From Streptomyces noursei ATCC 11455 (GTDB lineage Bacteria; Actinomycetota; Actinomycetes; Streptomycetales; Streptomycetaceae), in assembly GCF_001704275.1 (NCBI RefSeq), contig NZ_CP011533.1, positions 7,874,001 to 7,938,000 on the forward strand: DNA of 64,000 nucleotides. Reading direction: 5' to 3'. Shown piece by piece: positions 1 to 64,000 of the stretch; position 1 is the stretch's first letter, and each line of letters opens with the position of its first letter. The position numbers were made by a program, and so were the translations under genes. Below the pieces are notes generated by a model that worked only from the letters and a program-made list of their open reading frames with translations, ran no database searches and was not told the origin of the DNA.

Positions 1-1555
1 AGAGACGGTAGCCGCGCTCGCCGACGACGGTGTCCAGGCCGTCGGGCAGCGAGGCGATCAACGCGTCCAGGCGGGCCCGGCGCAGCGCGTCCCACAGCTC
101 CTCCTCGGCCGCCTCGGGGTTGGCCAGCAGCAGGTTCTCCCGGATGGACTCGTGGAAGAGGTGGCCGTCCTGGGTGACCATGCCCAGGGTGTCGCGCAGC
201 GAGGAGGCGGTCAGGTCCCGGACGTCCACCCCGCCCAACCGCACCGCGCCGGAGTCCGCGTCGTACAGCCGCGGCAGCAGCTGGGCGATGGTCGACTTGC
301 CGGCGCCGGAGGAGCCGACCAGGGCCACCATCTGGCCCGGCTCGGCGCGGAAGGAGACGTCGTGCAGGACCTCCTCGCCGCCCCGGGTGTCGAGGGTGGC
401 GACCTCCTCCAGGGAGGCCAGCGACACCTTGTCGGCGGACGGGTAGCCGAAGCGCACCGCGTCGAACTCCACCGACACCGGGCCGGTGGGCACCGGACGG
501 GCGTCCGGCCGCTCGGTGATCAGCGGCTCGAGGTCCAGCACCTCGAAGACCCGCTCGAAGCTGACCAGCGCGCTCATCACCTCGATGTGGGCGCCGGACA
601 GCGCGGTCAGCGGGGCGTACAGCCGGGTGAGCAGCAGGGCCAGCGAGACGATCGCGCCCGGCTCCAGCTGCCCGCGCAGCGCCAGGAACCCGCCCAGCCC
701 GTAGACCACGGCCAGCGCCAGCGCGGAGACCAGGGTGAGCGCGGTGACGAAGTACGTCTGCACCATCGCCGAGCGGACGCCGATGTCGCGCACCCGGCGG
801 GCCCGGGCGGCGAACTCCGCTGACTCCCGCGCCGGTCGGCCCATCAGCTTCACGAGGGTGGCGCCGGGCGCGGAGAACCGCTCGGTCATCTGGGTGCCCA
901 TCGCGGCGTTGTGGTCGGCGCCCTCCCTGCGCAGCGCCGCCAGCCGTCGACCGACCAGCCGGGCGGGCAGCACGAACACCGGCAGCAGCACCAGGGCGAT
1001 CAGCGTGATCTGCCAGGAGAGGCTGAGCATCACGCCGAGCGTGAGCAGCAGGGTGACGATGTTGCTGACCACTCCGGACAGGGTGTCGCTGAACGCCCGC
1101 TGGGCGCCGATCACATCGTTGTTGAGCCGGCTGACCAGCGCTCCGGTGCGGGTGCGGGTGAAGAAGGCGATCGGCATCCGCTGGACGTGGTCGTAGACGG
1201 TGGTGCGCAGGTCGAGGATGAGCCCCTCGCCGATGCCCGCCGACAGCCGGCGGGTCAGCAGCCCCAGCCCCGCCTCGGCGACGGCGATCGCCGCGATCAG
1301 CCCGGACAGCCCCAGGACCAGTCCGGGCGAGGTGCGGCCGACGATCGCGTCCACCACCCGCCCGGCGAGCAGCGGGGTGGCCACCGCGAGCAGCGCGGTG
1401 ACGGTGCTCAGCACCAGGAACCACACCAGCATCCGGCGGTGCGGGCGGGCGAAGGCCGCGATCCGGCGCAGCGTGCCCCGGGAGAGGCGGTGCTTGCCCT
1501 GTTGGGCGGTCATCGTGCTGTGCAGCGAATGCCAGGCGGTGACTTCCATGTCCAT
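1..1555 (-). CDS. ABC transporter, fused permease/ATPase (3' end outside window)
   Basis: Half-size exporter of the MsbA/MDR type. It begins MDMEVTAWHS at 1555 behind AGGAGG (5 nt spacing). About 518 residues are visible and the end lies beyond base 1. An N-terminal six-helix transmembrane domain occupies roughly residues 40-320. The nucleotide-binding domain follows: the Walker A motif GSSGAGKST lies near residue 412, and the visible part stops after the Q-loop (MVTQDGHLFHESI) and before the signature motif. It should pump a hydrophobic compound or lipid out of the cell as a dimer. It is transcribed leftward from a MerR-type promoter (1616-1646). The substrate cannot be read from the sequence. 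Confidence 0.93.
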   Translation of the reverse strand, partial: MDMEVTAWHSLHSTMTAQQGKHRLSRGTLRRIAAFARPHRRMLVWFLVLSTVTALLAVATPLLAGRVVDAIVGRTSPGLVLGLSGLIAAIAVAEAGLGLLTRRLSAGIGEGLILDLRTTVYDHVQRMPIAFFTRTRTGALVSRLNNDVIGAQRAFSDTLSGVVSNIVTLLLTLGVMLSLSWQITLIALVLLPVFVLPARLVGRRLAALRREGADHNAAMGTQMTERFSAPGATLVKLMGRPARESAEFAARARRVRDIGVRSAMVQTYFVTALTLVSALALAVVYGLGGFLALRGQLEPGAIVSLALLLTRLYAPLTALSGAHIEVMSALVSFERVFEVLDLEPLITERPDARPVPTGPVSVEFDAVRFGYPSADKVSLASLEEVATLDTRGGEEVLHDVSFRAEPGQMVALVGSSGAGKSTIAQLLPRLYDADSGAVRLGGVDVRDLTASSLRDTLGMVTQDGHLFHESIRENLLLANPEAAEEELWDALRRARLDALIASLPDGLDTVVGERGYRL

Positions 1556-1615
1556 CGCGGCCTCCTGATTGCCGGGTCGTCACGGGATCGCCGTGCGTGA
1601 CCGGCGACATGAAAG

Positions 1616-1646
1616 AACCTAGAACCTAAACCAATCTTGAGGTCAA
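1616..1646 (-). promoter_or_regulatory. MerR-type promoter and operator of the ABC exporter
   Basis: On the minus strand a perfect -35 TTGACC (1641-1646) and a -10-like TAGGTT (1616-1621) are 19 bp apart, the overlong spacer typical of promoters activated by MerR-family regulators. The spacer contains an imperfect inverted repeat, ACCTCAA-N6-TTTAGGT (1624-1643, one mismatch). MerR-family regulators bind such dyads and untwist the promoter on inducer binding. No merR gene lies in the visible part, so the regulator would be encoded elsewhere or beyond base 1. Confidence 0.6.
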
Positions 1647-1863
1647 GGGATTCCCGCACCGTCACCCCGCGGGGCTACCCGCACCGCGCCCCGTTCCCCC
1701 CACCGGGCCGTCGCCACGATGGCCGCCATGCGGGACGGGGGAGCGCACGGCACAGGGAACGCCCGCACGGCCGTCACGGCGACACTGCTGCTGCCGTCGC
1801 GGCTGACCGCCTCCGCCGCCCGGCTCCGCGACACCGCCCGCCGACGCGGACGGCACACCCCGA

Positions 1864-2125
1864 CGCGGCGGCCTTCGGCGCCGAACTCCTCGCCCGTCAC
1901 GGCTCGACCCTGCCCTCCGCGATCGTCGTCGACGTCGGCCGCACCGAAGGCCGTTGGGTGGTCGTCGGGGCCAACGCGGCCTGGGCGAGCGGGTGTTACG
2001 CCGCCGACCCGGAAGCGGCGCTGGACACCGTCCTGCGGGCCGCCGGGCCGCCGGGCCGCCGGGCCGCCGGGCCACGGTCCCGGCTGGCCCCGCGCGACCT
2101 GCCGTTCGTCCGCCGCGCAGGGTGA
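1864..2125 (+). pseudogene. C-terminal remnant of an ATP-grasp domain protein
   Basis: The rightward frame ending at TGA 2123-2125 reads like the last ~85 residues of an ATP-grasp enzyme. It has a VVDVGRTEGRWVVVGANAAW stretch, equivalent to the C-terminal metal- and ATP-binding strand (normally V-E-x-N-x-x-W), then a helix ending LDTVLRAAG. Upstream, in the same frame, the sequence turns into low-complexity Arg/Pro/His-rich translation with no start or RBS. The N-terminal ~200 residues are therefore missing. The Glu of the usual VEAN motif reads as Gly here, another sign of decay. The preceding 300 bases (1556-1863) hold only the MerR-type promoter. Confidence 0.5.
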
Positions 2126-2131
2126 GACGAC

Positions 2132-3727
2132 CTACGGCTGGAGGGGACCCTCCCAGACCACCGGCGCGGCCGGGCCGTCGTCGTCGCCCTCCCCCTCGCC
2201 GGTCACCGTCAGCCGCACGCCCTCCCGGCCGTCGGCCAGCGTGACCGTGGCGTCCACCACGACCTGGGCCGAGGCCGCCGCCCGGGCCACCTCCGCCAAC
2301 GCCCGCCCCACCGCGGCGACCAGCGCCCGGGCGCACTCCGCGCCGACCCGCGCGTCCACCGGCCCGACGAAGTGCACCGACGGCCGGGTACCCAGCACCG
2401 CGGTGGCCGCGCCGGCCTCCCGCAGGATCCGGGTGCGCGGCCCGGCCGGCACCTCCGGCGGCCCCTGCTGGAGCGCGATGATCGCGGTGCGGATCTCCTG
2501 GATCGTCGCGTCCAACTCGTCCACCGCCCGCCCCACGTCCTCCGTGACCTCCGGGAGGACGGCCGTGCGCTGGGCGCTCTCCAGCAGCATCCCGGTGGCG
2601 AACAGCCGCTGGATCACCAGGTCGTGCAGATCGCGGGCGATCCGGTCCCGGTCCTCGTAGACCGCGAGCCGCTCCCGGTCGCGGTGGCGGTCGGCCAGCA
2701 CGAGCGCCAGCGCCGCCTGGGACGCGAACTGGGTGCCCAGGGTCCGTTCCAGATGGGTGAAGCGGGTGTCGCCGCAAGCCCGGCACAGGGCCAGCGCGCC
2801 CAACACCCGGCCGCCGCTGTGCAGCGGCAGCAGCATCGTCGGCCCGTAGTGGCGCGACAGCGGGGAGATCGAGCGGGGGTCGCCGGCGAAGTCGTCGGAG
2901 AAGACCGCCAGCCCGGCGTGGATCTGGTGCAGGACCGGGCTCTCCGGCGGGATCGTGCCGCCGTACGTCTCCGCCCGCACCGACTCGGACAGCACCGTGG
3001 AGATCGCCACCACCTCCATGGCGCCGTCGGACTGCGGCAGCAGCACCGCCCCGGTCGCCGCCTCGGCCAGCTCCCGGCCCTTCTCGGCCACCACCGTCAG
3101 CGCGTGCTCCGTGGTGGAGCCGGTCTCCGGGCCGGCCAGCAGTGCCGTGGTCACCGACGCCGCCCCGTCGATCCAGCGCCGGCGCTGCCGGGCCGCGGCG
3201 TGCATCCGGGCGTTGCCCATCGCGATCCCGGCCTCGGTGGCCAGCACCCGCACCAGATGCAGATCCACCTCGCTGAACCGCCCCGCCTCCGCACCGGGCC
3301 CCGCACCCTGCCCGGCCGCACCGCCGTCCGGCTGCCCGGCCACGAAGACGCTCCCGAACAGCTCGCCCCGCACCTTGATCGGCACCCGCAGGGTGAACGG
3401 GGCGGCCGGCCGGCCCTCGGGCGGGGTGCCGTGGGTGATCAGGTCGCGCAGCCCGTCGCCGTCCTCGTCCAGCACCTCCACGGCCGCATAGCGGGCGCCG
3501 GTCAGCGACGCGGCGGTCTCGGCGATCCGGTGCAGCACCCGGTGCACGTCGAGGTCGGAGCCGATGGCGACCATCGCCTCCAGCAGCTGCGGCAGCCGGG
3601 TCAGCGGGCCGCCGGCCAGATGCCGCAGGCTCTGCGCGGTCCGCTCGGCGAGCACCGCCGCCGAGCTGTCGACCCCGGCACCTTCGTGCGGGTCGGCGGG
3701 TTCGGAGAACGGCGGCGAATGCGGCAT
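2132..3727 (-). CDS. GAF-domain sensor histidine kinase (DevS-like) with degenerate ATPase domain
   Basis: A 531-aa cytoplasmic protein, starting at ATG 3727. It has two consecutive GAF-type domains (about residues 45-190 and 205-345), followed by a HisKA_3 dimerisation helix with the phospho-acceptor in RDLHDLVIQRLFA (about residue 366). This is the architecture of DevS/NreB-type kinases that sense redox or gases and phosphorylate a LuxR-type response regulator. The C-terminal HATPase domain is abnormal. The N-box position reads RALAEVARAA without its Asn, and after ADGREGVRLTVTGEGEG the chain ends in a short Asp/Pro-rich tail with no G1/G2 lid. No response regulator is adjacent. It may be non-catalytic, acting by dimerisation. 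Confidence 0.85.
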   Translation of the reverse strand: MPHSPPFSEPADPHEGAGVDSSAAVLAERTAQSLRHLAGGPLTRLPQLLEAMVAIGSDLDVHRVLHRIAETAASLTGARYAAVEVLDEDGDGLRDLITHGTPPEGRPAAPFTLRVPIKVRGELFGSVFVAGQPDGGAAGQGAGPGAEAGRFSEVDLHLVRVLATEAGIAMGNARMHAAARQRRRWIDGAASVTTALLAGPETGSTTEHALTVVAEKGRELAEAATGAVLLPQSDGAMEVVAISTVLSESVRAETYGGTIPPESPVLHQIHAGLAVFSDDFAGDPRSISPLSRHYGPTMLLPLHSGGRVLGALALCRACGDTRFTHLERTLGTQFASQAALALVLADRHRDRERLAVYEDRDRIARDLHDLVIQRLFATGMLLESAQRTAVLPEVTEDVGRAVDELDATIQEIRTAIIALQQGPPEVPAGPRTRILREAGAATAVLGTRPSVHFVGPVDARVGAECARALVAAVGRALAEVARAAASAQVVVDATVTLADGREGVRLTVTGEGEGDDDGPAAPVVWEGPLQP

Positions 3728-3868
3728 GGAGACGACTTCTGAGCTGGCGCGGTGCGGCGCGGTGCGGCGCGGAAACGATACGGCTCCGACCAGTCTAATT
3801 CGCCCGGAAGGGTGGCATCGGGGCGGCTACGGTCCCACTCGGGCCGGAGCGCTGCCGCACCCCGCCCC

Positions 3869-3986
3869 GACCCCGGACGCCGCGGATCAGGCCGGCAGCG
3901 CCGCCTCGATCGCCGCGACCAGTTCCGCCGCCTCGGGCTCCGTGCGCGGCCGGAAACGGCCGGTCACCGCGCCGGTGTGGTCGATC
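3869..3986. repeat. Direct repeat, left copy (gpx 3' end)
   Basis: These 118 bases match 5957-6074 with only two differences, at a constant offset of 2088. They cover the 3' end of the glutathione peroxidase gene (stop codon side). Recognisable homology continues, with an indel, to about 4009. Two copies of a gene's 3' end bracketing a 2-kb insert is the layout left by site-specific integration into that 3' end. Confidence 0.9.
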
Positions 3987-4009
3987 GGGACTTCTCGGGT
4001 TTCCCTCCA
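3887..4009 (-). pseudogene. Glutathione peroxidase C-terminal fragment
   Basis: Read leftward, this encodes the last ~35 residues of the peroxidase found intact at 5975-6463 (the IDHTGAV-GRFRPRTEPEAAEL portion), then loses frame and similarity. It has no start codon of its own. It is the orphan half of the duplication described for 3869-3986, presumably the original gene end displaced by the insert. Confidence 0.8.
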
Positions 4010-4097
4010 ATGAACAGACCCTGTGACCTGGGGGAAATGTGGCACGGCGCCCTGCCGGGAACGATCCCTATGGGGCGCCGTCAGGTTACGGCGACCG

Positions 4098-4913
4098 TCA
4101 GTGTGGAGTGGGCGCGGCGGTCGGCTGGTAGAGGGCCGTGAGCCGGGCTGTCGCCTCCTCGCGGAAGTCCCGGACTTCGGTGCAGCGTTGGCTCATCACG
4201 AACTCGCCCAGCGTGCTGGTGGCCAGCGCGCCGACGTCGCTCGCGGTGAGCTGCACTGCGCCGGTCATGTTGTTGATCGACGCGACCGCCCCAGTAACGG
4301 ACGGGAGTTGGGCGGCGGGTACGCAGCCGGTGTCGTCGAGCTGAGCGACGCCACCTGGGGCGCCCGCCGCGGCGGTGGGGATCGCTCCGAAGTCGGCCGC
4401 GGTGACCGTGACTTCGGCGGCAGCGTGGCCGTTGCCAGATGGAACTGGGCCGTCGACTCCCGGGGTACCCCGCTCGCCGCGTGCGCCCTGGGGGCCCGGC
4501 TTGTCCTGGGTCCCGGTCGGGCCCCGTTGGCACTCCGGGTCGCGCGGGCCGACCAGAGACGCGAGCCAGTCGGCCGGGGCACCCGTGAATCCGCGCAGTT
4601 CGCCGGAGACCCTCAGACATGGGTCAAGGGCCTTGCCCACGGATATACGGCAAGGTTCAGGGGTAACGACGCATACCTGCCCGCGGAAGCAAACGCCACA
4701 GCCGGCGTCACCATTGGCTGCCCTGGCACCAGGCGATGCCGGTGCCAGGGCCCGGGGGATGACGTCAGCTGCCGGGAACGTGAGCTGCGCCGGTGCGCGG
4801 GAGGTGACGGAGCCGGACAGGAGCCGGCCGTCGGGGGCGAGGAGACGACGGGCGACATCGACGGTGGGGATCGACCGGCGATATCGACGGTGGGGATGGA
4901 GTCGGGAAGCGTG
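4098..4913 (-). pseudogene. Phage tail-fibre / collagen-like protein, frameshifted
   Basis: Leftward frame ending at 4098. Its C-terminal ~170 residues contain a run of Gly-X-Y triplets (GPT, GPQGARGERGTPGVDG) followed by INNMTGAVQLTASDVGAL. The latter is the repeat found in tail fibres and minor tail proteins of actinophages, where the fibre binds the host surface. The upstream part (IPTVDVARRLLAPDGRLL, then GSVTSRAPAQLTFP) also looks like a phage tail protein start, but it is thrown out of frame by a 26-bp duplication: ATCGACGGTGGGGAT occurs at 4857-4871 and 4883-4897. The natural start would be MRVRRCTLPDS in the other frame. This is a decayed prophage remnant in the gpx-flanked island. 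Confidence 0.6.
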
Positions 4914-5155
4914 CATCGCCTCACCCTCATGTCCCGGCACCACGCCGTACAGGTGCCGGGGCCGTTGCTGCGCCGGGCCTGGACGAGCAGGGGCGATACG
5001 CAGCCGTGCGCGAGGTATCTGCGCGTGCCGTTGCGGGCCGCGAGCTCGTTCACGTCGTGTAAGCGTGCAAAAGACTTCCGTTGCCACGGGCTTGCGTCGG
5101 AACAGCCGGCGGCAACAGGTCTTGTACAGCCCGAGAAGAAGGGTTCGCGAGCCCC

Positions 5156-5881
5156 GTGTCATTGCTGGTCCCGCCGGTGGTTGATCCCGGCAGCCTCAGT
5201 TCGTCAACTCAGCCGACTCTCGTAGCGGGTGACCTGGTCTTGCGGCCGTGGGAGTTGAAGGATGTTCCCGTCGTCCGTATGGCTTTTGCTGATCCGGAGA
5301 TTCGGCAGTGGACCCTGCTTTCGGGGAGTTCGGACGATGACGCGCGTGCGTGGATCAACCGGTGGGTGCAGTCCTGGAAGGACGAAACCGCGATTGGTTG
5401 GGCCGTGGTTCCACCCAGCGGAGTGCCGGTAGGCCATATTGCCTTGCAACAGCTCAACCTCCCGCGTGGCACCGGACGTACTACCTGCTGGTTGCTGCGG
5501 AGCAGCCGCGGCTGCGGCTGGGGCTATCGTGCTCGGCAAAGGGTGGCCCGTTGGGCCTTTGACGACGTCGGCCTGCATCGTCTCGCCCTTGCACATGCGA
5601 CTGCCAACGAAGCGTCCTGCCGGTCTGCGTTGAAGGCCGGGTTTGCGGCAGAAGGCGTGCGGCGAAGTGCCGAACTCCACCTCGACGGCTGGCACGACAT
5701 GCACGAACACGGGTGTGTTCAGGGCGATCTACCAACGGCAGACACGCCCCGTCACAGTGGCGTACGCCCTGGAGGGGCCGCCGACGCCGTCGAGAACCCG
5801 GACGAGTACCCGCAGGGTGTCTTCGAGGCGGCGCGGGATGAGCTGGTGGCCGAGCGGGACCAGCCGAGTGGGAGACGCTGA
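5156..5881 (+). CDS. GNAT-family N-acetyltransferase (RimJ/RimL-like)
   Basis: About 241 residues from GTG 5156; the start is uncertain, with only a weak purine-rich stretch upstream. The core has the GNAT fold: LVLRPWELKDVPVV at the N-terminus, the beta4 strand AVVPPSGVPVGHIAL, and the acetyl-CoA pyrophosphate loop SRGCGWGYRA (pattern RGxGxG). The end is typical of RimL-type enzymes (ANEASCRSALKAGF, then ELHLDGWHDMHEH). Most relatives end shortly after this; here about 45 further residues follow. It probably acetylates an amino group of a protein or small molecule. It lies inside the island bounded by the gpx repeats and runs toward the gpx gene. Confidence 0.75.
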   Translation: MSLLVPPVVDPGSLSSSTQPTLVAGDLVLRPWELKDVPVVRMAFADPEIRQWTLLSGSSDDDARAWINRWVQSWKDETAIGWAVVPPSGVPVGHIALQQLNLPRGTGRTTCWLLRSSRGCGWGYRARQRVARWAFDDVGLHRLALAHATANEASCRSALKAGFAAEGVRRSAELHLDGWHDMHEHGCVQGDLPTADTPRHSGVRPGGAADAVENPDEYPQGVFEAARDELVAERDQPSGRR

Positions 5882-5956
5882 CCGTGCCGAGCGGAACCTG
5901 ATCCCGCGGAAGCCGATGGGGTGCGTCGTGCTGCACCGGCGTCCGGGGCCGACCCT

Positions 5957-6074
5957 GACCCCGGACGCCGCGGATCAGGCCGGCAGCGCCGCCTCGATCG
6001 CCGCGACCAGTTCCGCCGCCTCGGGCTCCGTGCGCGGCCGGAAGCGGCCGGCCACCGCGCCGGTGTGGTCGATC
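5957..6074. repeat. Direct repeat, right copy (gpx 3' end)
   Basis: Right-hand copy of the 118-bp repeat at 3869-3986 (two mismatches). It forms the functional 3' end and immediate downstream flank of the intact peroxidase gene, as expected if the mobile element supplied a substitute gene end on insertion. Confidence 0.9.
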
Positions 6075-6463
6075 AGGAACTTCTCGAAGTTCCACTGGAC
6101 GTCGCCGGCCGCGCCCTCGGAGTCCGGGGTGCCGGTCAGCTCGGCGTACAGCGGGTGCCGGTCCGCGCCGTTGACGTCGGTCTTCTCGAACAACGGGAAG
6201 CTGACGCCGTACGTCGTCGAGCAGAAGGTGGCGATCTCCTCGGCCGTGCCGGGCTCCTGGCCCGCGAACTGGTTGCTGGGGAAGCCCAGCACGCTGAACC
6301 CGCGGTCGGCGAACTGCTGCTGGAGCCGCTCCAGCCCCGTGTACTGCGGGGTCAGCCCGCACTTGGACGCCACGTTCACCACCAGCAGGGCCTTGCCCTG
6401 ATAGTCGGCCAGGGAAGCGGGCTCACCGGTCAGGGTGCGCAGCGGGATGTCGTACAGGCTCAT
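5975..6463 (-). CDS. Glutathione peroxidase family thiol peroxidase
   Basis: 162 residues, normal for bacterial Gpx-like proteins, starting MSLYDIPLRT at 6463 with GGAGGAG just upstream. It reduces H2O2 or lipid hydroperoxides. Actinobacterial members are Cys enzymes that mostly use thioredoxin. The peroxidatic Cys is C35 in NVASKCGLT. Gln65 in FPSNQFAGQEP and the Trp of QWNFEKFL complete the Gpx catalytic set. A short gene ending at 6423 overlaps its first 41 bases, so it may be co-translated. Its 3' end is duplicated at 3869-3986. Confidence 0.93.
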   Translation of the reverse strand: MSLYDIPLRTLTGEPASLADYQGKALLVVNVASKCGLTPQYTGLERLQQQFADRGFSVLGFPSNQFAGQEPGTAEEIATFCSTTYGVSFPLFEKTDVNGADRHPLYAELTGTPDSEGAAGDVQWNFEKFLIDHTGAVAGRFRPRTEPEAAELVAAIEAALPA

Positions 6464-6728
6464 GCTCGGGCTCCTCCATGCGGTTCCGTGGACGGGGACG
6501 TCCGTCTTCGCCCCCAACAACCGTGCCCGGCCTGATCTTCCCGGGTTCGTCGACCGGCCAGCTGACCGCCGGACGCAGCGTGCCGGCCCGCCACTCCCTG
6601 AGCAACTGGTCGAAGATCGGCGTGTCCTCGTCGACGGGGCGCCGGGGGGCGGGCGGCGGCAGCCGGGGCGGCTGGTGCGGCAGCGAGATGCGCTGGAAGG
6701 GGTGGGCCGGGGTCTTCTTGGCGTCCAT
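6423..6728 (-). CDS. Small hypothetical protein upstream of gpx
   Basis: 101 residues if started at ATG 6728 (MDAKKTPAHPF); a GTG at 6743 is an alternative. It is proline-rich at the start (PHQPPRLPPPAPRRP), followed by a short acidic/hydrophobic segment, DTPIFDQLLREW, that reads like a genuine conserved helix. The tail is Arg/Glu/Pro-rich and disordered. There is no signal peptide or recognisable domain. It overlaps the start of gpx by 41 nt on the same strand, which suggests coupling, but the RBS is weak. Function unknown. Confidence 0.55.
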   Translation of the reverse strand: MDAKKTPAHPFQRISLPHQPPRLPPPAPRRPVDEDTPIFDQLLREWRAGTLRPAVSWPVDEPGKIRPGTVVGGEDGRPRPRNRMEEPEHEPVRHPAAHPDR

Positions 6729-6900
6729 GCCTGGTCTCAACACCAGATCGCCCCGGGAGTTGCGGCATCGGGCCGGTCCACGCGTCAGATGCGCCTGCGG
6801 CGGTGACGGTCAGAAGATACGTTCCAGGGGCCGGCGGAGCGGCTGCCCGTCCCGTCGGCCCCTGGTGTGCCGTCCGACGGATCCGTCGGCACCGGCGGAC

Positions 6901-8535
6901 TCAGGCGCGGCGGAGCAGCCCGCCCAGCACCTCCCGCAGGGCCCCCTCCGGGTCGGCCACCCGCCCGTCCGCGCGCCACGCCACGAAACCGTCCGGCCGC
7001 ACCAGCACCGCGCCCTCCGGCGCCGTCCCGTGCACCTCGGCCCAGTCGACGCCCTCCTCCGGGACCAGGTCGGCGTCGGCGTCGGTGCCGATGCGGTAGT
7101 GGTCCAGACAGGCCGACCAGTGTGCCGCGGCGGCCTCCGCCGCGGCGCGCCAGATCTTGCCGTCCTCGGTGCCGGTCAGCAGGACGAACGACCGCTCGTA
7201 GAGGTCCAGCGTGGAGCGCCGCGCGCCGTCCCCGTGCAGCCACAGGTGCGGGGCCCGGGTGCCCGGCTCGCCGGTGAGCCGCAGCTGCTCCGGGACGACC
7301 GGCAGTTCGGGGTCGGCGCCGATCACCGCGCCCGACGGGTAGCAGTAGCCGAGGGCGACGGTCAGCACCCCGCGCTGCCGGCCGCCGCCACCGGGCGCCG
7401 GGTCGTAGCCGGGGTGGCTGTGCTCGGCGGACCGGGCCGAGGCGCGGGCGCTGGTCACCTCGGCCACCGGCCGGCGCTCCTCCTCGTAGGTGTCCAGCAG
7501 CGCGGGGGCCGCGGCGCCGTCGAGCACCGCGGCCAGTTTCCAGGCGAGATTGTGCGCGTCCTGGATGCCGGTGTTGGAGCCGAACGCCCCCGTGGGGGAC
7601 ATCTCGTGGGCGGCGTCGCCGGCGAGGAAGATCCGGCCGGCGGAGTACCGCTCGGCGACCCGCTCCGCGGCGTGCCAGGGCGCCTTGCCGGTGATCTCGA
7701 CCGCCATGTCGGGCACGCCGGTCGCCCGGCGGATGTGCGCGACGCACCGCTCGTCGGTGAAGTCCTCCAGCGTCTCGCCGCGCTCGGGGTGCCAGGGCGC
7801 GTGGAAGACCCACTCCTCGCGGTTGTCGACCGGCAGCAGGGCCCCGTCGGCCTCGGGGTCGGTCAGGTAGCAGGCGATGAAGCGGCGGTCACCGACCACG
7901 TCCGCCAGCTCCCGGGCCCGGAAGGTGATGCTGACGTTGTGGAAGAGGTCGCCGGGGCCCCTCTGGCCGATGCCCAGCCGCTCCCGCACCGGGCTGCGCG
8001 GGCCGTCCGCGGCGATGAGGTAGTCGGCGCGCAGGGTGGTGTGCTCGCCGGTGTTCCGGTCCTCGACGACCGCGGTCACCCCGTCGGCGTCCTGCTCGAA
8101 GGTCGTCAGCTCGGTGCTGAACCGCAGGTCGCCGCCGAGTTCGCGGGCGCATCGCAGCAGCACCGGCTCCAGGTCGTTCTGGCTGCACAGACACCACGCG
8201 GCCGGGCTGAACCTGGCCAGGCCGCCGCCCGGGTCGATCTCCCGGAACAGCCACTCCTGGTCGTCCCCCGTCAGCGAACGGGCCTGGAGGATGCCGTGGT
8301 TGTCGGCGAGGACCGAGGCGGCCTCGCGGATCGGGTCCTCGGCGCCGGCGACCCGGTACAGCTCCATGGTGCGGACGTTGTTCCCCCGTCCGCGGGGGTG
8401 CCGTGAGGTGTCCGCGTGCTTCTCGACCAGGACGTGGGGGACGCCCAGGCGTCCCAGGAAGAGCGAGGCGGACAGGCCCACCAGGGACCCGCCCACGATG
8501 AGTACCGGCACCCGGTCCTCGACCCTTGGGTTCAT
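6901..8535 (-). CDS. whiE-ORFVIII: FAD-dependent aromatic polyketide hydroxylase (whiE ORFVIII type)
   Basis: 544 residues from ATG 8535 (MNPRVEDRV). It is a class A flavoprotein monooxygenase of the PHBH fold. It has the dinucleotide motif VLIVGGSLVGLSASLF at the N-terminus, the DG motif LIAADGPRSPVRERLG, the GD motif IFLAGDAAHEMSPTGAFGSN (flavin ribityl binding), and a thioredoxin-like C-terminal domain as in aklavinone/tetracycline-type hydroxylases. It uses NAD(P)H and O2 to hydroxylate the aromatic polyketide. It is divergent from the KS/CLF/ACP operon across a 292-bp promoter region (8536-8827), the same arrangement as ORFVIII in the S. coelicolor whiE locus. Confidence 0.93.
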   Translation of the reverse strand: MNPRVEDRVPVLIVGGSLVGLSASLFLGRLGVPHVLVEKHADTSRHPRGRGNNVRTMELYRVAGAEDPIREAASVLADNHGILQARSLTGDDQEWLFREIDPGGGLARFSPAAWCLCSQNDLEPVLLRCARELGGDLRFSTELTTFEQDADGVTAVVEDRNTGEHTTLRADYLIAADGPRSPVRERLGIGQRGPGDLFHNVSITFRARELADVVGDRRFIACYLTDPEADGALLPVDNREEWVFHAPWHPERGETLEDFTDERCVAHIRRATGVPDMAVEITGKAPWHAAERVAERYSAGRIFLAGDAAHEMSPTGAFGSNTGIQDAHNLAWKLAAVLDGAAAPALLDTYEEERRPVAEVTSARASARSAEHSHPGYDPAPGGGGRQRGVLTVALGYCYPSGAVIGADPELPVVPEQLRLTGEPGTRAPHLWLHGDGARRSTLDLYERSFVLLTGTEDGKIWRAAAEAAAAHWSACLDHYRIGTDADADLVPEEGVDWAEVHGTAPEGAVLVRPDGFVAWRADGRVADPEGALREVLGGLLRRA

Positions 8536-8827
8536 GTACGTGGCTCCAGCTCCAGCGGCGCGTACGGGAGATGGAGCAACGCATGCCCGGCCGGTGGTCC
8601 CTTCCATCACGGTTCACCTGCATGGCTCACAGATCTCGCGCCGACCGTGGGTCTTGGCCACGATCGAATCCGGACCGCCGCCCGCGAAACGCCGGGGGCC
8701 GGACGTCCGCCCATCCGGCTCAGCCGCCCGGGTCGCACCGGGGGCCGGGAGGCACCCGAATCCCGGATCGTGCCGGAACCGACGACGCACCACAGGGGCC
8801 AGACGCCCCGGAGGAGATGCGTAGAAG

Positions 8828-9949
8828 ATGACAACGCTGTCGGAACGAATATCGCAGTCCGCCTTCGACGGCTCCAGACTCCGGGTCGTACTCCTGCTGG
8901 ATCTGGAGGACGGCGCCCAGCAGCAGTTCCTGGAAGCCTACGAGCAGCTGCGGAACCAGGTGGCCTCCGTTCCCGGGCACATCACCGACCAGCTGTGCCA
9001 GTCCATCGAGAACCCTTCCCAGTGGCTGATCACCAGCGAATGGGAGAGTGCCCCGCCGTTCCTCGCCTGGGTCAACAGCGAGGAGCACGTCAAGATGGTG
9101 CAGCCGCTGCACAGCTGCGTGCGCAACACCCGCTCCCTCCGCTTCAGCGTCCTGCGCGAGACCTCCAACGTCGCCGCCCGCACCCCCGAGCCCCTCAAGG
9201 GCCGGTTCCAGGCCACCCCCCGCGTCGGGGACGGAGTGGTCCGGCACGCCCTCACCTTCACCGTGAAGCCGGGCAGTGAGCCCATGGTGGCCGACATCCT
9301 GTCCGGCTACACCTCCCCGGCCGCCCGGGTCGACGCCACCACCCGGCTGCGCCGCACCTCCCTGTTCATGTACGGCAACCGCGTCGTACGCGCCATCGAG
9401 GTGCAGGGCGACCTGGTCGCCGCGCTGCGCCACGTCTCCCAGCAGCCCGAGGTGCGGGCCGTCGAGGAGGCCATCAACCCCTATCTGGAGCAGGACCGGG
9501 ACCTCAACGACCCCAACTCCGCCCGGGTGTTCTTCACCCGCGCCGCGCTGCCCGCGGTGCACCACGTGGCGGCCGGTCAGGACCCCGGAAGCTCCGAGAC
9601 CACCCGGCACGCGCTGTACTACCCGGCCAAGCCCGGCCGCGGCCTGACGCTGGCCAAGATGCTGGCGCACCAGGACGAGGAGGCCGCCGACGATCCGGCG
9701 TGCCCCGTCCACAGCAGCACGATCTTCCAGCGCGACGACATCGTCGTCCGCCTCATCGACCTGCGGGCCCCCCTCGACCGTGACCCACTGGTGTCCCTCG
9801 GCGTCCGGGGCGACCGCAAGCTCGCCGTGCTGCGTCGACTGCTCGACGGAGACGTGGCCGGCGGTCTGACCACCGAACGCGAGCTCGCGCACTTCCTGGC
9901 CCGCGCCGACATGGACCTCATCACCGACCGTCGGGCGCCGGACGCCTGA
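8828..9949 (+). CDS. whiE-ORFI: SchA/CurD-like protein of spore-pigment cluster (whiE ORFI type)
   Basis: 373 residues, ATG 8828 with GGAGGAG 11 nt upstream. Two halves are visible. Residues about 20-115 resemble an antibiotic-biosynthesis-monooxygenase/ferredoxin-like fold ([20 protein letters not shown], later [16 protein letters not shown]). The rest is a SchA/CurD domain with repeated ferredoxin-like pieces ([25 protein letters not shown]). SchA/CurD proteins occur almost only in spore-pigment clusters; their reaction is not established. It is the first gene of the rightward operon, consistent with whiE ORFI. Confidence 0.88.
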
Positions 9950-10104
9950 CCGCGCCGACCGTCCCCCGGCGCCAGCACCGGCCCCCCGAGCGGCCGTCGC
10001 CGTGCCGTCCGCCGCACCGCAGGCCGTACCGGGCCCCACCAGGCCGCACCGGCCGCACCACCCCCTGCCCATGTACCGGCATCACGCCCCTGGAGGAATC
10101 AGCC

Positions 10105-10566
10105 ATGACCACGTACCGCCCACGCATCGTGGACCTCAGCGAGACCCAGCCCAACCGCCGGCGCGGAGGTGATCTGCGCGCCATGCTGACACCCAGCGCG
10201 GTGGGCGCCACGAGCGGCTTCATGGGCATGGCCCTCGTCCGGCCGGGCGAGCGCATCGGAGAGCACTACCACCCGTACTCCGAGGAGTTCGTGTACGTCG
10301 TCGAGGGCGCCCTGGAAGTCGACCTCGACGGGGAGACCTTCTCGCTGCGCCCGGACCAGGGGCTGATGATCCCGCCGTACATGCGGCACCGCTTCCGCAA
10401 CGTCGGGAACACCCAGGCCCGGATGGTCTTCCACCTCGGCCCGCTGGCCCCGCGCCCGGAACTGGGCCATGTCGACACCGAGGGCGCCGAGGCCGGTGCG
10501 GGCGCGGCCGCCACCGGGGAGCGCACATCGGCCGCCCCACCCGAACGTACGGAGCCGGTGTCATGA
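10105..10566 (+). CDS. whiE-ORFII: Cupin-domain protein (whiE ORFII type)
   Basis: 153 residues with GGAGGA upstream. A single conserved cupin barrel carries the metal motif [21 protein letters not shown] (two His, one Glu) and the second-motif His in [12 protein letters not shown]. The last ~35 residues are low-complexity Ala/Glu. Small cupins in aromatic polyketide clusters usually act as cyclases or accessory oxygenases; which applies here is not known. Its stop overlaps the KS-alpha start (ATGA at 10563-10566), so the two are translationally coupled. Confidence 0.92.
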
Positions 10567-11831
10567 CCCGCCGCGTGGCGGTCACCGGCGTCGGCATCGT
10601 CGCCCCCGGCGGCGTGGGGATCCCGGCTTTCTGGGACCTGCTGTCCGCCGGACGGACGGCCACTCGTGGCATCACCCTCTTCGACCCGACCGGCTTCCGG
10701 TCCCGGATCGCCGCCGAGTGCGACTTCGATCCGGCCGCGCACGGTCTGGACGAGGAGCAGGTGGCGAGGTCGGACCGGTACATCCAGTTCGCGCTGGTAG
10801 CCGCCGCGGAGGCGCTGCGGGAGGCCGGTGTGGACCTGGCACGGGAGGACCCGTGGCGGGTCGGGGTGTCCCTGGGCACCGCGGTCGGCGGTACCACGCG
10901 CCTGGAGCACGACTACGTGGCGGTCAGCGAGTCCGGCCGCCGCTGGGACGTGGACCACCGACCCGCCGGGCCGCATCTGCACCGGGCGTTCTCGCCCAGT
11001 TCGCTGGCGTCCGCGGTGGCGGAGCAGATCGGCGCGCACGGCCCGGTGCAGACCGTCTCGACGGGGTGCACCTCCGGCCTCGACGCCATCGGTTACGCCT
11101 TCCAGGCCATCGAGGAGGGCCGGGCCGACGTCTACGTCGCGGGAGCCTCGGACTCGCCGATCTCCCCGATCACGGTGGCCTGCTTCGACGCCATCAAGGC
11201 GACCTCCGCCAACAACGACGACCCCGCCCACGCCTCCCGGCCCTTCGACGCCCAGCGCGACGGGTTCGTCATGGGCGAGGGCGGCGCCGTCCTGGTCCTG
11301 GAGGAGTTGGAGCACGCCCGGTCCCGCGGTGCCACCATCCACTGCGAGATCCGCGGATACGCCACCTTCGGCAACGCCTACCACATGACCGGCCTGACCC
11401 AGGAAGGTCTGGAGATGGCCGAGGCGATCAACCGCTCGCTGGCCCACGCGCAGCTCGACCCCACCCAGGTCGACTACGTCAACGCACACGGCTCGGGCAC
11501 CCAGCAGAACGACCGTCACGAGACCGCGGCGGTCAAGAAGTCGCTGGGCGACCACGCCTACAAGGTGCCGATGAGCTCGATCAAGTCGATGGTGGGCCAC
11601 TCGCTGGGCGCGATCGGCGCGATTGAGATCGTGGCCTGCGTGCTGGCCCTGACCCATCAGGTGGTCCCGCCGACCGCCAACTACGAGAACCCCGATCCGG
11701 AGTGCGACCTCGACTACGTGCCGAAGACCGCACGGGAAGTACCGCTGCGGTCGGTGCTGTCCGTGGGCAGCGGATTCGGCGGATTCCAGTCGGCCGTGGT
11801 CCTGACCCGCCCGGGTGGGAGGACGAGATGA
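10563..11831 (+). CDS. whiE-ORFIII: Type II PKS ketosynthase alpha (whiE ORFIII type)
   Basis: 422 residues. KS-alpha condenses malonyl units on the ACP together with KS-beta to build the poly-beta-keto chain of the grey spore pigment. The thiolase-fold catalytic set is complete: Cys169 in [11 protein letters not shown], His309 in [12 protein letters not shown] and His346 in [12 protein letters not shown]. It is coupled at both ends: ATGA overlap with the cupin gene upstream and with KS-beta downstream (11828-11831). Assignment to a spore-pigment rather than an antibiotic PKS rests on the SchA/CurD, cupin and divergent hydroxylase context. Confidence 0.97.
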
Positions 11832-13078
11832 ACTCCCCGTACACACGCTGTCCCGTCGTCACCGGCATCGGTGTGATCGCCCCCAACGGGCCCAACACCG
11901 AAGCCTTCTGGAAGGCCACCAAGGAGGGCATCAGCGTCGTCGACAGGGTGACCCGCGAGGGGTGCGAGCACCTGCCACTCAAGGTCGCCGGCGAGGTCCG
12001 CGACTTCGATCCGACCGAGCTGATCGAGGAGCGCTTCCTCGTCCAGACCGACCGGTTCACGCACTTCGCGATGGCCGCGGCCAACCTCGCGCTGGACGAC
12101 GCCCTGTTGGGCCGGGCCGACTACAACCGCTCGCCGTTCGCGGTGGGGGTGGTGACCGCGGCCGGCTCCGGCGGCGGCGAGTTCGGCCAGCGGGAGCTGC
12201 AACACCTGTGGGGCCAGGGCTCGCGCCACGTCGGCCCCTACCAGTCCATCGCCTGGTTCTACGCGGCCAGCACCGGCCAGATCTCCATCCGCGGCGGCTT
12301 CAAGGGGCCGTGCGGTGTGGTGGCCAGTGACGAGGCCGGTGGGCTGGACGCGCTGGCGCACGCCGGCCGCACCATCCGGCGCGGCACCGACGCGGTGGTG
12401 GTGGGCGCCGCCGAGGCCCCGCTCGCCCCGTACTCGGTGGTATGCCAGCTCGGCTACGAGGACCTCAGCCGGTGCGAGGAACCGGACCGCGCCTACCGGC
12501 CGTTCACCGACGCCGCGTGCGGGTTCGTGCCCGCCGAGGGCGGCGCGATGCTGGTCGTCGAGGAGCGTGATGCGGCGGTGGACCGGGGCTCCCGGCCCCG
12601 GGCCGTGGTCGCCGGTCATGCCGCCACCTTCACCGGGGCGGCCCTTTGGGAAGCGTCCCGGGAGGGCTTGGCGCGGGCGATCGGCAGCGCGCTGGCGGAC
12701 GCCGGGTGCGCCCCCGAGGAGGTCGACGTGGTGTTCGCGGACGCCCTCGGGGTGCTCGCGGCGGACCGGGCCGAGGCGTTGGCGCTCGCCGACGCCCTGG
12801 GCCCGCACGCCACCCGGGTCCCGGTGACCGCGCCCAAGACCGGCATCGGTCGGGCGTACTGCGGCGCCCCGGTCCTGGACATTGCGGCCGCGGTGCTCTC
12901 GATGGAGGGCTCCGTCGTGCCGCCGACCCCCAACGTCGTCGACGTCAACGTCGACCTCGATGTGGTGACCGGGAAGTCCCGTTCCGCCGATTTGCAGACG
13001 GCGCTGGTGCTGAGCCGGGGCCTGATGGGCTCCAACTCGGCGCTGGTGCTGCGGCGGTGCGAAAAGTCCCCCTCCTGA
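11828..13078 (+). CDS. whiE-ORFIV: Type II PKS ketosynthase beta / chain-length factor (whiE ORFIV type)
   Basis: 416 residues. It is homologous to KS-alpha but lacks the nucleophile. Aligned with Cys169 of the alpha subunit is Glu169 ([13 protein letters not shown]), whereas most antibiotic chain-length factors carry Gln. The subunit heterodimerises with KS-alpha, supplies starter-unit decarboxylation and sets chain length. The KS-alpha His motifs are also absent. Translation is coupled to KS-alpha by an ATGA overlap, ensuring 1:1 synthesis. The ACP gene starts 12 nt after its stop. Confidence 0.96.
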
Positions 13079-13090
13079 GAGGAGATTCCC

Positions 13091-13824
<734 letters not shown>

Positions 13825-13887
13825 CACCGACCGCCCGTCAGTCCGCCCCCGGACCGCCGCCCGGCGGCAAGGAAGGGAACCTCCCCG

Positions 13888-14220
13888 ATGCACCACGCTC
13901 TGATCGTCGCCCGGATGAAGCCCGGCTCGGCTCCCGACATCGCCGAGGTCTTCGCGTCCTCGGACCGCACGGAGCTGCCCCACTTGGTGGGCGTCAACCG
14001 GCGGACGCTGTTCCAGTTCGGTGAGGTGTACCTGCACCTCATCGAGTCCGACGTCCCGCCCGGCCCGGAGATCGCCAAGGCGCACCAGCACCCGGAGTTC
14101 CAGGCCATCAGCAAGAGACTGTCCGCGTACGTCAGCGCGTACGACCCGGAGACCTGGCGCAGTCCCAAGGACGCCATGGCCCAGGAGTTCTACCGCTGGG
14201 AACGGGACCGCGCCGGCTGA
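13888..14220 (+). CDS. whiE-ORFVII: TcmI-type polyketide cyclase (whiE ORFVII type)
   Basis: 110 residues, a ferredoxin-like alpha/beta fold typical of TcmI family cyclases (HHALIVARMKPGSAPDIAEVF at the start, then FQFGEVYLHLIESDVPPGPEI). These small dimeric enzymes catalyse a late ring closure. It is the last gene of the operon, 63 nt after ORFVI with AGGAAGGGA as RBS, and is followed by a strong hairpin (14243-14272). Confidence 0.94.
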   Translation: MHHALIVARMKPGSAPDIAEVFASSDRTELPHLVGVNRRTLFQFGEVYLHLIESDVPPGPEIAKAHQHPEFQAISKRLSAYVSAYDPETWRSPKDAMAQEFYRWERDRAG

Positions 14221-14242
14221 TCCGGACCGGCGCACGGTGACC

Positions 14243-14272
14243 GGCCTCCCCGTCATGTCCTGCGGGGAGGCC
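14243..14272. terminator. Bidirectional terminator hairpin, spore-pigment operon / O-methyltransferase
   Basis: Perfect 10-bp stem GGCCTCCCCG / CGGGGAGGCC with a 10-nt loop, 22 nt after the ORFVII stop and 35 nt from the stop of the convergent methyltransferase. There is no U-tract, as is normal for Streptomyces terminators. Confidence 0.75.
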
Positions 14273-14307
14273 GCCCAGGTCTCCGTCGTCGGCCCGTCCA
14301 CGTCGGC

Positions 14308-15339
14308 TCACTTCGCGGGCACGGTGCAGTCGAAGGCGTGCAGATACGGGTTGACCACCAGGATGTCGTGGACCAGCAGCCCGGCCTCGGCCATGTGCCG
14401 GACCAGGCTCTCCTTGGAGTGCTTGGCGCCGCCCACGTTCAGCAGGAGAAGCAGGTCCATGGCGGTGGTGAACTTCATCGACGGGCTGTCGTCCACGAGG
14501 TTCTCGATGACCACGACCCGGGCGCCGGGCCGGGCCACCTCGACGACGTTCCCCAGCGTTCTGCGGGTGCTGTCGTCGTCCCACTCCAGGATGTTCTTGA
14601 TGATGTAGAGGTCGGCCTCGACGGGGATCTCCTCGCGGCAGTCGCCGGGCACGATCCGCGCCCGCTCGGCCAGCGGACCGCCGTCCCGCAGCCGGGGGTC
14701 GGCGGCGGCCACCACCGACGGCAGGTCCAGCAGGGCGCCGCGCAGCGAGGGGTGCTTCTCCAACAGGCCGGCCAGGACGTGGCCCTGGCCGCCGCCGACG
14801 TCCGCCACCGACGACACCCCGGTGAGGTCGAGGAGTTCGACGATGTCGCGGGCCGACTGCCTGCTGGAGGTGGTCATCGCGCGGTCGAAGACCTGCGCGG
14901 AGTCGCGGGCGTCCTCGTGCAGGTACTCGAAGAAGCCCTTGCCGTAGAGGTCGTCGAAGACGTTCCGGCCGGAGCGCACCGCGTCGTCCAGCCGCGGCCA
15001 CGCCTCCCACGTCCACGGCTCGGTGCACCACAGGGAGATGTAGCGCAGGCTGTTCGGGGTGTCCTCGCGCAGCAGCCGCGACATCTCGGTGTGGACGAAC
15101 TTCCCGCCCTCGGTCTCCTCGAAGATCCCGTAGCAGGCCAGCGCCCGCAACAGCCGTTCCAGCGGCCCCGGTTCGGTGCCCACCGTGGCGGCCAGCTCCT
15201 CCACGGGCGTGGGCCGCTCGCCCAGTGCATCGGCCACGCCGAGCCGGGCGGCCGCCCGGACGGCTGCCGCGCATGCGGCGCCGAAGATGAGTTCCCGCAG
15301 CCGCATGGTGGGTTGGGGGGTGGAGCTCACGGTGGTCAT
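14308..15339 (-). CDS. SAM-dependent O-methyltransferase linked to spore-pigment cluster
   Basis: 343 residues, two-domain plant/TcmO-type O-methyltransferase. An N-terminal winged-helix dimerisation domain (LRELIFGAACAAAVRAAARL through about residue 100) is followed by a Rossmann domain with the SAM motif VADVGGGQGHVLAGLLEKHP and the acidic/His catalytic region (NILEWDDDSTRRTLGN). It probably methylates a phenolic hydroxyl of the pigment. It converges on the cyclase gene. A second member of the family lies at 29735-30814. Confidence 0.92.
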   Translation of the reverse strand: MTTVSSTPQPTMRLRELIFGAACAAAVRAAARLGVADALGERPTPVEELAATVGTEPGPLERLLRALACYGIFEETEGGKFVHTEMSRLLREDTPNSLRYISLWCTEPWTWEAWPRLDDAVRSGRNVFDDLYGKGFFEYLHEDARDSAQVFDRAMTTSSRQSARDIVELLDLTGVSSVADVGGGQGHVLAGLLEKHPSLRGALLDLPSVVAAADPRLRDGGPLAERARIVPGDCREEIPVEADLYIIKNILEWDDDSTRRTLGNVVEVARPGARVVVIENLVDDSPSMKFTTAMDLLLLLNVGGAKHSKESLVRHMAEAGLLVHDILVVNPYLHAFDCTVPAK

Positions 15340-15421
15340 TCCGCCTCAATTCTCCCGTTTGGCGTTCGCGTTGAGCGGGCCGCTGCGCGGCGGTCGCGGT
15401 GGTCGGCCACGGCCGGCACCG

Positions 15422-16522
15422 CTATCGACAGAGCCCGGCCGGCCTGGAGGTCCGGCAGGTGTTGCGGGTGAAGACGTTCTTGCGGCCGGCCTTGTCCGCG
15501 TTGATCAGGTCCGCCGGGGAGTTCCGCAGGACGACGTTGTCGCTGATCACGTTGCGGTCGCTGGAAGCCTTGACGAAGCTGGGGAAGAGCACCACGCCGC
15601 CCGACAGCGGCGAGCCGCCGGCGTTGTCGCGGACGAGGTTGTGCCGGACGAGGGTGTCCTCGGCGCCGGTCAGGACGATGCCGGAGCCCTGGAGGAACGA
15701 CAGTCGCTTGGTCGCCGGGCAGTGCTTGTTGTTCCGCGAGACCTCGTTGTCCCGTACCGTCAGGGCGCCGGCCTTGGGGTGGCCCTCGTCGCCGACCACG
15801 AACACCCCGGCGCAGTTCCCGGCCACGGTGTTGTGGGCGATCAGCAGGTTCCTCAGCCGCCGGGCCGTGATGCCGATGCGGTTGCCGGCGAGCCGGTTCT
15901 CGACGATCCGGGTGCCCCGGGTGTCGACCGCCCCGCCCTCCTCCGTGACCACGTTGGCCAGGAAGATCCCCGCGTCGCCGTTCTCCGACGCGATGTCGTC
16001 GCGCAGCAGGCTGCGCACCGACTTCTCCAGCGCGATGCCCCACTGGCCGTTGTGCCGCGCGGTGACGCCGCGCACCGTCAACCCCTCGGTGCCGGAGGCC
16101 CAGACGCCGTTCCGGCGGAAGCCCTCGACGGTCAGCCGCCGCAGATGGACGTCGGTGAGCGGGCCGCCGCGGCCGGCGAGGACGCAGATGCCGTCGCCGT
16201 TCTGCCCGCAGGCGTTCGCTGCCCGGGTGGCGGGCGGGGCGATCACCGTGCCGCCGTCGGTGCCGCGGAGCACCAGATGCGACTTGTCGATCAGCACGCT
16301 CTCGCGGTACACGCCGGGCAGCACGGCCACGGTGTCGCCCGGGTGGGCCGCGTCCACCGCCCGTTGGATCGATTCCCCGGGGTGGACGACGAGCACCCGG
16401 TCGTCGCGGTCCGGCGTGGCCTGGGACGGCGGGGCGATGCCGAGCGCGCCGGCCAGGACCGCCGCCGCGCAGCCCAGGTGGGTCATCCGCCGTGCCCCGC
16501 GGGGCATGTGTCGTAGAGCCAT
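15422..16522 (-). CDS. Secreted right-handed parallel beta-helix protein
   Basis: 366 residues with a signal peptide: Arg-rich start (RHMPRGARRM), hydrophobic core (LGCAAAVLAGALGIA) and cleavage near SQATP. The mature part opens with VVHPGESIQRAVDAAHPGDTVAVLPGVY, the usual start of pectate-lyase-like beta-helix proteins, followed by many short repeats ending in N-x-I/V-x-x-N (such as DNEVSRNNKH, HNLVRDNAGG). Cys pairs in the repeats may form disulfides. Such proteins bind or cleave polysaccharides, or are surface structural proteins; no catalytic residues can be assigned. Confidence 0.88.
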   Translation of the reverse strand: MALRHMPRGARRMTHLGCAAAVLAGALGIAPPSQATPDRDDRVLVVHPGESIQRAVDAAHPGDTVAVLPGVYRESVLIDKSHLVLRGTDGGTVIAPPATRAANACGQNGDGICVLAGRGGPLTDVHLRRLTVEGFRRNGVWASGTEGLTVRGVTARHNGQWGIALEKSVRSLLRDDIASENGDAGIFLANVVTEEGGAVDTRGTRIVENRLAGNRIGITARRLRNLLIAHNTVAGNCAGVFVVGDEGHPKAGALTVRDNEVSRNNKHCPATKRLSFLQGSGIVLTGAEDTLVRHNLVRDNAGGSPLSGGVVLFPSFVKASSDRNVISDNVVLRNSPADLINADKAGRKNVFTRNTCRTSRPAGLCR

Positions 16523-16879
16523 GAGGCGAAGCTATGGGCGATCATCCGCGCTCGCCACATGTGGTAGCCCGGCGGACACGGTGCGTGCGGGCGTCAGTTT
16601 TCCGGTCCGGGGGCGCCCGGGCGGGGGCCGGCGGAGCGGGGCGCGGCGGCCCGGCCGGCGTGCCCGCGGCCCGACCCCGGATCGGCCGTCGGGCCCGGTC
16701 CGGGATCGGACGGAGCGTCGGCCGGGCCGTCCGGCGGGGTCTGCGTCAGCAGGGCCGCGAGGCTGGCGGGCAGGAACCACGGACGGAGGCGGGGGGCGGT
16801 CACGGATGCTCAACGCCGTCACACGTCCAGACGACACCCGCCCGCGGCACGCCCGGTGGCTTCATCACTCCAACGGCGG
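16523..16879. other. Intergenic stretch with a doubtful short ORF
   Basis: 357 bases between the beta-helix gene and the TetR gene. A leftward 69-codon frame (16594-16803, GTG start) reads TAPRLRPWFLPASLAALL followed by a Pro/Gly/Asp-rich low-complexity tail. It lacks a convincing RBS and any recognisable domain, so I do not call it as a gene. No promoter motif stands out. Confidence 0.4.
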
Positions 16880-17704
16880 CTACCGGGGTGGCCGCGCGGC
16901 CTGCCGTGCGACGGCCGCCTCGATGCCGTCCAGGATCACCGTGAGTCCGGCGTCGAAGGTCGCCCGCGCCTCGCGTTCGAGGTAGGAGACCGGCGCGCCC
17001 TCCTCCGGCGGCGGCGAGGCGCCCTCGGTCTCCAGGCGGACCAGCAGCGGGAAGCGCTCCGCGAAGTCCGGGACCACCTCGGTCAGCGTGCCGGCGCGGG
17101 AGTGCCACCAGTCCTCGTCGGTGACGCCGGTGGCGGTGGCCGCCTCCCGGGACTCGGCGACGGTCCGCGCGGCGCCGCGGACGAAGTGGAACAGCACGCC
17201 GACGATCCGGCGCAGCGCGGCGGAGTCCAGTCCGGTGGTGTAGAGCACCCGCAACAGGGTCTCCATGGCGGTGTACTCGTGCGGGCCCAGCACCGGGCGT
17301 GCCTGCGAGACCTGGAGCACCCAGGGGTGGCGCAGGGAGAACTCCCAGGTGTCGGTGGCCCAGGACGTCACCGCGGCCTGCCAGCCGGCGGACGGGTCGT
17401 AGTCGGTGGGGAGTTCGGCCAGCGCCTGGTCGTACATCAGGTCCACCAGCTCGGTCTTGCCGGGGACGTAGGTGTACAGCGCCATCGCCGTGCGGCCCAG
17501 TCGCTCGCCGACGGTGCGCATCGACAGTGCCGCCATGCCCTCCGCGTCGGCCACCGCGATGCCCGCGGCCACGATCGCGTCCACGCTCAGCGCCGGTTTG
17601 GGGCCGCGGGTCGCGCGGGGGCGGTCCGCGGCGTCGGATTCCTCCGCCCGCCACAGCAGGGACAGTGAACGGCGGGCGTCGCCCTGGCCCGCGAATACCG
17701 TCAA
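16880..17704 (-). CDS. TetR-family transcriptional regulator
   Basis: 274 residues, started at TTG 17704 because AAGGAG lies 7 nt upstream. The DNA-binding domain is at residues about 35-85 (ALSVDAIVAAGIAVADAEG, then RTVGERLGRTAMALYTYVPGKTEL), with a TetR_C_1-type ligand domain following. It is divergent from the UvrA-like remnant and the siderophore-interacting protein gene. The inverted repeat CTTTA-tggcg-TAAAG (17749-17763) between them is a likely operator. Family members repress adjacent resistance or efflux genes until a hydrophobic ligand binds. Confidence 0.93.
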   Translation of the reverse strand: MTVFAGQGDARRSLSLLWRAEESDAADRPRATRGPKPALSVDAIVAAGIAVADAEGMAALSMRTVGERLGRTAMALYTYVPGKTELVDLMYDQALAELPTDYDPSAGWQAAVTSWATDTWEFSLRHPWVLQVSQARPVLGPHEYTAMETLLRVLYTTGLDSAALRRIVGVLFHFVRGAARTVAESREAATATGVTDEDWWHSRAGTLTEVVPDFAERFPLLVRLETEGASPPPEEGAPVSYLEREARATFDAGLTVILDGIEAAVARQAARPPR

Positions 17705-17748
17705 CTTGCTACTCCTTAGGGTGTAAAGCTACCGTCTCCGATCGAACT

Positions 17749-17763
17749 CTTTATGGCGTAAAG
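17749..17763. promoter_or_regulatory. Putative TetR operator
   Basis: Perfect inverted repeat CTTTA-N5-TAAAG in the 77-bp divergent region between the TetR gene and the rightward genes. It is 18 nt upstream of the ATG at 17782 and next to GATATC, which could serve as -10. A related half-site, TGTAAAG, lies at 17722-17728. The position would let bound repressor block both directions. Confidence 0.45.
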
Positions 17764-17781
17764 ATATCAAGGGGGAGGGTC

Positions 17782-18150
17782 ATGGAAACCGAGTGGGGGG
17801 GCGCGGCAAGAACATCAGCGAGGTGCTGGCCATGTCGGTGGCCGAGGCCCGGGAGTTCTTCCCCACCGGCCGGGCCCGCACGATCCTCGACCGCCTCCGG
17901 GACGTCGGCCTCGGCCACCTCGGCCTGGGCCAGCCGCTGGCCACCCTCTCCGGCGGCGAGCGCCAGCGGCTCAAACTCGCCGTCCACAGGCGGTGATGGC
18001 CCACGCCGACTGGATCACCGACCTGGGCCCGGGCGCGGGCGACGACGGCGGCCGGGTCGTCTTCACCGGCACCCCGCGCGACCTCGTCGAGAACGGCACG
18101 TCGCTGACCGCCCGACACCTCCGCGAGTACCTCGGCGCCACCCCGGGCCA
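17782..18150 (+). pseudogene. UvrA-like (drug-resistance type) ABC protein, twice deleted
   Basis: ATG 17782 with GGGGGAGGG upstream opens a frame that at once jumps into the middle of a UvrA-type protein: [17 protein letters not shown], then [20 protein letters not shown] (ABC signature). Directly after the signature the frame stops (VHRR*), and the C-terminal piece MAHADWITDLGPGAGDDGG, ending LREYLGA, continues in another frame. The zinc-finger-bearing N-terminal ~450 residues and the Walker B/His-loop segment are missing. Intact relatives are ~750-aa UvrA paralogues linked to DNA-binding drug resistance. The remnant runs straight into the siderophore-interacting protein gene. Confidence 0.8.
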
Positions 18151-18196
18151 CTCACCCGCCGACCCTCCGTCGGCACCACACCGCAAGGAGATTCCC

Positions 18197-19096
18197 ATGA
18201 CGGTCCTGCCCGTCGCGCTCGTCCACGTCACCGGCGTCCGGCGGCTCACCCCGCGCATGGTCCGCTGCACCTTCGCCGGGGACGGCCTCGACACCTTCCC
18301 CACCTGGCCCGACCAGCAGCTCAAACTCCTCTTCCCCCGGCCGGGCCAGACCGCCCCGCGACTCCCCGAGGCCCCCGCCGACGACGACGGGATGCGCTGG
18401 TACCAGGCGTTCCTCGCGCTCCCCGAGGACGAACGCCCCTGGATGCGCAGCTACACCGTGCGCGCCTACGACCCCGAGCGGCAGTGGCTCACCGTCGACT
18501 TCGTCCTGCACGGCGCGCACGAGTCGGCCGGCCCCGCGACCCGCTGGGCGGCCACCGCGTCCGTCGGCGACACCCTCGCCCGGTACGGGCCGTCGGCGGT
18601 CTACGCCCGGCCGCTGCCCCTGGACGCCCCCGGCCCGATCCTGCTGGCCGGCGACGAGACCGCGCTGCCCGCGATCGGCTCGCTCGCCGAGGCCCTGCCC
18701 GCCACCGCCCGCGCGACGGCCTGGATCGAGATCGCGGACCGGGCCGAGGAGCAGCCCCTGCCGACCCGCGCCGACCTCACCGTCCACTGGGTGCACCGGG
18801 ACCGCGCCCCGGCCGGTCCCGACGGCGCCCTGCTCGCCGCCGTCCGTGCGGCCCGCCTCCCGGCGGACCCGGCCCTGGCCTGGCTGGCCGGCGAGGCCGG
18901 CGCGGTCCGGTCGCTGCGGCGCCATCTGATCGCCGACCGCGGCCTCGACAAGCGCCGGATCGAGTTCGCCGGCTACTGGCGCCGCAGCCTCACCCAGGAC
19001 GACGCGCCGACCGAGGAGGACCTCGTCGAGGCCCGGGAGCGGATCGCGGCGGCCCAGGAGGAGGCCGGTCGGACGGGGTCGGAACAGGCCGGCTGA
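18197..19096 (+). CDS. Siderophore-interacting protein, FAD/NAD(P)H ferric reductase family (ViuB-like)
   Basis: 299 residues from ATG 18197 (AAGGAG 7 nt upstream). The FAD-binding beta-barrel is at residues 1-130, with the flavin motif RSYTVRAYD, and the C-terminal SIP domain begins PILLAGDETALPAIGSLAEALP (pyridine-nucleotide side). The end has the family signature RRIEFAGYWRRSLTQDD. The enzyme reduces Fe3+-siderophore in the cytosol to release iron. It now sits alone behind the TetR-controlled promoter of the ruined UvrA-like gene. No iron-box motif was found upstream. Confidence 0.93.
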   Translation: MTVLPVALVHVTGVRRLTPRMVRCTFAGDGLDTFPTWPDQQLKLLFPRPGQTAPRLPEAPADDDGMRWYQAFLALPEDERPWMRSYTVRAYDPERQWLTVDFVLHGAHESAGPATRWAATASVGDTLARYGPSAVYARPLPLDAPGPILLAGDETALPAIGSLAEALPATARATAWIEIADRAEEQPLPTRADLTVHWVHRDRAPAGPDGALLAAVRAARLPADPALAWLAGEAGAVRSLRRHLIADRGLDKRRIEFAGYWRRSLTQDDAPTEEDLVEARERIAAAQEEAGRTGSEQAG

Positions 19097-19102
19097 CCCG
19101 CG

Positions 19103-19879
19103 CTACCCGAGGCGGCGGCCCTCACCGGCCGCCGCCCGGATCAGCACGTCGGTCAGCTCACCGGGCCGCGAGAGCATCGGATAGTGCCCGGTCTCCAGCT
19201 CGAAGTAGCCCACCCGGGGCTCGGCGAGCACCGCGTAGCGCGGGTCCCCGGTGGCCAGCAGGGCCTCCAGGACCGCGATGCCGGGCCCGTTGGCGGTACA
19301 GAAGACGCCGGTGCTCGGCAGCGCGGCGGCGGCGCCGGTGAGCCGGAGCGGCCGGGTCAGGGTGCCCAGCGGCTGCGGCGCCGCCAGTCGCTCCATCCGG
19401 ACCCGGTCGGCCGGCGCCACCCCGGTGAGATCGCCCCACACCGCCTCGTCCTCCAGTGGCGGGGGCGGCAGGAACCGTCCTCCGCCGCACTGTGTCGCCC
19501 GCCCCAGCAGCCGGTCCCGCACGGCCGGATCGGGCATCACGTCGACCCCCGCGTCGCCGTCCTGGGGCATCCCGGTGTCCAGATAGACCAGCGAACCCAC
19601 CCGGTCCACGCGGCGGTCGGCGGCGCCCAGCACCGGGAGCAGGCCGTAGCAGTGGCCCACCAGCACCGCGTCCCGGACGTCCTCGTGGTCCAGCACCTGC
19701 ACGATGTCCTCGATGTGGGTCTCCAGGTCCGTGTCGGGTCCGGCCAGATGGCGCCGGTCGCCCATCCCCGTCAGCGTCACCGGGAGCGGGGTGTGGCCCC
19801 GCTCCCGGAGCAGCGTGGCCACCTCCCGCCAGATCCAGCCGCCGGTGTAGCCGCCCGACACCAGCACGAATGCGGTCAT
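19103..19879 (-). CDS. Alpha/beta-hydrolase with Cys at the nucleophile position
   Basis: 258 residues from ATG 19879 with GAGGAG upstream. It belongs to the EstC/salicylate-esterase type: start FVLVSGGYTGGWIWREVATLL, the TLTGMGDRRHL loop, and His in ETGHYPM at the C-terminus. The nucleophile elbow reads VGHCYGLLPV, so residue 77 is Cys in place of the usual Ser of GHSYGG, and the second Gly is replaced by Leu. Cys nucleophiles are known in dienelactone hydrolase. Activity on esters may be altered or lost. It converges on the siderophore-interacting protein gene (6-nt gap). Confidence 0.88.
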   Translation of the reverse strand: MTAFVLVSGGYTGGWIWREVATLLRERGHTPLPVTLTGMGDRRHLAGPDTDLETHIEDIVQVLDHEDVRDAVLVGHCYGLLPVLGAADRRVDRVGSLVYLDTGMPQDGDAGVDVMPDPAVRDRLLGRATQCGGGRFLPPPPLEDEAVWGDLTGVAPADRVRMERLAAPQPLGTLTRPLRLTGAAAALPSTGVFCTANGPGIAVLEALLATGDPRYAVLAEPRVGYFELETGHYPMLSRPGELTDVLIRAAAGEGRRLG

Positions 19880-20131
19880 CTCGGGTACTCCTCGTCCTCG
19901 TCCACGGTGCGCGGCCCCCGAGCGGCGGCCGCGGGACGAACGTAGAAGCTCCCGCAGCGGGAGGTTCAAGGGCGGCAAGTGCCGGACCCGGGCCGTCCAT
20001 TCGGCGCCGGTGGCGGACCCGCCGGGCGCGCCCCGCCCGTTCAACCCGGCGGGCCCGTCGTCTACAGTTGAGGAATTCCCCTGTTCAACGAACAACGCGA
20101 TGGCCGGTCGGCCTGAACGCGGAGGGCATGC

Positions 20132-20329
20132 GTGGGCGGTTTCGCCGAATCGGTACGGGAACGGGTGCGCGCGGCACGGACCGCCGTTGAGGCGGCGCGG
20201 ACCGCCGATGACGCCTATGCGCTGGCCGTCGCGGAGGACGAACTGGACGACGCACTGCGGATCGCGCACGGCATCGGGATCGACCCGGACCGCGGCACGG
20301 GCGACGCTTCCCAGGGGGCGTCGGAGTGA
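20132..20329 (+). CDS. Small conserved charged helical protein
   Basis: 65 residues from GTG 20132, chosen because GGAGGG lies 5 nt upstream. It is rich in Ala, Arg and Asp/Glu with heptad-like spacing (FAESVRERVRAARTAVEAAR, then AVAEDELDDALRIAH), so it should form a helical hairpin. I recall similar ~65-aa proteins in other streptomycetes but no function. The 252 bases upstream (19880-20131) contain only an AT-rich patch (GAGGAATTCCCC) and no clear promoter. Confidence 0.6.
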   Translation: MGGFAESVRERVRAARTAVEAARTADDAYALAVAEDELDDALRIAHGIGIDPDRGTGDASQGASE

Positions 20330-20391
20330 GCGGCGCGCCGCCGCGCCGGCGATCCGCGGCGTCCGGCACCACCGGAGCCGGGTGACGGCCG

Positions 20392-20793
20392 ATGTCCGGC
20401 GCATCGCGACGCAAGGGGCCGCCGCCGTGGCGCGCGGTCCGCTCCCGCACCTGCATACCCACCGCCGCCGCCCGGGCCTGCCGTGGCCGCCGCTACTTCG
20501 GGCGGGGTCCGCTGCGCCCCGCTGGCGGCCACGGGCGTGCCTGCCCGAAGATCGCCGCCCGGCATCTGACGTCGCCCCGCTGCGGCGTCCGCCGGGCCCG
20601 GGCCACCGCGGTCCGCCCCGGCACCCGACTGGCGCGGCTGCCCGCCGCCGTCCTGGTGACCCAGCGCGCCGCGGCCCACGAGGCGGCCCGGCGCAGCCTG
20701 TGGATACGCGTGCTCCTCCACATCGCCGTGGCCCAGCTGGTGCTGGTGTTCCTGGCGCTGGTCGTCTACCTCGGGCGCCACGCGGGGACCTGA
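20392..20793 (+). CDS. Hypothetical protein with C-terminal membrane anchor
   Basis: 133 residues if started at ATG 20392. The first ~85 residues are Arg/Cys/Pro-rich and look unlike ordinary protein. The last 35 form a convincing single transmembrane helix (LWIRVLLHIAVAQLVLVFLA) preceded by AAAHEAARRS. The real product may be only the short form from GTG 20656 (about 45 residues), a size common among Streptomyces membrane peptides. No strong RBS exists at either start. It ends 11 nt before the convergent phosphatidyltransferase stop. Confidence 0.4.
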   Translation: MSGASRRKGPPPWRAVRSRTCIPTAAARACRGRRYFGRGPLRPAGGHGRACPKIAARHLTSPRCGVRRARATAVRPGTRLARLPAAVLVTQRAAAHEAARRSLWIRVLLHIAVAQLVLVFLALVVYLGRHAGT

Positions 20794-20804
20794 CGCCCGC
20801 GACC

Positions 20805-21590
20805 TCACCCCGCCCCCGACACCGACTCCCCGCCGGTCGCCCGTGCCACAAGATCCCCGGCACCCCCGCCGACCGCCTCCCGCCGCACGCGCCACAGCCA
20901 CCCCACGTCCCGCCCGAAGGACCACACCAGCAGCGCCAACGCCCCCGCCACCGCGCCCCGTTCGACCGCCCGCGGCACGATCCCGGCGGCCGCCACCACG
21001 AGCACGATGCCCTGGAGCGCGGCCACCGCCTTGCGCGCCATGCTGTGCGGCAGCGGCGCGCGCAGCCACGGCAGCACCCAGGACGCCGCGACGAACAGAT
21101 AGCGCAGCGCGCCGATGACCAGCACCCACGGCCCCAGCGGGACGACCACGTGGACGGACAGCACCAGGATCAAGAACGCGTCGACCTCCATGTCGAACCG
21201 TGCCCCGAGCGCCGTCACCGTCCCGGTGCGCCGCGCCACCTGGCCGTCCACCGCGTCCAGGACCAGCGCCACCGCGGCCAGCCCGACCAGCACCGCCACC
21301 GGCCCCGGCCGGTCGAAGGAGTCGACCACCAGCGCCGTCACCCCGCCGACGAGCGTGGTCCGGGCCAGCGTGACGCGGTTGGCCGGCCCGAAGGAGCGCG
21401 GCCAGGACCCGCGGAGCGCCCGGGCGAGCGCGGCCCAGGTGGCCGCCGCGAAGACACAGCCCGTCAGCCACCCCGCCGGGCCCAGCCCCACCGCCCGGCA
21501 CAGCACCTCCAGCAGGACCAGTTGCGCGACCGTCCCGGCCGCCGGCTCCGGGACGAACGGCCTTGTCCCGAACCGTGCTTGTCCGGCCAT
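20805..21590 (-). CDS. CDP-alcohol phosphatidyltransferase family protein
   Basis: 261 residues from ATG 21590 (GGGAGG upstream). It is an integral membrane enzyme with about six helices. The complete catalytic motif D-G-x2-A-R-x8-G-x3-D-x3-D is present as DGQVARR through the later FDMEVDA, binding two metal ions and CDP. It transfers a phosphatidyl (or other CDP-linked) group to an alcohol. It is divergent from the dehydrogenase that opens the pterin-type cluster and could contribute a lipid or sugar-phosphate step to it. That link is only positional. Confidence 0.92.
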   Translation of the reverse strand: MAGQARFGTRPFVPEPAAGTVAQLVLLEVLCRAVGLGPAGWLTGCVFAAATWAALARALRGSWPRSFGPANRVTLARTTLVGGVTALVVDSFDRPGPVAVLVGLAAVALVLDAVDGQVARRTGTVTALGARFDMEVDAFLILVLSVHVVVPLGPWVLVIGALRYLFVAASWVLPWLRAPLPHSMARKAVAALQGIVLVVAAAGIVPRAVERGAVAGALALLVWSFGRDVGWLWRVRREAVGGGAGDLVARATGGESVSGAG

Positions 21591-21712
21591 CGCGCCTCCC
21601 AGACCCTGTGGCGGAGCCGGGGGACGCCGCGTAGGGTGACGCCGTCGCCATGATCCCCGGTGTGCGTCGCCCAGCATCCACGACGCATCGCCGTACCGTC
21701 CAGGAGGATTCG

Positions 21713-22717
21713 TTGCCGCGCGTCGCCCAGGGCTTCTGGCTCAGCGCTCCAGGTCGCGGCGAGATCCGGGCGGTCGAGCTGCCGCGGCCCGGTGCCGACG
21801 AGGTCCTGGTGCGCACGCTCTACTCCGGGGTGAGCCGAGGCACCGAGAGCCTGGTCTTCCGCGGCGGCGTCCCGCCGAGCCAGTACGCGGCGATGCGCGC
21901 CCCGTTCCAGGACGGCGCGTTCCCGGCCCCGGTCAAGTACGGCTATCTGAACGTGGGCGTGGTCGAGGAGGGGCCGGCCCCGCTCCGCGGGCGCACGGTC
22001 TTCTGCCTCTACCCGCACCAGACCCACTACGTCGTCCCGGCGGACGCGGTGACGCCCGTCCCGGACGACGTCCCCGCGGCGCGCGCCGTGCTCGCCGGCA
22101 CCGTCGAGACCGCGGTGAACGCCGTGTGGGACGCCGCGCCGCTGCTCGGGGACAGGATCGCGGTGGTCGGCGGCGGCATGGTCGGCTCCGCGGTCGCCGC
22201 CCTGCTGGTCCGCTACCCGGCCGCCCGGGTGCAGTTGGTCGACGCCGATCCGGCGCGCGCCGCCACCGCCGAGGCGCTGGGCGTCCCGTTCGCGCTGCCC
22301 GCCGACGCCCGCGGCGACTGCGACCTCGTCGTCCACGCCAGCGCCACCGAGGAGGGCCTGGCCCGGGCCCTCGAACTCCTCGCCCCGGAAGGCACCGTGA
22401 TCGAGCTGAGCTGGTACGGCGACCGCCGGGTCGGCCTGCCGCTGGGGGAGTCCTTCCACTCCCGCCGGTTGACCCTGCGCAGCAGTCAGGTGGGTGCCCT
22501 CGCCCCGGCCCGCCGCGGCCGGCACGGCTTCGCCGAACGGCTCCGGCTCGCGCTGGAACTCCTCGCCGACCCCGCCTTCGACGCGCTGATCACCGGGGAG
22601 TCCCGCTTCGCGGAACTGCCGTCGGTGCTGCCCCGGCTGGCCTCGGGCGCGCTGCCGGCGCTCTGCCACCGCATCCGCTATCCGGCGGCCGGCGCCCCCG
22701 CGCCCGGCGCGGCGTGA
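21713..22717 (+). CDS. Medium-chain dehydrogenase/reductase (zinc-dehydrogenase-like)
   Basis: 334 residues from TTG 21713, fixed by GGAGGA 6 nt upstream. The MDR fold is clear. At the usual catalytic-zinc Cys the N-terminal domain reads YSGVSRGTESLVFRG, so the Cys ligand is absent, as in BchC-like and other zinc-free members. The Rossmann motif is AVVGGGMVGSAVAALL. It should oxidise or reduce a hydroxyl/ketone with NAD(P)H. It is the first gene of a five-gene rightward set (dehydrogenase, PTPS homologue, glycosyltransferase, methyltransferase, membrane protein). Confidence 0.85.
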   Translation: MPRVAQGFWLSAPGRGEIRAVELPRPGADEVLVRTLYSGVSRGTESLVFRGGVPPSQYAAMRAPFQDGAFPAPVKYGYLNVGVVEEGPAPLRGRTVFCLYPHQTHYVVPADAVTPVPDDVPAARAVLAGTVETAVNAVWDAAPLLGDRIAVVGGGMVGSAVAALLVRYPAARVQLVDADPARAATAEALGVPFALPADARGDCDLVVHASATEEGLARALELLAPEGTVIELSWYGDRRVGLPLGESFHSRRLTLRSSQVGALAPARRGRHGFAERLRLALELLADPAFDALITGESRFAELPSVLPRLASGALPALCHRIRYPAAGAPAPGAA

Positions 22718-22804
22718 CGCCCACCGGGACGCCCCGCCCGCCCCGCCCCGGTACCGACGCCCCGGAATCGACACCTTCGGTCACGACACCCTGGAGGAAC
22801 ACCC

Positions 22805-23203
22805 GTGTTCAGCATCACCGTCCGCGACCACCTGATGGTCGCGCACAGCTTCCGCGGCGCGGTCTTCGGGCCCGCGCAGCGTCTGCACGGCGCGACCTTC
22901 ATCGTGGACGCCACCTTCCGCCGCCCCGAACTGGACGCCGACAACATCGTGGTCGACATCGGCCTGGCCACCCAGGAACTCGGCGCGGTGGTCGCCGAGC
23001 TCAACTACCGCAACCTCGACGACGAACCGGCCTTCGCCGGCACCAACACCTCCACCGAGGCGCTGGCCAAGGTCATCGCCGACCGGCTCGCCGACCGGGT
23101 GCACGCCGGCAACCTCGGCGCGGGCGCCCGCGAGCTGGCCGGGATCACCGTCACCCTGCACGAGTCCCATATCGCCTGGGCCAGTTACGAGCGCGCGCTG
23201 TGA
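22805..23203 (+). CDS. 6-pyruvoyltetrahydropterin synthase homologue without full metal site (SCO6650-like)
   Basis: 132 residues, T-fold, with GGAGGA upstream. PTPS/QueD enzymes bind zinc with three His. Here His14 (MVAHSF) and His28 (RLHGATF) remain, but the third position of the LHGHxY motif is Ala30, and the catalytic Cys of the family is missing. Pterin-anchoring residues near the C-terminus ([12 protein letters not shown]) are kept. The S. coelicolor homologue SCO6650 was, as I recall, crystallised and found to lack zinc and PTPS activity while retaining a pterin pocket. A non-classical reaction or a binding role on a pterin-like intermediate is likely. Confidence 0.9.
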
Positions 23204-23222
23204 CCCGACGCGGGCGCACCCG

Positions 23223-24335
23223 GTGACCGGGCCCGCTCCAGCGGGCGGACGCGTGGTGCACGCGGTGCTGCCCGGCGACGTCGCCGACCCCACCGCACCC
23301 AGCGGCGGCAACGTCTACGACCTGCGGGTCTGCCGCGACCTGCCGGCCCTGGGCTGGCGGGTCCACCGCCATCCGGTGCCCGGCGGCTGGCCGCGCCCGG
23401 ACGCCGCCGCCACGGCCGGACTGGTCCGCCTGCTGGCCGGGTTGCCGGACGGCGCGGTGGTGCTGCTGGACGGCCTGGTGGCGTGCGGGGTGCCCGACGT
23501 GCTGCGCCCCGAGGCCGCCCGGCTGCGGCTGGCCGTCCTGCTCCACCTGCCGCTCGCCGACGAGACCGGCCTCGCCCCGCGGGCCGCGGCGGAGTTGGAC
23601 GCCCGCGAACGGCGCGCCCTGCACACCGTCGCCGCGGTGATCGCCACCAGCGACTGGGCCGCCCGCCGGATCCGCGCCCACCACGGGCCGGGGCTGCCGC
23701 CGGTGACGGTCGCCCGGCCGGGCGCCGATCCGGCGCCGCTCGCCCCCGGGACGGACGGCGCCGGCGGGCTGTTGTGCGTGGCGTCGGTGACCCCGCGCAA
23801 GGGCCACCGCCGCCTGGTGGACGCCCTGGCGACCGTCGCCGACGCCCCCTGGACCTGCACCTTCGTCGGCGGCACCGGGTCCGACCCGGACGGTGTGCGG
23901 CAACTGCGCAGGGACATCGCCGCGTCGGGCCTGGCCGACCGCGTCCGCCTCGCCGGCCCGCGGACCGGCGCCGCCCTCGCCGCCTGCTACGCCGCCGCCG
24001 ACCTGGTGTTGCTCGCCTCGTACGCCGAGACGTACGGGATGGTGCTCACCGAGGCGCTGGCGCGCGGGATCCCGGTGCTGGCGACGGCCGTGGACGGGGT
24101 ACCGGAGGCCGTCGGGCGGGCCCCGGACGGCAGCGTTCCCGGGCTGCTGGTCCCGTCCGACGAACCGGCCGCGCTCGCGGGGGCGCTGCGGGCCTGGTTC
24201 GGCGCACCGGACCTGCGGCGGCGACTGGCGGTCGCGGCGCGCGCCCGCCGTGCCATCCTGGAGGGGTGGGAGACGACGTCGCACAGTCTGGCCGGAGCGC
24301 TGGAACGGCTGCGGAACGGGCCGTTGAGCCCGTGA
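23223..24335 (+). CDS. Glycosyltransferase family 4 (GT-B fold)
   Basis: 370 residues from GTG 23223. The N-terminal acceptor domain is followed by the donor-binding domain (LLCVASVTPRKGHRRLVDAL, then FVGGTGSDPD). The EX7E motif of retaining GT4 enzymes is present as ETYGMVLTEALARGIPVLAT. It would transfer a sugar from a nucleotide donor, presumably to the cluster's heterocyclic product. Its stop overlaps the methyltransferase start (GTGA at 24332-24335). Confidence 0.92.
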   Translation: MTGPAPAGGRVVHAVLPGDVADPTAPSGGNVYDLRVCRDLPALGWRVHRHPVPGGWPRPDAAATAGLVRLLAGLPDGAVVLLDGLVACGVPDVLRPEAARLRLAVLLHLPLADETGLAPRAAAELDARERRALHTVAAVIATSDWAARRIRAHHGPGLPPVTVARPGADPAPLAPGTDGAGGLLCVASVTPRKGHRRLVDALATVADAPWTCTFVGGTGSDPDGVRQLRRDIAASGLADRVRLAGPRTGAALAACYAAADLVLLASYAETYGMVLTEALARGIPVLATAVDGVPEAVGRAPDGSVPGLLVPSDEPAALAGALRAWFGAPDLRRRLAVAARARRAILEGWETTSHSLAGALERLRNGPLSP

Positions 24336-25219
24336 ACGACGCGGTCGGCCGGCCGCGGTTCGCTCCCTGGTGGCTGGAGCTGCGGGAGCCGGCGGACGCC
24401 GCGGCCCGATCCTCGGAGCTGCTGCACCCGTTGCGGGAGCGGCTCGCCGCGGCCCCCGCCCCGGAGCGCTTCGGCGGCACCGGCGGCCTGGCGATCCGCG
24501 ACCTGGGCTGCGGTACGGGCTCGATGGGCCGCTGGCTCGCGGTCCGGCTGCCCGGCCCCCAGCACTGGGTCCTCCAGGACCACGACCCGGCGCTGCTCGC
24601 CCGGGCAGGGGGCGCAATGCCGTCAACCGCCGCCGATGGACGGCCCGTTACGACCGAGGCCGACTGTGGCGGGCTGGCCGGACTGACCGCGGCCGCCCTC
24701 GCCGGTACGTCGCTGGTGACCGCCTCCGCGCTGCTCGACGTGCTCACCCGCGACGAGCTGGAGACCCTCGTCGCGGCCTGTACCGGCGCCGGCTGCCCGG
24801 CCCTGCTGGCGCTCTCCGTCACCGGCCGGGTCGAACTGTCCCCGGCCGACCCGCTCGACGCGGAGTTCTCCGCCGCGTTCAACGCGCACCAGCGGCGGAC
24901 CGCGGGCGGACGCCGGCTGCTGGGGCCGGACGCGGTCGTCGCGGCCACCGAGGCGTTCACCCGGCGCGGGGCGCGGGTGGTGACCCGCCCCAGCCCCTGG
25001 CGGCTGCGCGGGCCCGAGCGTGCGCTGACCGAGCAGTGGCTGCGGGGCTGGGTGGCCGCGGCCCGGGAGCAGCGGCCGGAGCTGGCCACCACGGCCGACG
25101 GATACCTGGGGCGGCGGCTGGAGGCGTGCGCGGCCGGGGAGTTGGCCGTCACGGTGCACCACGCCGACCTGCTGGCGCTGCCGGGCCCGGTCCGCGGACG
25201 GGACACCGGATTCGCCTGA
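24332..25219 (+). CDS. Class I SAM-dependent methyltransferase
   Basis: 295 residues from GTG 24332, overlapping the glycosyltransferase stop. SAM-binding motif I is IRDLGCGTGSMGRWLA; the acidic residue of motif II lies in HWVLQDHDPALL. The middle (SALLDVLTRDELETLVAACTGAG) fits the motif IV-V region. The C-terminus is extended compared with minimal methyltransferases. Substrate unknown; position suggests methylation of the glycosylated product or its sugar. It ends in a TGATG overlap with the membrane protein gene. Confidence 0.88.
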   Translation: MNDAVGRPRFAPWWLELREPADAAARSSELLHPLRERLAAAPAPERFGGTGGLAIRDLGCGTGSMGRWLAVRLPGPQHWVLQDHDPALLARAGGAMPSTAADGRPVTTEADCGGLAGLTAAALAGTSLVTASALLDVLTRDELETLVAACTGAGCPALLALSVTGRVELSPADPLDAEFSAAFNAHQRRTAGGRRLLGPDAVVAATEAFTRRGARVVTRPSPWRLRGPERALTEQWLRGWVAAAREQRPELATTADGYLGRRLEACAAGELAVTVHHADLLALPGPVRGRDTGFA

Positions 25220-26265
25220 TGAAGCGTCAACTCTGGTCGTGGCTGCGGATGCTCGGCGGGCTGGGCATCCTGCTGGTGCTGCTGTGGCACCTGGGCTCCG
25301 GCGCCTTCCTGGACGGCCTGCGCCGGATCGACGCCGGCACGCTCCTGGCCGGCCTGGGCATCGGGGTGCTGACGACCGTGTGCAGCGCCTGGCGGTGGTG
25401 CCTGGTGGCCCGCGGCCTGGGCCTGCGGCTCCCGCTGGGGCGGGCGGTGGCGGACTACTACCGTGCGCTGTTCCTCAACGCGGCGCTGCCCGGCGGGGTG
25501 TTGGGCGACGTCAACCGGGCGGTGCGCCACGGCCGTGCCACCGGGGACGTCGGCCGGGGCGTGCGCGCCGTGGTCCTGGAGCGGGTCGCGGGGCAGCTGG
25601 TCCTGCTCGCGGCCGGGACGGCGGCGCTGGCCGCCCGGCCCTCGCCGGTGCGCACCGCGCTCGGCCGGGCGCTCGGCACGCCCGCGGCCGCAGCGGTGGG
25701 CGCGGCGGTCGCGGCGGCCGTCCTCGCGGTCGTGCTGCTGGGCCGGGCGCGCGGTCGCCGGACGGGTGCGGGCGGCTGGCCCGGCGGCCGGCTGCGGGCC
25801 GCACTGGCAGGGGTCCGGCGGGCCGGTGCGCTCTGGTCGGGCGTCGCCGCGCTGTCGCTGGTGGTCCTCGCCGGCTATGTGGCGACGTTCCTGCTGGCCG
25901 CGCGGGTCGCCGGGGTGCGGGCGCCGGTCGCCGACCTGGTGCCGCTGGTGCTGCTGGCGCTGTCGGCCATGGCGCTGCCGCTGAACGTCGGCGGCTGGGG
26001 GCCCCGCGAGGGCGTCGCGGCCTGGGCCTTCGGCGTCGCCGGGCTGGGGGCCGGGCAGGGCCTGGCCACCGCCGTCGTCTACGGGGCGCTCGTCCTGGCC
26101 GCGAGCCTGCCCGGCGCCGGGGTGCTGCTAGGGCGTGTCCGATGGGTCAGGGTCGGACAGGCCCTGGGGCGTGTCCGCCACGTCCGGTCCGCCGCCCGGA
26201 GCCCGCAGCTCCAGCTCGAAGAGCGTGTCCTCGCCCAGCACGGTCCGGCGCACCGGCGGCCGTAG
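25219..26265 (+). CDS. Lysylphosphatidylglycerol-synthase-TM / flippase-like membrane protein
   Basis: 348 residues, about eight transmembrane helices. It shows the UPF0104/LPG synthase TM family features: a start with WLRMLGGLGILLVLLWHLG, the FLNAALPGGVLGDVNRAVR loop (consensus N-x-x-x-P-G-x-x-G-D) and ALPLNVGGWGPREGVAAWAF. Such proteins move lipids or lipid-linked compounds across the membrane. ATG overlaps the methyltransferase stop. The last ~45 codons run antisense through the 3' end of the RibD-type gene and look non-conserved, so the natural C-terminus may have been about 26127. Confidence 0.88.
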   Translation: MKRQLWSWLRMLGGLGILLVLLWHLGSGAFLDGLRRIDAGTLLAGLGIGVLTTVCSAWRWCLVARGLGLRLPLGRAVADYYRALFLNAALPGGVLGDVNRAVRHGRATGDVGRGVRAVVLERVAGQLVLLAAGTAALAARPSPVRTALGRALGTPAAAAVGAAVAAAVLAVVLLGRARGRRTGAGGWPGGRLRAALAGVRRAGALWSGVAALSLVVLAGYVATFLLAARVAGVRAPVADLVPLVLLALSAMALPLNVGGWGPREGVAAWAFGVAGLGAGQGLATAVVYGALVLAASLPGAGVLLGRVRWVRVGQALGRVRHVRSAARSPQLQLEERVLAQHGPAHRRP

Positions 26266-27039
26266 CGCCCGGCGCATCACCGGAGTACCGGGGAAGCGCA
26301 GCCCGGGGACGCCGTCGCCGAGCAGGACCGGTGCGACGGTGAGGTACAGCCGGTCCAGCGCCCCCGCCCGCAGGAACCGCGAGACGGTGACCCCGCCGCC
26401 CTCGACCAGCACCCGGCCCAGGCCGCGGGCGGCCAGCGCGGCCCGCAGCCGCCCCGGCGCGAACGCGTCCCGGTCCGGCAGCGCCAGCACCTCGACGCCG
26501 TCCCCGACGCGTTCCGGGACCACCCCCGGGCCGACCACCCACAGCGTCGGCGCCGCACCGTCGGTGAACACCCGCCGGGTCCGTGGCACCCGGCCCCGCG
26601 GGTCGAGCACCACCCGCACCGGGTCGGGCCCGGCGCAGGCGCGGACGGTCAGCCGGGGGTCGTCGGCCACCGCGGTCCCGGCACCGACCAGCACCGCGTC
26701 GGCCAGGGCCCGCAGCCGGTGCAGATGCCGGCGGTCCTCCTCCCCGGTGACGTAGTCGGCGTCGCCGGTACGGGTCGCGATGAAGCCGTCCAGGCTCTGC
26801 CCGAGCTGCGCGAACACCACCCGGGGGCCGGCCAGGCACAGCGGCAGGTACCGTTCGGCCAGCTCCGCCGCGGCGGGGGAGAGGGCCCGCGGCGGGTGCC
26901 CGGCCGTGCCCGGGCCGTCCGGGCCGCCGGTGTCGCCGTCCGACCGCAGCCCGGCGGCCACCGCCTGCGCCGCGCCGCGGATCCCGAGCAGCGACTCCCA
27001 GGTCGCCGCCGCGCCGAGCGGGTCAGTCGCCGCTGACAC
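26128..27039 (-). CDS. RibD C-terminal-type reductase (dihydrofolate-reductase fold)
   Basis: 303 residues. After a ~70-residue low-complexity N-terminus comes a RibD_C domain: VVFAQLGQSLDGFIATRTGD (substrate/NADPH cap), RLRALADAVLVGAGTAVADDPRLTVR, the VLVEGGGVTVSRFL glycine motif and RLYLTVAPVLLGDG. RibD/RibG reductases reduce the ribose of the pyrimidine after GTP ring opening. No deaminase domain is fused. Its start overlaps the creatininase-family stop by 17 nt, so it is translated with it, directly linking it to the GTP cyclohydrolase-type chemistry of the cluster. Confidence 0.92.
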   Translation of the reverse strand: MSAATDPLGAAATWESLLGIRGAAQAVAAGLRSDGDTGGPDGPGTAGHPPRALSPAAAELAERYLPLCLAGPRVVFAQLGQSLDGFIATRTGDADYVTGEEDRRHLHRLRALADAVLVGAGTAVADDPRLTVRACAGPDPVRVVLDPRGRVPRTRRVFTDGAAPTLWVVGPGVVPERVGDGVEVLALPDRDAFAPGRLRAALAARGLGRVLVEGGGVTVSRFLRAGALDRLYLTVAPVLLGDGVPGLRFPGTPVMRRALRPPVRRTVLGEDTLFELELRAPGGGPDVADTPQGLSDPDPSDTP

Positions 27040-27775
27040 CGCACACCTCCGGGTACGCGTCGAACGCCTCGGCCAGCCCGGCCAGCAGTTCCCGGCCCTT
27101 CTCGGCGGAGGCCAGGGACGGCCGCCCGATCACCCCGGAGGCGGTGTAGGCGGCCATGCCGAGGGTGAGCAGGTGCGGGCGTTCGTCGGCGCGGTGGTCG
27201 GCGGTGGCGTAGCCGTCCCGGACCGCTTCGGGGCGGGTGTGCAGCAGGATCGAGGTCTCGGTCTCGCCGGCGTGCATGTCGTCGTGGGCGGAGGTTTCCA
27301 GGCCGGCCCGGTCGCGCGCCGCGGCCCAGTCCGCCGGGCCGGGGAAGAGCGCCATCCGGATCCCGTCGTGCGCCGCGGACTCCTGGACGACGTTGCGCAG
27401 CACGTAGTTCCCGCCGTGGCCGTTGACCAGCACCAGGGCGCGGACGCCGGACCGGTGCAGGGACGCGGCGATGTCGGTGACCACCGCGTGCAGGGTGCCC
27501 GCGGAGACGCTGACGGTGCCCGGCCAGTCGGCGTGTTCGTGGGAGCAGGAGACGGTCAGCGGCGGCAGCAGCAGCACCTCGTGGCGGGCGGCGATCTCCG
27601 CGGCGACGGCGCAGGCGATCAGGGTGTCGGTGGTCAACGGCAGGTGGGCGCCGTGCTGTTCGAAGCTGCCGATGGGCAGCAGGGCCAGCCGGGGGCGTCC
27701 GGCGCGGACGTCCTCGGTGGTGTGGAGCGGCAGGTCGGCGGGCGAACTCCGGTGGCCCGGCGCGGTCGTGGGCAT
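27023..27775 (-). CDS. Creatininase-family amidohydrolase, candidate FAPy deformylase (ArfB/MftE-like)
   Basis: 250 residues from ATG 27775 (GGAG upstream). The creatininase metal set is visible: Glu39, His41 and Asp50 in GSFEQHGAHLPLTTDT, His120 in VNGHGGN, and Glu171 or Glu173 in HAGETETS. Family members include creatininase, MftE peptidase and archaeal ArfB, which removes the formyl group from the GTP-derived formylaminopyrimidine (FAPy). It is divergent from a GTP cyclohydrolase II homologue predicted to stop at FAPy and coupled to a RibD reductase, so deformylation of FAPy is the best guess. This role is inferred from context. Confidence 0.9.
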   Translation of the reverse strand: MPTTAPGHRSSPADLPLHTTEDVRAGRPRLALLPIGSFEQHGAHLPLTTDTLIACAVAAEIAARHEVLLLPPLTVSCSHEHADWPGTVSVSAGTLHAVVTDIAASLHRSGVRALVLVNGHGGNYVLRNVVQESAAHDGIRMALFPGPADWAAARDRAGLETSAHDDMHAGETETSILLHTRPEAVRDGYATADHRADERPHLLTLGMAAYTASGVIGRPSLASAEKGRELLAGLAEAFDAYPEVCGVSGD

Positions 27776-27886
27776 CGGCAGGCTCCGATCGGCGGCAATC
27801 CGTCGTGGGACGAACCCGGTTGGCGGATCCGCGGCCGGCCGTGACGACGCCCGCCGCGGAGGTCCGAACGCGGGTACGATCATGCC

Positions 27887-28540
27887 ATGACGGACTCCGA
27901 TGGCGCTTTCGACGTCGGCGACCCGGGCGTGCGACGGGTGGTGGAGGTCCGACTCCCCACCAGGTACGGAGAGTTCCGGGCCGTCGGCTTTCTCGACCGT
28001 TGCACCGGAACCGAGCAGGTGGCCCTGGTCCGGGGGGAGGCGGCGGGGGAGCGGGTGCTCACCCGGCTGCATTCGGAGTGTCTGACCGGCGATGCCTTCG
28101 GCTCCACGCACTGCGAGTGCGGTGAGCAACTGGCGTCGTCGTTACGGGCGATAGCCGAGGAGGGGCGCGGCGTCCTGGTCTACCTCCAGGGACACGAGGG
28201 GCGCGGCATCGGGCTGCTGGCGAAGCTGCGGGCGATGAAACTCCAGCAGGACGACGGTCTGGACACCGTGGACGCGAACGTCGCGCTGGGCCTGCCGGTC
28301 GACGCCCGCGACTACCGCTCCGCGGCGGGGATGCTCCAGGACCTCGGCGTCCGCTCGGTGCGCCTGCTGTCGAACAATCCGCGCAAGGGTGAGGCGCTGG
28401 AGCGGTACGGCGTGCCGGTCGCCGAACGGGTCCCGCTGCTGGTGCCGCCCGGCGCGGAGAACCTCCGGTACCTCCGCGCCAAACGGGAGCGGCTGGACCA
28501 TGACCTCCCGCATCTGGACGGGGTCCGTGGCCCGTCCTGA
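27887..28540 (+). CDS. GTP cyclohydrolase II homologue with Met switch residue (SCO6655-like)
   Basis: 217 residues. Zinc ligands Cys65, Cys76 and Cys78 ([15 protein letters not shown]), the GTP-binding [15 protein letters not shown] segment and the TVDANVALG motif are intact. After KLRA, canonical enzymes have Tyr (RAYALQ); here it is Met117 (RAMKLQ). In S. coelicolor SCO6655 the equivalent Met120 was shown to make the enzyme release the formylated pyrimidine FAPy instead of the usual deformylated product, and Met-to-Tyr restored normal activity. This enzyme is therefore predicted to give FAPy. It is monofunctional (no RibB domain). Divergent promoter region 27776-27886. Confidence 0.93.
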
Positions 28541-28682
28541 GCGGTCGAGCCCGGATTGTCCGGATCTCGCCAAATTCTCATGGTCCGGCATCTACACATA
28601 AAGGCGACATAAGAGCAAAATAAAGGTGCGCGGCTGATGCCACGCGATGCGGCCCCGACGTGGAGCGAAGGAGGCGAGTCGT

Positions 28683-29123
28683 ATGGCCGACGTCTCACAC
28701 CCCAGAGGAGATCTCGCTGGTCACCCCGACGTTTCCGAGATGAGGGAGCGGTTCGAGCGGACGCTCGGCGGGCGTGATGTGGTGCTCGTCGACGGGCCGG
28801 TCTTCCTGGTCGGCCTGTACTGCGCGGTATCCCCGTGGATCGTGCACTACACGGCCTCCCAGCCGGCGCTGATGACCCACAACCTCATCGTCGGCATCGC
28901 GATCGCCCTGCTGGCAGTCGGGTTCACCGTCACTCCGGAACGGATGTACGGCCTGAGCGGCGCGATGTGCGCGATCGGTGCCTGGCTGATCGTGGCGCCC
29001 TGGATCGTCGGCCGCGGTCCCGATGCGGGGGTCATCTGGAACAACATCGTCATCGGTGCCCTGACGTTGGTGCTGGGTGCACTGTGTGTCGCCGTGGCAT
29101 CGAGGAGCCGCCGTGTCACGTGA
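28683..29123 (+). CDS. SPW-repeat membrane protein
   Basis: 146 residues, ATG 28683 after GAAGGAGG. Four transmembrane helices in two halves, each opening with a Ser/Ala-Pro-Trp motif (AVSPWIVHYTASQPALMTHN and IVAPWIVGRGPDAGVIWNNI), the hallmark of the SPW repeat. Function unknown; it is commonly found near stress or small regulatory genes. The 142 bases upstream are AT-rich for this genome (ACATAAAGGCGACATAAGAGC) and probably hold its promoter. A strong hairpin follows. Confidence 0.9.
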   Translation: MADVSHPRGDLAGHPDVSEMRERFERTLGGRDVVLVDGPVFLVGLYCAVSPWIVHYTASQPALMTHNLIVGIAIALLAVGFTVTPERMYGLSGAMCAIGAWLIVAPWIVGRGPDAGVIWNNIVIGALTLVLGALCVAVASRSRRVT

Positions 29124-29154
29124 GGCGCGCTCCTGCGGGGGCGTGTGAGAACCA

Positions 29155-29203
29155 CCGGCCCGCTTGCCCTTCGAAAGTCCCACAGCGACGGCAAGCGGGC
29201 CGG
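29155..29203. terminator. Bidirectional terminator hairpin
   Basis: Perfect 14-bp stem CCGGCCCGCTTGCC / GGCAAGCGGGCCGG with a 21-nt loop, 31 nt after the SPW gene and 43 nt before the convergent stop at 29247. Confidence 0.8.
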
Positions 29204-29246
29204 GCACGTCCGGCCCGGCCCCGGCGGGCCGGCGGTTCCGGAGCGG

Positions 29247-29525
29247 CTACCGGTGGTGGTCGTGGCCCGGGGGCGCGGACCGGCTCGGCGTGCAGAGCTG
29301 TCCCGCCACCCCGGCGAGCACCAGCCCGCCGGCCAGGACCAGTCCGTGCGCCAGGGCCACCCCGGTGACCAGGACCGCGATGGCGGTGGCCAGTATCAGC
29401 CAGACCGCCCAGCGCCGGAACGGTGCCGCGGGGACCGCCGGTATGCCGACGGGCGGGCAGGGGGCGGTGTCGGTCGGGAACTGTTCCGCGAGGTCGCGGA
29501 GTTGGGTGTCGTCGTCGGGGGACAG
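29247..29525 (-). CDS. Small DUF3040-like membrane protein
   Basis: About 92 residues. The best start is a CTG at 29525 (SPDDDTQLRDLAEQF), preceded at 7-9 nt by GAGGAGGGA; no ATG/GTG/TTG fits. The N-terminus resembles DUF3040 proteins (L-S-x-D-E-x-x-x-L-x-x-I-E). Two adjacent hydrophobic stretches follow (WAVWLILATAIAVLVTGVAL and LVLAGGLVLAGVAGQL), then a short His-rich tail. Function unknown. It converges on the SPW gene. Confidence 0.6.
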   Translation of the reverse strand: MSPDDDTQLRDLAEQFPTDTAPCPPVGIPAVPAAPFRRWAVWLILATAIAVLVTGVALAHGLVLAGGLVLAGVAGQLCTPSRSAPPGHDHHR

Positions 29526-29611
29526 GGAGCGTCCCTCCTCTCCCGGGTGGTACTGCCGGTCGCGCCGAACGGGCAGGGTGGCTGATGAGCGTTGCCTCGA
29601 AGATCGGGCCG

Positions 29612-29629
29612 ACTTAGGGTTACCTAAGT
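29612..29629. promoter_or_regulatory. 18-bp perfect palindromic operator candidate
   Basis: ACTTAGG-gtta-CCTAAGT, a perfect inverted repeat of 7-bp arms in the divergent region between the DUF3040-like gene and the O-methyltransferase (106 nt from its ATG). The TTAGG/CCTAA halves recall actinobacterial iron-box (DtxR/IdeR) half-sites, but the centre is shorter than in the 19-bp iron box. Confidence 0.4.
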
Positions 29630-29734
29630 GCGGCGGCCCGTGGTGTGGTGCACAACGGCACACAGGCGTTGTTGTGCCCTGCCGGGCGCCGTGCGTAACG
29701 CCGTTGACCGGACATCACCGGAGAGGGAACGCGC

Positions 29735-30814
29735 ATGCCGGACACCCAGCCGCAGAAGAACCCCACGCACCAGGAGCCCCAGCAGCACCTGCCCGCCGAC
29801 CAGGACCGCAACGTCCTCGTCACGCTCGCCTACGGCGCCATGGCGAGCCACACGGTGGGCGCCGCCGTCCGCCTCGGCGTGGTGGACCGGATCGGCGACG
29901 GGGCGCGCGCCGCCGACGACCTGGCCGCGGAGTGCGCGGCCCAACCCCTGAGCTTCACACGGTTACTGAGGGCGCTGACCGGACTGGGGCTGCTCACCGA
30001 ACCCACCCCGGGCCACTTCGCCGTCACCGCGGTCGGCGCACAGCTGCGCGGCGACATCCCCGGCTCGCTGCGCTCCGTCGCCCGGATGTTCACCGACCCG
30101 ACCATGCTCCGCGCCTGGGAATGCCTGGACGACAGCGTCCGCACCGGCACGCCCGCCTTCGACGCCGTCCACGGCACGGACTTCTTCGGCTACCTGGCCG
30201 AACACCCCGACCTCTCGGCCGAGTTCAACGCCGCGATGAGCCAGGCCACCCGGCACACCGCCGAGCTGCTGCCGACGGCCTTCCCCTTCGAGCGCTTCGG
30301 CACCGTGGCCGACCTCGGCGGCGGCGACGGCACCCTGCTCGCCGGTGTGCTGCGGGCCCACCCCGCACTGCGCGGCATCGTCTTCGACCGCGCCGAGGGC
30401 CTCGCCCAGGCCGGCCCCCGGCTCGCCGCCGACGGGCTGACCGACCGCTGCTCCCTGGTGCCCGGCGACTTCTTCGCCACCGCCCCCGAGGGCGCCGACC
30501 TCTACCTGCTCAAGAGCGTGATCCACGACTGGAACGACGAGCAGTGCGGGCAGATCCTCGGCCACGTCCGCCGGGTCGTCCCCGACCACGGCCGGCTGTT
30601 GATCGTCGAACCGGTCCTGCCGGACGTCGCCGACCCCTCGGCCGACGTGATCAGCTACCTCAGCGACCTGAACATGCTGGTCAACGTGGGTGGCCGGGAG
30701 CGCACCCGGGAGGACTTCGAGCGGCTGTGCGGCGCCGCGGGCTTCGCCGTCCGCTCCGTCACCGCCCTCCCGCGCCCCAACCGCTTCTCGGTCATCGAGG
30801 CCGAGCCGGTGTGA
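29735..30814 (+). CDS. SAM-dependent O-methyltransferase
   Basis: 359 residues with GAGAGGGA upstream. It has an N-terminal ~25-residue Gln/Pro-rich extension, a winged-helix dimerisation domain (ALRAL region LSFTRLLRALTGLGLL), and a Rossmann domain with VADLGGGDGTLLAGVLRAHP and catalytic His-Asp in KSVIHDWNDEQC. This HDWxD motif is the general base of plant-type and polyketide O-methyltransferases. The substrate is unknown and there is no biosynthetic partner next to it, except the sulfatase downstream. Probably controlled by the palindrome at 29612-29629. Confidence 0.9.
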   Translation: MPDTQPQKNPTHQEPQQHLPADQDRNVLVTLAYGAMASHTVGAAVRLGVVDRIGDGARAADDLAAECAAQPLSFTRLLRALTGLGLLTEPTPGHFAVTAVGAQLRGDIPGSLRSVARMFTDPTMLRAWECLDDSVRTGTPAFDAVHGTDFFGYLAEHPDLSAEFNAAMSQATRHTAELLPTAFPFERFGTVADLGGGDGTLLAGVLRAHPALRGIVFDRAEGLAQAGPRLAADGLTDRCSLVPGDFFATAPEGADLYLLKSVIHDWNDEQCGQILGHVRRVVPDHGRLLIVEPVLPDVADPSADVISYLSDLNMLVNVGGRERTREDFERLCGAAGFAVRSVTALPRPNRFSVIEAEPV

Positions 30815-30921
30815 TCCTGTCGGCGCGCGGCCCACACGTGCGGCAACCGGGCATCTTCGGTTAAATCGAACGTGTGGGCCATGCGCCGTGATGGCCCGCC
30901 GTCCCGGAGAGGTGGCGCGCC

Positions 30922-32778
30922 GTGACCACTGTGCCGGTGGATGACGCCGGGCCCGTCGACGACCACGAGGACTTCGCCGACGCCGACCGCGGCTTCATCG
31001 CCTCGCTCGACCCACCCCGGATCACCGCGGCGGACGGCCGGCTCGTCTGGGACGCCGACCGCCACGCCTTCCTGGCCGGGAACTGCCCCGACACCGCCGA
31101 CGAGGGCCTGTGGCGCCAGGGCCGGTTGGTCAGCCGGCAGGGCCTGTACGAGGTGACCGACGGCATCTATCAGGCCCGCGGGCTGGACCTGTCCAACATG
31201 ACGCTCATCGAGGGCGACCACGGCGTCCTCGTCGTCGACCCGCTGCTCTCCATCGAGACCGCCGCCGCGGCGCTGGAGCTCTACCGCAAACACCGCGGCG
31301 ACCGGCCGGTCACCGGCCTGATCTACACCCACGCGCACGCCGACCACTTCGGCGGCGCCCGCGGGGTGCTGCCGTCCGGACACCATCCCGTGCCGGTCCT
31401 GGCGCCCGCCGGATTCCGGGACAGCGCGGTCGGTGAGCAGCTCTACACCGGCCCGGCGATGGCCCGCCGCGCGGTCTACATGTACGGCACGCAGCTCCCC
31501 ACAGGACCGGACGGCCAGATCGGCTGCGGCCTGGGCACCCTCCCCTCCGCCGGCACCCGCAGCTTCGTCCCGCCGACCGTGGACCTCACCCGCACCGGCC
31601 AGGAGGAGATCGTCGACGGCGTCCGCCTGGTCTTCCAGCTCACCCCGGGCGCCGACGCCCCCGCCGCGATGAACTTCGCCGCCCCCACCCACCGGGCGCT
31701 GTGCACCGCCGAGAACGCCGTCCACACCATGCACAGCGTCCTGACCCTGCGCGGCGCCGTGGTCCGCGACACCCGGCGCTGGGCCCACTACCTCAACGAG
31801 GCGCTGGCCCTCTTCGGCGCCGACACCGAGGTCGCCTTCGCCTCCCACCACTGGCCCACCTGGGGCAACGCCCGTATCCGCCGCCTGCTCGCGGGCCAGC
31901 GCGACCTCTACGCCTACCTCCACGACCAGACCCTGCGGCTGCTCAACGAGGGCCGCACCGGCCCGGAGATCGCCGAGGAGCTGCGGCTGCCCCCGGGCCT
32001 GGCCCGCCTCTGGGCGCACCACGGCTACTACGGCTCGCTCAGCCACAACGTCAAGGCGATCTACCAGCGCTACCTCGGCTGGTTCGACGGCAACCCGGCC
32101 CACCTGTGGGAGCACCCGCCGACCGAGCAGGCCCGGCGCTACGTGGAGACCCTGGGCGGCGTGGAGGCCACCGTGGACGCCGGCAAGCGCTACGCCGCCG
32201 GCGGCGACCTGCGGTTCGCCGCCACCCTGCTCAACCACGCCGTCTTCGCCGCCCCGGACAACCTGCGCGCCCGCCGCGAACTCGCCACCGTCTACGAACG
32301 GCTGGGCCACGGCTGCGAGAACGGCACCTGGCGCAACTACTACCTCACCGGCGCCATGGAGCTGCGCGGCACCCGGGCCGCCGCCCGCCCCGACACCACC
32401 GGGCCGGACGCCCCCGCCCCCGACCTCGTCCGCGCCCGCAGCGTCGACCAACTCCTGGACTCGCTCGCCATCCGCGTCGACGGCCCCCGCGCCTGGCACA
32501 AGCGCCTCACCCTCGACCTCTACCTCGCCGACGAGGACCGCACCTGGCATCTGACCCTCTCCAACGGCGCGCTCACCCACCTCAGCACCCCCGGCACCCC
32601 CACCGCCGACAGCCGGCCGGACCTGACCCTCACCCTGACCAAACCCCAGCTCCGCGCGCTGCTCGGCGGCCGGGTCCCGACCGCCGTCACTCACGAGGGT
32701 GAGCCCGGTGCGGCCCTCCATGAACTGCTCGACCTGCTCAGCGCCCCGGACCCCAACTTCCCCATCGTCACTCCCTGA
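30922..32778 (+). CDS. Metallo-beta-lactamase-fold alkylsulfatase (SdsA1/BDS1 type)
   Basis: 618 residues from GTG 30922. The N-terminal metallo-beta-lactamase domain carries THAHADHFGG (His137, His139, Asp141, His142) and further metal ligands around NAVHTMHS. A helical dimerisation domain follows (ASHHWPTWGNARIRRLL, then YGSLSHNVKAIYQRYLGWFDGNPAHL). The C-terminal SCP2-like domain (about residues 500-618) binds aliphatic chains. These zinc enzymes hydrolyse primary or secondary alkyl sulfates such as SDS. There is no signal peptide here, so it would act in the cytosol. Confidence 0.95.
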   Translation: MTTVPVDDAGPVDDHEDFADADRGFIASLDPPRITAADGRLVWDADRHAFLAGNCPDTADEGLWRQGRLVSRQGLYEVTDGIYQARGLDLSNMTLIEGDHGVLVVDPLLSIETAAAALELYRKHRGDRPVTGLIYTHAHADHFGGARGVLPSGHHPVPVLAPAGFRDSAVGEQLYTGPAMARRAVYMYGTQLPTGPDGQIGCGLGTLPSAGTRSFVPPTVDLTRTGQEEIVDGVRLVFQLTPGADAPAAMNFAAPTHRALCTAENAVHTMHSVLTLRGAVVRDTRRWAHYLNEALALFGADTEVAFASHHWPTWGNARIRRLLAGQRDLYAYLHDQTLRLLNEGRTGPEIAEELRLPPGLARLWAHHGYYGSLSHNVKAIYQRYLGWFDGNPAHLWEHPPTEQARRYVETLGGVEATVDAGKRYAAGGDLRFAATLLNHAVFAAPDNLRARRELATVYERLGHGCENGTWRNYYLTGAMELRGTRAAARPDTTGPDAPAPDLVRARSVDQLLDSLAIRVDGPRAWHKRLTLDLYLADEDRTWHLTLSNGALTHLSTPGTPTADSRPDLTLTLTKPQLRALLGGRVPTAVTHEGEPGAALHELLDLLSAPDPNFPIVTP

Positions 32779-32834
32779 ACCGGCCCGTTCCCCGACGGAC
32801 GCGCACGGTCCGCGGAGTGGGGCAAACTGGGCCG

Positions 32835-34865
32835 GTGGCGAGCAACATTCCCGAGGAATCGACGAGCTTCGTCGGCCGGCGCACCGAACTGAGGCGACTG
32901 AGCAGCGAGTTGACTCGGCACCGGCTGATCACCCTGACCGGCCCCGGCGGGGTGGGCAAGACCCGGATCGCGATGCGGGCGGCCAGGGCCGCCGCCGCGC
33001 GGTTCCCCGACGGCGTCCACTGGGCTCCTCTCTGGCCTTTGGACGGCGACCAACTGCTGGTCGCCACCGTCTGCGACGCCGTCGGGCTCGCCGACCACTC
33101 GGCACGGACGCCGGTGGCCGCGCTCTGCGAATGGCTCGCCGACAAGGACCTGCTGCTGGTACTGGACTCCTGCGAGCACCTCGTCGCGGCCTGCCGGGAC
33201 CTGGTCGGCGACCTGCTGACGGCCGCCCCCGGCGTGACCGTCCTGGTCACCAGCCGCGAGCCGCTGGGCGTCCCCGCGGAGCGGATCACCGAGGTCGGTC
33301 CGCTGCCCTGCACCGGCGAGAACGACGCGCTGGCGCTGTTCACCGAGCGGGCCGCCGCCGCGGCCCCCGACCTCCGGCTCACCGACCCGGCCAGCGCCCG
33401 GGCCGCGGACCTCATCTGCCGACGCCTGGAAGGCATCCCGCTGGCGCTGGAACTGGCCGGTGCCCAGCTGGCGCACCGCCCGCTCGCCCAGGTCGCCGAG
33501 CGGCTCGGCTCCCGCCTCGACGCCCTGGACGGCAGCGGCGTGTCCTGGACCCCGCGCCACCGCACCCTGCGCACCGCCATCGGCTGGAGCCACGAACTGT
33601 GCGCACCGCTGGAGCGGCTGCTGTGGGCCCGGCTCTCGGTCTTCCGCGGCACCTTCGACGCCGACTCCGCCGCCGCGGTCTGCGCCGACGGCCCGCTCAC
33701 CGCCGACGCGGTGCGCACCGCGCTGGCCGGCCTGACCGCCAAGTCCGTGCTCAGCCGCGAGGGCAACCGCTTCCGGATGCTCGACACCCTCCGCGAGTAC
33801 GGCCGGATGTGGCTGGCCGAGCTGGACGAGACGACCGCCGTCGCCGACCGGCACGCCGAGCACTTCGTCGGCCTCGGCCGCCGCGCCGAAGACGGCTGGC
33901 TCGGCCCCGACCAGGTCACCTGGTACGGACGGATCGCCGAGGCGTACGTCGATCTGTGCACCGCGCTGGACCACCTGCTGGAGCGCGCCCCGGGCCGTGC
34001 CCAGGAACTCTGTGCGGCCGTCGGCTTCTTCTGGACCTGCTGCGGCCATCTGCACGAGGCCCGTGACTACCTGGAGCGCGCCCTCGCCGCCGAGGACGCC
34101 CCCGGCCCGGCCCACACCCGGGCCCTGTGGGCGCTCGGCGTCGCGGTCCTCCTCCAGGGCGAGCTGCACACCGCCGAGAGCCTGGGCCGGCAGTGCGCCC
34201 GCGCCGCCAGGGAGGCCGGCGACCAGGACGCGATGCTGGCCGCCGGCTACCTCATCGGCCTCACCCACCTGATGGCCGGTCGCCCGCTGACCGCCCACAC
34301 CGTCGCCGACCAGGTGCTCGGCCCGCCCCCGCACGACCCCTTCGGCTCCGCCGCCCGGCTCCGCTGCCACCTCGTACGGCTCTTCGCGCTCACCGCCCTG
34401 GGCCGGCTCGACGAGGCCCGGCACGAGGCCACCGTGCTGCGGCAGGGCTGCGTCCAGAGCGGCGAGTACTGGTCCCGGTCCTACACCGACTACCAGCTCG
34501 CCCTGGTCTCCCTCTTACAGGGGCGGCCCGAGGAGTCCGCCGATCACGCCCGTGCCATGCTCGCCGCCAAGCGCCTGATCGGCGACAAGTTCGGGATCGC
34601 GCTCGGCCTGGACCTGCTGGCCGCCGCGGTCGCCGCCCAGGGCAAGGGCGCGCTCGCGGCCCAGTTCCACGGCGGCGGCCAGGCCCTCTGGCGCACCGTC
34701 GGCCACCCGCAGCGCGGCACCCCCGAACTCCGCGCGGTGCGCGAGCAGTGCGAGCAGCGGGCCCGCGCCGCGATCGGCGACGAGACGTACGCCGCGATCT
34801 TCGACCGGGCCGCCGAACAGAACCCGGAGACGCTGCTCGCCCGGATCCTCGCCAGGGACCTGTGA
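32835..34865 (+). CDS. NB-ARC/TPR signalling ATPase lacking the usual LuxR DNA-binding tail
   Basis: 676 residues from GTG 32835 (MASNIPEESTSFVGR, the usual start of this family; a GTG at 32817 is in frame). The STAND ATPase has Walker A GPGGVGKTR and Walker B LLLVLDSCEHL, a sensor SREPLGVPAERI and the GIPLALELAGAQL winged-helix segment. A TPR-like C-terminal half follows. Relatives of the SpoIIE/AfsR/LuxR type normally end in a LuxR helix-turn-helix or begin with a SARP domain. This one has neither and stops after ILARDL. It may act through protein partners or be a truncated regulator. Confidence 0.88.
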   Translation: MASNIPEESTSFVGRRTELRRLSSELTRHRLITLTGPGGVGKTRIAMRAARAAAARFPDGVHWAPLWPLDGDQLLVATVCDAVGLADHSARTPVAALCEWLADKDLLLVLDSCEHLVAACRDLVGDLLTAAPGVTVLVTSREPLGVPAERITEVGPLPCTGENDALALFTERAAAAAPDLRLTDPASARAADLICRRLEGIPLALELAGAQLAHRPLAQVAERLGSRLDALDGSGVSWTPRHRTLRTAIGWSHELCAPLERLLWARLSVFRGTFDADSAAAVCADGPLTADAVRTALAGLTAKSVLSREGNRFRMLDTLREYGRMWLAELDETTAVADRHAEHFVGLGRRAEDGWLGPDQVTWYGRIAEAYVDLCTALDHLLERAPGRAQELCAAVGFFWTCCGHLHEARDYLERALAAEDAPGPAHTRALWALGVAVLLQGELHTAESLGRQCARAAREAGDQDAMLAAGYLIGLTHLMAGRPLTAHTVADQVLGPPPHDPFGSAARLRCHLVRLFALTALGRLDEARHEATVLRQGCVQSGEYWSRSYTDYQLALVSLLQGRPEESADHARAMLAAKRLIGDKFGIALGLDLLAAAVAAQGKGALAAQFHGGGQALWRTVGHPQRGTPELRAVREQCEQRARAAIGDETYAAIFDRAAEQNPETLLARILARDL

Positions 34866-34884
34866 CCGCCGGTCCGAAGCGGCC

Positions 34885-35922
34885 TCAGCCGTCGTCGCCG
34901 GCCAGCCCGTACAGCAGCTCGTAGGCGGTGGGCACCACGTGGCAGGTCCGGCCGCGACGGGTGGCCAGCCCGACCACTCCGGTCCCGGACGCCGGGTGGT
35001 AGCCGACGAACGCCTGCTGGCCGAAGGTCGCCCCGACGTGGAAGAGCAGCGGCCCGCGCGGCGCCGGGTGCTGGTACCACGTCAGGGTGTGGGTGGTGCG
35101 GCGCCGCCAGCCGCGCCGCAGCAGCGGGACCCGCACCTCGCGCAGCGCCCGGGCCAGTGGACTGCCGTCCGGGAAGAGGTGCGCCTCCAGGTAGGTGAGG
35201 ATGTCATCGGGAGTGGACCGGACCGCCCCGGCGGCGGCGAAGGCGCCCATGTCGGTGCTGCGGACCGGCGTGGTGCCGTTGGTCCGGTGGCCGACGGCCT
35301 CGGTGCCGGTCGTGCCGGGTGCCAGGGTGGTGCCGATGAGCCCGAGCGGCTTCAGCACCCGGGCGGTGAGCAGCTCGGGGTAGTCGGTCCCGGTCGTATG
35401 GCCCATCGCCGGGGCGAGCAGCGCCACCCCGAAGTTGGAGTAGTGCCAGCGGGTGCCGGGCCGGTGGCGCGGCCGGGTCCGCGCGAAGGTGTCCAGCAGC
35501 CGCTCGGTGTCGTAGCCGGCGTAGCCGTTCTCGTACGGGCGGACGAGTGCGCCGCGCAGCAGGTCGGTGGGGATCCGCGGCAGTCCGGAGGTGTGGGTGG
35601 CCAGGTGCCGCAGGGTGATCCGGCCGGACCGCGGGTGACTCAGCGGCAGCCGCGGCAGCCGGGCGGTGAGCGGATCGTCCAGGGACAGCACCCCGTTCAC
35701 CGCGAGGTCCGCGAGCAGCAGCACGGTGAAGGTCTTGGACAGCGAGCCGAGCTCGTAGCGCAGGGCGGGGCGCGGGGTGGGCGGTGCCAGTGCGGTGCCG
35801 CCGCTGACCACCGTGCGGTGGCCCTGCCGGGTGACGGCCAGTACGACGTCCGGGGCGTCGATCCGGGTCAACGCCTCCGTCAGCCGGTCCGCGAGCGCCG
35901 GCCCGCCGGGTGCGGTCCGCAT
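34885..35922 (-). CDS. Beta-lactamase-fold serine hydrolase (class C / DD-peptidase-like)
   Basis: 345 residues from ATG 35922, which overlaps the upstream stop (TGATG). The SxxK motif is Ser60-Lys63 (GSLSKTFT), the YxN motif is in WHYSNFGVALL, and a C-terminal HVGATFGQQAF replaces the KTG box (HxG is usual for esterase/peptidase members). There is no signal peptide, so it is cytosolic. It is the last gene of the leftward peptide operon starting at 38714. A cytosolic serine hydrolase here could cleave, hydrolyse or epimer-select a modified peptide. That role is inferred. Confidence 0.88.
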   Translation of the reverse strand: MRTAPGGPALADRLTEALTRIDAPDVVLAVTRQGHRTVVSGGTALAPPTPRPALRYELGSLSKTFTVLLLADLAVNGVLSLDDPLTARLPRLPLSHPRSGRITLRHLATHTSGLPRIPTDLLRGALVRPYENGYAGYDTERLLDTFARTRPRHRPGTRWHYSNFGVALLAPAMGHTTGTDYPELLTARVLKPLGLIGTTLAPGTTGTEAVGHRTNGTTPVRSTDMGAFAAAGAVRSTPDDILTYLEAHLFPDGSPLARALREVRVPLLRRGWRRRTTHTLTWYQHPAPRGPLLFHVGATFGQQAFVGYHPASGTGVVGLATRRGRTCHVVPTAYELLYGLAGDDG

Positions 35923-36866
35923 CAGCCGGCGTCGGCGGAGAGCGCGCGGGAGGTGGCCATCGCCGACGCGAACGCGGCGACCAGGGTGGGATGGTGGAGC
36001 AGGTCGAAGACCACCTCCGGGTCGCCCTCGGGCATGGCGCGGTGGATGGGCATCGCGCCGGACGCGTCCTGGGCGGCGGCGTACCGCTCCCACAGCCGCG
36101 CGTCCAGGGTCGGGCGCGGCAGACAGGCGTCCACGACCAGGAGTTCGCCGAGCAGGTCCCAGTGCTCGAGGTCGGCCCAGTCGTCCAGCCAGGCCGGCAG
36201 GTACCGGGTGAGGTAGTCGGCGATGTCCGGTGGGATCCGGTCCGGTGCCGCGCCCCAGTTGGTGAGGTGGAAGACGGTGTGGGTGATGTCGTAGGCGATG
36301 TGCAGCTGCACCGTCCAGGGCTCGGGGAGCTGCCCCAGCCAGGTGCGCGCCACGGCCCGGTCGAAGTCGGCGGTGGGCGGCAGCCCGAGCCTGCGCTCGG
36401 TGTTGAGCAGGCCCAGTCGCCGATTGGGCATCATCTCCAGGGCGCTCCAGCCGGTGGTGCGCCGCGCGACGTCCAGGGCCGCTTCCAGGCCGGGGTGGCG
36501 GTGGCCCAGTTCGTGGAACGGCGCGTAGAGCTCCATGGGCACCGGGGAGTGCGGTTCTTCGCGCTGGAGCGCGGCCAGGACGTTGCCGCCGTCGAGCAGT
36601 TCCCGCCAGGCGAAGTCCAGCAACGCACCGGCCCGGGTGCGCTGCCGGGAGCCGGCCACGCCCTCCCGGAACAGCACATGCATGTTGATCGCCAACTCGC
36701 CGACGGGCTTGAGCCGTTCGATCGTCGCGCTGCCCGTGGCGCGGTCCTCGGGAGTGAGCCGGAAGAGGTCGCGGTGCGCGTCGAGCCAGCTCAGGGCCCG
36801 GTCGCCGACCTGGTGCAGCAGTGCCGGGGAGGCCGGGGAGGCCAGGGACGCAGCCGTCACGGTCAC
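35922..36866 (-). CDS. DUF6895-like protein, copy B
   Basis: 314 residues from GTG 36866, overlapping the stop of copy A (GTGA). All-alpha, rich in Leu, Trp and His. Shared landmarks with copy A are ERLKPVGELA (A: LKPLGELAELTQF), MELYAPFHELGHRHPGLEAAL (A: VEIYGAFAQAGLRHPAVEAL), NTERRLGLPP, DITHTVFHLTNWG and the HHPTLVAAFA C-terminus. The conserved T-H-x-x-F-H-L-T-x-W-G and other His residues could bind a metal or substrate. I associate this pattern with DUF6895, from memory. No function is known; the tandem suggests a heterodimer. Confidence 0.82.
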   Translation of the reverse strand: MTVTAASLASPASPALLHQVGDRALSWLDAHRDLFRLTPEDRATGSATIERLKPVGELAINMHVLFREGVAGSRQRTRAGALLDFAWRELLDGGNVLAALQREEPHSPVPMELYAPFHELGHRHPGLEAALDVARRTTGWSALEMMPNRRLGLLNTERRLGLPPTADFDRAVARTWLGQLPEPWTVQLHIAYDITHTVFHLTNWGAAPDRIPPDIADYLTRYLPAWLDDWADLEHWDLLGELLVVDACLPRPTLDARLWERYAAAQDASGAMPIHRAMPEGDPEVVFDLLHHPTLVAAFASAMATSRALSADAG

Positions 36867-37819
36867 AGCGCAGCCTCGCTTTCGAAGGGGGGCCGACGGG
36901 CCACCGCACCGGCCCCGGCCGAGGCGATACGGGCGAGGGTGGCGGCGAACGCGGTCACCAGGGTGGAGTGGTAGCAGGCCCGGAACGTCTCGGTCGGGTC
37001 GGTGGGCCGGGGCACGGCGGCGCTCTCCGGCACGCTGCCGTCGGCGGCCTGCTCGGCGGCCAGCCGTCGCCAGGCCGCCGCGTCGTAGGGCGCGGCCGGG
37101 AGGATGGCCGTGATCGCGAGCAGTTCGCCGACCAGGTCCAGCAGTTGCTCGTCCAGCCAGTTCTCCAGCCAGGAGGGGAGCCAGAGCCGCAGGTAGGCGG
37201 CGGTTTCGGGGGCCAGGCGCCGGCGGTCGCGGCCCCAGTCGGTGAGGTGGAAGACGTCGTGCGTCATGCCGTAGGCCGCCTTGCTGTCCAGCGCCCAGGG
37301 CTCCGGCAGCACCCCGAGTCCGGTGCGGGTGAACTCGTCGTCGAAGTCGCCGTGTGGGGGCAGCCCGATGCGCCGTTCGGCGTTGAGCACCGCCAGGGTG
37401 CGGGTGTGGTCCTCGCGGGCCACCCGCCAGCCGCGCAGCCCGGTGGTGGTCAGCGCCAGCGCCTCGACGGCCGGGTGCCGCAACCCGGCCTGGGCGAAGG
37501 CGCCGTAGATCTCCACCGGGTAGGTGGCGTACGGCTCCCCGCGGATCAGCTCGACGAACAGTTCGCCCTCGCCGGTCTCCTGCCAGGCGAAGGCGAACAG
37601 CTCGGCCGCGGCCGAGCGGAGGTCGGCGCGCGGGTGCGAGGAGGCGATGAACTGCGTCAACTCGGCCAGTTCGCCGAGGGGTTTGAGGGTGTGGTTGGGG
37701 TCGGCGTCGGTCGTCACGTCCGGTGGCAGGCGGAAGCGGGTCCGCCACCGCGCCAGCCACCCCAGGCTGCTGTCGACCATCCGGTCCAGCAGCTCCGGGT
37801 CGCCCCGGCCGGCAGTCAC
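36863..37819 (-). CDS. DUF6895-like protein, copy A
   Basis: 318 residues from GTG 37819, which overlaps the stop of the 234-aa gene upstream (GTGA at 37816-37819). It is homologous over its whole length to copy B downstream. Typical elements are LGWLARWRTRF, LKPLGELAELTQFIASSHPRADL, LNAERRIGLPPHGDFDDEFTRTGLG, MTHDVFHLTDWGRDRR, and YHSTLVTAFAATLARI at the end. No membrane segment, signal peptide or nucleotide-binding motif. The coupling to its neighbours implies a fixed stoichiometry. Confidence 0.82.
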   Translation of the reverse strand: MTAGRGDPELLDRMVDSSLGWLARWRTRFRLPPDVTTDADPNHTLKPLGELAELTQFIASSHPRADLRSAAAELFAFAWQETGEGELFVELIRGEPYATYPVEIYGAFAQAGLRHPAVEALALTTTGLRGWRVAREDHTRTLAVLNAERRIGLPPHGDFDDEFTRTGLGVLPEPWALDSKAAYGMTHDVFHLTDWGRDRRRLAPETAAYLRLWLPSWLENWLDEQLLDLVGELLAITAILPAAPYDAAAWRRLAAEQAADGSVPESAAVPRPTDPTETFRACYHSTLVTAFAATLARIASAGAGAVARRPPFESEAAL

Positions 37820-38520
37820 CAGCCCCGCCCGAAGAACCGCTGCGCGGCCACGACATGCAGGGTCACCCGCGGGTCGCCGCCGCCCATCTGTCGGACGAAC
37901 GCCAGCCCCGCGTCCAGCCCCAGGGTGGGCGGTACGTCGGGGAGCCGGGCCAGCCAGCGGCCCACTCCGGCGGCCTGCAGCCAGTCCCGGCGGCGCACCG
38001 CCCGGACGAAACCGCGGGCCAAATCGTCGGTTCGTGCGGCCAGTTGCTCCTCCAGGTCGGCGGCCAGGCCGGGCAGGGCCAACGCCGCGAGCTGGGAGAT
38101 CCGGTGCGCGAGCCGCGGCCAGCGGTCGGTGTCGAGCCATTCGGTGCCGACCTCGGGGGGCCGCGGCCAGGGTCGGGCGTCGGAGACGAGATAGGTGTGG
38201 GTGGCCTCGACCAGGCCGCGGTAGCTCCAAGCCGATACTCCGGAGGCGTCCGCGCCCGGGGGGTAGCTCGCCAACGTCTGCCGCACCACCGCCTCGTCGT
38301 CCGCGCCCACCGGCACCGCGCGGTGCTCCAGGGCGTAGGGCGCGAGCGCGTCGGCACCCAGCACCCGGACCGCGGCCGGGGCGAGCGGATCGCCCTGGCG
38401 CAGGATCCGGGAGAGCGCATAGGGGTCGCCCCCGCCCTGAAGGGCGAGGGCGACACCGGTTGCGGCATCGGCAATTACAGCGCTTAGCGGGACGGCTCCC
38501 TGCGTCTGTTCAGCCAACAC
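37816..38520 (-). CDS. Unknown protein following the 61-aa peptide
   Basis: 234 residues from GTG 38520 (TGAGGGGAATT precedes it; the Shine-Dalgarno overlaps the stop of the peptide gene, 8 nt upstream). It is mostly helical: VPLSAVIADAATGVALALQ at the start, then WSYRGLVEATHTYLVSDARP, RWPRLAHRISQLAALALPGLA, and a C-terminus VTLHVVAAQRFFGRGW. I do not recognise the family. Its coupling to the peptide gene and to the DUF6895-like pair marks it as part of the same process, perhaps peptide recognition or modification. Confidence 0.8.
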   Translation of the reverse strand: MLAEQTQGAVPLSAVIADAATGVALALQGGGDPYALSRILRQGDPLAPAAVRVLGADALAPYALEHRAVPVGADDEAVVRQTLASYPPGADASGVSAWSYRGLVEATHTYLVSDARPWPRPPEVGTEWLDTDRWPRLAHRISQLAALALPGLAADLEEQLAARTDDLARGFVRAVRRRDWLQAAGVGRWLARLPDVPPTLGLDAGLAFVRQMGGGDPRVTLHVVAAQRFFGRGW

Positions 38521-38528
38521 AATTCCCC

Positions 38529-38714
38529 TCAGCGATCGCCGGACTTCGGGCGAGGGGTGGGGGGCGACAGCAGCAGTGCGCCGAGCAGCAGCAGCCCGCC
38601 GCCGCACTCACGGCTGTCGCGGTAGATGCCGTCGGGCTCGGCGGGGCTGAGCAGCCCCTCGACTTCGGAGGCCAGGGCAGTCGTTTCTACTGGCGCCGTG
38701 CGATCCGTAACCAT
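38529..38714 (-). CDS. 61-aa peptide, candidate precursor of a modified peptide
   Basis: Begins MVTDRTAPVETTALASEVEG at ATG 38714 with a strong AAGGAG 8 nt upstream. The N-terminal ~35 residues are acidic and polar (leader-like). The C-terminal part holds a single Cys in RECGGG, then the hydrophobic block LLLLGALLL, then a Pro-rich tail (SPPTPRP). It is the first gene of a tightly coupled five-gene operon of otherwise unknown proteins. A small acidic-leader peptide heading modification-type genes is the pattern of RiPP precursors, but a small membrane-inserting subunit is also possible. Confidence 0.7.
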   Translation of the reverse strand: MVTDRTAPVETTALASEVEGLLSPAEPDGIYRDSRECGGGLLLLGALLLSPPTPRPKSGDR

Positions 38715-39399
38715 GCGATCAACTCCTTCGATGAGCGGGACACCAGGCTGACATTCGCTATATACCGTCGCAATCCGGACGATGACTGTGTGTTACTGCA
38801 ATCCCGGTCCCGATGCCGTTCCGGTGCGCCGGGCGCTCGCCGGAGGGTCGGAGGGGGGTGTGAACTCCCTTGCAGCGCCGTGGACTTGACGGCGCCGAAC
38901 GTGCGGTTCCGGGCGCCTCGGGGCCGGCCGTGCACCCCGCGCGGGGGCCCGTTCACGCGTGGGCCGGACTGGTCTGAGCGGGTGGGTCGCCACGCCGGGC
39001 CGACCCGCCCGGGGCCGGGCGCTCCGGGAGCCCGGTCGGGATCCCCGGACTGCATGGAGCGGCCCACTCCGGCGCGCTCCTCACCGACGCCTTCCCGGCC
39101 TCACCCCGGCCCGGCCCGACCGGTGGGTCAACCTCACCTTCGCCGCCGGGCTCATCGCCGTCCTCACCGGGCCGGCCGGATCCCTGCCCGTCACCCTCAC
39201 CAGCGGCCGCACCGCCCAGGACGCCCCGGCCGCCCGCCGCCCAGCCGGCCCGACGCCCTGCCGGCCCTGGAGGAACTGACCGAGGCGCCGCGCCGACGGC
39301 CCGCCCCGCGGCGGCCCGGCCACGGCCGGCCGTGACGTCGGCGGTGCCCGTCCTCCGGGCGGATGACGGGAGCGCGCCGGCAGGCCCTAGAGTGCCGAT
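38715..39399. other. Intergenic region upstream of the peptide operon
   Basis: 685 bases. The first 100 are unusually AT-rich for this genome (TTCGCTATATACCG at about 38754-38767), and on the minus strand contain TATATA, a likely -10 for the peptide operon. The rest is GC-rich. A rightward frame near 39115-39279 reads RWVNLTFAAGLIAVLTGPAG, like a membrane-protein fragment, but it has no start, RBS or continuation, so I regard it as non-coding or a gene remnant. The last 40 bases are the promoter of the HTH-Mop gene. Confidence 0.5.
39364..39393 (+). promoter_or_regulatory. Promoter of HTH-Mop gene 1, likely leaderless
   Basis: TGACGG (39364-39369) and TAGAGT (39388-39393) are 18 bp apart and the GTG start at 39400 lies 6 nt after the -10. 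Transcription would begin at or next to the start codon, and no Shine-Dalgarno sequence exists, so a leaderless mRNA is expected. Confidence 0.5.
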
Positions 39400-39807
39400 G
39401 TGCCCTCGTACAGCATTGGCCAGGCAGCGCGGCTGCTGGGTGTGAGTTCGGAGACCGTCCGTCGTTGGGCCGACGGCGGGCAGTTGCGGATGGACCGGGA
39501 CGGCGCGGGCAACCGCGCCATCGACGGGGTGAGCCTGGCCGCGTTCGCCAAGGAGCGGGCCGCGGGGCAGCACCCGGTGCCCGGCGAGATCCGCACCTCG
39601 GTCCGGAACGCGTTCGCCGGGATCGTCACGGCGGTCACCCTCGACGACGTGATCGCCCAGGTGGAGATCCAGTCGGGGCCGCACCGCGTGGTGTCGGTGG
39701 TCAGCCGCGAGGCCGTCGAGGAGTTGGGCATCGAGGTCGGCGTGGAGGCCACCGCCCGGGTCAAGTCCACCCATGTGCATGTGGACCGGCCGGAGGGGCG
39801 CGGCTGA
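39400..39807 (+). CDS. Helix-turn-helix plus Mop (TOBE) molybdate-binding protein 1
   Basis: 135 residues from GTG 39400. Residues 1-50 are a MerR/excisionase-type HTH (YSIGQAARLLGVSSETVRRWAD). Residues 65-130 are a single Mop/TOBE domain (RTSVRNAFAGIVTAVTLDD, then ARVKSTHVHVDR) that binds molybdate or tungstate in oligomers. Such fusions are believed to be molybdate-responsive regulators or stores. A close paralogue, with the same architecture, lies at 46560-46955; the two bracket a molybdenum hydroxylase locus. Confidence 0.92.
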   Translation: MPSYSIGQAARLLGVSSETVRRWADGGQLRMDRDGAGNRAIDGVSLAAFAKERAAGQHPVPGEIRTSVRNAFAGIVTAVTLDDVIAQVEIQSGPHRVVSVVSREAVEELGIEVGVEATARVKSTHVHVDRPEGRG

Positions 39808-39825
39808 GCCCGCCCGCCACGGCGG

Positions 39826-41370
39826 TCAGCGGCACAACAGCGCCGCGTGCAGGTCCAGTTTGTGGTCGAGCCGGGACAGGTCGCGGCCGGTGAGGGTCTC
39901 GATCCGCTGGATGCGGTAGTGCACGGTGTTGACGTGCAGATGCAGGATCTCGGCGGTGCGCGCCCAGGACCCGTGCTGGGCGAGGAACACCTCCAGCGTC
40001 TCCAGCAGCATCCGGTGCGAGGCGCTGCCGCCGCGGGCCAGCGGGCCGAGCACCCGGCTGCTGAACGCCGCGCGGACCTCGGCCGGCACCCCCGAGAGCA
40101 GCGCGCCGAGCGTCGTCAGGTCGTCGACGGAGGTCACCCCGGCGCCCTCCGGGGCCGCCGACCGGGCCGCGGACAGTGCGTAACGCGCCTGCTCCAGTGC
40201 CGAGTTGAGGCCCCCGCCGGTGGCCGCCGGGCCGCTCATCCCGGCGTGCAGCGGCGCCTGCGGGCGGCAGTCGTGCAGTGCCGGCCATATCTCGCCCAGT
40301 GACGGCACCCGCTCGCCGTCGGCCCCGCCGTCGGCCTCGGCGCCGGTGCCGACCGCGACCACCGCGGCCGCCGTGCCGTCCGGCAGCAGTCCGGCCGCGA
40401 ACGGCGCCCCGGGCGCGTGCCGCAGCGCCTCGGTCAGGGCCCGCACCGCCTGCTCGGGTTCGGTGTCGTCCAGCGCGGCCAGCACCACGCGGAACGGGCC
40501 GTCCGCGGGCAGCCCGCAGGCGTGCAGCGCCGCGTCGAGCGCCGCCCGCTCGGCGGTGACCGTGGCGGCCAGCGTCAACAGCGCGTCCGCCGCCCGCCGC
40601 GCGCCCGTCTCCCGGGCCGCCTCGTGGTGCCGGTACTGGGCGACGACCTCGGCGATCTCGTGCAGCACCCGCGGCGGCGCGTCGTCCGCGTCGTGCAGAT
40701 GCAGGAACCAGGCGTCGTACGGACCCGGGTCGCCCTCGATCCGCAGGGTGGTGCCGGTGCCGGAGGCCAGCCGCCGCCGCGCCTGCCGAGCCGTCAGCCC
40801 GGTGGCGGCCGGGGTGCGGGCGATCACCCGGCCGGTGGCGGACAGCAGGGCGCACGCCGGACCGCCCAGGTGCGCGAACGCCCGGTCCAGCAGCGCGTCC
40901 GGCGCCGCGTCCCCGGCGAGCATCCCGGCGAGTTCCGTGCGCACGTTCTCCGGCAGCGCGTAGTGGCCGGCCGGGCGGCGGCTGAGGTCTCCCCACCGGC
41001 GCAGGTACACCGCCTCGGTGATCGCCCGGAACGTGGTGTGTGCGGGCACCGCGAGCAGGGCGACGTGGTGCGCGCGACAGGACTCGACCAGGACGTCGGG
41101 GACCGTCCCGTGGGTCTCCTCCCCGGCCAGCAGCGCCGCGGCCCCGGCGTCCGCCAGCGCCGCCACGAAGCGGTCCACCTTCTCCCGGTCGTCCCCGGGT
41201 GCCCACCACACCAGCCCGCTCAGCACCAGCTCGCCCGACTGCAGGAACCGCGCGGGGTCCTCCAGGTCGGTGGCGGTCACCCCGCTGACCTCCCGGGCGA
41301 GCAGCGGGTCCTCGCCCCACAGGAGGGTCAGGTCGAGCGCATCGAGCTGGAGAAGATCGTGGACGTGCAT
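39826..41370 (-). CDS. PucR-family transcriptional regulator
   Basis: 514 residues from ATG 41370 with AAGGAG 7 nt upstream. It has an N-terminal PucR domain (ALDLTLLWGEDPLLAREVSGV, then DPARFLQSGELVLSGLVWW), a GGDEF-like/CdaR central part and a C-terminal HTH_30 (LLETLEVFLAQHGSWARTAE, then HVNTVHYRIQRIETLTGRDL). PucR proteins control purine or urate catabolism and related oxidative pathways. It is divergent from the molybdenum-hydroxylase genes, whose promoter region contains a palindrome (41415-41435), so it most likely controls them. Confidence 0.93.
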   Translation of the reverse strand: MHVHDLLQLDALDLTLLWGEDPLLAREVSGVTATDLEDPARFLQSGELVLSGLVWWAPGDDREKVDRFVAALADAGAAALLAGEETHGTVPDVLVESCRAHHVALLAVPAHTTFRAITEAVYLRRWGDLSRRPAGHYALPENVRTELAGMLAGDAAPDALLDRAFAHLGGPACALLSATGRVIARTPAATGLTARQARRRLASGTGTTLRIEGDPGPYDAWFLHLHDADDAPPRVLHEIAEVVAQYRHHEAARETGARRAADALLTLAATVTAERAALDAALHACGLPADGPFRVVLAALDDTEPEQAVRALTEALRHAPGAPFAAGLLPDGTAAAVVAVGTGAEADGGADGERVPSLGEIWPALHDCRPQAPLHAGMSGPAATGGGLNSALEQARYALSAARSAAPEGAGVTSVDDLTTLGALLSGVPAEVRAAFSSRVLGPLARGGSASHRMLLETLEVFLAQHGSWARTAEILHLHVNTVHYRIQRIETLTGRDLSRLDHKLDLHAALLCR

Positions 41371-41414
41371 GTGGTGGCTCCTTGGACGGCTGCCGAGCGG
41401 GCACCCCGGCATCT

Positions 41415-41435
41415 CACATTCACGAGGCGAATGTG
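41415..41435. promoter_or_regulatory. Putative PucR operator
   Basis: Perfect inverted repeat CACATTC-N7-GAATGTG in the 205-bp divergent region between pucR-type regulator and the FAD subunit gene, 45 nt from the regulator ATG. Suitable as a shared operator for autoregulation and control of the hydroxylase operon. Confidence 0.5.
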
Positions 41436-41575
41436 GGTTCTGACATCGTAAATGCAAGGCGTTCTCGCCGAAATCCCTCTTGGTTGATCATCCAGTTCCG
41501 GGCGCGGGCGTTGGTGTGTTTTCCGTGCTGCGGACCAGTCGTGCACGGGGGCGCCGCGTTGCTTCACTCGACGGC

Positions 41576-42418
41576 ATGGACCTGAACACCGTGCTGGAGG
41601 TGCGCGACGCCCGGCAGCTCGCTACCTGGCGCACCGGCGACGCCTGGCTGGGCGGCGGCACCTACCTCTTCTCCGAACCCCAGCCGCACCTCCGCCGCCT
41701 GGTGGACCTGAGCCGGATGGGCTGGGAGCCGGTCGCCCAACTCCCGGACGGCTCCCTGGAGATCGCCGCCACCTGCACCATCGCCCAGCTCTCCCGTTTC
41801 GCCGCCCGCTTCCCGGCGCCGGCCGCGCCCCTCTTCGAGCAGTGCTGCCGCGCCTTTCTGGCGTCGTTCAAGATCTGGAACATGGCGACGGTGGGCGGAA
41901 ACCTCTGCAACGGCCTGCCCGCCGGGCCGATGATCTCGCTGACCGCCGCCCTCGACGGCAGCGCCCTGCTCCAGGCCCAGGACGGCTCGCGGCGCCGCAC
42001 CAAGGTCGCCGACTTCGTCACCGGCGCCGGCCGCAAGGACCTCGGCGAGGGCGAACTCCTGCGCTCGGTCACCCTGCCCGCCCGCGCGCTGACCTGCCGG
42101 ACCGCGTTCCGTCAGGTCTCCCTCTACGGGCTCGGCCGCTCCGGCGCCCTGGTCATCGGCGCCCTCGACCCGCTGGACGGCTCGCTGGCGATCACCGTCA
42201 CCGCCGCCACCGTCCGCCCGGTCCGCCTGTGGTTCCCCACCCCGCCCGGCGCCGCCGTGCTGCGCGGCACCCTCGACGCCGCCGTCGCCGGACCCGAGTG
42301 GTTCGACGACATCCACGGACTGCCCGCCTGGCGGCGGCACATGGCGCTGCGCCTGGCGGAAGAGGTCCGCGCCGAACTCGCCCCCCACCCGTCGTCCCCC
42401 GAGGAGGCCGCCCGATGA
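41576..42418 (+). CDS. Molybdenum hydroxylase FAD-binding subunit (XdhB/CoxM family)
   Basis: 280 residues from ATG 41576. It contains the FAD_binding_5 loop WLGGGTYLFSEP, the second FAD contact FKIWNMATVGGNLCNGLPAG (consensus A-T-x-G-G-N) and a CO_deh_flav_C domain (FRQVSLYGLGRSGALVIGAL). It passes electrons from the Fe-S clusters to NAD+ or another acceptor. The stop overlaps the next start (ATGA at 42415-42418). No clear SD was seen, and the 205-bp upstream region is shared with the PucR gene. Confidence 0.92.
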   Translation: MDLNTVLEVRDARQLATWRTGDAWLGGGTYLFSEPQPHLRRLVDLSRMGWEPVAQLPDGSLEIAATCTIAQLSRFAARFPAPAAPLFEQCCRAFLASFKIWNMATVGGNLCNGLPAGPMISLTAALDGSALLQAQDGSRRRTKVADFVTGAGRKDLGEGELLRSVTLPARALTCRTAFRQVSLYGLGRSGALVIGALDPLDGSLAITVTAATVRPVRLWFPTPPGAAVLRGTLDAAVAGPEWFDDIHGLPAWRRHMALRLAEEVRAELAPHPSSPEEAAR

Positions 42419-45213
42419 GTTACGCCGTCCACGTCAACGGCCGGCCCTTCGACGCCGAACCGCGTCCCGGCCAGTGCCTGCGCACCTACCTGCGGGACCG
42501 CGGCTGGTTCGGGGTGAAGAAGGGCTGCGACGCGGGGGACTGCGGGGCCTGCACCGTCCACGTCGACGGGGAACCGGTGCACAGCTGCCTCTACCCGGCC
42601 GTCCGCGCCGCCGGCCGCCGGGTCACCACCGTCGAGGGCCTGGCCGAGCCGGACGGCGAACTCCACCCCGTCCAGCGCCGGTTCCTCGCCGCCCAGGGCT
42701 TCCAGTGCGGCTTCTGCACCGCCGGTTTCCTGATGACCACCGCCAAACTGGAGGACGACCAACTCACCGACCTCCCACGGGCATTGAAGGGGAACCTCTG
42801 CCGCTGCACCGGCTACCGGGCCATCGAGGACGCGATCCGCGGTGTCTCGCACGTCGAGGAGCCCCGCCCCGGGGAGTCGGTCGGCCGCAACCTCGGCGCC
42901 CCCGCCGGCCCGCAGGTGGTCACCGGCACCGCCCGCTACACCTTCGACATCGAGGTCGAGGGGCTGCTGCACATGAAGCTGCTGCGCTCCCCGCACCCGC
43001 ACGCCCGGATCGTCTCCATCGACACCGGCGACGCGCTGCGCGTCCCCGGCGTCCGCCTCGTCCTCACCCACCACGACGCCCCCGAGCGGCTGTTCTCCTC
43101 CGCCCGCCACGAGCACCCCACCGAGGACCCCGACGACACCCGGGTACTGGACGACACGGTCCGCTTCGTCGGCCAGCGGGTGGCCGCCGTGGTCGCCGAC
43201 ACCGAGGGCGCCGCCGAGGAGGGCTGCCGTCGGATCGCGGTGGAGTACGAGGTGCTGCCGCACGTCCTGGACCCGGAGGAGGCGATGCGGCCCGGCGCGC
43301 CGGTGGTCCACGCCAAGGACGCCGGGGACTGCCGGATCTCCCGGCCGGAGAACAACGTCGTCGGCGAGGTGCACGGCGAGATCGGCAGCGTCCGACAGGG
43401 CTTCGCCGAGGCCGATCTGGTCTACGAGGAGACCTTCCGCACCCAGCGGGTACAGCACGCCAGCCTGGAGACCCACGGTGCCCTCGCCTACTTCGAGGAG
43501 AAGGAGGACGGCACCGGCGAGCGGATCGTGGTCCGCTCCAGCACCCAGGTCCCGTTCCTGACCCGGCGCGCCCTGTGCGCCCTCTACGACCTGCCGCAGG
43601 ACGCGGTCCGGGTGGTCGCGGGCCGGGTCGGCGGCGGCTTCGGCGGCAAGCAGGAGATGCTCACCGAGGACATCGTGGTGCTCGCCGCCCGGCGGCTGCA
43701 CCGGCCGGTGAAGCTGGAGTTCACCCGCGCCGAGCAGTTCTTCGGCGCCACCACCCGGCACCCCTTCACCATCGGCATCAAGGCCGGTGCCAGGCGGGAC
43801 GGCACCCTGACGGCCCTCCAACTGCGGGTGGTCGCCAACACCGGTGCGTACGGCAACCACGGCCCGGCGGTGATGTTCCACAGCGTCGGCGAGTCGATGG
43901 CCGTCTACCGCGCCCCGCACAAGAAGGTCGACGCCTACTCCGTCTACACCCACTGCGTCCCGGCCGGCGCCTTCCGCGGCTACGGACTGGGCCAGGTCAC
44001 CTTCGCCGTCGAATCGACCATGGACGAACTGGCCCGCCGCCTCGGCATCGATCCGCTGGTCTTCCGGGAACGCAACATCATCGGCCCCGGGGAGCACATG
44101 ATCAGCCCCGGCGGCGAGGAGGAGGACCTCCAGATCGCCAGCTACGGCCTGGACCAGTGCCTGAAGGTCGTCCGGGACGCGATCGCCGGCGACCGCAGCG
44201 CCGCCGACGCCCCCGAGGGCTGGCTGGTCGGCCAGGGCACCGCGATGTCGATGATCGCCACCGGCCCGCCCGGCGGGCACTACGCCGACGCCACCGTGAC
44301 CCTGCTGGAGGACGGCACCTACGACATCGCCGTCGGCACCGCCGAGTTCGGCAACGGCACCACCACCGTCCACAAGCAGATCACCGCCGGCGCGCTCGGC
44401 ACCACCGTCGACCGGATCGTCATCCGCCAGTCCGACACCGACGTCGTCCGGCACGACACCGGCGCGTTCGGCTCGGCCGGCACCGTCGTGGCCGGCAAGG
44501 CCGTGATGCGCGCGGCCAACGGTCTGGCCGAGAAGCTGCTCACGTTCGCCGCCGAATACGCCCGCGCCCCGCGGAGCCAGTGCCACCTGCTGACCGACGC
44601 CGTGGAGTGCGCCGGGCGGACGGTCTCGCTCAAGGAACTGCACCAGGCCGCGCGCGAGCGGGACGTGGCGCTGACGGCGGCCGGGCACTGGGGCGGCTCC
44701 CCGCGCTCGGTGGCCTTCAACGCCCAGTGGTTCCGGATCGCCGTCGATCCCGACACCGGCGAGATCAAGATCCTGCGCAGCGTCCACGCGGCCGACGCCG
44801 GCAAGGTGATGAACCCGATGCAGTGCCGCGGCCAGGTCGAGGGCGGGGTCGCCCAGGCGCTCGGCGCCACCCTCTTCGAACAGGTCCTGGTCGACGCCGC
44901 CGGCAAGGTCCTCACCCCCGCGTTCCGCCGCTACCGGCTCCCCGCCTACGCCGACGTCCCGCGCACCGAGGTGCACTTCATGGAGACGTCGGACGCCATC
45001 GGGCCGCTGGGCGCGAAGTCGATGAGCGAGAGCCCGTTCAACCCGGTGGCACCCGCCTTCGGCAACGCGCTGCGCGACGCCACCGGGGTCCGCTTCACCG
45101 AAGTTCCGTTCCTCCGGGACAAGGTCTGGCTGGCCCTGGCGGAACACCGCACGGCGAACGAGGAGGAGGGCTGGTCGGCCCGGACGCACCCCGGGCGGGA
45201 GGGCTCGGTCTGA
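42415..45213 (+). CDS. Molybdenum hydroxylase, fused [2Fe-2S] and molybdopterin subunits (XdhC-XdhA type)
   Basis: 932 residues. Residues 1-160 carry both 2Fe-2S sets: CDAGDCGACTVHVDG...C (plant type) and CGFCTAGF...NLCRCTGY. A short linker leads to the Mo domain, with its start at VGRNLGAPAGPQVVTGTARY and signatures RVGGGFGGKQE and AFRGYGLGQ (Arg for substrate). The catalytic Glu region reads LGAKSMSESPFNP, differing from the GVGEPP of xanthine dehydrogenase. Most actinobacteria encode the two parts separately, so the fusion is notable. The substrate may be a purine (PucR next door) or another N-heterocycle. Confidence 0.94.
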   Translation: MSYAVHVNGRPFDAEPRPGQCLRTYLRDRGWFGVKKGCDAGDCGACTVHVDGEPVHSCLYPAVRAAGRRVTTVEGLAEPDGELHPVQRRFLAAQGFQCGFCTAGFLMTTAKLEDDQLTDLPRALKGNLCRCTGYRAIEDAIRGVSHVEEPRPGESVGRNLGAPAGPQVVTGTARYTFDIEVEGLLHMKLLRSPHPHARIVSIDTGDALRVPGVRLVLTHHDAPERLFSSARHEHPTEDPDDTRVLDDTVRFVGQRVAAVVADTEGAAEEGCRRIAVEYEVLPHVLDPEEAMRPGAPVVHAKDAGDCRISRPENNVVGEVHGEIGSVRQGFAEADLVYEETFRTQRVQHASLETHGALAYFEEKEDGTGERIVVRSSTQVPFLTRRALCALYDLPQDAVRVVAGRVGGGFGGKQEMLTEDIVVLAARRLHRPVKLEFTRAEQFFGATTRHPFTIGIKAGARRDGTLTALQLRVVANTGAYGNHGPAVMFHSVGESMAVYRAPHKKVDAYSVYTHCVPAGAFRGYGLGQVTFAVESTMDELARRLGIDPLVFRERNIIGPGEHMISPGGEEEDLQIASYGLDQCLKVVRDAIAGDRSAADAPEGWLVGQGTAMSMIATGPPGGHYADATVTLLEDGTYDIAVGTAEFGNGTTTVHKQITAGALGTTVDRIVIRQSDTDVVRHDTGAFGSAGTVVAGKAVMRAANGLAEKLLTFAAEYARAPRSQCHLLTDAVECAGRTVSLKELHQAARERDVALTAAGHWGGSPRSVAFNAQWFRIAVDPDTGEIKILRSVHAADAGKVMNPMQCRGQVEGGVAQALGATLFEQVLVDAAGKVLTPAFRRYRLPAYADVPRTEVHFMETSDAIGPLGAKSMSESPFNPVAPAFGNALRDATGVRFTEVPFLRDKVWLALAEHRTANEEEGWSARTHPGREGSV

Positions 45214-45353
45214 CCTGCGGCCCTCTTGCCCCTATTCACCTCACTTACGCAAGGGAAACATCCATAGCCGGGTGGCATATGTGGTTGAGTCGGGAGCCGC
45301 CGGGGCATCACTGGGAGGCAGCCGCCGCGCGCATCCTCTCCAGGGGGACACCC

Positions 45354-45869
45354 ATGAGCCGACTCAGCCCGCCGTCCGGCCCCACCGCCGTCCGCGGCGC
45401 GCCCACCGACGGCCCGCCCGCCGCCCGGCGCTTCCTGATCAGCGGGCAGCTGCACCACCCGCTCGCGCTGACCGTCGCCGACCTCCGCACGCGCTGGCCC
45501 CAGCGGCACGCCCCGGTGGTCTTCGACTGCGCGGCCAACGGGCCGCAGCACCACACCTTCGACGGGCCGCTGCTGCGGGACGTCCTGGGCGCGGCGAGCC
45601 CCGCCTTCGACGCCCGGCGGCGCAAGGACCGCTCCCGCTTCCTGCTGACCGTCACCGGCGGGGACGGCCATCACACCGTGCTGTCCTGGGCGGAGATCGA
45701 CGCCGACTTCGGCGACGCCCCGATCCTGCTGGCCACGGCCATGGACGGGCAGCCGCTGGACGCCGCGGGCTGCCAGCTGGTGGTGCCCTCCGATCGCTGC
45801 GGTGCGCGCTACATCAGCGCCATCACCGGCATCTGGGTGGGCACCTGCCCGGCACCGGACGGACTCTAG
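45354..45869 (+). CDS. Small sulfite-oxidase-fold molybdopterin protein
   Basis: 171 residues from ATG 45354. It contains only a SUOX-like oxidoreductase domain: RFLISGQLHHPLALTVADLR, then VVFDCAANGPQHHTFDGPLL, where Cys59 is in the position of the Mo-ligating Cys, and PILLATAMDGQPLDAAGCQL, ending with ISAITGIWVGTC. These minimal SUOX proteins have no known reaction. It is 140 nt after the hydroxylase and may be a later member of the operon. Its stop overlaps the stop of the convergent di-Mop gene (CTAG at 45866-45869 serves both). Confidence 0.85.
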   Translation: MSRLSPPSGPTAVRGAPTDGPPAARRFLISGQLHHPLALTVADLRTRWPQRHAPVVFDCAANGPQHHTFDGPLLRDVLGAASPAFDARRRKDRSRFLLTVTGGDGHHTVLSWAEIDADFGDAPILLATAMDGQPLDAAGCQLVVPSDRCGARYISAITGIWVGTCPAPDGL

Positions 45870-46306
45870 AGCCCGTCCGGTCGGCGGTCGGCGACGGCCA
45901 GCGCGACCTCGGTGGACTTGATCAGCGCGGTCACCTCGGAGCCGGCGGCCAGCCCCAGGTCCGCCGCCGCGTCCTTGGTGATCGCGGCGGTCAGCTCCCC
46001 GCCCGCCACGGCCACCTTGACCCCGGCCATCGCCCCGCCCGTCGCCACGTCGACGACGGTGCCCGGGAGCCGGTTGCGGATGCTCAGCCCGTCGACCGCG
46101 CCGGTGGCCAGGGCCACTTCGGTGGACTTCACCAGTGCGCGCACCGCCGAACCGACCGTGATCCCGAGGTCGTCGACGGCTTCCACGGTGATCGCGGCGG
46201 TGAGTGTCTGCCCACCGGCCAGCCGCACCGTGACGGTCGACATCACCTCCCCGGCCGTGAGGGCGAGAACCGTGCCGGGGAGCTGGTTGCGGATGCTCAG
46301 GCTCAT
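45866..46306 (-). CDS. Tandem Mop-domain molybdate-binding protein
   Basis: 146 residues, two Mop/TOBE repeats: SIRNQLPGTVLALTAGEVMS...ALVKSTEVALA and SIRNRLPGTVVDVATGGAMA...ALIKSTEVALA. This di-Mop arrangement is the cytosolic molybdate-binding protein (molbindin type) that buffers several oxyanions per oligomer. ATG 46306 was chosen since MSLSIRNQL is the normal start. It is divergent from the second HTH-Mop gene and convergent with the SUOX-fold gene. Confidence 0.94.
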   Translation of the reverse strand: MSLSIRNQLPGTVLALTAGEVMSTVTVRLAGGQTLTAAITVEAVDDLGITVGSAVRALVKSTEVALATGAVDGLSIRNRLPGTVVDVATGGAMAGVKVAVAGGELTAAITKDAAADLGLAAGSEVTALIKSTEVALAVADRRPDGL

Positions 46307-46522
46307 GGGCGATCCCGTCGTAAATCGGCGTCTGGAGGCGGAATTCGGGACGTTTTCCCTCGATTCCTCGCACTGTAATCGCGTTCGCGCGGGGATTCCT
46401 CGTGGGATGCGGCTCACCGGGGGCACCGCCGGCCCGCGGTGGGCGACTTCCGGTGGCCGGAAAACGCGCTTGTTCCTTCCTCCAATGCACCTTGCATCTG
46501 CTAGAGAGAAAGACCAAAAGGA

Positions 46523-46552
46523 TTGTAAATGCGAGGTAGCACCTCATATCTT
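46523..46552 (+). promoter_or_regulatory. Promoter and palindrome of HTH-Mop gene 2, likely leaderless
   Basis: TTGTAA (46523-46528) and TATCTT (46547-46552) are 18 bp apart; the ATG at 46560 lies 7 nt after the -10, with no Shine-Dalgarno sequence. Between the elements is the inverted repeat GAGGT-agc-ACCTC (46533-46545), placed so that a bound repressor would exclude RNA polymerase. Autoregulation by the HTH-Mop protein is plausible. Confidence 0.5.
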
Positions 46553-46559
46553 GTCGCAC

Positions 46560-46955
46560 ATGCAGTCCTACACAATCGGCCAGGCGGCGCGTCTGCTGGG
46601 CGTCAGCCCGGACACCGCCCGCCGGTGGGCGGACGCCGGACGGGTCGCGACCCACCGCGACGACAGCGGCCGTCGCCTCATCGACGGCCGGGACCTGGCC
46701 GCCTTCTCCATCGAGGTGGGTCAGACTCCCGGCGGCGAGGAGGACGACACCTACACCTCCGTCCGCAACGCCTTCCCGGGCATCGTCACCGCCGTCAAAC
46801 TCGGCGACGTCGCCGCCCAGGTCGAGATCCAGGCCGGCCCGCACCGTCTGGTCTCCCTGCTCACCCGCGAAGCGGTGGAGGAACTCGGGCTGGAAGTCGG
46901 CATGCAGGCCGTCGCACGGGTGAAATCCACCAGCGTGCACATCGACCGGACCTGA
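46560..46955 (+). CDS. Helix-turn-helix plus Mop (TOBE) molybdate-binding protein 2
   Basis: 131 residues from ATG 46560. Same two-part architecture as the protein at 39400-39807: HTH (YTIGQAARLLGVSPDTARRWAD) then Mop domain (TSVRNAFPGIVTAVKLGDV, ending ARVKSTSVHIDR). It stands directly upstream of modA and the fused modBC, where it is well placed to regulate molybdate uptake. 180 nt separate it from modA. Confidence 0.92.
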   Translation: MQSYTIGQAARLLGVSPDTARRWADAGRVATHRDDSGRRLIDGRDLAAFSIEVGQTPGGEEDDTYTSVRNAFPGIVTAVKLGDVAAQVEIQAGPHRLVSLLTREAVEELGLEVGMQAVARVKSTSVHIDRT

Positions 46956-47135
46956 CCCCCGCACCCTCACCCGGCGGTCCGCCCCACGTCCCCCGCGGAC
47001 CGGCCGCCCACCCAGCGGCGTCGCCCTTCCCCGAGCTCTCGAACGTCCTGGAGCGGGGGAGACCCCACTCGGCGCGGCTTTGTCCCCATCCGCTCGGGCG
47101 ACCGCGTCGCCCCGCGTACCAAGGAGTTCCGCACC

Positions 47136-47930
47136 ATGTCCCCGTTCCGCACCGGGCGCCGCGCCGCCGCCGCGATCGTCACCGCCGCCCTCCTCGTCCC
47201 GCTCGCCGCCTGCTCCGGCGGTGGCGACGACACCAAGAAGGACAACGGCGGCGGATCCGGCAGCACCACCAAGCTCACCGTGCTCGCCGCCGCCTCGCTC
47301 ACCGACGTCTTCCAGAAGGCCGGCGCCGTCTACGAGAAGGAGCACCCGGGCACCAAGGTCGCCTTCTCCTTCGCCGGCTCCCAGGAGCTCGCCGCCCAGG
47401 TCAAGCAGGGCGCCCCCGCCGACGCCCTGGTCACCGCCGACACCAAGACCATGGACGGGCTCAAGGCGGACACCGGCGCCCCCACCATCATCGCCAAGAA
47501 CCGCCTGGTCATCGCCACCGGCAAGGGCAACCCCAAGAAGGTCGGCGCCCTCAAGGACCTCGCCGACAGCAAGCTGAAGGTGGTGCTGGCCGCCCCCGAG
47601 GTCCCGGTCGGCCGCTACAGCAAGAAGGTCCTGGACGCCCAGAAGCTGACCGTCAAGCCGGTCTCGCAGGAGCCCAACGTCCGCGCCGTCCTCAGCAAGG
47701 TGGAACTCGGCGAGGCGGACGCCGGCATCGTCTACAAGACGGACGCCGCCACCGCGCCCACCAAGGTCGACGCCGTCGACATCCCCGACGCGCAGAACGC
47801 CGTCGCCTCCTACCCGGCGGCGACCCTCAAGTCCTCCCAGCACGCCGCCGCGGCCGCCGCGTTCGTGAAGTGGCTGAGCACCCCCGAGGCGCAGAAGCTC
47901 CTCCAGGACGCGGGCTTCCAGAAGCCGTGA
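47136..47930 (+). CDS. modA: Molybdate ABC transporter substrate-binding lipoprotein
   Basis: 264 residues with AAGGAG upstream. Lipoprotein signal: [20 protein letters not shown], lipobox L-A-A-C with the lipidated Cys at 26. A Gly/Ser/Asp linker follows, then the ModA fold ([48 protein letters not shown], and AGIVYKTDA). The ASL and GSQ segments provide the Ser/main-chain ligands of molybdate. It delivers molybdate to the ModBC fusion encoded 133 nt downstream. Confidence 0.95.
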
Positions 47931-48063
47931 CCACGTGCGGGGTGGGGACTGTCCGGCTCGGGGGAGCGGACAGCCCCCGCCCCGCCGCCGTAGCCCCGGC
48001 CGTACCCGCGGCCGTCCGCCGGACGGCCCGGGCCCGCCGCCCGCCCCGATCCCAGGACTCCTG

Positions 48064-50064
48064 ATGAGCCGCCCCCGCACCACCGCCCCGGCGCCGGCCG
48101 CCCGGCGCCGCTCCGGCGCCCGCACCCCCGCCGCGCTGGCCGTCCCCGCGCTGCTGGCCGTCGCGTTCCTGCTGATGCCACTGCTCGGCATCCTCGGCCG
48201 CACCAGCTGGGGCGACCTCGGCACGCATCTGACCACCCCGGGAGTGCTCGAAGCGCTCCGGCTGTCGCTGCTGGTGTCGTGCTGGGCGCTGGGCCTGTCG
48301 CTGCTGCTGGGCGTCCCGCTGGCCTGGCTGCTGGCCCGGGTCGACTTCCCCGGCAAGGTGCTGGTCCGCTCGCTGGTGCTGCTGCCGATGGTGCTGCCGC
48401 CGACCGTCGGCGGTGTCGCCCTGCTGCTCGGCTTCGGCCGCCGCGGGCTCCTCGGCCCCTGGCTGGAGGACAGCTTCGGCATCGTGCTGCCGTTCCACAC
48501 TTCGGGCGCGGTGGTCGCGGCCACCTTCGTCGCGATGCCCTTCCTGGTCATCAGCCTGGAGGGCACCCTCGCCGGACTCCGCCCCAGCTACGAGGAGACC
48601 GCGGCCTCCCTCGGCGCCTCGCCGGTCCGGGTCTTCTGCACCGTCACCCTGCCCATGGTCGCCCCCGGACTGGCCGCCGGCGCCGCGCTGACCTGGGCCC
48701 GGGCGCTCGGCGAATTCGGCGCGACGATCACCTTCGCCGGCAACCTGCCCGGCACCACCCAGACCCTGCCGCTGCAGGTCTATCTGCTGCTCCAGGACTC
48801 CCCGGAGGCCGCCACCTCGGTCTCCCTGCTGCTGCTCGTCATCGCCATGGCCGTCCTGGTGTGCCTGCGCGGGCGGTGGACGGGCGCACCCCCGGACCGC
48901 ACCGGACGCGCGGTCAGGTCCAGCGGTGAACCGGCCGATGACGACGGCGGTGCCGTGGGCGGCGGCGTCGAGGCCGGGGCGAGCACCGGGCACCCGGAGC
49001 CGGCGGCACCGGAGTCGTCCCCCGGGGGACGCTGGCCGCTGCACGCCGAGGTCACCGGCTTCACGGAGCTCACCCTGGAGGCGGACCCGGGCACCACCAT
49101 CGCCGTCGTCGGCCCCAACGGAGCCGGCAAGACCACCCTGTTGCGCGCCCTGCTCGGGCTCACCCCGCGCGCCCGCGCCGTGCTGCACCTGGGGGAGAGC
49201 GACGCCACCGCCCTGCCCCCGCACCGCCGCGGGGTCGCCTGGGTCCCGCAGGACGGGGCGCTCTTCCCGCACCTGACGGCGCTGGCCAACACCGCCTACG
49301 GACTGCGCGCCCAGGGCGTCCGGCGGGCCGAGGCCCGGCGCACCGCACAGCACTGGCTCGACCGGCTCGGCGTCGGCGCGCTCGCCCACCGCAGGCCCGC
49401 CCAGCTCTCCGGCGGCCAGGCCCAACGCGTCGCGCTGGCCCGCGCGCTCGCCGCCCGGCCGCGCCTGCTGCTGCTCGACGAACCGCTCGCCGCCCTCGAC
49501 CAGACCACCCGGGCACACGTCCGGCACACCCTGCGCGGCCATCTCGCCGACTTCGGCGGGGTCTGCCTGATCGTCACCCACGATCCCGTCGAGGCGGTCT
49601 CGCTGGCCGATCGCGTCCTCGTCCTCAACGGCGGACGCGCGCTCCAGGACGCGCCGCCCGCCGAGGTCACCCGTCATCCGCGCTCTCCCTGGGTGGCCCG
49701 GATGCTGGGCCGCAACGCCTGGCCCGGTACCGCGGACGGCGAGGGGCTGGCGCTCTCCGGGCGTGGCCGCCTGGTCGTCGCCGACCGGCTCCCCGAGGGC
49801 ACCCGGGCGCTGGCGGTGATCGCCCCCGAGGCGGTCTCGGTGCACCTCGAAAAGCCCGCGGGCAGTCCGCGCAACGTCTGGCCCGGCACCGTACGGGAGA
49901 TCACCGCCGCGGGCAGCCGGCTGCGGGTGCTCGTCACCTCGCCCGAGGCACCCGATCTCGTCGCCGAGATCACCCCGGCGGCGGCCCTGGAACTCGGGCT
50001 CGCCGACGGCGCCACCGTCTGGACCAGCGTCAAGGCCACCGAGGTGACGCTGACCCAGCTCTGA
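48064..50064 (+). CDS. modBC: Molybdate ABC transporter, permease-ATPase fusion
   Basis: 666 residues from ATG 48064. Residues 1-280 are a ModB permease (five to six helices, EAA loop EETAASLGASPVRVFCTVTLP). A ~65-residue Gly/Glu-rich linker leads to a ModC ATPase: Walker A GPNGAGKTT, signature LSGGQAQRVALARAL, Walker B LLLLDEPLAALD, H-loop IVTHD. A C-terminal Mop/TOBE domain (NVWPGTVREITAAGSRLRVL, ending SVKATEVTLTQL) allows feedback inhibition by molybdate. ModB and ModC are usually separate; here one chain gives a homodimeric transporter. Confidence 0.95.
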   Translation: MSRPRTTAPAPAARRRSGARTPAALAVPALLAVAFLLMPLLGILGRTSWGDLGTHLTTPGVLEALRLSLLVSCWALGLSLLLGVPLAWLLARVDFPGKVLVRSLVLLPMVLPPTVGGVALLLGFGRRGLLGPWLEDSFGIVLPFHTSGAVVAATFVAMPFLVISLEGTLAGLRPSYEETAASLGASPVRVFCTVTLPMVAPGLAAGAALTWARALGEFGATITFAGNLPGTTQTLPLQVYLLLQDSPEAATSVSLLLLVIAMAVLVCLRGRWTGAPPDRTGRAVRSSGEPADDDGGAVGGGVEAGASTGHPEPAAPESSPGGRWPLHAEVTGFTELTLEADPGTTIAVVGPNGAGKTTLLRALLGLTPRARAVLHLGESDATALPPHRRGVAWVPQDGALFPHLTALANTAYGLRAQGVRRAEARRTAQHWLDRLGVGALAHRRPAQLSGGQAQRVALARALAARPRLLLLDEPLAALDQTTRAHVRHTLRGHLADFGGVCLIVTHDPVEAVSLADRVLVLNGGRALQDAPPAEVTRHPRSPWVARMLGRNAWPGTADGEGLALSGRGRLVVADRLPEGTRALAVIAPEAVSVHLEKPAGSPRNVWPGTVREITAAGSRLRVLVTSPEAPDLVAEITPAAALELGLADGATVWTSVKATEVTLTQL

Positions 50065-50100
50065 CGGGGCGTCAGAGGCGCGGTGCCGGCGGGCCGTTCG

Positions 50101-50547
50101 TCAGTGCGGGGCGGCTGCCGGCTCCAGTACGAAGACCGGTATCCGACGGTCCGTCTTGCGCTGGTAGTCGGCGTAGTCGGGGAACGCCTCGACCGCCCGC
50201 GCCCACCACAGCACCTTCTCCTCGCCGGTGACCTCACGGGCCGTCATGTCCCGGCGGACCGGGCCGTCCTGGAGTTCCACCCGCGGATCGGCGCGCACGT
50301 TGTGGTACCAGACGGGATTCCTGGGTGCGCCGCCCAACGACGCCACCGCCGCGTACACCCCCTCGTGCTCGACCCGCATCAGTGGGCTCTTGCGGAGCTT
50401 GCCGGACCTGGCGCCGCGCGAGGTCAGCACGATCACCGGAAGGCCGCGGATCGTGGTGCCCTGTGTGCCGCCGGATCCCTCGTACCGCTCGACCTGCTCG
50501 CGGACCCATGGGGTCGGGCTCGGTTCGTACTCTCCCTGCAGGGGCAT
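50101..50547 (-). CDS. F420-dependent nitroreductase-family (DDN-like) protein
   Basis: 148 residues from ATG 50547 with GAGAGGA upstream. Split beta-barrel of the deazaflavin-dependent oxidoreductase family: [27 protein letters not shown] (F420 phosphate contact), [25 protein letters not shown] (signature), and [21 protein letters not shown] at the end. These enzymes reduce quinones or other acceptors with F420H2. It converges on modBC with a 36-nt gap. A 9-bp-stem hairpin (50565-50600) lies upstream of it. Confidence 0.93.
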
Positions 50548-50681
50548 GCCGTCCGTCCTCTCGTCGAAGACCACTGGTCCCGGAAGACTCCTGGTCTTCG
50601 GAGAACGGCGGAGCCGGCCCGATCATTCCGGCCCCGCCGCATTCCCCGCTCAGCCCCGGCGCCCGACGCCGGCCCACCGGG

Positions 50682-52136
50682 TCAGGAGACCAGCTCCACC
50701 GCCCGGCTCCGGCTGCGACGGTGCTGCTCGGCCCAGTTCTCCAGCGCCGCCTGGCAGGCGTGGTCGACATGGCGCAGTCCGCTCAGGTCGAGCTCCACGT
50801 CCCGGTCGGCGGGCAGTGCCTCCAACTGGTCCAGCAGTTTCGGCAGTCGCAGGAAGGTGGCGTTGCCGACCGCCCGGACCCGCACCGGGCCGGGGACGCC
50901 GGGGATGTGGACCTCCAGATGTGCCTGGGAGGTCTCCCACGCGGTCTTGGCCACCGCCAGCAGCAGACCGATCAGCACGCCCTCGAACATGTTCACCGTC
51001 ACGATGGCGAGCGCGGTGACGCACAGCACCACCGCCTCACCGCGGTGCGCCCGCCACAGCGGCCGCAGCTCCCGCAGCGGGATCAGCTTCCAGCCCGCGT
51101 GCACCAGCACACCGGCCAGCGCGGCGATCGGCACCACGCCCAGCGCCGCCGGGAAGGCCGCCGCGAACAGCAGCAGCCACACCCCGTGCAGCACCCGGGA
51201 CGCCTTGGTCCGGGCCCCGGCCTGGACGTTGGCGGCACTGCGCACGATCACCGCCGTCATCGGCAGCGCACCGAGCACCCCGCACAGCGTGTTGCCGGCG
51301 CCCTGGGCCATCAGCTCCCGGTCGTAGTCGGTCCGCGCACCGTCGTGCAGCCGGTCCACCGCCGCCGCGCTGAACAGCGACTCCGCGGACGCGATCAGTG
51401 CGAACGCCAGCACCGTGCCCAGCACGCCGAGCTCGGTCAGTCGGCCGATGTCGGCCAGCCCGGGCGGCTGGATCGCGTCCAGCAACCCGCTCACCTCGAC
51501 CCGGGCGACCGGCAGGTCCAGCACCCAGACCGAGGTGGTGGCCAGCGCGACCGCCGCCAGCGGGGCCGGCAGCACCCGCGCCGCGCGCCGCCACCGCGGC
51601 CACAGCACCAGGACCGCGATGGTGCCCGCCCCGATGGCGAGCGCCGTGAGCCCGGTGCCGGACCGCGCGGTGTCCATCACCAGCCGCGGCAGCGCCCCGA
51701 TGTTGGCCAGGCCGCTGCCCGGCGCCTTGGCGTCCATCAGGGCGTAGAGCTGCCCGGCGATCAGGACCAGTCCGATACCGGCCAGCATGCCCTGCACCAC
51801 GGCGACCGAAATCGCCCGGAACCAGCGCCCCAACTTCAGGGCGCCCATGGCCAGTTGGAGTATGCCGGCGGCCAGGACCAGGGCGCCCAGCGCGCCCAGG
51901 CCGTACTCCTTGACCGCTTCGAAGACCAGCACCGTCAGGCCGGCGGCCGGGCCGCTCACCTGGAGGCTGCTGCCGGGCAGCAGTCCGGTGACCAGCCCGC
52001 CGACGATGCCGGTGACCAGCCCCAGTTCGGCCGGTACGCCGGAGGCCACCGCCACCCCGACACACAGCGGGACGGCGACGAGGAAGACCACGAGGGAGGC
52101 GGTGAAGTCCGCCCGGAGGAAAGGGAATCGCTTCAT
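50682..52136 (-). CDS. SulP-family inorganic anion transporter
   Basis: 484 residues. Ten or more transmembrane helices: start FPFLRADFTASLVVFLVAVP, then VPAELGLVTGIVGGLVTGLL, the SLC26/SulP signature region LQVSGPAAGLTVLV, and ESLFSAAAVDRLHDGART. A reduced STAS domain closes the protein (ADRDVELDLSGLRHVDHACQ). It lies 16 nt after a beta-carbonic anhydrase gene. Linkage of the two is typical of SulP proteins that carry bicarbonate, so bicarbonate uptake is more likely than sulfate. Confidence 0.94.
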   Translation of the reverse strand: MKRFPFLRADFTASLVVFLVAVPLCVGVAVASGVPAELGLVTGIVGGLVTGLLPGSSLQVSGPAAGLTVLVFEAVKEYGLGALGALVLAAGILQLAMGALKLGRWFRAISVAVVQGMLAGIGLVLIAGQLYALMDAKAPGSGLANIGALPRLVMDTARSGTGLTALAIGAGTIAVLVLWPRWRRAARVLPAPLAAVALATTSVWVLDLPVARVEVSGLLDAIQPPGLADIGRLTELGVLGTVLAFALIASAESLFSAAAVDRLHDGARTDYDRELMAQGAGNTLCGVLGALPMTAVIVRSAANVQAGARTKASRVLHGVWLLLFAAAFPAALGVVPIAALAGVLVHAGWKLIPLRELRPLWRAHRGEAVVLCVTALAIVTVNMFEGVLIGLLLAVAKTAWETSQAHLEVHIPGVPGPVRVRAVGNATFLRLPKLLDQLEALPADRDVELDLSGLRHVDHACQAALENWAEQHRRSRSRAVELVS

Positions 52137-52152
52137 CACGTGCAGCTCGCCT

Positions 52153-52755
52153 TCACAGGGGGAGGAACGCGTCGGCGGCCGGCTGGTGCACGGACACCGA
52201 CCCGGTGTGCACCTCGTAGAACCAGCCGTGCAGCCGTACCTCGCCGGCGTCCAGCCGCTCCCGCACACACGGGTAGCCGCCCAGTCGGACCAGCTGTTGG
52301 CACACATGGCGTTGCACGGCCGTGGTGACGGCCGGCCCGTCGTCGCCGGGGAGTTCGTCGGAGAGTTGGAGCGTCAGCCAGTCGCGGACCGACGGTGCGC
52401 CGGTCAGGTCCTCGCCGCGGGCCCGGGCGCCCACCGCGCCGCAATGCGAGTGGCCGCAGACGATGACGTCGGCGACGCGCAGGACCCGCATCGCGTATTC
52501 GATGGTGGCGGCCTCGGAGCTGGCCGCCATGCCTTCCTGGTAGACGGGCACGGCGTTGCCGGCCGTGCGAAGTTCGAAGAGTTCGCCGGGTCGGGCCCCC
52601 GTGATCAGGGACGGGACGACCCGGGAGTCGGAACAGGTGATGAACAGGGCGAGGGGGGACTGGCCGGCCGCCAGCCGGCCGTAGGACTCCTGTTCTTCGC
52701 GCTGCGCGGCTATACGGGCGGTCAGGCCCCGGGCGTGCTGAATGAAGGTCTCCAC
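52153..52755 (-). CDS. Beta-carbonic anhydrase
   Basis: 200 residues from GTG 52755 (AGGAG upstream). Zinc ligands are Cys41 and Asp43 with Arg45 in TCSDSRV, and His/Cys in CGHSHCGAVGA. The FELRTAGNAVP segment and the C-terminal VRLHGWFYEVHTGSV are diagnostic. It interconverts CO2 and bicarbonate in the cytosol. It is co-transcribed with, and upstream of, the SulP transporter, coupling hydration to anion transport. Confidence 0.96.
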   Translation of the reverse strand: METFIQHARGLTARIAAQREEQESYGRLAAGQSPLALFITCSDSRVVPSLITGARPGELFELRTAGNAVPVYQEGMAASSEAATIEYAMRVLRVADVIVCGHSHCGAVGARARGEDLTGAPSVRDWLTLQLSDELPGDDGPAVTTAVQRHVCQQLVRLGGYPCVRERLDAGEVRLHGWFYEVHTGSVSVHQPAADAFLPL

Positions 52756-52860
52756 GAGGAGGTCTCCTGCTGAAGGGTGATGCCACCGTGGGGATGGCGA
52801 GGATGTGCGGCACTCGGACGGCGGGGCGCGGCGCGGGGCCGTCGCCCGCCGCGGGGCCGA

Positions 52861-53277
52861 TCAGCAGCGGAAGACGCAGTGGAGAAGGGGGAGTCGGGTC
52901 GGTCTGGGCGAGGCCGGCGCGCTGTCGGTGGCCGGATCGTGCCCCGGCGCGGTGTCCTCGCCGGCGGCGCCGGCGAGCTGTGGCGGCAGCGGTCGCCGGG
53001 TGGGTGCGCTCTCCTCCGCGGCCGGCGTCAGCCGCCGCGGGCGGCTGCGCTCGGTCTCGCGCTTGGAGTGCTTCTCCTCCTCGGAGTTGGTGCTCGCGGC
53101 GGCCGGTGCGCCGGGTTTGCCGAGCGCACCGGCCGCCGGGCGCGCGGGCTTGGCCGCGTACGCCGGTGCCGCCGCGCCGAGCAGGAAGGTCAGGACGACG
53201 GCGAGCGCGGTCAGCGGAAGACGGCACAGGGCCGGTATCCGGGGGCGTCGCCCCGGTATGCCGGTGTCCTTGCGCAT
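52861..53277 (-). CDS. Small secreted hypothetical protein
   Basis: 138 residues from ATG 53277 (GGAGGA upstream). Signal peptide: Arg-rich n-region (GRRPRIPALCRLP), hydrophobic core (LTALAVVLTFLLGAAAPAYA), cleavage after AYA. The mature part is highly charged and disordered (SEEEKHSKRETERSRPRR, Pro/Ala-rich) and ends in LPLLHCVFRC, two Cys that could form a disulfide or a terminal hook. No domain recognised. The 236 bases upstream (53278-53513) hold no other gene. Confidence 0.6.
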   Translation of the reverse strand: MRKDTGIPGRRPRIPALCRLPLTALAVVLTFLLGAAAPAYAAKPARPAAGALGKPGAPAAASTNSEEEKHSKRETERSRPRRLTPAAEESAPTRRPLPPQLAGAAGEDTAPGHDPATDSAPASPRPTRLPLLHCVFRC

Positions 53278-53513
53278 CGTCGTCCTCCGCATCGCCCCAT
53301 GTCGTCGGGGGCCGTTGGGTCGTTCGGCAGGTGTGGGGCCGCCGCGCGCACTCGGCGCGGCCGGCCGCCGCTGGGCACGGTCCTGGTCGTCCGGGAGCGG
53401 TTCCGGCCGCGTGCGCTTCGCGCCGCCCGCGGCTGTCCGAAACCGCGCTCTCATAGTTCAGCATCCAGGTTTCGGGTATGAAAACGAGAAATGACGCCAT
53501 GTTGCGTGTTTTC

Positions 53514-54746
53514 TCAGGAACAACGGGCGCCGCCATCTCCCCGTGCGGCCAGTACGGCCACAGGCACCACGGCCGCCGCGAGCACCCCGCAGACCAGCGC
53601 CAGCACCGGGAATCCGCTCGTGGCCAGCAGCGGTCCGGAGGCCATCCCGCCGGTCGCGCCGGCCAGCGCGATCCCGACGTCCACCAGTCCCTGGGACGCG
53701 GCACGGCGGGCCGGCGGCAGTGCCTCGGTGACCAGCGCGGTACCGCTGACCAGCCCGAAGTTCCAGCCGAGGCCCAGCAGTACCAGCGCCACGGTGAGCC
53801 CGGGCACCGAGTGCGGCGGGGCGAGGGCGGCGAGCAGCCCGGCGGCCAGCAGCGTCACCCCGGACGCCACGGCGACCCGGTGCGGCCCGGCCCGGTCGAC
53901 CCACCGCCCGGTGAGCGGCGACGGCAGGAACATCGCCCCGACGTGCAGCGCGATCACCAGCCCGGCCGTCTCGGTGCCGTGGCCGTGCGCGCGCAGATGC
54001 ACCGGGGTCATGGTCATCAACGCGATCATCACCAGCTGGGTCAGCAGCATCACCGCGGTGCCGGCCGCCAGGCCGCGGCGTCGCCCGGCGGTCGGGCCGG
54101 GGCCCGCGGGGGAGGCCGTCCGGTCGTCCGGCGGGCCGTCCGCGCGCCGTTCGGGCGACGGCGGTTCGGGCCGCAACAGGCAGGCCAGCACGGCCGCCGC
54201 GGCCCCGAACGCGGCGGCGGCCAACAGGAACGGCCCGGCGAGCCGGGGCACGCCCCAGGCCAGCGCCAGATCCCCGGTCACCGTCACCAGATTGGGGCCG
54301 GCCACCGCGCCGAGCGTGGTGGCGAACAGCACGGTGCTCACCGCGCGCCCGCGCCGGTCCGGCGGGGCCAGTTCGGCTCCCGCGTAGCGCGCCATCAGGT
54401 TGGTCGCGGTGCCCGCCCCGTACACCAGCAGGGACGGGAAGAGCAGCAGGGCGCTGTTCAGAGCGGCGGCGGCCACCACCCCCAGACTGCCGAGCACCCC
54501 GGCCCCGTACCCCAGCACGAGCCCGGGGCGGCGCCCCCAGCGCTGGGAGAGCCGGCCGATGGCCACGGCACCCAGCGCCGATCCGGCGGTGAACAGGGCA
54601 CTGGGCACCCCGGCCAGCCCGGTCGAGCCGAGCATGTCCTCGGCGAGCAGTGCACCGACCGTGATCCCGGCCGCCAGGCCCGCCCCGCTGAGCACTTGGG
54701 AGAACACCAGGACGGCCAGTGGCCGGCGCGGCGCGGCACCGTTCAT
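53514..54746 (-). CDS. MFS exporter of the GCIS-peptide operon
   Basis: 410 residues, twelve predicted transmembrane helices split by a hydrophilic loop (about residues 195-225). MFS motif A is GRLSQRWGRRPGLVLGYG between helices 2 and 3; helix 5 region VTGDLALAWGVPRLAGPFLL fits a drug/H+ antiporter (DHA1). ATG 54746 overlaps the stop of the 185-aa gene (ATGA), so it belongs to the leftward operon headed by the repeat peptide and most simply exports its product or gives self-resistance. Confidence 0.92.
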   Translation of the reverse strand: MNGAAPRRPLAVLVFSQVLSGAGLAAGITVGALLAEDMLGSTGLAGVPSALFTAGSALGAVAIGRLSQRWGRRPGLVLGYGAGVLGSLGVVAAAALNSALLLFPSLLVYGAGTATNLMARYAGAELAPPDRRGRAVSTVLFATTLGAVAGPNLVTVTGDLALAWGVPRLAGPFLLAAAAFGAAAAVLACLLRPEPPSPERRADGPPDDRTASPAGPGPTAGRRRGLAAGTAVMLLTQLVMIALMTMTPVHLRAHGHGTETAGLVIALHVGAMFLPSPLTGRWVDRAGPHRVAVASGVTLLAAGLLAALAPPHSVPGLTVALVLLGLGWNFGLVSGTALVTEALPPARRAASQGLVDVGIALAGATGGMASGPLLATSGFPVLALVCGVLAAAVVPVAVLAARGDGGARCS

Positions 54747-55300
54747 GCGGCCGGCGGCTCCAGCGCCGCGATCTCCGTCAGGGACATCCCCATCGTCCGG
54801 TGCAGGAAGCGGACGATGGTCCAGTGCGGCAGCGCGTCCTCGTCGAACGGGCCGAACTCCCGGCAGTACAAAGGGATCCAGCGCAGCGCCTCTTCGAGCG
54901 CCTGGGCCCGCCCCGGCTCCTGCTGGTACGCCTCGTAGCCGATGCTGCGGTGCTCGATGAAGAAGCCTCCCGGGAGCCGTTCCTCGCACAGGGCGCGGTA
55001 CTCGCGGGTCTGCAGGATGAGGTAGTGCCAGATCTCGTCGATGTCCTGCTCGACGGGCAGGAACAGCCCGCCGAGCCGGTCGCGGTGGCGGGAGACGAGG
55101 TAGAGGTAGCGCAGGCACTCGGTGACCTGGCGCGCCACGAACTCCCGTGGGGCGCCGGTCTTCTCCTCGAAGTGCGCGAGGACTTCGGCGTGCAGCGGTG
55201 CGCCGAGCAGGTCCCGCAGGTCCTCCTCGGATATCAACCGGTGCGGGGCGGCCGTGGCGGGTGCGGTGGCCGCGGACGCCGGCGCGGTCCGGTGGGTCAT
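54743..55300 (-). CDS. Unknown protein with GRDP-like N-terminal motif, GCIS-peptide operon
   Basis: 185 residues from ATG 55300, coupled by ATGA overlaps on both sides. An Ala/Thr-rich start is followed by a helical protein with EFVARQVTECLRYLYLVSRH, then DIDEIWHYLILQTREYRALC and PGGFFIEHRSIGYEA. The D-E-x-W-H...T-x-x-Y...C...F-I-x-H pattern resembles the helical domain of glycine-rich-domain (GRDP) proteins of plants and bacteria, whose biochemical role is unknown. The conserved Asp, His and Cys could be catalytic or metal-binding. Operon context suggests a role in processing the peptide. Confidence 0.8.
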   Translation of the reverse strand: MTHRTAPASAATAPATAAPHRLISEEDLRDLLGAPLHAEVLAHFEEKTGAPREFVARQVTECLRYLYLVSRHRDRLGGLFLPVEQDIDEIWHYLILQTREYRALCEERLPGGFFIEHRSIGYEAYQQEPGRAQALEEALRWIPLYCREFGPFDEDALPHWTIVRFLHRTMGMSLTEIAALEPPAA

Positions 55301-56538
55301 GCTTCTCCTCTCGCCAGCCAGGAGTACTTCCCGGACCGGCCGATGGGGATGTGCGGACGGTGGTCGAGCCGGCAGTGCCGGCCGGTGAGTTCGGCGATGC
55401 TCCGCTCCAACGCGGTGGTCTCCGCCGGCCCCAGGGGCGCGCCGTGGAAGGTCGTATACGCCAGCCGGGCCTCGGCGGTGCCCACCAGGCGCAGCTGGTG
55501 GACGAAGATCTGCGCGGTCGCCTCGCCGATGCAGCGGTCCAGGTCGCCCTGGGCGACCGGGCCGTCGTGCGTCCGGAGCAACTCCTTCTGGCGGCCGCAG
55601 AACTGGGCGATCCGCCCCGGGTCGGGGGTGCCGTCGGTGGTGCGTACGCAGTCGCCCGAGCGGTACCGGATCAGCGGCATGTAGGGGTTGCGCACGCTGG
55701 AGACGACGAGGTGGTACAGGGTGCTGTCCGGGGCGACCGGGTGGAGTTCGACGCTCATCTTGTCCAGGTGCGGGCGGTAGTTGCCGCGACGGTCGCTGGA
55801 GTAGAGGTAGCCGAGTTCGGTGCTGCCGAAGAGGTCGATGATCGGGCAGGCGAAGTGCTGGTGCAGGAAGCGCCGCACGTTCACCGGCGTGTACTCGTAG
55901 GCGTGGATGATGCTGGCGGGCGGCGGGAAGTCGTCCCACAGCCCCCATTCGCCGACTTTGCGGACCAGGTGGGCCAGGTGGTAGCCGGAGCAGTCGAGGT
56001 GGTACCAGCCCTCCGGGTGCGCCTCTTGGGCGGTGCGTATCTCGGCGAGCATGCGGACCACGTCGTCGCGGCTCCACAGTGCCGGGTCGAGCCGCAGGTT
56101 CACGTAGCACGTGCGGTCGTCGAGCCGGCGGTCGTCGAGGCCGGGCACGGGGTCGGGCGGGGTGCCGCGCTTGGCGGCGTTGACCCGGGCGACGTGTTCC
56201 GTGGCCAGCACGGTGGTCAGGGAGACGCGGCGGCAGCCGGCTTCCCAGGTCGCGGCGAGGTCGGGGTGTTCGCTCCACAGTTGGTAGTAGGAGCGCAGCA
56301 GGAAGTACGGGGGCCGGATGAGCTGCATCCGGGCGTGGTTGGTGCCGGTGGAGAGCACGAACTCGGCCTCGCCGGACTCCAGCGCGGCGGCCAGCCGGGG
56401 AGTCATCCAGTTGTCGGGGAAGCCGCGGGCGATCTCCGGCTTGTCGAGCACCGGGAAGTGGCCCTTCGCCAGTGACGCGCGGTAGATCGGGATGTCGCGG
56501 ATCTGCTCGATGACCTCGGCGGTCGGCTGGCCTTCCAT
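55297..56538 (-). CDS. PaaK-like adenylate-forming enzyme, GCIS-peptide operon
   Basis: 413 residues from ATG 56538 (GAGGGA upstream). It resembles phenylacetate-CoA ligase/coenzyme F390 synthetase-type adenylating enzymes: FPDNWMTPRLAAALESGEAE, the P-loop-like VLSTGTNHARMQLIRPPYF, the A5 motif IIDLFGSTELGYLYSS, then IRYRSGDCVR (A7) and FCGRQKELLRTHDGPVAQGD. The C-terminal subdomain is short but ends with a Lys in GRSGKYSW. It should activate a carboxylate as acyl-AMP. In this operon the acid could be the peptide's own C-terminus or an acyl group to be attached to it. It lies 121 nt after the peptide gene. Confidence 0.88.
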   Translation of the reverse strand: MEGQPTAEVIEQIRDIPIYRASLAKGHFPVLDKPEIARGFPDNWMTPRLAAALESGEAEFVLSTGTNHARMQLIRPPYFLLRSYYQLWSEHPDLAATWEAGCRRVSLTTVLATEHVARVNAAKRGTPPDPVPGLDDRRLDDRTCYVNLRLDPALWSRDDVVRMLAEIRTAQEAHPEGWYHLDCSGYHLAHLVRKVGEWGLWDDFPPPASIIHAYEYTPVNVRRFLHQHFACPIIDLFGSTELGYLYSSDRRGNYRPHLDKMSVELHPVAPDSTLYHLVVSSVRNPYMPLIRYRSGDCVRTTDGTPDPGRIAQFCGRQKELLRTHDGPVAQGDLDRCIGEATAQIFVHQLRLVGTAEARLAYTTFHGAPLGPAETTALERSIAELTGRHCRLDHRPHIPIGRSGKYSWLARGEA

Positions 56539-56599
56539 GGGGTCCCTCGGGTGTGTGCGCGGGCGGGGAGCCGCCCGGGGCGTGGGGTGCGTGCGCCCA

Positions 56600-56643
56600 C
56601 CGGCGGGCCGGCGGCGGGGGAGTGGCCGCCGCCGGCCCGCCGG
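56600..56643 (-). terminator. Attenuator-like hairpin after the repeat-peptide gene
   Basis: Perfect 18-bp inverted repeat CCGGCGGGCCGGCGGCGG / its complement with an 8-nt loop. It begins 17 nt after the stop of the 54-aa peptide and ends 61 nt before the PaaK-like start. Partial termination here would yield far more peptide mRNA than enzyme mRNA, the usual layout downstream of RiPP precursor genes. Confidence 0.8.
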
Positions 56644-56659
56644 GGCGGTCGGTCCGGCG

Positions 56660-56824
56660 TCAGGAGATACAGCCGCGCTTGGGCGCGGCGCTGATGCAGC
56701 CGGCCTTGGGGGCGGCGCTGATGCAGCCGTTCTTCGCCGTCCGCGGGTCCGACCCGGCGGAGTTGGCGGCCACCCAGCTCTGCCAGACGTCGTCCTGGGC
56801 CATCTTCTTGATGAGCTGCTCCAT
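56660..56824 (-). CDS. Repeat-core precursor peptide (three GCIS units)
   Basis: 54 residues from ATG 56824 with a strong GGAGG 5 nt upstream. The leader-like N-terminus is MEQLIKKMAQDDVWQSWVAA, then NSAGSDPRTAKN. The C-terminus consists of three copies of a 9-residue unit, GCISAAPK + A/R, the last cut to GCIS at the end of the peptide, so Cys34, Cys43 and Cys52 are evenly spaced. Regular Cys/Ser-bearing core repeats after an acidic/helical leader are characteristic of multi-core RiPP precursors. Three modification/export genes follow in a coupled operon. I recognise no described family with this core. Confidence 0.85.
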   Translation of the reverse strand: MEQLIKKMAQDDVWQSWVAANSAGSDPRTAKNGCISAAPKAGCISAAPKRGCIS

Positions 56825-56903
56825 GGGGACCTCCAAAGGTGTGGAAAGGGGGGGACGGCATCCGGCGGTGCGGTGATGACCTGCGCCGATGCCGACGTCA
56901 ATG

Positions 56904-56933
56904 AAGGTAAAAGGATCGCCAAGTGAATGTCAA
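56904..56933 (-). promoter_or_regulatory. Consensus promoter of the repeat-peptide operon
   Basis: Minus strand: perfect -35 TTGACA (56928-56933), 17-bp spacer, -10 TTACCT (56905-56910; TACCTT at 18 bp is an alternative). The predicted transcript starts near 56898, about 75 nt before the peptide ATG. Such a good consensus is rare in this GC-rich DNA. The rest of the 380-bp region (56825-57204) up to the divergent HypX-like gene shows no other feature. Confidence 0.7.
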
Positions 56934-57204
56934 CGATAGGCAATGTCGGGCTGCCCGGAAGGCGTTTCGGCGCGCCAACTTTGGCGGGATCCCGCCGCGG
57001 TGGCCGACGGCGGAACTATCTGATGTGCAGTCACCTCGCCGAGGGAGGCGGCACGGTGCGAGGGGCCGCCCGGCGGGCGGGACCGCGGCGACGGGGCCCG
57101 GGCCCGATGCGTTCGGGTGACCTCCTCGGCGGGACCGTCGCCGGCCCGTCGCGCGCGGGAACGATCACGATCGTCCACCGTCCAGCCACCCCAGGGAGCC
57201 CGCT

Positions 57205-58941
57205 GTGCGCATCCTGCTCCTCGCCGACGCCTTCAACAGTCTGACGCAGCGCGCCTACGCCGAACTCGCCGACCGCGGCCACCACCTCGGCGTCGAACTG
57301 GTCACCCGCGCCACACCACTGGCCGCGCTGGTGCCCCGGCACGCCCCCGACCTGATCGTCGCGCCGATGCTCACCACGGTCGTCCCCCGCGAGGTCTGGT
57401 CCACCTGGCCCTGCCTGATCGTGCACCCCGGGCCGCTCGGCGACCGCGGCCCGTCCTCGGTGGACTGGGCCGTCCAACAGGGCGCGGAGCGATGGGGCGT
57501 CACCGTCCTCCAGGCCGACGACGAGATGGACGGCGGCGACATCTGGGCGACGGCCGACTGCCCGGTCCCGGATGTCGGCAAGAGCGACCTGTACCGCAAC
57601 GAGATCGCCGACGCGGCGATCGAGGCGCTGCTGACCGCCGTCGCCCGCTTCGCCGTCGGCACCCACCGCCCGGAACCGCAGCGCACCCTCCCCGCGGACC
57701 GGCTCCTCGGCCGCCCCCGGCCGCGACTCCGCCAGGAGGACCGCCGCATCGACTGGGCCACGGACCCCACCGAGACCGTGCTGCGCACCCTCCGGGCCGC
57801 CGACTCCCGCCCCGGCGTCCGGGACGAACTCCTCGGCGGGACCTGGTTCCTGCACGGCGGCCACCCCGAGGACACCCTCACCGGGCGCCCCGGCGCACTG
57901 CTCGCCACCCGCAACGGCGCGGTCTGCCGGGCCACCGCCGACGGCGCGGTGTGGATCCCCGAACTCCGCCCGGCCCGCACCCCGGGCGGACCCGCTGCCG
58001 TCAAGCTGCCCGCCACCCTGGCGCTCGGCGACCGCCTCCCGCCGCTACCCGAGATCCCCGCCCCCCTGGAGGCGGCCGACGGCGCCCCGCGCACCTGGAG
58101 CGACATCCGCTACCACGAGGACGGACCGGCCGGATTCCTACGGTTCTCCTTCCCCGGCGGCGCGATGAGCACCGACCACTGCCGGCGACTGCTGGCCGCC
58201 TACCGCCACGCCTGCACCCGGCCCACCTCCGTCCTGGTCCTGGGCGGGCAGCGGGACTTCTTCTCCAACGGCATCCACCTCAACGTCATCGAGGCCGCCG
58301 CCGACCCCGCCGCGGAATCCTGGGCCAACATCAACGCCATCGACGACCTCGTCGAGGCCGTGCTGACCACCACCGACCGGCTGGTGGTCGCCGCCCTCGG
58401 CGGCAACGCGGCGGCCGGCGGCGCGATGCTGGCGCTCGCCGCCGACGAGGTCTGGTGCCGCTTCGCCGCCGTCCTCAACCCCCACTACCGGCTGATGGGG
58501 CTCCACGGCTCGGAATACTGGACGTACACCCTGCCGCGCAGGGTCGGCCCGGAAACCGCCGCGCACATGAGGGACCGTGCCCTGCCGATCACCGCGGCGC
58601 ACGGCCAGCGGCTCGGCCTGGTCGACCGGATCGTCGACTGCACCGCGCAGGAATTCGGCGACCACACCGGACGGCTCGCCCGCCGGCTCGCCGATTCCCC
58701 CGGCGTCCAGTCCCGGATCGCCGCCAAGAAGGCCCGCCGGGAGAGCGACGAGGCGCGGCGCCCGCTCGCCGCCCATCGCGACGACGAACTGGCCCGAATG
58801 CGGCGCACCTTCTTCGACCCGGACGCCCCCTATCACGCCCTGCGCCGCGCCTTCGTCCGCAAGGAAGGCCCCTGCGGCACCCCGGCACATCTGAACGCCG
58901 GTGCCCCGGGGGCGAGCGCGATGCCGGGAGCCCATGACTGA
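57205..58941 (+). CDS. hypX: HypX/HoxX-like protein (formyltransferase plus enoyl-CoA hydratase domains)
   Basis: 578 residues from GTG 57205 (AGGGAG upstream). Residues 1-270 are a formyl-tetrahydrofolate-binding transferase domain (ILLLADAFNSLTQRAYAEL, HPGPLGDRGPSSVDWAV, then DGGDIWATADC). Residues 290-540 are a crotonase domain with SVLVLGGQRDFFSNGIHLN and the oxyanion loop VVAALGGNAAAGGAMLALAAD. HypX makes CO from formyl-THF by way of formyl-CoA, for [NiFe]-hydrogenase assembly. No hydrogenase or other hyp gene is in the window; it lies divergent from the repeat-peptide operon. The length matches characterised HypX. Confidence 0.93.
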   Translation: MRILLLADAFNSLTQRAYAELADRGHHLGVELVTRATPLAALVPRHAPDLIVAPMLTTVVPREVWSTWPCLIVHPGPLGDRGPSSVDWAVQQGAERWGVTVLQADDEMDGGDIWATADCPVPDVGKSDLYRNEIADAAIEALLTAVARFAVGTHRPEPQRTLPADRLLGRPRPRLRQEDRRIDWATDPTETVLRTLRAADSRPGVRDELLGGTWFLHGGHPEDTLTGRPGALLATRNGAVCRATADGAVWIPELRPARTPGGPAAVKLPATLALGDRLPPLPEIPAPLEAADGAPRTWSDIRYHEDGPAGFLRFSFPGGAMSTDHCRRLLAAYRHACTRPTSVLVLGGQRDFFSNGIHLNVIEAAADPAAESWANINAIDDLVEAVLTTTDRLVVAALGGNAAAGGAMLALAADEVWCRFAAVLNPHYRLMGLHGSEYWTYTLPRRVGPETAAHMRDRALPITAAHGQRLGLVDRIVDCTAQEFGDHTGRLARRLADSPGVQSRIAAKKARRESDEARRPLAAHRDDELARMRRTFFDPDAPYHALRRAFVRKEGPCGTPAHLNAGAPGASAMPGAHD

Positions 58942-58961
58942 CGGGGCGCCCACAGCCGAAC

Positions 58962-58998
58962 GGGCCGGCGGCCGTTGTCGTACGTCGGCCGCCGGCCC
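58962..58998. terminator. Bidirectional terminator hairpin after hypX-like gene
   Basis: Perfect 13-bp stem GGGCCGGCGGCCG / CGGCCGCCGGCCC, 11-nt loop, 20 nt after the hypX stop and 29 nt from the convergent regulator stop. Confidence 0.8.
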
Positions 58999-59027
58999 GT
59001 CCACCCGTACCGGCTACGCCGGCGGAG

Positions 59028-59576
59028 TCACGGCGTCGGCAGGTACTTGTAGCCGATGCCGAAGACGGTGGTGATCAGCTTGCGCCGCCCCGGGCCCAGC
59101 CGCCGGCGCAGCCGGGCGATGTGCACGTCCACCGTGCGGTCGCTGGACCGGCAGTCCGGCCAGACCGCGGCCATCAGCTGCTGCCGGGTGAAGGCCCGCC
59201 GCGGGTGCAGCACCAGGTGGGCCAGCAGGTCGAACTCCAGCCGGGGGATGTCGATCTGACGGCCGTCGATGGAGACGGTGCGTGCCGCGGTGTCGATCTG
59301 GATCGGGTCGGGCGCGAACTCGCCGGCCGACGGCTGCGCACCGGCGACCGGTGCGGTCGGTCCGGCGCACGGCGGGGCGAGGATGATGTGCAGCTTGTCC
59401 GAGGTCAGTCGGTGAACCGACACGGGTTCCAAATCGTGCAAGGTGAGTTGCCACTTGCCGTCGGGGAGCCGGTCGACCGCCAAGGGTGGCCCTCCGCCGG
59501 GGCCGGCCTTTGCCGGCCGGCCGAAATCGGCATCCGGTCGCAACGCAAGGGGGGTCGTCGACGCGTTCATAAACAT
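59028..59576 (-). CDS. Orphan OmpR/PhoB-type winged-helix regulator without receiver domain
   Basis: About 182 residues from ATG 59576 (an ATG at 59570 is also possible; GAGGAA is 13 nt upstream). The C-terminal ~95 residues are a Trans_reg_C domain: IDTAARTVSIDGRQIDIPRL, FDLLAHLVLHPRRAFTRQQL, RTVDVHIARLRRRLG and ITTVFGIGYKYLP. The N-terminal ~85 residues are not a phospho-receiver; they contain LHDLEPVSVHRLTSDKLHII and no Asp pocket. A possible regulator of the neighbouring peptide operon or hypX-like gene; its input signal is unknown. Confidence 0.88.
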   Translation of the reverse strand: MFMNASTTPLALRPDADFGRPAKAGPGGGPPLAVDRLPDGKWQLTLHDLEPVSVHRLTSDKLHIILAPPCAGPTAPVAGAQPSAGEFAPDPIQIDTAARTVSIDGRQIDIPRLEFDLLAHLVLHPRRAFTRQQLMAAVWPDCRSSDRTVDVHIARLRRRLGPGRRKLITTVFGIGYKYLPTP

Positions 59577-60117
59577 GATCTGGGCCCATTCCTCTTGCAA
59601 AGCAGGCGTGTTCGGACAGACATGGCGGTGCTCGGCGTGCGGCGTGCGGTACCGCTGTGCCGCGAACGCTGTGCAGCCCGGTGAGAGGCCGGGCCGGTAC
59701 ACCGACACTCGTGATGCGGGTGCGCCCAACGGGCCGAACACCCTCCCGTCCCTGTTGGGGAGAGCGCTCGCGCCCGTGCCCGTACTCGGCCATGACGTGA
59801 ACAACCGTCACGTCACCGGTCCGAACGAACGCTACATGTGATCGCGCGCTTCCGGATAGTAGCTTCCGCTAATTACGGTTGCTCTTGAGCCGATTTCATG
59901 TTTGGCGGCCTTCGGGCCGGTCGGCGGTCCGTAGGGACGGGTCGTCGACCTCCTGGGAATCGTTTCCCTGTCCGGCGATTCCCTTATGCATTCCTTATGA
60001 AGCCTTCTGCCGTCGGTGCCGGTGCCGGTGCCGGTGTCGGCGCCGATGCCGATGCCGGGTGCGGTGTCGCCGTACCGCGTCGAGAAGAGTAAGGGTTCTG
60101 CCGAATAAGGGCATTAC
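59577..60117. other. Intergenic region upstream of the orphan regulator
   Basis: 541 bases. The part near 59836-59880 is AT-rich (ATAGTAGCTTCCGCTAATTACG), possibly promoter DNA. From 60015 to 60056 lie seven tandem hexamers related to GGTGCC. No supported gene; rightward frames through it give only Arg/Gly/Ala-rich translation. Confidence 0.5.
60015..60056. repeat. Tandem hexanucleotide repeat
   Basis: Seven consecutive 6-bp units: GGTGCC three times, then GGTGTC, GGCGCC and GATGCC twice. It is non-coding by my reading and lies just before the MFS pseudogene. Likely a slippage-prone minisatellite. Confidence 0.8.
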
Positions 60118-60124
60118 ATCAAGG

Positions 60125-61174
60125 TGGGGCTACACCCTCGCCCTGGCCGGACTGCTCCTGGGGACGGGCTCGCTCGGCGACGCCGGGACCGGGCCCGGGC
60201 CTTCGCCGTCTGGGGGGGGCGGTCGCCGGCGCCGCCGGCATCGGCAACGTCGCGGGCGGCATGCTCACCCAACTGCTGTCCTGGCCATGGATCTTCTACG
60301 GTGCGCTGCCGGTCTGTGCCGTGGCGCTGTGGCCGGCCACCAGGGTGCCCGCCGACCGCGCCCGCGGCGCGGCCCGGATCGACTGGCCGGGAATCGTCAC
60401 CTTCAGCCTCGCCGCGACCGGCATCACCTTCGGCTTCATCCGCGGCGGCGAGGCCGGTTGGGGCGATGGCTCGACCCTGTTGGGCTTCGGCCTCGGTGTG
60501 GTACTGCTGCTCGCCTTCGCCCTCGTGGAGCGCGCGGCGACCCGCCCCATGGTGCCGCTCGGGCTGTTCCGCAAGCCCGCCTTCAACGGTCTGCTGCTCG
60601 CCTCCGGCGCCTACTACCTCGGCGGGTTCGCCTTCCTGCCGGTGCTCTCCCTCTGGCTCCAGAACGGCGCCGGGCTCAGCGCGTTCGCCACCTCCCTCGT
60701 CATCACCGCCCAGCCGGTGGCCTTCTTCGCCACCTCCGCGCTGGCCGGCGGCGCGCTGCACCGGATGCCCGCCCGGTGGAGCGTCGGCGGGGGAACCCTC
60801 CTGGTGGCGGCCGGGGACCTGCTGCTCCTCCTGGTCGTCCAACCCGGCGCGAACTGGCCGGTGTTGACACCGGGCTGGTCGTCACCGGCGTGGGCGCCGG
60901 GCTGGTCTCGCCGGTCCTGCCGGCGCTCGCCATGGCCTCGACGGATCCGGCCCACAGCGGCGTGGCCGGCGCGGCCGCCAACAGCGCCCGCCAGCTCGGA
61001 CTGGCGCTGGGCATCGCCCTGTTGGGCACCGTCTTCCACCGCTCCGTACCGGGGACCGGGGTCGGCGCCCCACCGGTGACGTACGGGGAAGGTCTGGGCG
61101 CGGTGTTCCTCGTCGCGGGTGCGGTCGCGGCGCTCGGCGGAGCGGTGGCATGGCTGGTCTGCGGGAAGGAGTGA
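60125..61174 (+). pseudogene. DHA2-family (EmrB/QacA-like) MFS transporter, disrupted
   Basis: Pieces of one drug/H+ antiporter occur in three frames: WGYTLALAGLLLGTGSLGD (helices 2-3), then about 90 codons missing, ARAFAVWG, a shift at an eight-G run near 60210, a long intact middle (MLTQLLSWPWIFYGALPVCA to LLLLLVVQPGANW), a shift near 60860, and the C-terminal TGLVVTGVGAGLVSPVLPAL to AVAWLVCGKE. The N-terminal helix is also absent. At least one large deletion and two frameshifts make the gene non-functional. The eight-G run could be a phase-variable or sequencing-error site, but the deletion could not be repaired. Confidence 0.85.
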
Positions 61175-61393
61175 ATATGCCAAACAAAAGCTCCCGCGCG
61201 GTGGTTCCCGTTTCAAACGCCTTGTGGCGAAAAGGTGCGGAACCAGATATTCCAGACGACTGTTTTCGAGATGGGGAGGAAATGAGTAGGGTGTGGGCCG
61301 CTGCCGACTGACCAGCGGCGGCGGTCCAGCCGAATTCGGCATGGACGGAATGCGCGGGTGCCGCGAGGCACCCGCGTGGACCGGGAGGGGAAC

Positions 61394-62350
61394 ATGCCGG
61401 CCGGCTCTTTCGAGGGGCAGTACGTATGGAGTCCAGCAGCCGATGACCGGGCGCTGGCGCGAGCGTGTATGGATGTCCGGGCCGGGCGCTACTTGAGCGC
61501 TCATGAGGTACTGCGGGAGACCCGGCAGGATTTCGAGCTACGGGCCCACCGGTCACTGGTGCTGGCCTCCGAGGCGGCCGGTACCGACCTGGCCGAACGC
61601 TGGCTCGCCGAAGAACCCGGACCGGACGCCGCCCTGTTATGGGCGCGGGTGGCGATGCTCCGGACCCTGCGCATGGCCGACGCCGGCGACCGCCGGGCCG
61701 GCGCCCTGGAGCGGATAGCGCGCACCGCCTGCGAACGGGCCGCGAAACTGGCCCCCGAGGACCCCACCCCCTGGGTCGCCCGGCTCGCCCTGGCTCGTCT
61801 CGACCGCCCGCAGGACCCCGCCCCCCAGGGGCTGTTGACCTCGCCCACCGGGCCCTGGTATCTCTTCGCGCACGTCCTCCGGCTCGACCCCTGGCACCGC
61901 GAGGCCCACCACCGCTTCCTGTCCTTCTTCTTCACCCGGTACGGCGGCTCGTCCAGCGCGAGCTGGGACGTCGCCGCCTTCCTCAGCCAGCGCGCCGCGG
62001 CTTCCTCGCCGCTCCGGCTGCTGCCCCTGGTGGCACTCGTCGAGGACTACAACCCCGACATGCTGCTGGCCGACCATACCTGGGAGCAGCCGCAGTGGAT
62101 CACCGCCGCCACGGGCGTGCACCGCAACTGGTTCCCCACCGTGGCCGGATACCGCTTCACCCCGGTCGTCGATCTGGCCTATCTCGCCCATGCGCTGTTC
62201 ATGGCGAAACACGAATTCGAGGCCCGCGAAGTCCTCACGGCCATGGGCCCGTATGCCTCCCGAATGCCCTGGAGCGCCTTTGGCGACCCCGAGGAGCAAT
62301 TGACAAAAGCCCGGAGAGCGTGCGGACTTCCCGTCCCGCACGCTCTGTGA
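61394..62350 (+). CDS. TPR-like helical hypothetical protein
   Basis: 318 residues from ATG 61394 (GGGAGGGGAAC upstream; an in-frame ATG at 61358 lacks an RBS). It is helical throughout with repeat-like segments: ARACMDVRAGRYLSAHEVLR, LLWARVAMLRTLRMAD, ERAAKLAPEDPTPWVARLAL, then HVLRLDPWHREAHHRFLSFF and YLAHALFMAKHEFEAREVL. No catalytic motif. Similar proteins are common in Streptomyces as conserved hypotheticals near transporters or specialised metabolism. The 219 bases upstream (61175-61393) include a 9-codon mini-ORF (61282-61311) with a good SD. Confidence 0.75.
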   Translation: MPAGSFEGQYVWSPAADDRALARACMDVRAGRYLSAHEVLRETRQDFELRAHRSLVLASEAAGTDLAERWLAEEPGPDAALLWARVAMLRTLRMADAGDRRAGALERIARTACERAAKLAPEDPTPWVARLALARLDRPQDPAPQGLLTSPTGPWYLFAHVLRLDPWHREAHHRFLSFFFTRYGGSSSASWDVAAFLSQRAAASSPLRLLPLVALVEDYNPDMLLADHTWEQPQWITAATGVHRNWFPTVAGYRFTPVVDLAYLAHALFMAKHEFEAREVLTAMGPYASRMPWSAFGDPEEQLTKARRACGLPVPHAL

Positions 62351-62410
62351 CACGCCGACCGTATACCTTCGCCGCAGCATTCACCCCCCACCCGCAGAAA
62401 GGTTCCGGCA

Positions 62411-63964
62411 GTGCCCGAGCGTACGTCCTCCCCGACCCGCGTAAAAACCCGCTCGAAAACTCCGCAGGGCGTGGACCCCGCCGCCCTCGACGACGACGCG
62501 ACCCTGCACGCCATGGGCTATCCGCGCAAACTCACCCGCAGATTTCGCGCCTTTGACAATTTCGCCATCTCCTTCACCATCATCAACATCATTTCCGGCA
62601 TCTTCTCCTCCTTCGGCTTCGGCCTGAACGCCGGCGGACCGCGGATCCTGGTATTCGGCTGGATCGGCGTCTCCGTCATGGTGTTGTTCGTCGGAGCCGC
62701 CATGGGCGAGATCGCCTCCGCGTACCCGACCAGCGGCGCGCTCTACTTCTCCGCGGGCAAGCTCGCCAAGCGCCACCAGGGCGCCTGGTCCTGGTACACC
62801 GGCTGGCTCAACTTCGTCGGCCAGGTGGGCGGCACCGCCGCCACCAACTTCGCCGCCGCCACCTTCATCCAGGCGTTCATCGCCATGCAATGGCCGTCCT
62901 ATCAGCCCACCGCACCGCAGACGGTCGGCATCACCGCGGCGATTTTGCTGGTGCAAGCGTTGGCGAACACCTACACCGTCCGACTGGTCGCCGTGCTCAA
63001 CCGGATTTCCGTGTGGTGGCTGCTGATCGGCATGGTGGTCATCGTCGCCGCCCTCGCGCTGATTCCGACACACCATCAAGAGCCGTCCTTCGCCACCCAC
63101 TTCGTCAACAACACCGGCTTCACCAACGCCCTTTACGGCGGAATGCTCGGTCTGCTCGTCACCAGCTGGACGTTCACCGGCTTCGACGGCAGTTTCCACA
63201 TGTCCGAAGAAACGGTGAAGGCCACCGTCAATGCCCCGCGCGGGATCATGCGGGCGATCACCTGCTCCGCGCTCACCGGACTGGTCCTCATGCTCGCTCT
63301 GGTGTACGCCATCCGCGACTATCGCGGCGCCGCGGCGGACGACGCCCCGCCGGTACGGATTCTCATCGACGCGCTCGGCGTGCACTCCGCGAAGTTCCTG
63401 CTGCTGATCGTCATCGGCGCCATGCTCTTCTGCGGACTCGCCAACATGACCAGCAACACCCGGCAGATCTTCGCCTTCTCCCGCGACGGCGCGATGCCCG
63501 GCTCCCGTTGGTGGCACTCGGTCTCCGACCGCACCCGCACCCCCGTCAAGGCCGTCTGGCTCGCCGCCGTCTGCTCGCTGCTCCTGGTCGTCCCCGGCTG
63601 GTGGTCGCACACCGCCTTCACCGCGGTCGTCAGCATCAACGTGGTGGGCCTCTTCCTCTCCTACGGCGTGCCCATCTTCCTCCGCCTGCGGCTCGACGAC
63701 TTCCAGGCCGGACCGTGGAACCTCGGCCGCTACGGCAAGCCCGTCGCCGCGATCGCCGTGATCTGGATCGCCCTGAGCAACATCCTCTTCATGCTGCCGC
63801 AGCAGTACCCGGTCACCCCGGAGTCCTTCAACTACGCGCCGATCGCACTGGCGGTGGTCCTGGTGATCGCCACGGTCTGGTGGTTCGCCACCGCCCGCCG
63901 CCGCTTCCAGGGGCCGGTCAGCTACGGCAGCCCCGACGAGGTCGCGGCCATGGACCTGATCTGA
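62411..63964 (+). CDS. APC-superfamily amino acid permease (GabP/BAT1-like)
   Basis: 517 residues from GTG 62411 (AGAAAGG upstream). About twelve transmembrane helices. It has the family start RAFDNFAISFTIINIISGIF, ISGIFSSFGFGLNAGGPRIL, AMGEIASAYPTSGALYFSAG and, in helix 6, TSWTFTGFDGSFHMSEETVK (consensus F-x-G-x-D-x-x-x-H-x-x-E-E-T), typical of GABA/choline/amino-acid transporters of the ACT type. It should import an amino acid or amine by proton symport. It is the last complete gene of the window, 60 nt after the TPR-like gene. Confidence 0.94.
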   Translation: MPERTSSPTRVKTRSKTPQGVDPAALDDDATLHAMGYPRKLTRRFRAFDNFAISFTIINIISGIFSSFGFGLNAGGPRILVFGWIGVSVMVLFVGAAMGEIASAYPTSGALYFSAGKLAKRHQGAWSWYTGWLNFVGQVGGTAATNFAAATFIQAFIAMQWPSYQPTAPQTVGITAAILLVQALANTYTVRLVAVLNRISVWWLLIGMVVIVAALALIPTHHQEPSFATHFVNNTGFTNALYGGMLGLLVTSWTFTGFDGSFHMSEETVKATVNAPRGIMRAITCSALTGLVLMLALVYAIRDYRGAAADDAPPVRILIDALGVHSAKFLLLIVIGAMLFCGLANMTSNTRQIFAFSRDGAMPGSRWWHSVSDRTRTPVKAVWLAAVCSLLLVVPGWWSHTAFTAVVSINVVGLFLSYGVPIFLRLRLDDFQAGPWNLGRYGKPVAAIAVIWIALSNILFMLPQQYPVTPESFNYAPIALAVVLVIATVWWFATARRRFQGPVSYGSPDEVAAMDLI

Positions 63965-64000
63965 CCGAAGCCCCCATCAGAAAGGGACGCACCCCCCGAT

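What the first reader, a model, noticed from the sequence alone, without database searches (positions are those of the whole stretch)
53514..56943. Undescribed RiPP-type operon: three-repeat Gly-Cys-Ile-Ser peptide with PaaK-like ligase, unknown protein and MFS exporter
Seen: a 54-aa peptide with strong RBS and consensus promoter whose C-terminus is three evenly spaced copies of a 9-residue GCISAAPK-x unit, the last ending exactly at GCIS. It is followed by three ATGA-coupled genes. Known: tandem cores behind a leader, a hairpin after the precursor gene and an MFS exporter are standard RiPP architecture. Inference: the adenylate-forming enzyme activates a carboxylate (peptide C-terminus or an added acid) and the 185-aa protein acts on the Cys/Ser units. 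No lanthipeptide, YcaO, radical SAM or lasso enzyme is present, so the chemistry would be new.
Basis: partly seen in the sequence, partly recalled or inferred. Interest (0 to 1): 0.92.

Follow-up and report, generated by a model that had tools for sequence, protein, structure and literature searches.

The report
Unstudied repeat-peptide modification operon in Streptomyces
Streptomyces and some related soil bacteria share an undescribed gene set that pairs a tiny peptide, built of two to four copies of the same six-residue motif, with an enzyme of a kind that attaches acids to other molecules and a helper of unknown function, probably to make a modified-peptide natural product by chemistry not yet seen on ribosomal peptides.

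Summary
A 54-aa peptide (56660-56824, minus strand) is followed by a hairpin and three ATGA-coupled genes: a PaaK-fold ligase, a 185-aa protein and an MFS transporter. In 392 sampled genomes of the window's genus the ligase and close 185-aa homologues occur in the same 49, and the peptide in 48 of those plus one whose contig ends just past it; the exception has a decaying operon. The trio also occurs in 4 of 120 genomes of a second family (four genera), with two-unit peptides. This redefines the repeat: not GCISAAPK-x but K-x-G-C-(I/V)-S, with variable spacers and 2-4 units. The ligase keeps most adenylation motifs and the C-terminal lysine. Its nearest solved relatives include ClxA and NatL2, which join an acid directly to an amine or hydroxyl. 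The 185-aa protein resembles glycine-rich-domain-like (GRDP) proteins, which have no known activity. Most likely this is a RiPP-like system in which the ligase acylates each unit at Cys, Ser or Lys and the 185-aa protein finishes the modification. The operon is well supported; the chemistry is inferred. Eight paper searches aimed at it found no description.

The parts
56905..56933 (-). Promoter-like element: TTGACA (56933-56928), 17-nt spacer, TTACCT (56910-56905)
   Evidence: Sequence; similar pattern upstream of the peptide in 38 of 41 related loci; strict sigma-70 scan negative
56830..56834 (-). Ribosome-binding site GGAGG
   Evidence: Sequence; a GGAGG-like box is visible by eye before the ATG in the related loci printed
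56660..56824 (-). Precursor-like peptide gene, 54 aa plus stop
   Evidence: low pN/pS in relatives; co-occurrence
56735..56824 (-). Leader-like part, residues 1-30 (in the genus L-I-x-K-M, W-x-x-W and N-S are conserved)
   Evidence: Alignment A1, per-position counts
56717..56734 (-). Unit 1, KNGCIS (residues 31-36)
   Evidence: Sequence; unit statistics
56690..56707 (-). Unit 2, KAGCIS (residues 40-45)
   Evidence: Sequence; unit statistics
56663..56680 (-). Unit 3, KRGCIS (residues 49-54), ends at the stop codon
   Evidence: Sequence; unit statistics
56586..56655 (-). Strong RNA hairpin between the peptide and ligase genes
   Evidence: Fold of 56560-56665, -71.4 kcal/mol, z -4.8; z below -2 in 31 of 41 related loci
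55297..56538 (-). PaaK-fold adenylate-forming ligase, 413 aa
54743..55300 (-). 185-aa helical protein resembling GRDP-like proteins, invariant DEIWH and other polar residues
   Evidence: likeness to distant bacterial DxxWH proteins and to viral GRDP-like models
53514..54746 (-). MFS transporter, 410 aa, accessory exporter candidate
   Evidence: Pfam MFS_1 E 1.3e-31; tblastn hit, some partial, in 35 of 42 related loci

Best explanation
A RiPP-like operon of unknown class. The peptide has a conserved N-terminal recognition part (residues 1-30) and two to four copies of the unit K-x-G-C-(I/V)-S. The PaaK-fold ligase adenylates a carboxylic acid, probably a common cellular acid because no acid-making gene was seen to be conserved with the trio, and transfers it without coenzyme A to a nucleophile in each unit: the Cys thiol first in likelihood, then the Ser hydroxyl or Lys amine. 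The 185-aa protein then acts on the acylated unit (rearrangement, cyclisation or oxidation) or presents the peptide to the ligase. A general protease releases the units, and an MFS pump, where present, exports the product. Shown: the operon, its co-inheritance, the unit, the ligase's predicted fold and most of its active-site motifs. Inferred: the acid, the acceptor atom, the role of the 185-aa protein, proteolysis and export.
For: Co-inheritance: in 392 genomes of the genus the ligase and close 185-aa homologues occur in the same 49; the peptide is in 48 of these and in 1 of 343 others (that contig ends 30 nt after the match); peptide and ligase lie 84-375 nt apart in all 48. Second family: trio in 4 of 120 genomes, four genera. 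Unit: K in 319 of 322 units, although K was not part of the search pattern; all 8 units of the four second-family peptides fit K-x-G-C-(I/V)-S while the spacers differ (RA, LP, RA, K). Ligase: nearest profile match ClxA, E 6.7e-7; ClxA makes amides and esters directly (PMC12519233, abstract seen) and NatL2 makes an ester by adenylation (PMC7204872, abstract and one section seen); FGS-x-EL, Y-x-x-G-D (R at the second place in 90% or more), GR-x-x-EL and the C-terminal SGK are kept in the alignment of 40 (motif roles recalled). Conserved hairpin and promoter-like element. In G303 the ligase matches only over residues 309-410, the 185-aa gene is split over two frames and no peptide was found, as expected if all belong to one pathway.
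Against: No product, modified mass or activity is known. The P-loop region reads STGT-(N/D/H)-H instead of the usual TTG form (recalled), so ATP use needs testing. Among the gene clusters shared by 14 or more of 42 loci no peptidase or acid-supplying gene was recognised (ORFs of 90 codons or more only), and no leader-binding domain was found. GRDP-like proteins have no known activity. An intact ligase can occur without the 185-aa gene: Sinosporangium album L042, whose peptide is also frameshifted. Two of the 41 genome-collection loci with the trio have a broken ligase frame (L013, L026). Sequence likeness to ClxA is low (14-16% in the structural alignment), so its CoA-independence is borrowed. 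Two units among 322 have Tyr for Cys. Asp or Glu occurs in the core of 23 of 41 peptides, so the peptide as acid is not excluded by composition, although no acidic position is conserved.
Confidence: 0.5

Rival explanations
1. The peptide is a ribosomal acyl carrier rather than the product: each Cys replaces the thiol of coenzyme A, the ligase loads an acid as a thioester, the 185-aa protein converts it, and a small molecule is released, as on the PEARL carrier peptides.
For: PaaK enzymes normally load a thiol (recalled); the unit is much better kept than the spacers; 101 of 108 distinct peptides end at a unit; no peptidase was recognised among the clusters shared by 14 or more of 42 loci.
Against: No releasing enzyme is evident; the Lys of the unit, which was not in the search pattern, is in 319 of 322 units, which a pure thiol carrier does not need.
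Confidence: 0.2
2. [quoted passage not shown]
Against: Internal units have no free carboxylate unless cut first; peptides of G620 (KG) and of G781 and G181 (R) carry extra residues after the last unit.
Confidence: 0.12
3. The ligase and the 185-aa protein together make a heterocycle at Gly-Cys or a Cys-Ser link, an ANL-based alternative to YcaO cyclodehydratases, as NatL2 with its zinc partner makes benzoxazoles.
For: Closest solved relatives by profile include benzoxazole-pathway ligases; NatL2 works with a second, zinc-dependent cyclising enzyme (PMC7204872 abstract); invariant Asp, His and Cys in the 185-aa protein.
Against: ANL enzymes activate carboxylates, not backbone amides (recalled); no metal site in the 185-aa protein was shown.
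Confidence: 0.1
4. The peptide is not a substrate: it is a metal-binding, regulatory or self-acting peptide that happens to be co-transcribed with a small-molecule pathway.
For: Small Cys-bearing peptide; no modification has been shown.
Against: Repeat number and spacers drift while the 6-residue unit is kept in two families with the same two enzymes; one Cys per unit and odd unit numbers do not suggest a fixed metal site or disulfides.
Confidence: 0.1

Closest known systems
RiPPs in general (multi-core precursors such as graspetides and cyanobactins; comparison recalled)
   Same: Small precursor with conserved leader-like part, repeated units, hairpin after the precursor gene, modifying-enzyme genes and exporter in one operon
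   Different: No recognised class-defining RiPP enzyme; an ANL (PaaK-fold) ligase and a protein resembling GRDP-like proteins instead; no product known
PaaK-fold direct amide/ester ligases ClxA (closoxazole), NatL2 (nataxazole), AjiA1
   Different: 14-17% identity, altered P-loop, genetically tied to a ribosomal peptide
PEARL / pearlin carrier-peptide pathways
   Same: Idea of a ribosomal peptide used as a scaffold at its C-terminal region (recalled)
   Different: No LanB-like amino-acid ligase among the four operon proteins; repeats instead of one growing end
GRDP-like (glycine-rich domain-containing protein-like) proteins
   Same: D-x-x-W-H, T-x-x-Y and a following His motif shared with distant Streptomyces proteins; Foldseek probability 1.00 to a viral GRDP-like model; a few close homologues are named glycine-rich domain-containing by their sources
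   Different: No Pfam family match; no glycine/cysteine-rich tail as in the distant Streptomyces proteins; beside the ligase and peptide in the genomes sampled

Membership tests
RiPP biosynthetic system | Ribosomally encoded precursor peptide conserved with the operon | tested here: met
   48 of 49 ligase-positive genomes of the genus have it 84-375 nt from the ligase; 4 of 4 ligase-positive genomes in the second family
RiPP biosynthetic system | Separate leader-like and core-like parts | tested here: met
   Conserved N-terminal part and repeated units with drifting spacers; leader function itself not shown
RiPP biosynthetic system | Post-translational modification of the peptide | not testable with these tools
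   Needs mass spectrometry
RiPP biosynthetic system | Recognised RiPP-class enzyme (LanB/C, YcaO, radical SAM, ATP-grasp, lasso) in the operon | tested here: not met
   No Pfam hit for ligase or 185-aa protein, MFS only for the third; no class enzyme named by NCBIfam
RiPP biosynthetic system | Leader-recognition element (RRE) in an enzyme of the operon | tested here: inconclusive
   No Pfam or NCBIfam hit; the 185-aa model is helical and the ligase model aligns to ANL enzymes over most of its length
ANL superfamily, PaaK branch (ligase) | PaaK-like fold over most of the chain | tested here: met
ANL superfamily, PaaK branch (ligase) | Conserved adenylation motifs and C-terminal catalytic lysine | tested here: met
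   FGS-x-EL, Y-x-x-G-D, GR-x-x-EL and K404 kept in the 40-row alignment; the P-loop region is altered; motif roles recalled
ANL superfamily, PaaK branch (ligase) | CoA or direct acyl acceptor | not testable with these tools
   Needs an assay
GRDP-like family (185-aa protein) | Sequence match to a curated family | tested here: not met
   No Pfam family at E 0.1 or better; homologues carry PF27765 in the protein database, whose name was not shown. Hence called 'resembling', not a member
GRDP-like family (185-aa protein) | Shared fold and D-x-x-W-H core | tested here: inconclusive
   Foldseek probability 1.00, TM 0.62 by target, to Harvfovirus GRDP-like model, but E 0.024; D-x-x-W-H also in distant Streptomyces proteins; source names of a few homologues
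PEARL pathway | LanB-like peptide amino-acyl tRNA ligase | tested here: not met
   Absent from the four operon proteins; the wider genome was not searched

The most novel reading that the evidence does not exclude
A new RiPP class defined by a PaaK-fold (ANL) ligase that acylates, or with the 185-aa protein cyclises, every K-x-G-C-(I/V)-S unit of a multi-unit ribosomal peptide: the first ANL enzyme working in trans on a ribosomal peptide core and the first enzymatic role for a GRDP-like protein (both 'firsts' as far as I recall and the searches listed).
Probability: 0.45. Interest if true: 0.88.

Novelty: new variant of a known kind. Interest (0 to 1): 0.72.

Why it matters
The operon occurs in about one in eight sampled genomes of the genus (49 of 392), yet none of the papers listed by eight searches aimed at it was seen to describe it. 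If the ligase acts on the peptide, it adds adenylate-forming enzymes of the PaaK branch to the RiPP toolkit, gives a first possible activity to GRDP-like proteins, which also occur in plants and giant viruses (plants: abstract in the listing; viruses), and offers a six-residue tag, in two to four natural copies, for peptide acylation.

Tried and rejected
Wrong-frame start: searches used 55298-56539 for the ligase, one base out of frame; their ligase results are void. Family and solved-structure scans were redone.

Pfam Ldi (linalool dehydratase) on the peptide: 53 of 57 members, best E 0.00016; for the window's peptide the score (18.3) is below the curated cut-off (26.1) and covers 25 residues; rejected as chance likeness of one helix. 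NCBIfam 'NHLP-related RiPP peptide' matched 2 of 57 at best E 0.033, and chaperone SicP 27 of 57 at best E 0.00097; not used. Seven further genomes with peptide matches at E 6.7e-4 to 0.00875 are partial and were not counted. Weak 185-aa matches (E 8.4e-7 to 9.3e-4) in further genomes (80 of 392 had any match) are the distant kin, not counted as orthologues. Hax3 and ETV6 hits of the solved-structure searches are short chance stretches.

Papers: ten searches, eight aimed at the operon or at ANL enzymes in RiPPs, at GRDP and at PaaK-type ligases. Opened: PMC7204872 (outline, abstract, section 7), PMC12519233 (outline, abstract), PMC13060819 (outline, abstract); the rest were seen as listings with the start of the abstract. 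One search listed 20 of 21, 15 of 738 (all listed rows unrelated), 20 of 44 (plant and unrelated papers), 10 of 34. Most subscription journals are not in the library.

Limits of the counts. Unit statistics: units were found with the pattern [G/E][C/Y][I/V][S/C/N], so G, C, I/V and S counts are favoured by construction and more diverged units are missed (visible cases: GCIF, GRAS and GRIS endings and two peptides with unrelated tails, probably frameshifted or miscalled); K and x were not in the pattern. The 108 peptides are the distinct ones among 57 rows of A1 and 64 from loci; three of the four second-family peptides came later and are not among them. pN/pS used 25 of 42 peptides. Ligase alignment A3 is the window plus 39 of the 92 ligases collected (two dropped there: L026 for an in-frame stop, L113 as a remnant); A2 is the window plus 39 of the 120 listed 185-aa homologues (354 found). 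The neighbour clustering used ORFs of 90 codons or more; representatives of nine clusters were scanned, one widely shared cluster (30 loci) had no Pfam match and looks like an other-frame reading.
Full report
WHAT IS THERE. The window is part of a 9.8-Mb single-contig genome. On the minus strand a 54-aa peptide gene (56824-56660) is followed, after a 121-nt gap, by a 413-aa ligase (56538-55297), a 185-aa protein (55300-54743) and an MFS transporter (54746-53514); the last three are coupled by two ATGA overlaps. The gap after the peptide folds into a very strong hairpin, and 31 of 41 related loci have an unusually stable fold there, 10 do not. A TTGACA-type element with a T-rich second box lies 65-112 nt before the start codon in 38 of 41 related loci, although the second box of the window is not sigma-70 consensus.

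CO-INHERITANCE. Three searches were run on 392 genomes of the window's genus. Close homologues of the 185-aa protein (E 1.1e-62 or better) are in 49, the ligase (E 1e-10 or better) in 49, and the two sets are identical. The peptide (E 8.3e-16 or better) is in 49: 48 of these 49, plus G081, whose contig ends 30 nt after the match in a 700-contig assembly. The one ligase-positive genome without peptide, G303, matches the ligase only over residues 309-410 and has the 185-aa gene split over two frames, so the operon is decaying there. Peptide and ligase are on one contig, 84-375 nt apart, in 48 of 48; ligase and 185-aa gene are neighbours in 48 of 49, the other (G017) having them on two contigs of a 1140-contig assembly. 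Shared ancestry makes the formal p-value too strong, but the second family below is further support. In the public genome collection 42 loci were found: 40 Streptomyces, one Kitasatospora and Sinosporangium album; the first 41 have all three in order by tblastn, with the ligase frame broken in two of them (L013, L026).

BEYOND STREPTOMYCETACEAE. In 394 genomes spread over the class, the only strong ligase outside the genus was in G620 (the other matches have E 1e-9 or weaker). Of 120 genomes of its family, 4 in four genera (G620 included) have the ligase, and all 4 have the 185-aa gene next to it and a peptide before it. Their peptides end in KDGCISRAKTGCISR, KDGCISLPKQGCIS, KDGCISRAKDGCVS and KDGCISKKQGCISKG. 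Sinosporangium album (Streptosporangiaceae) keeps an intact ligase (67%) but its peptide is frameshifted after residue 17, with one unit visible in another frame, and no 185-aa gene was found in the 16 kb held.

THE REAL UNIT. Among 108 distinct peptides 322 units were counted: Lys at the first position in 319, Gly 321, Cys 320, Ile 303 or Val 19, Ser 319; the second position is free (see Tried and rejected for the bias of the pattern). Units per peptide: 3 in 92, 2 in 9, 4 in 7. Spacing: 9 in 187 cases, 8 in 20, 7 in 3, 12 in 3, 15 in 1. In the second family the spacer AAP is replaced, and the sequence kept is K-x-G-C-(I/V)-S. One peptide (L033) has Tyr for the middle Cys. In the genus the leader-like part keeps L-I-x-K-M, W-x-x-W and N-S. 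Selection is purifying, more strongly in the core (pN 0.092) than in the leader-like part (pN 0.156).

MECHANISM. Shown: a co-inherited trio; a six-residue unit in changing numbers; a ligase with most motifs intact. From established knowledge: ANL enzymes activate a carboxylate as an adenylate and pass it to a thiol, amine or hydroxyl. Inference: internal units have no free carboxylate and no acidic position is conserved in the core (Asp or Glu occurs there in 23 of 41 peptides), so the peptide is more likely the acceptor than the acid. The conserved nucleophiles are Cys, Ser and Lys; PaaK's usual acceptor is a thiol (recalled), so Cys is my first choice, possibly followed by transfer to Ser or Lys. 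The 185-aa protein would act next, as the zinc enzyme does after NatL2. The exporter is an accessory: tblastn hit, some partial, in 35 of 42 loci, no hit in the second family, where G801 has another MFS-like protein by eye.

NOVELTY. It fits the wide definition of a RiPP operon but no class-defining enzyme was recognised and no product is known, so it is filed as a new variant of a known kind, not as a member of any class. The paper searches gave no description; the library lacks most subscription journals.

CONFIDENCE. That this is a peptide-modifying operon: about 0.8. That the ligase acylates each unit as described: about 0.5. The interest score reflects a solid, widespread and testable operon with unproven chemistry.

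Noticed in passing
52153-52755 (-) and 50682-52307 (-): Beta-carbonic anhydrase and SulP-type transporter downstream; a carbonic anhydrase hit lies near the peptide in 31 of 42 loci, in at least three arrangements, but was not found in the four second-family loci. Synteny or a link to bicarbonate supply is open.
   Followed up: partly
57205-58941 (+): Two-domain formyltransferase plus enoyl-CoA hydratase protein, the architecture of HypX (comparison recalled), divergent from the operon and found in 10 of 42 loci only.
   Followed up: no
59028-59804 (-): Protein with an OmpR-type DNA-binding C-terminus and an unrecognised N-terminal part, kept beside the operon in the noursei/lydicus group.
   Followed up: no
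L119-L126: Distant kin of the 185-aa protein in other genomes of the genus; several end in Cys/Gly-rich tails such as CNEPTCCGDGPCC, which might themselves be modified.
   Followed up: no
L042:8001-9384: Sinosporangium album: intact ligase, frameshifted peptide, no 185-aa gene found; the ligase may be kept for another use.
   Followed up: partly
L113 (G303): Decaying operon: ligase remnant, 185-aa gene split over two frames, MFS match over residues 7-259 only, no peptide.
   Followed up: partly
L026:10438-11019: In eight loci of the griseus-like group a DUF6643 gene follows the operon, including four where no MFS orthologue was found.
   Followed up: no
L013:8290-9435 and L026:8287-9525: Ligase frame broken in two otherwise complete operons (in-frame stop at codon 44 in L026, frame lost near residue 350 in L013); sequencing error or decay not told apart.
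   Followed up: partly
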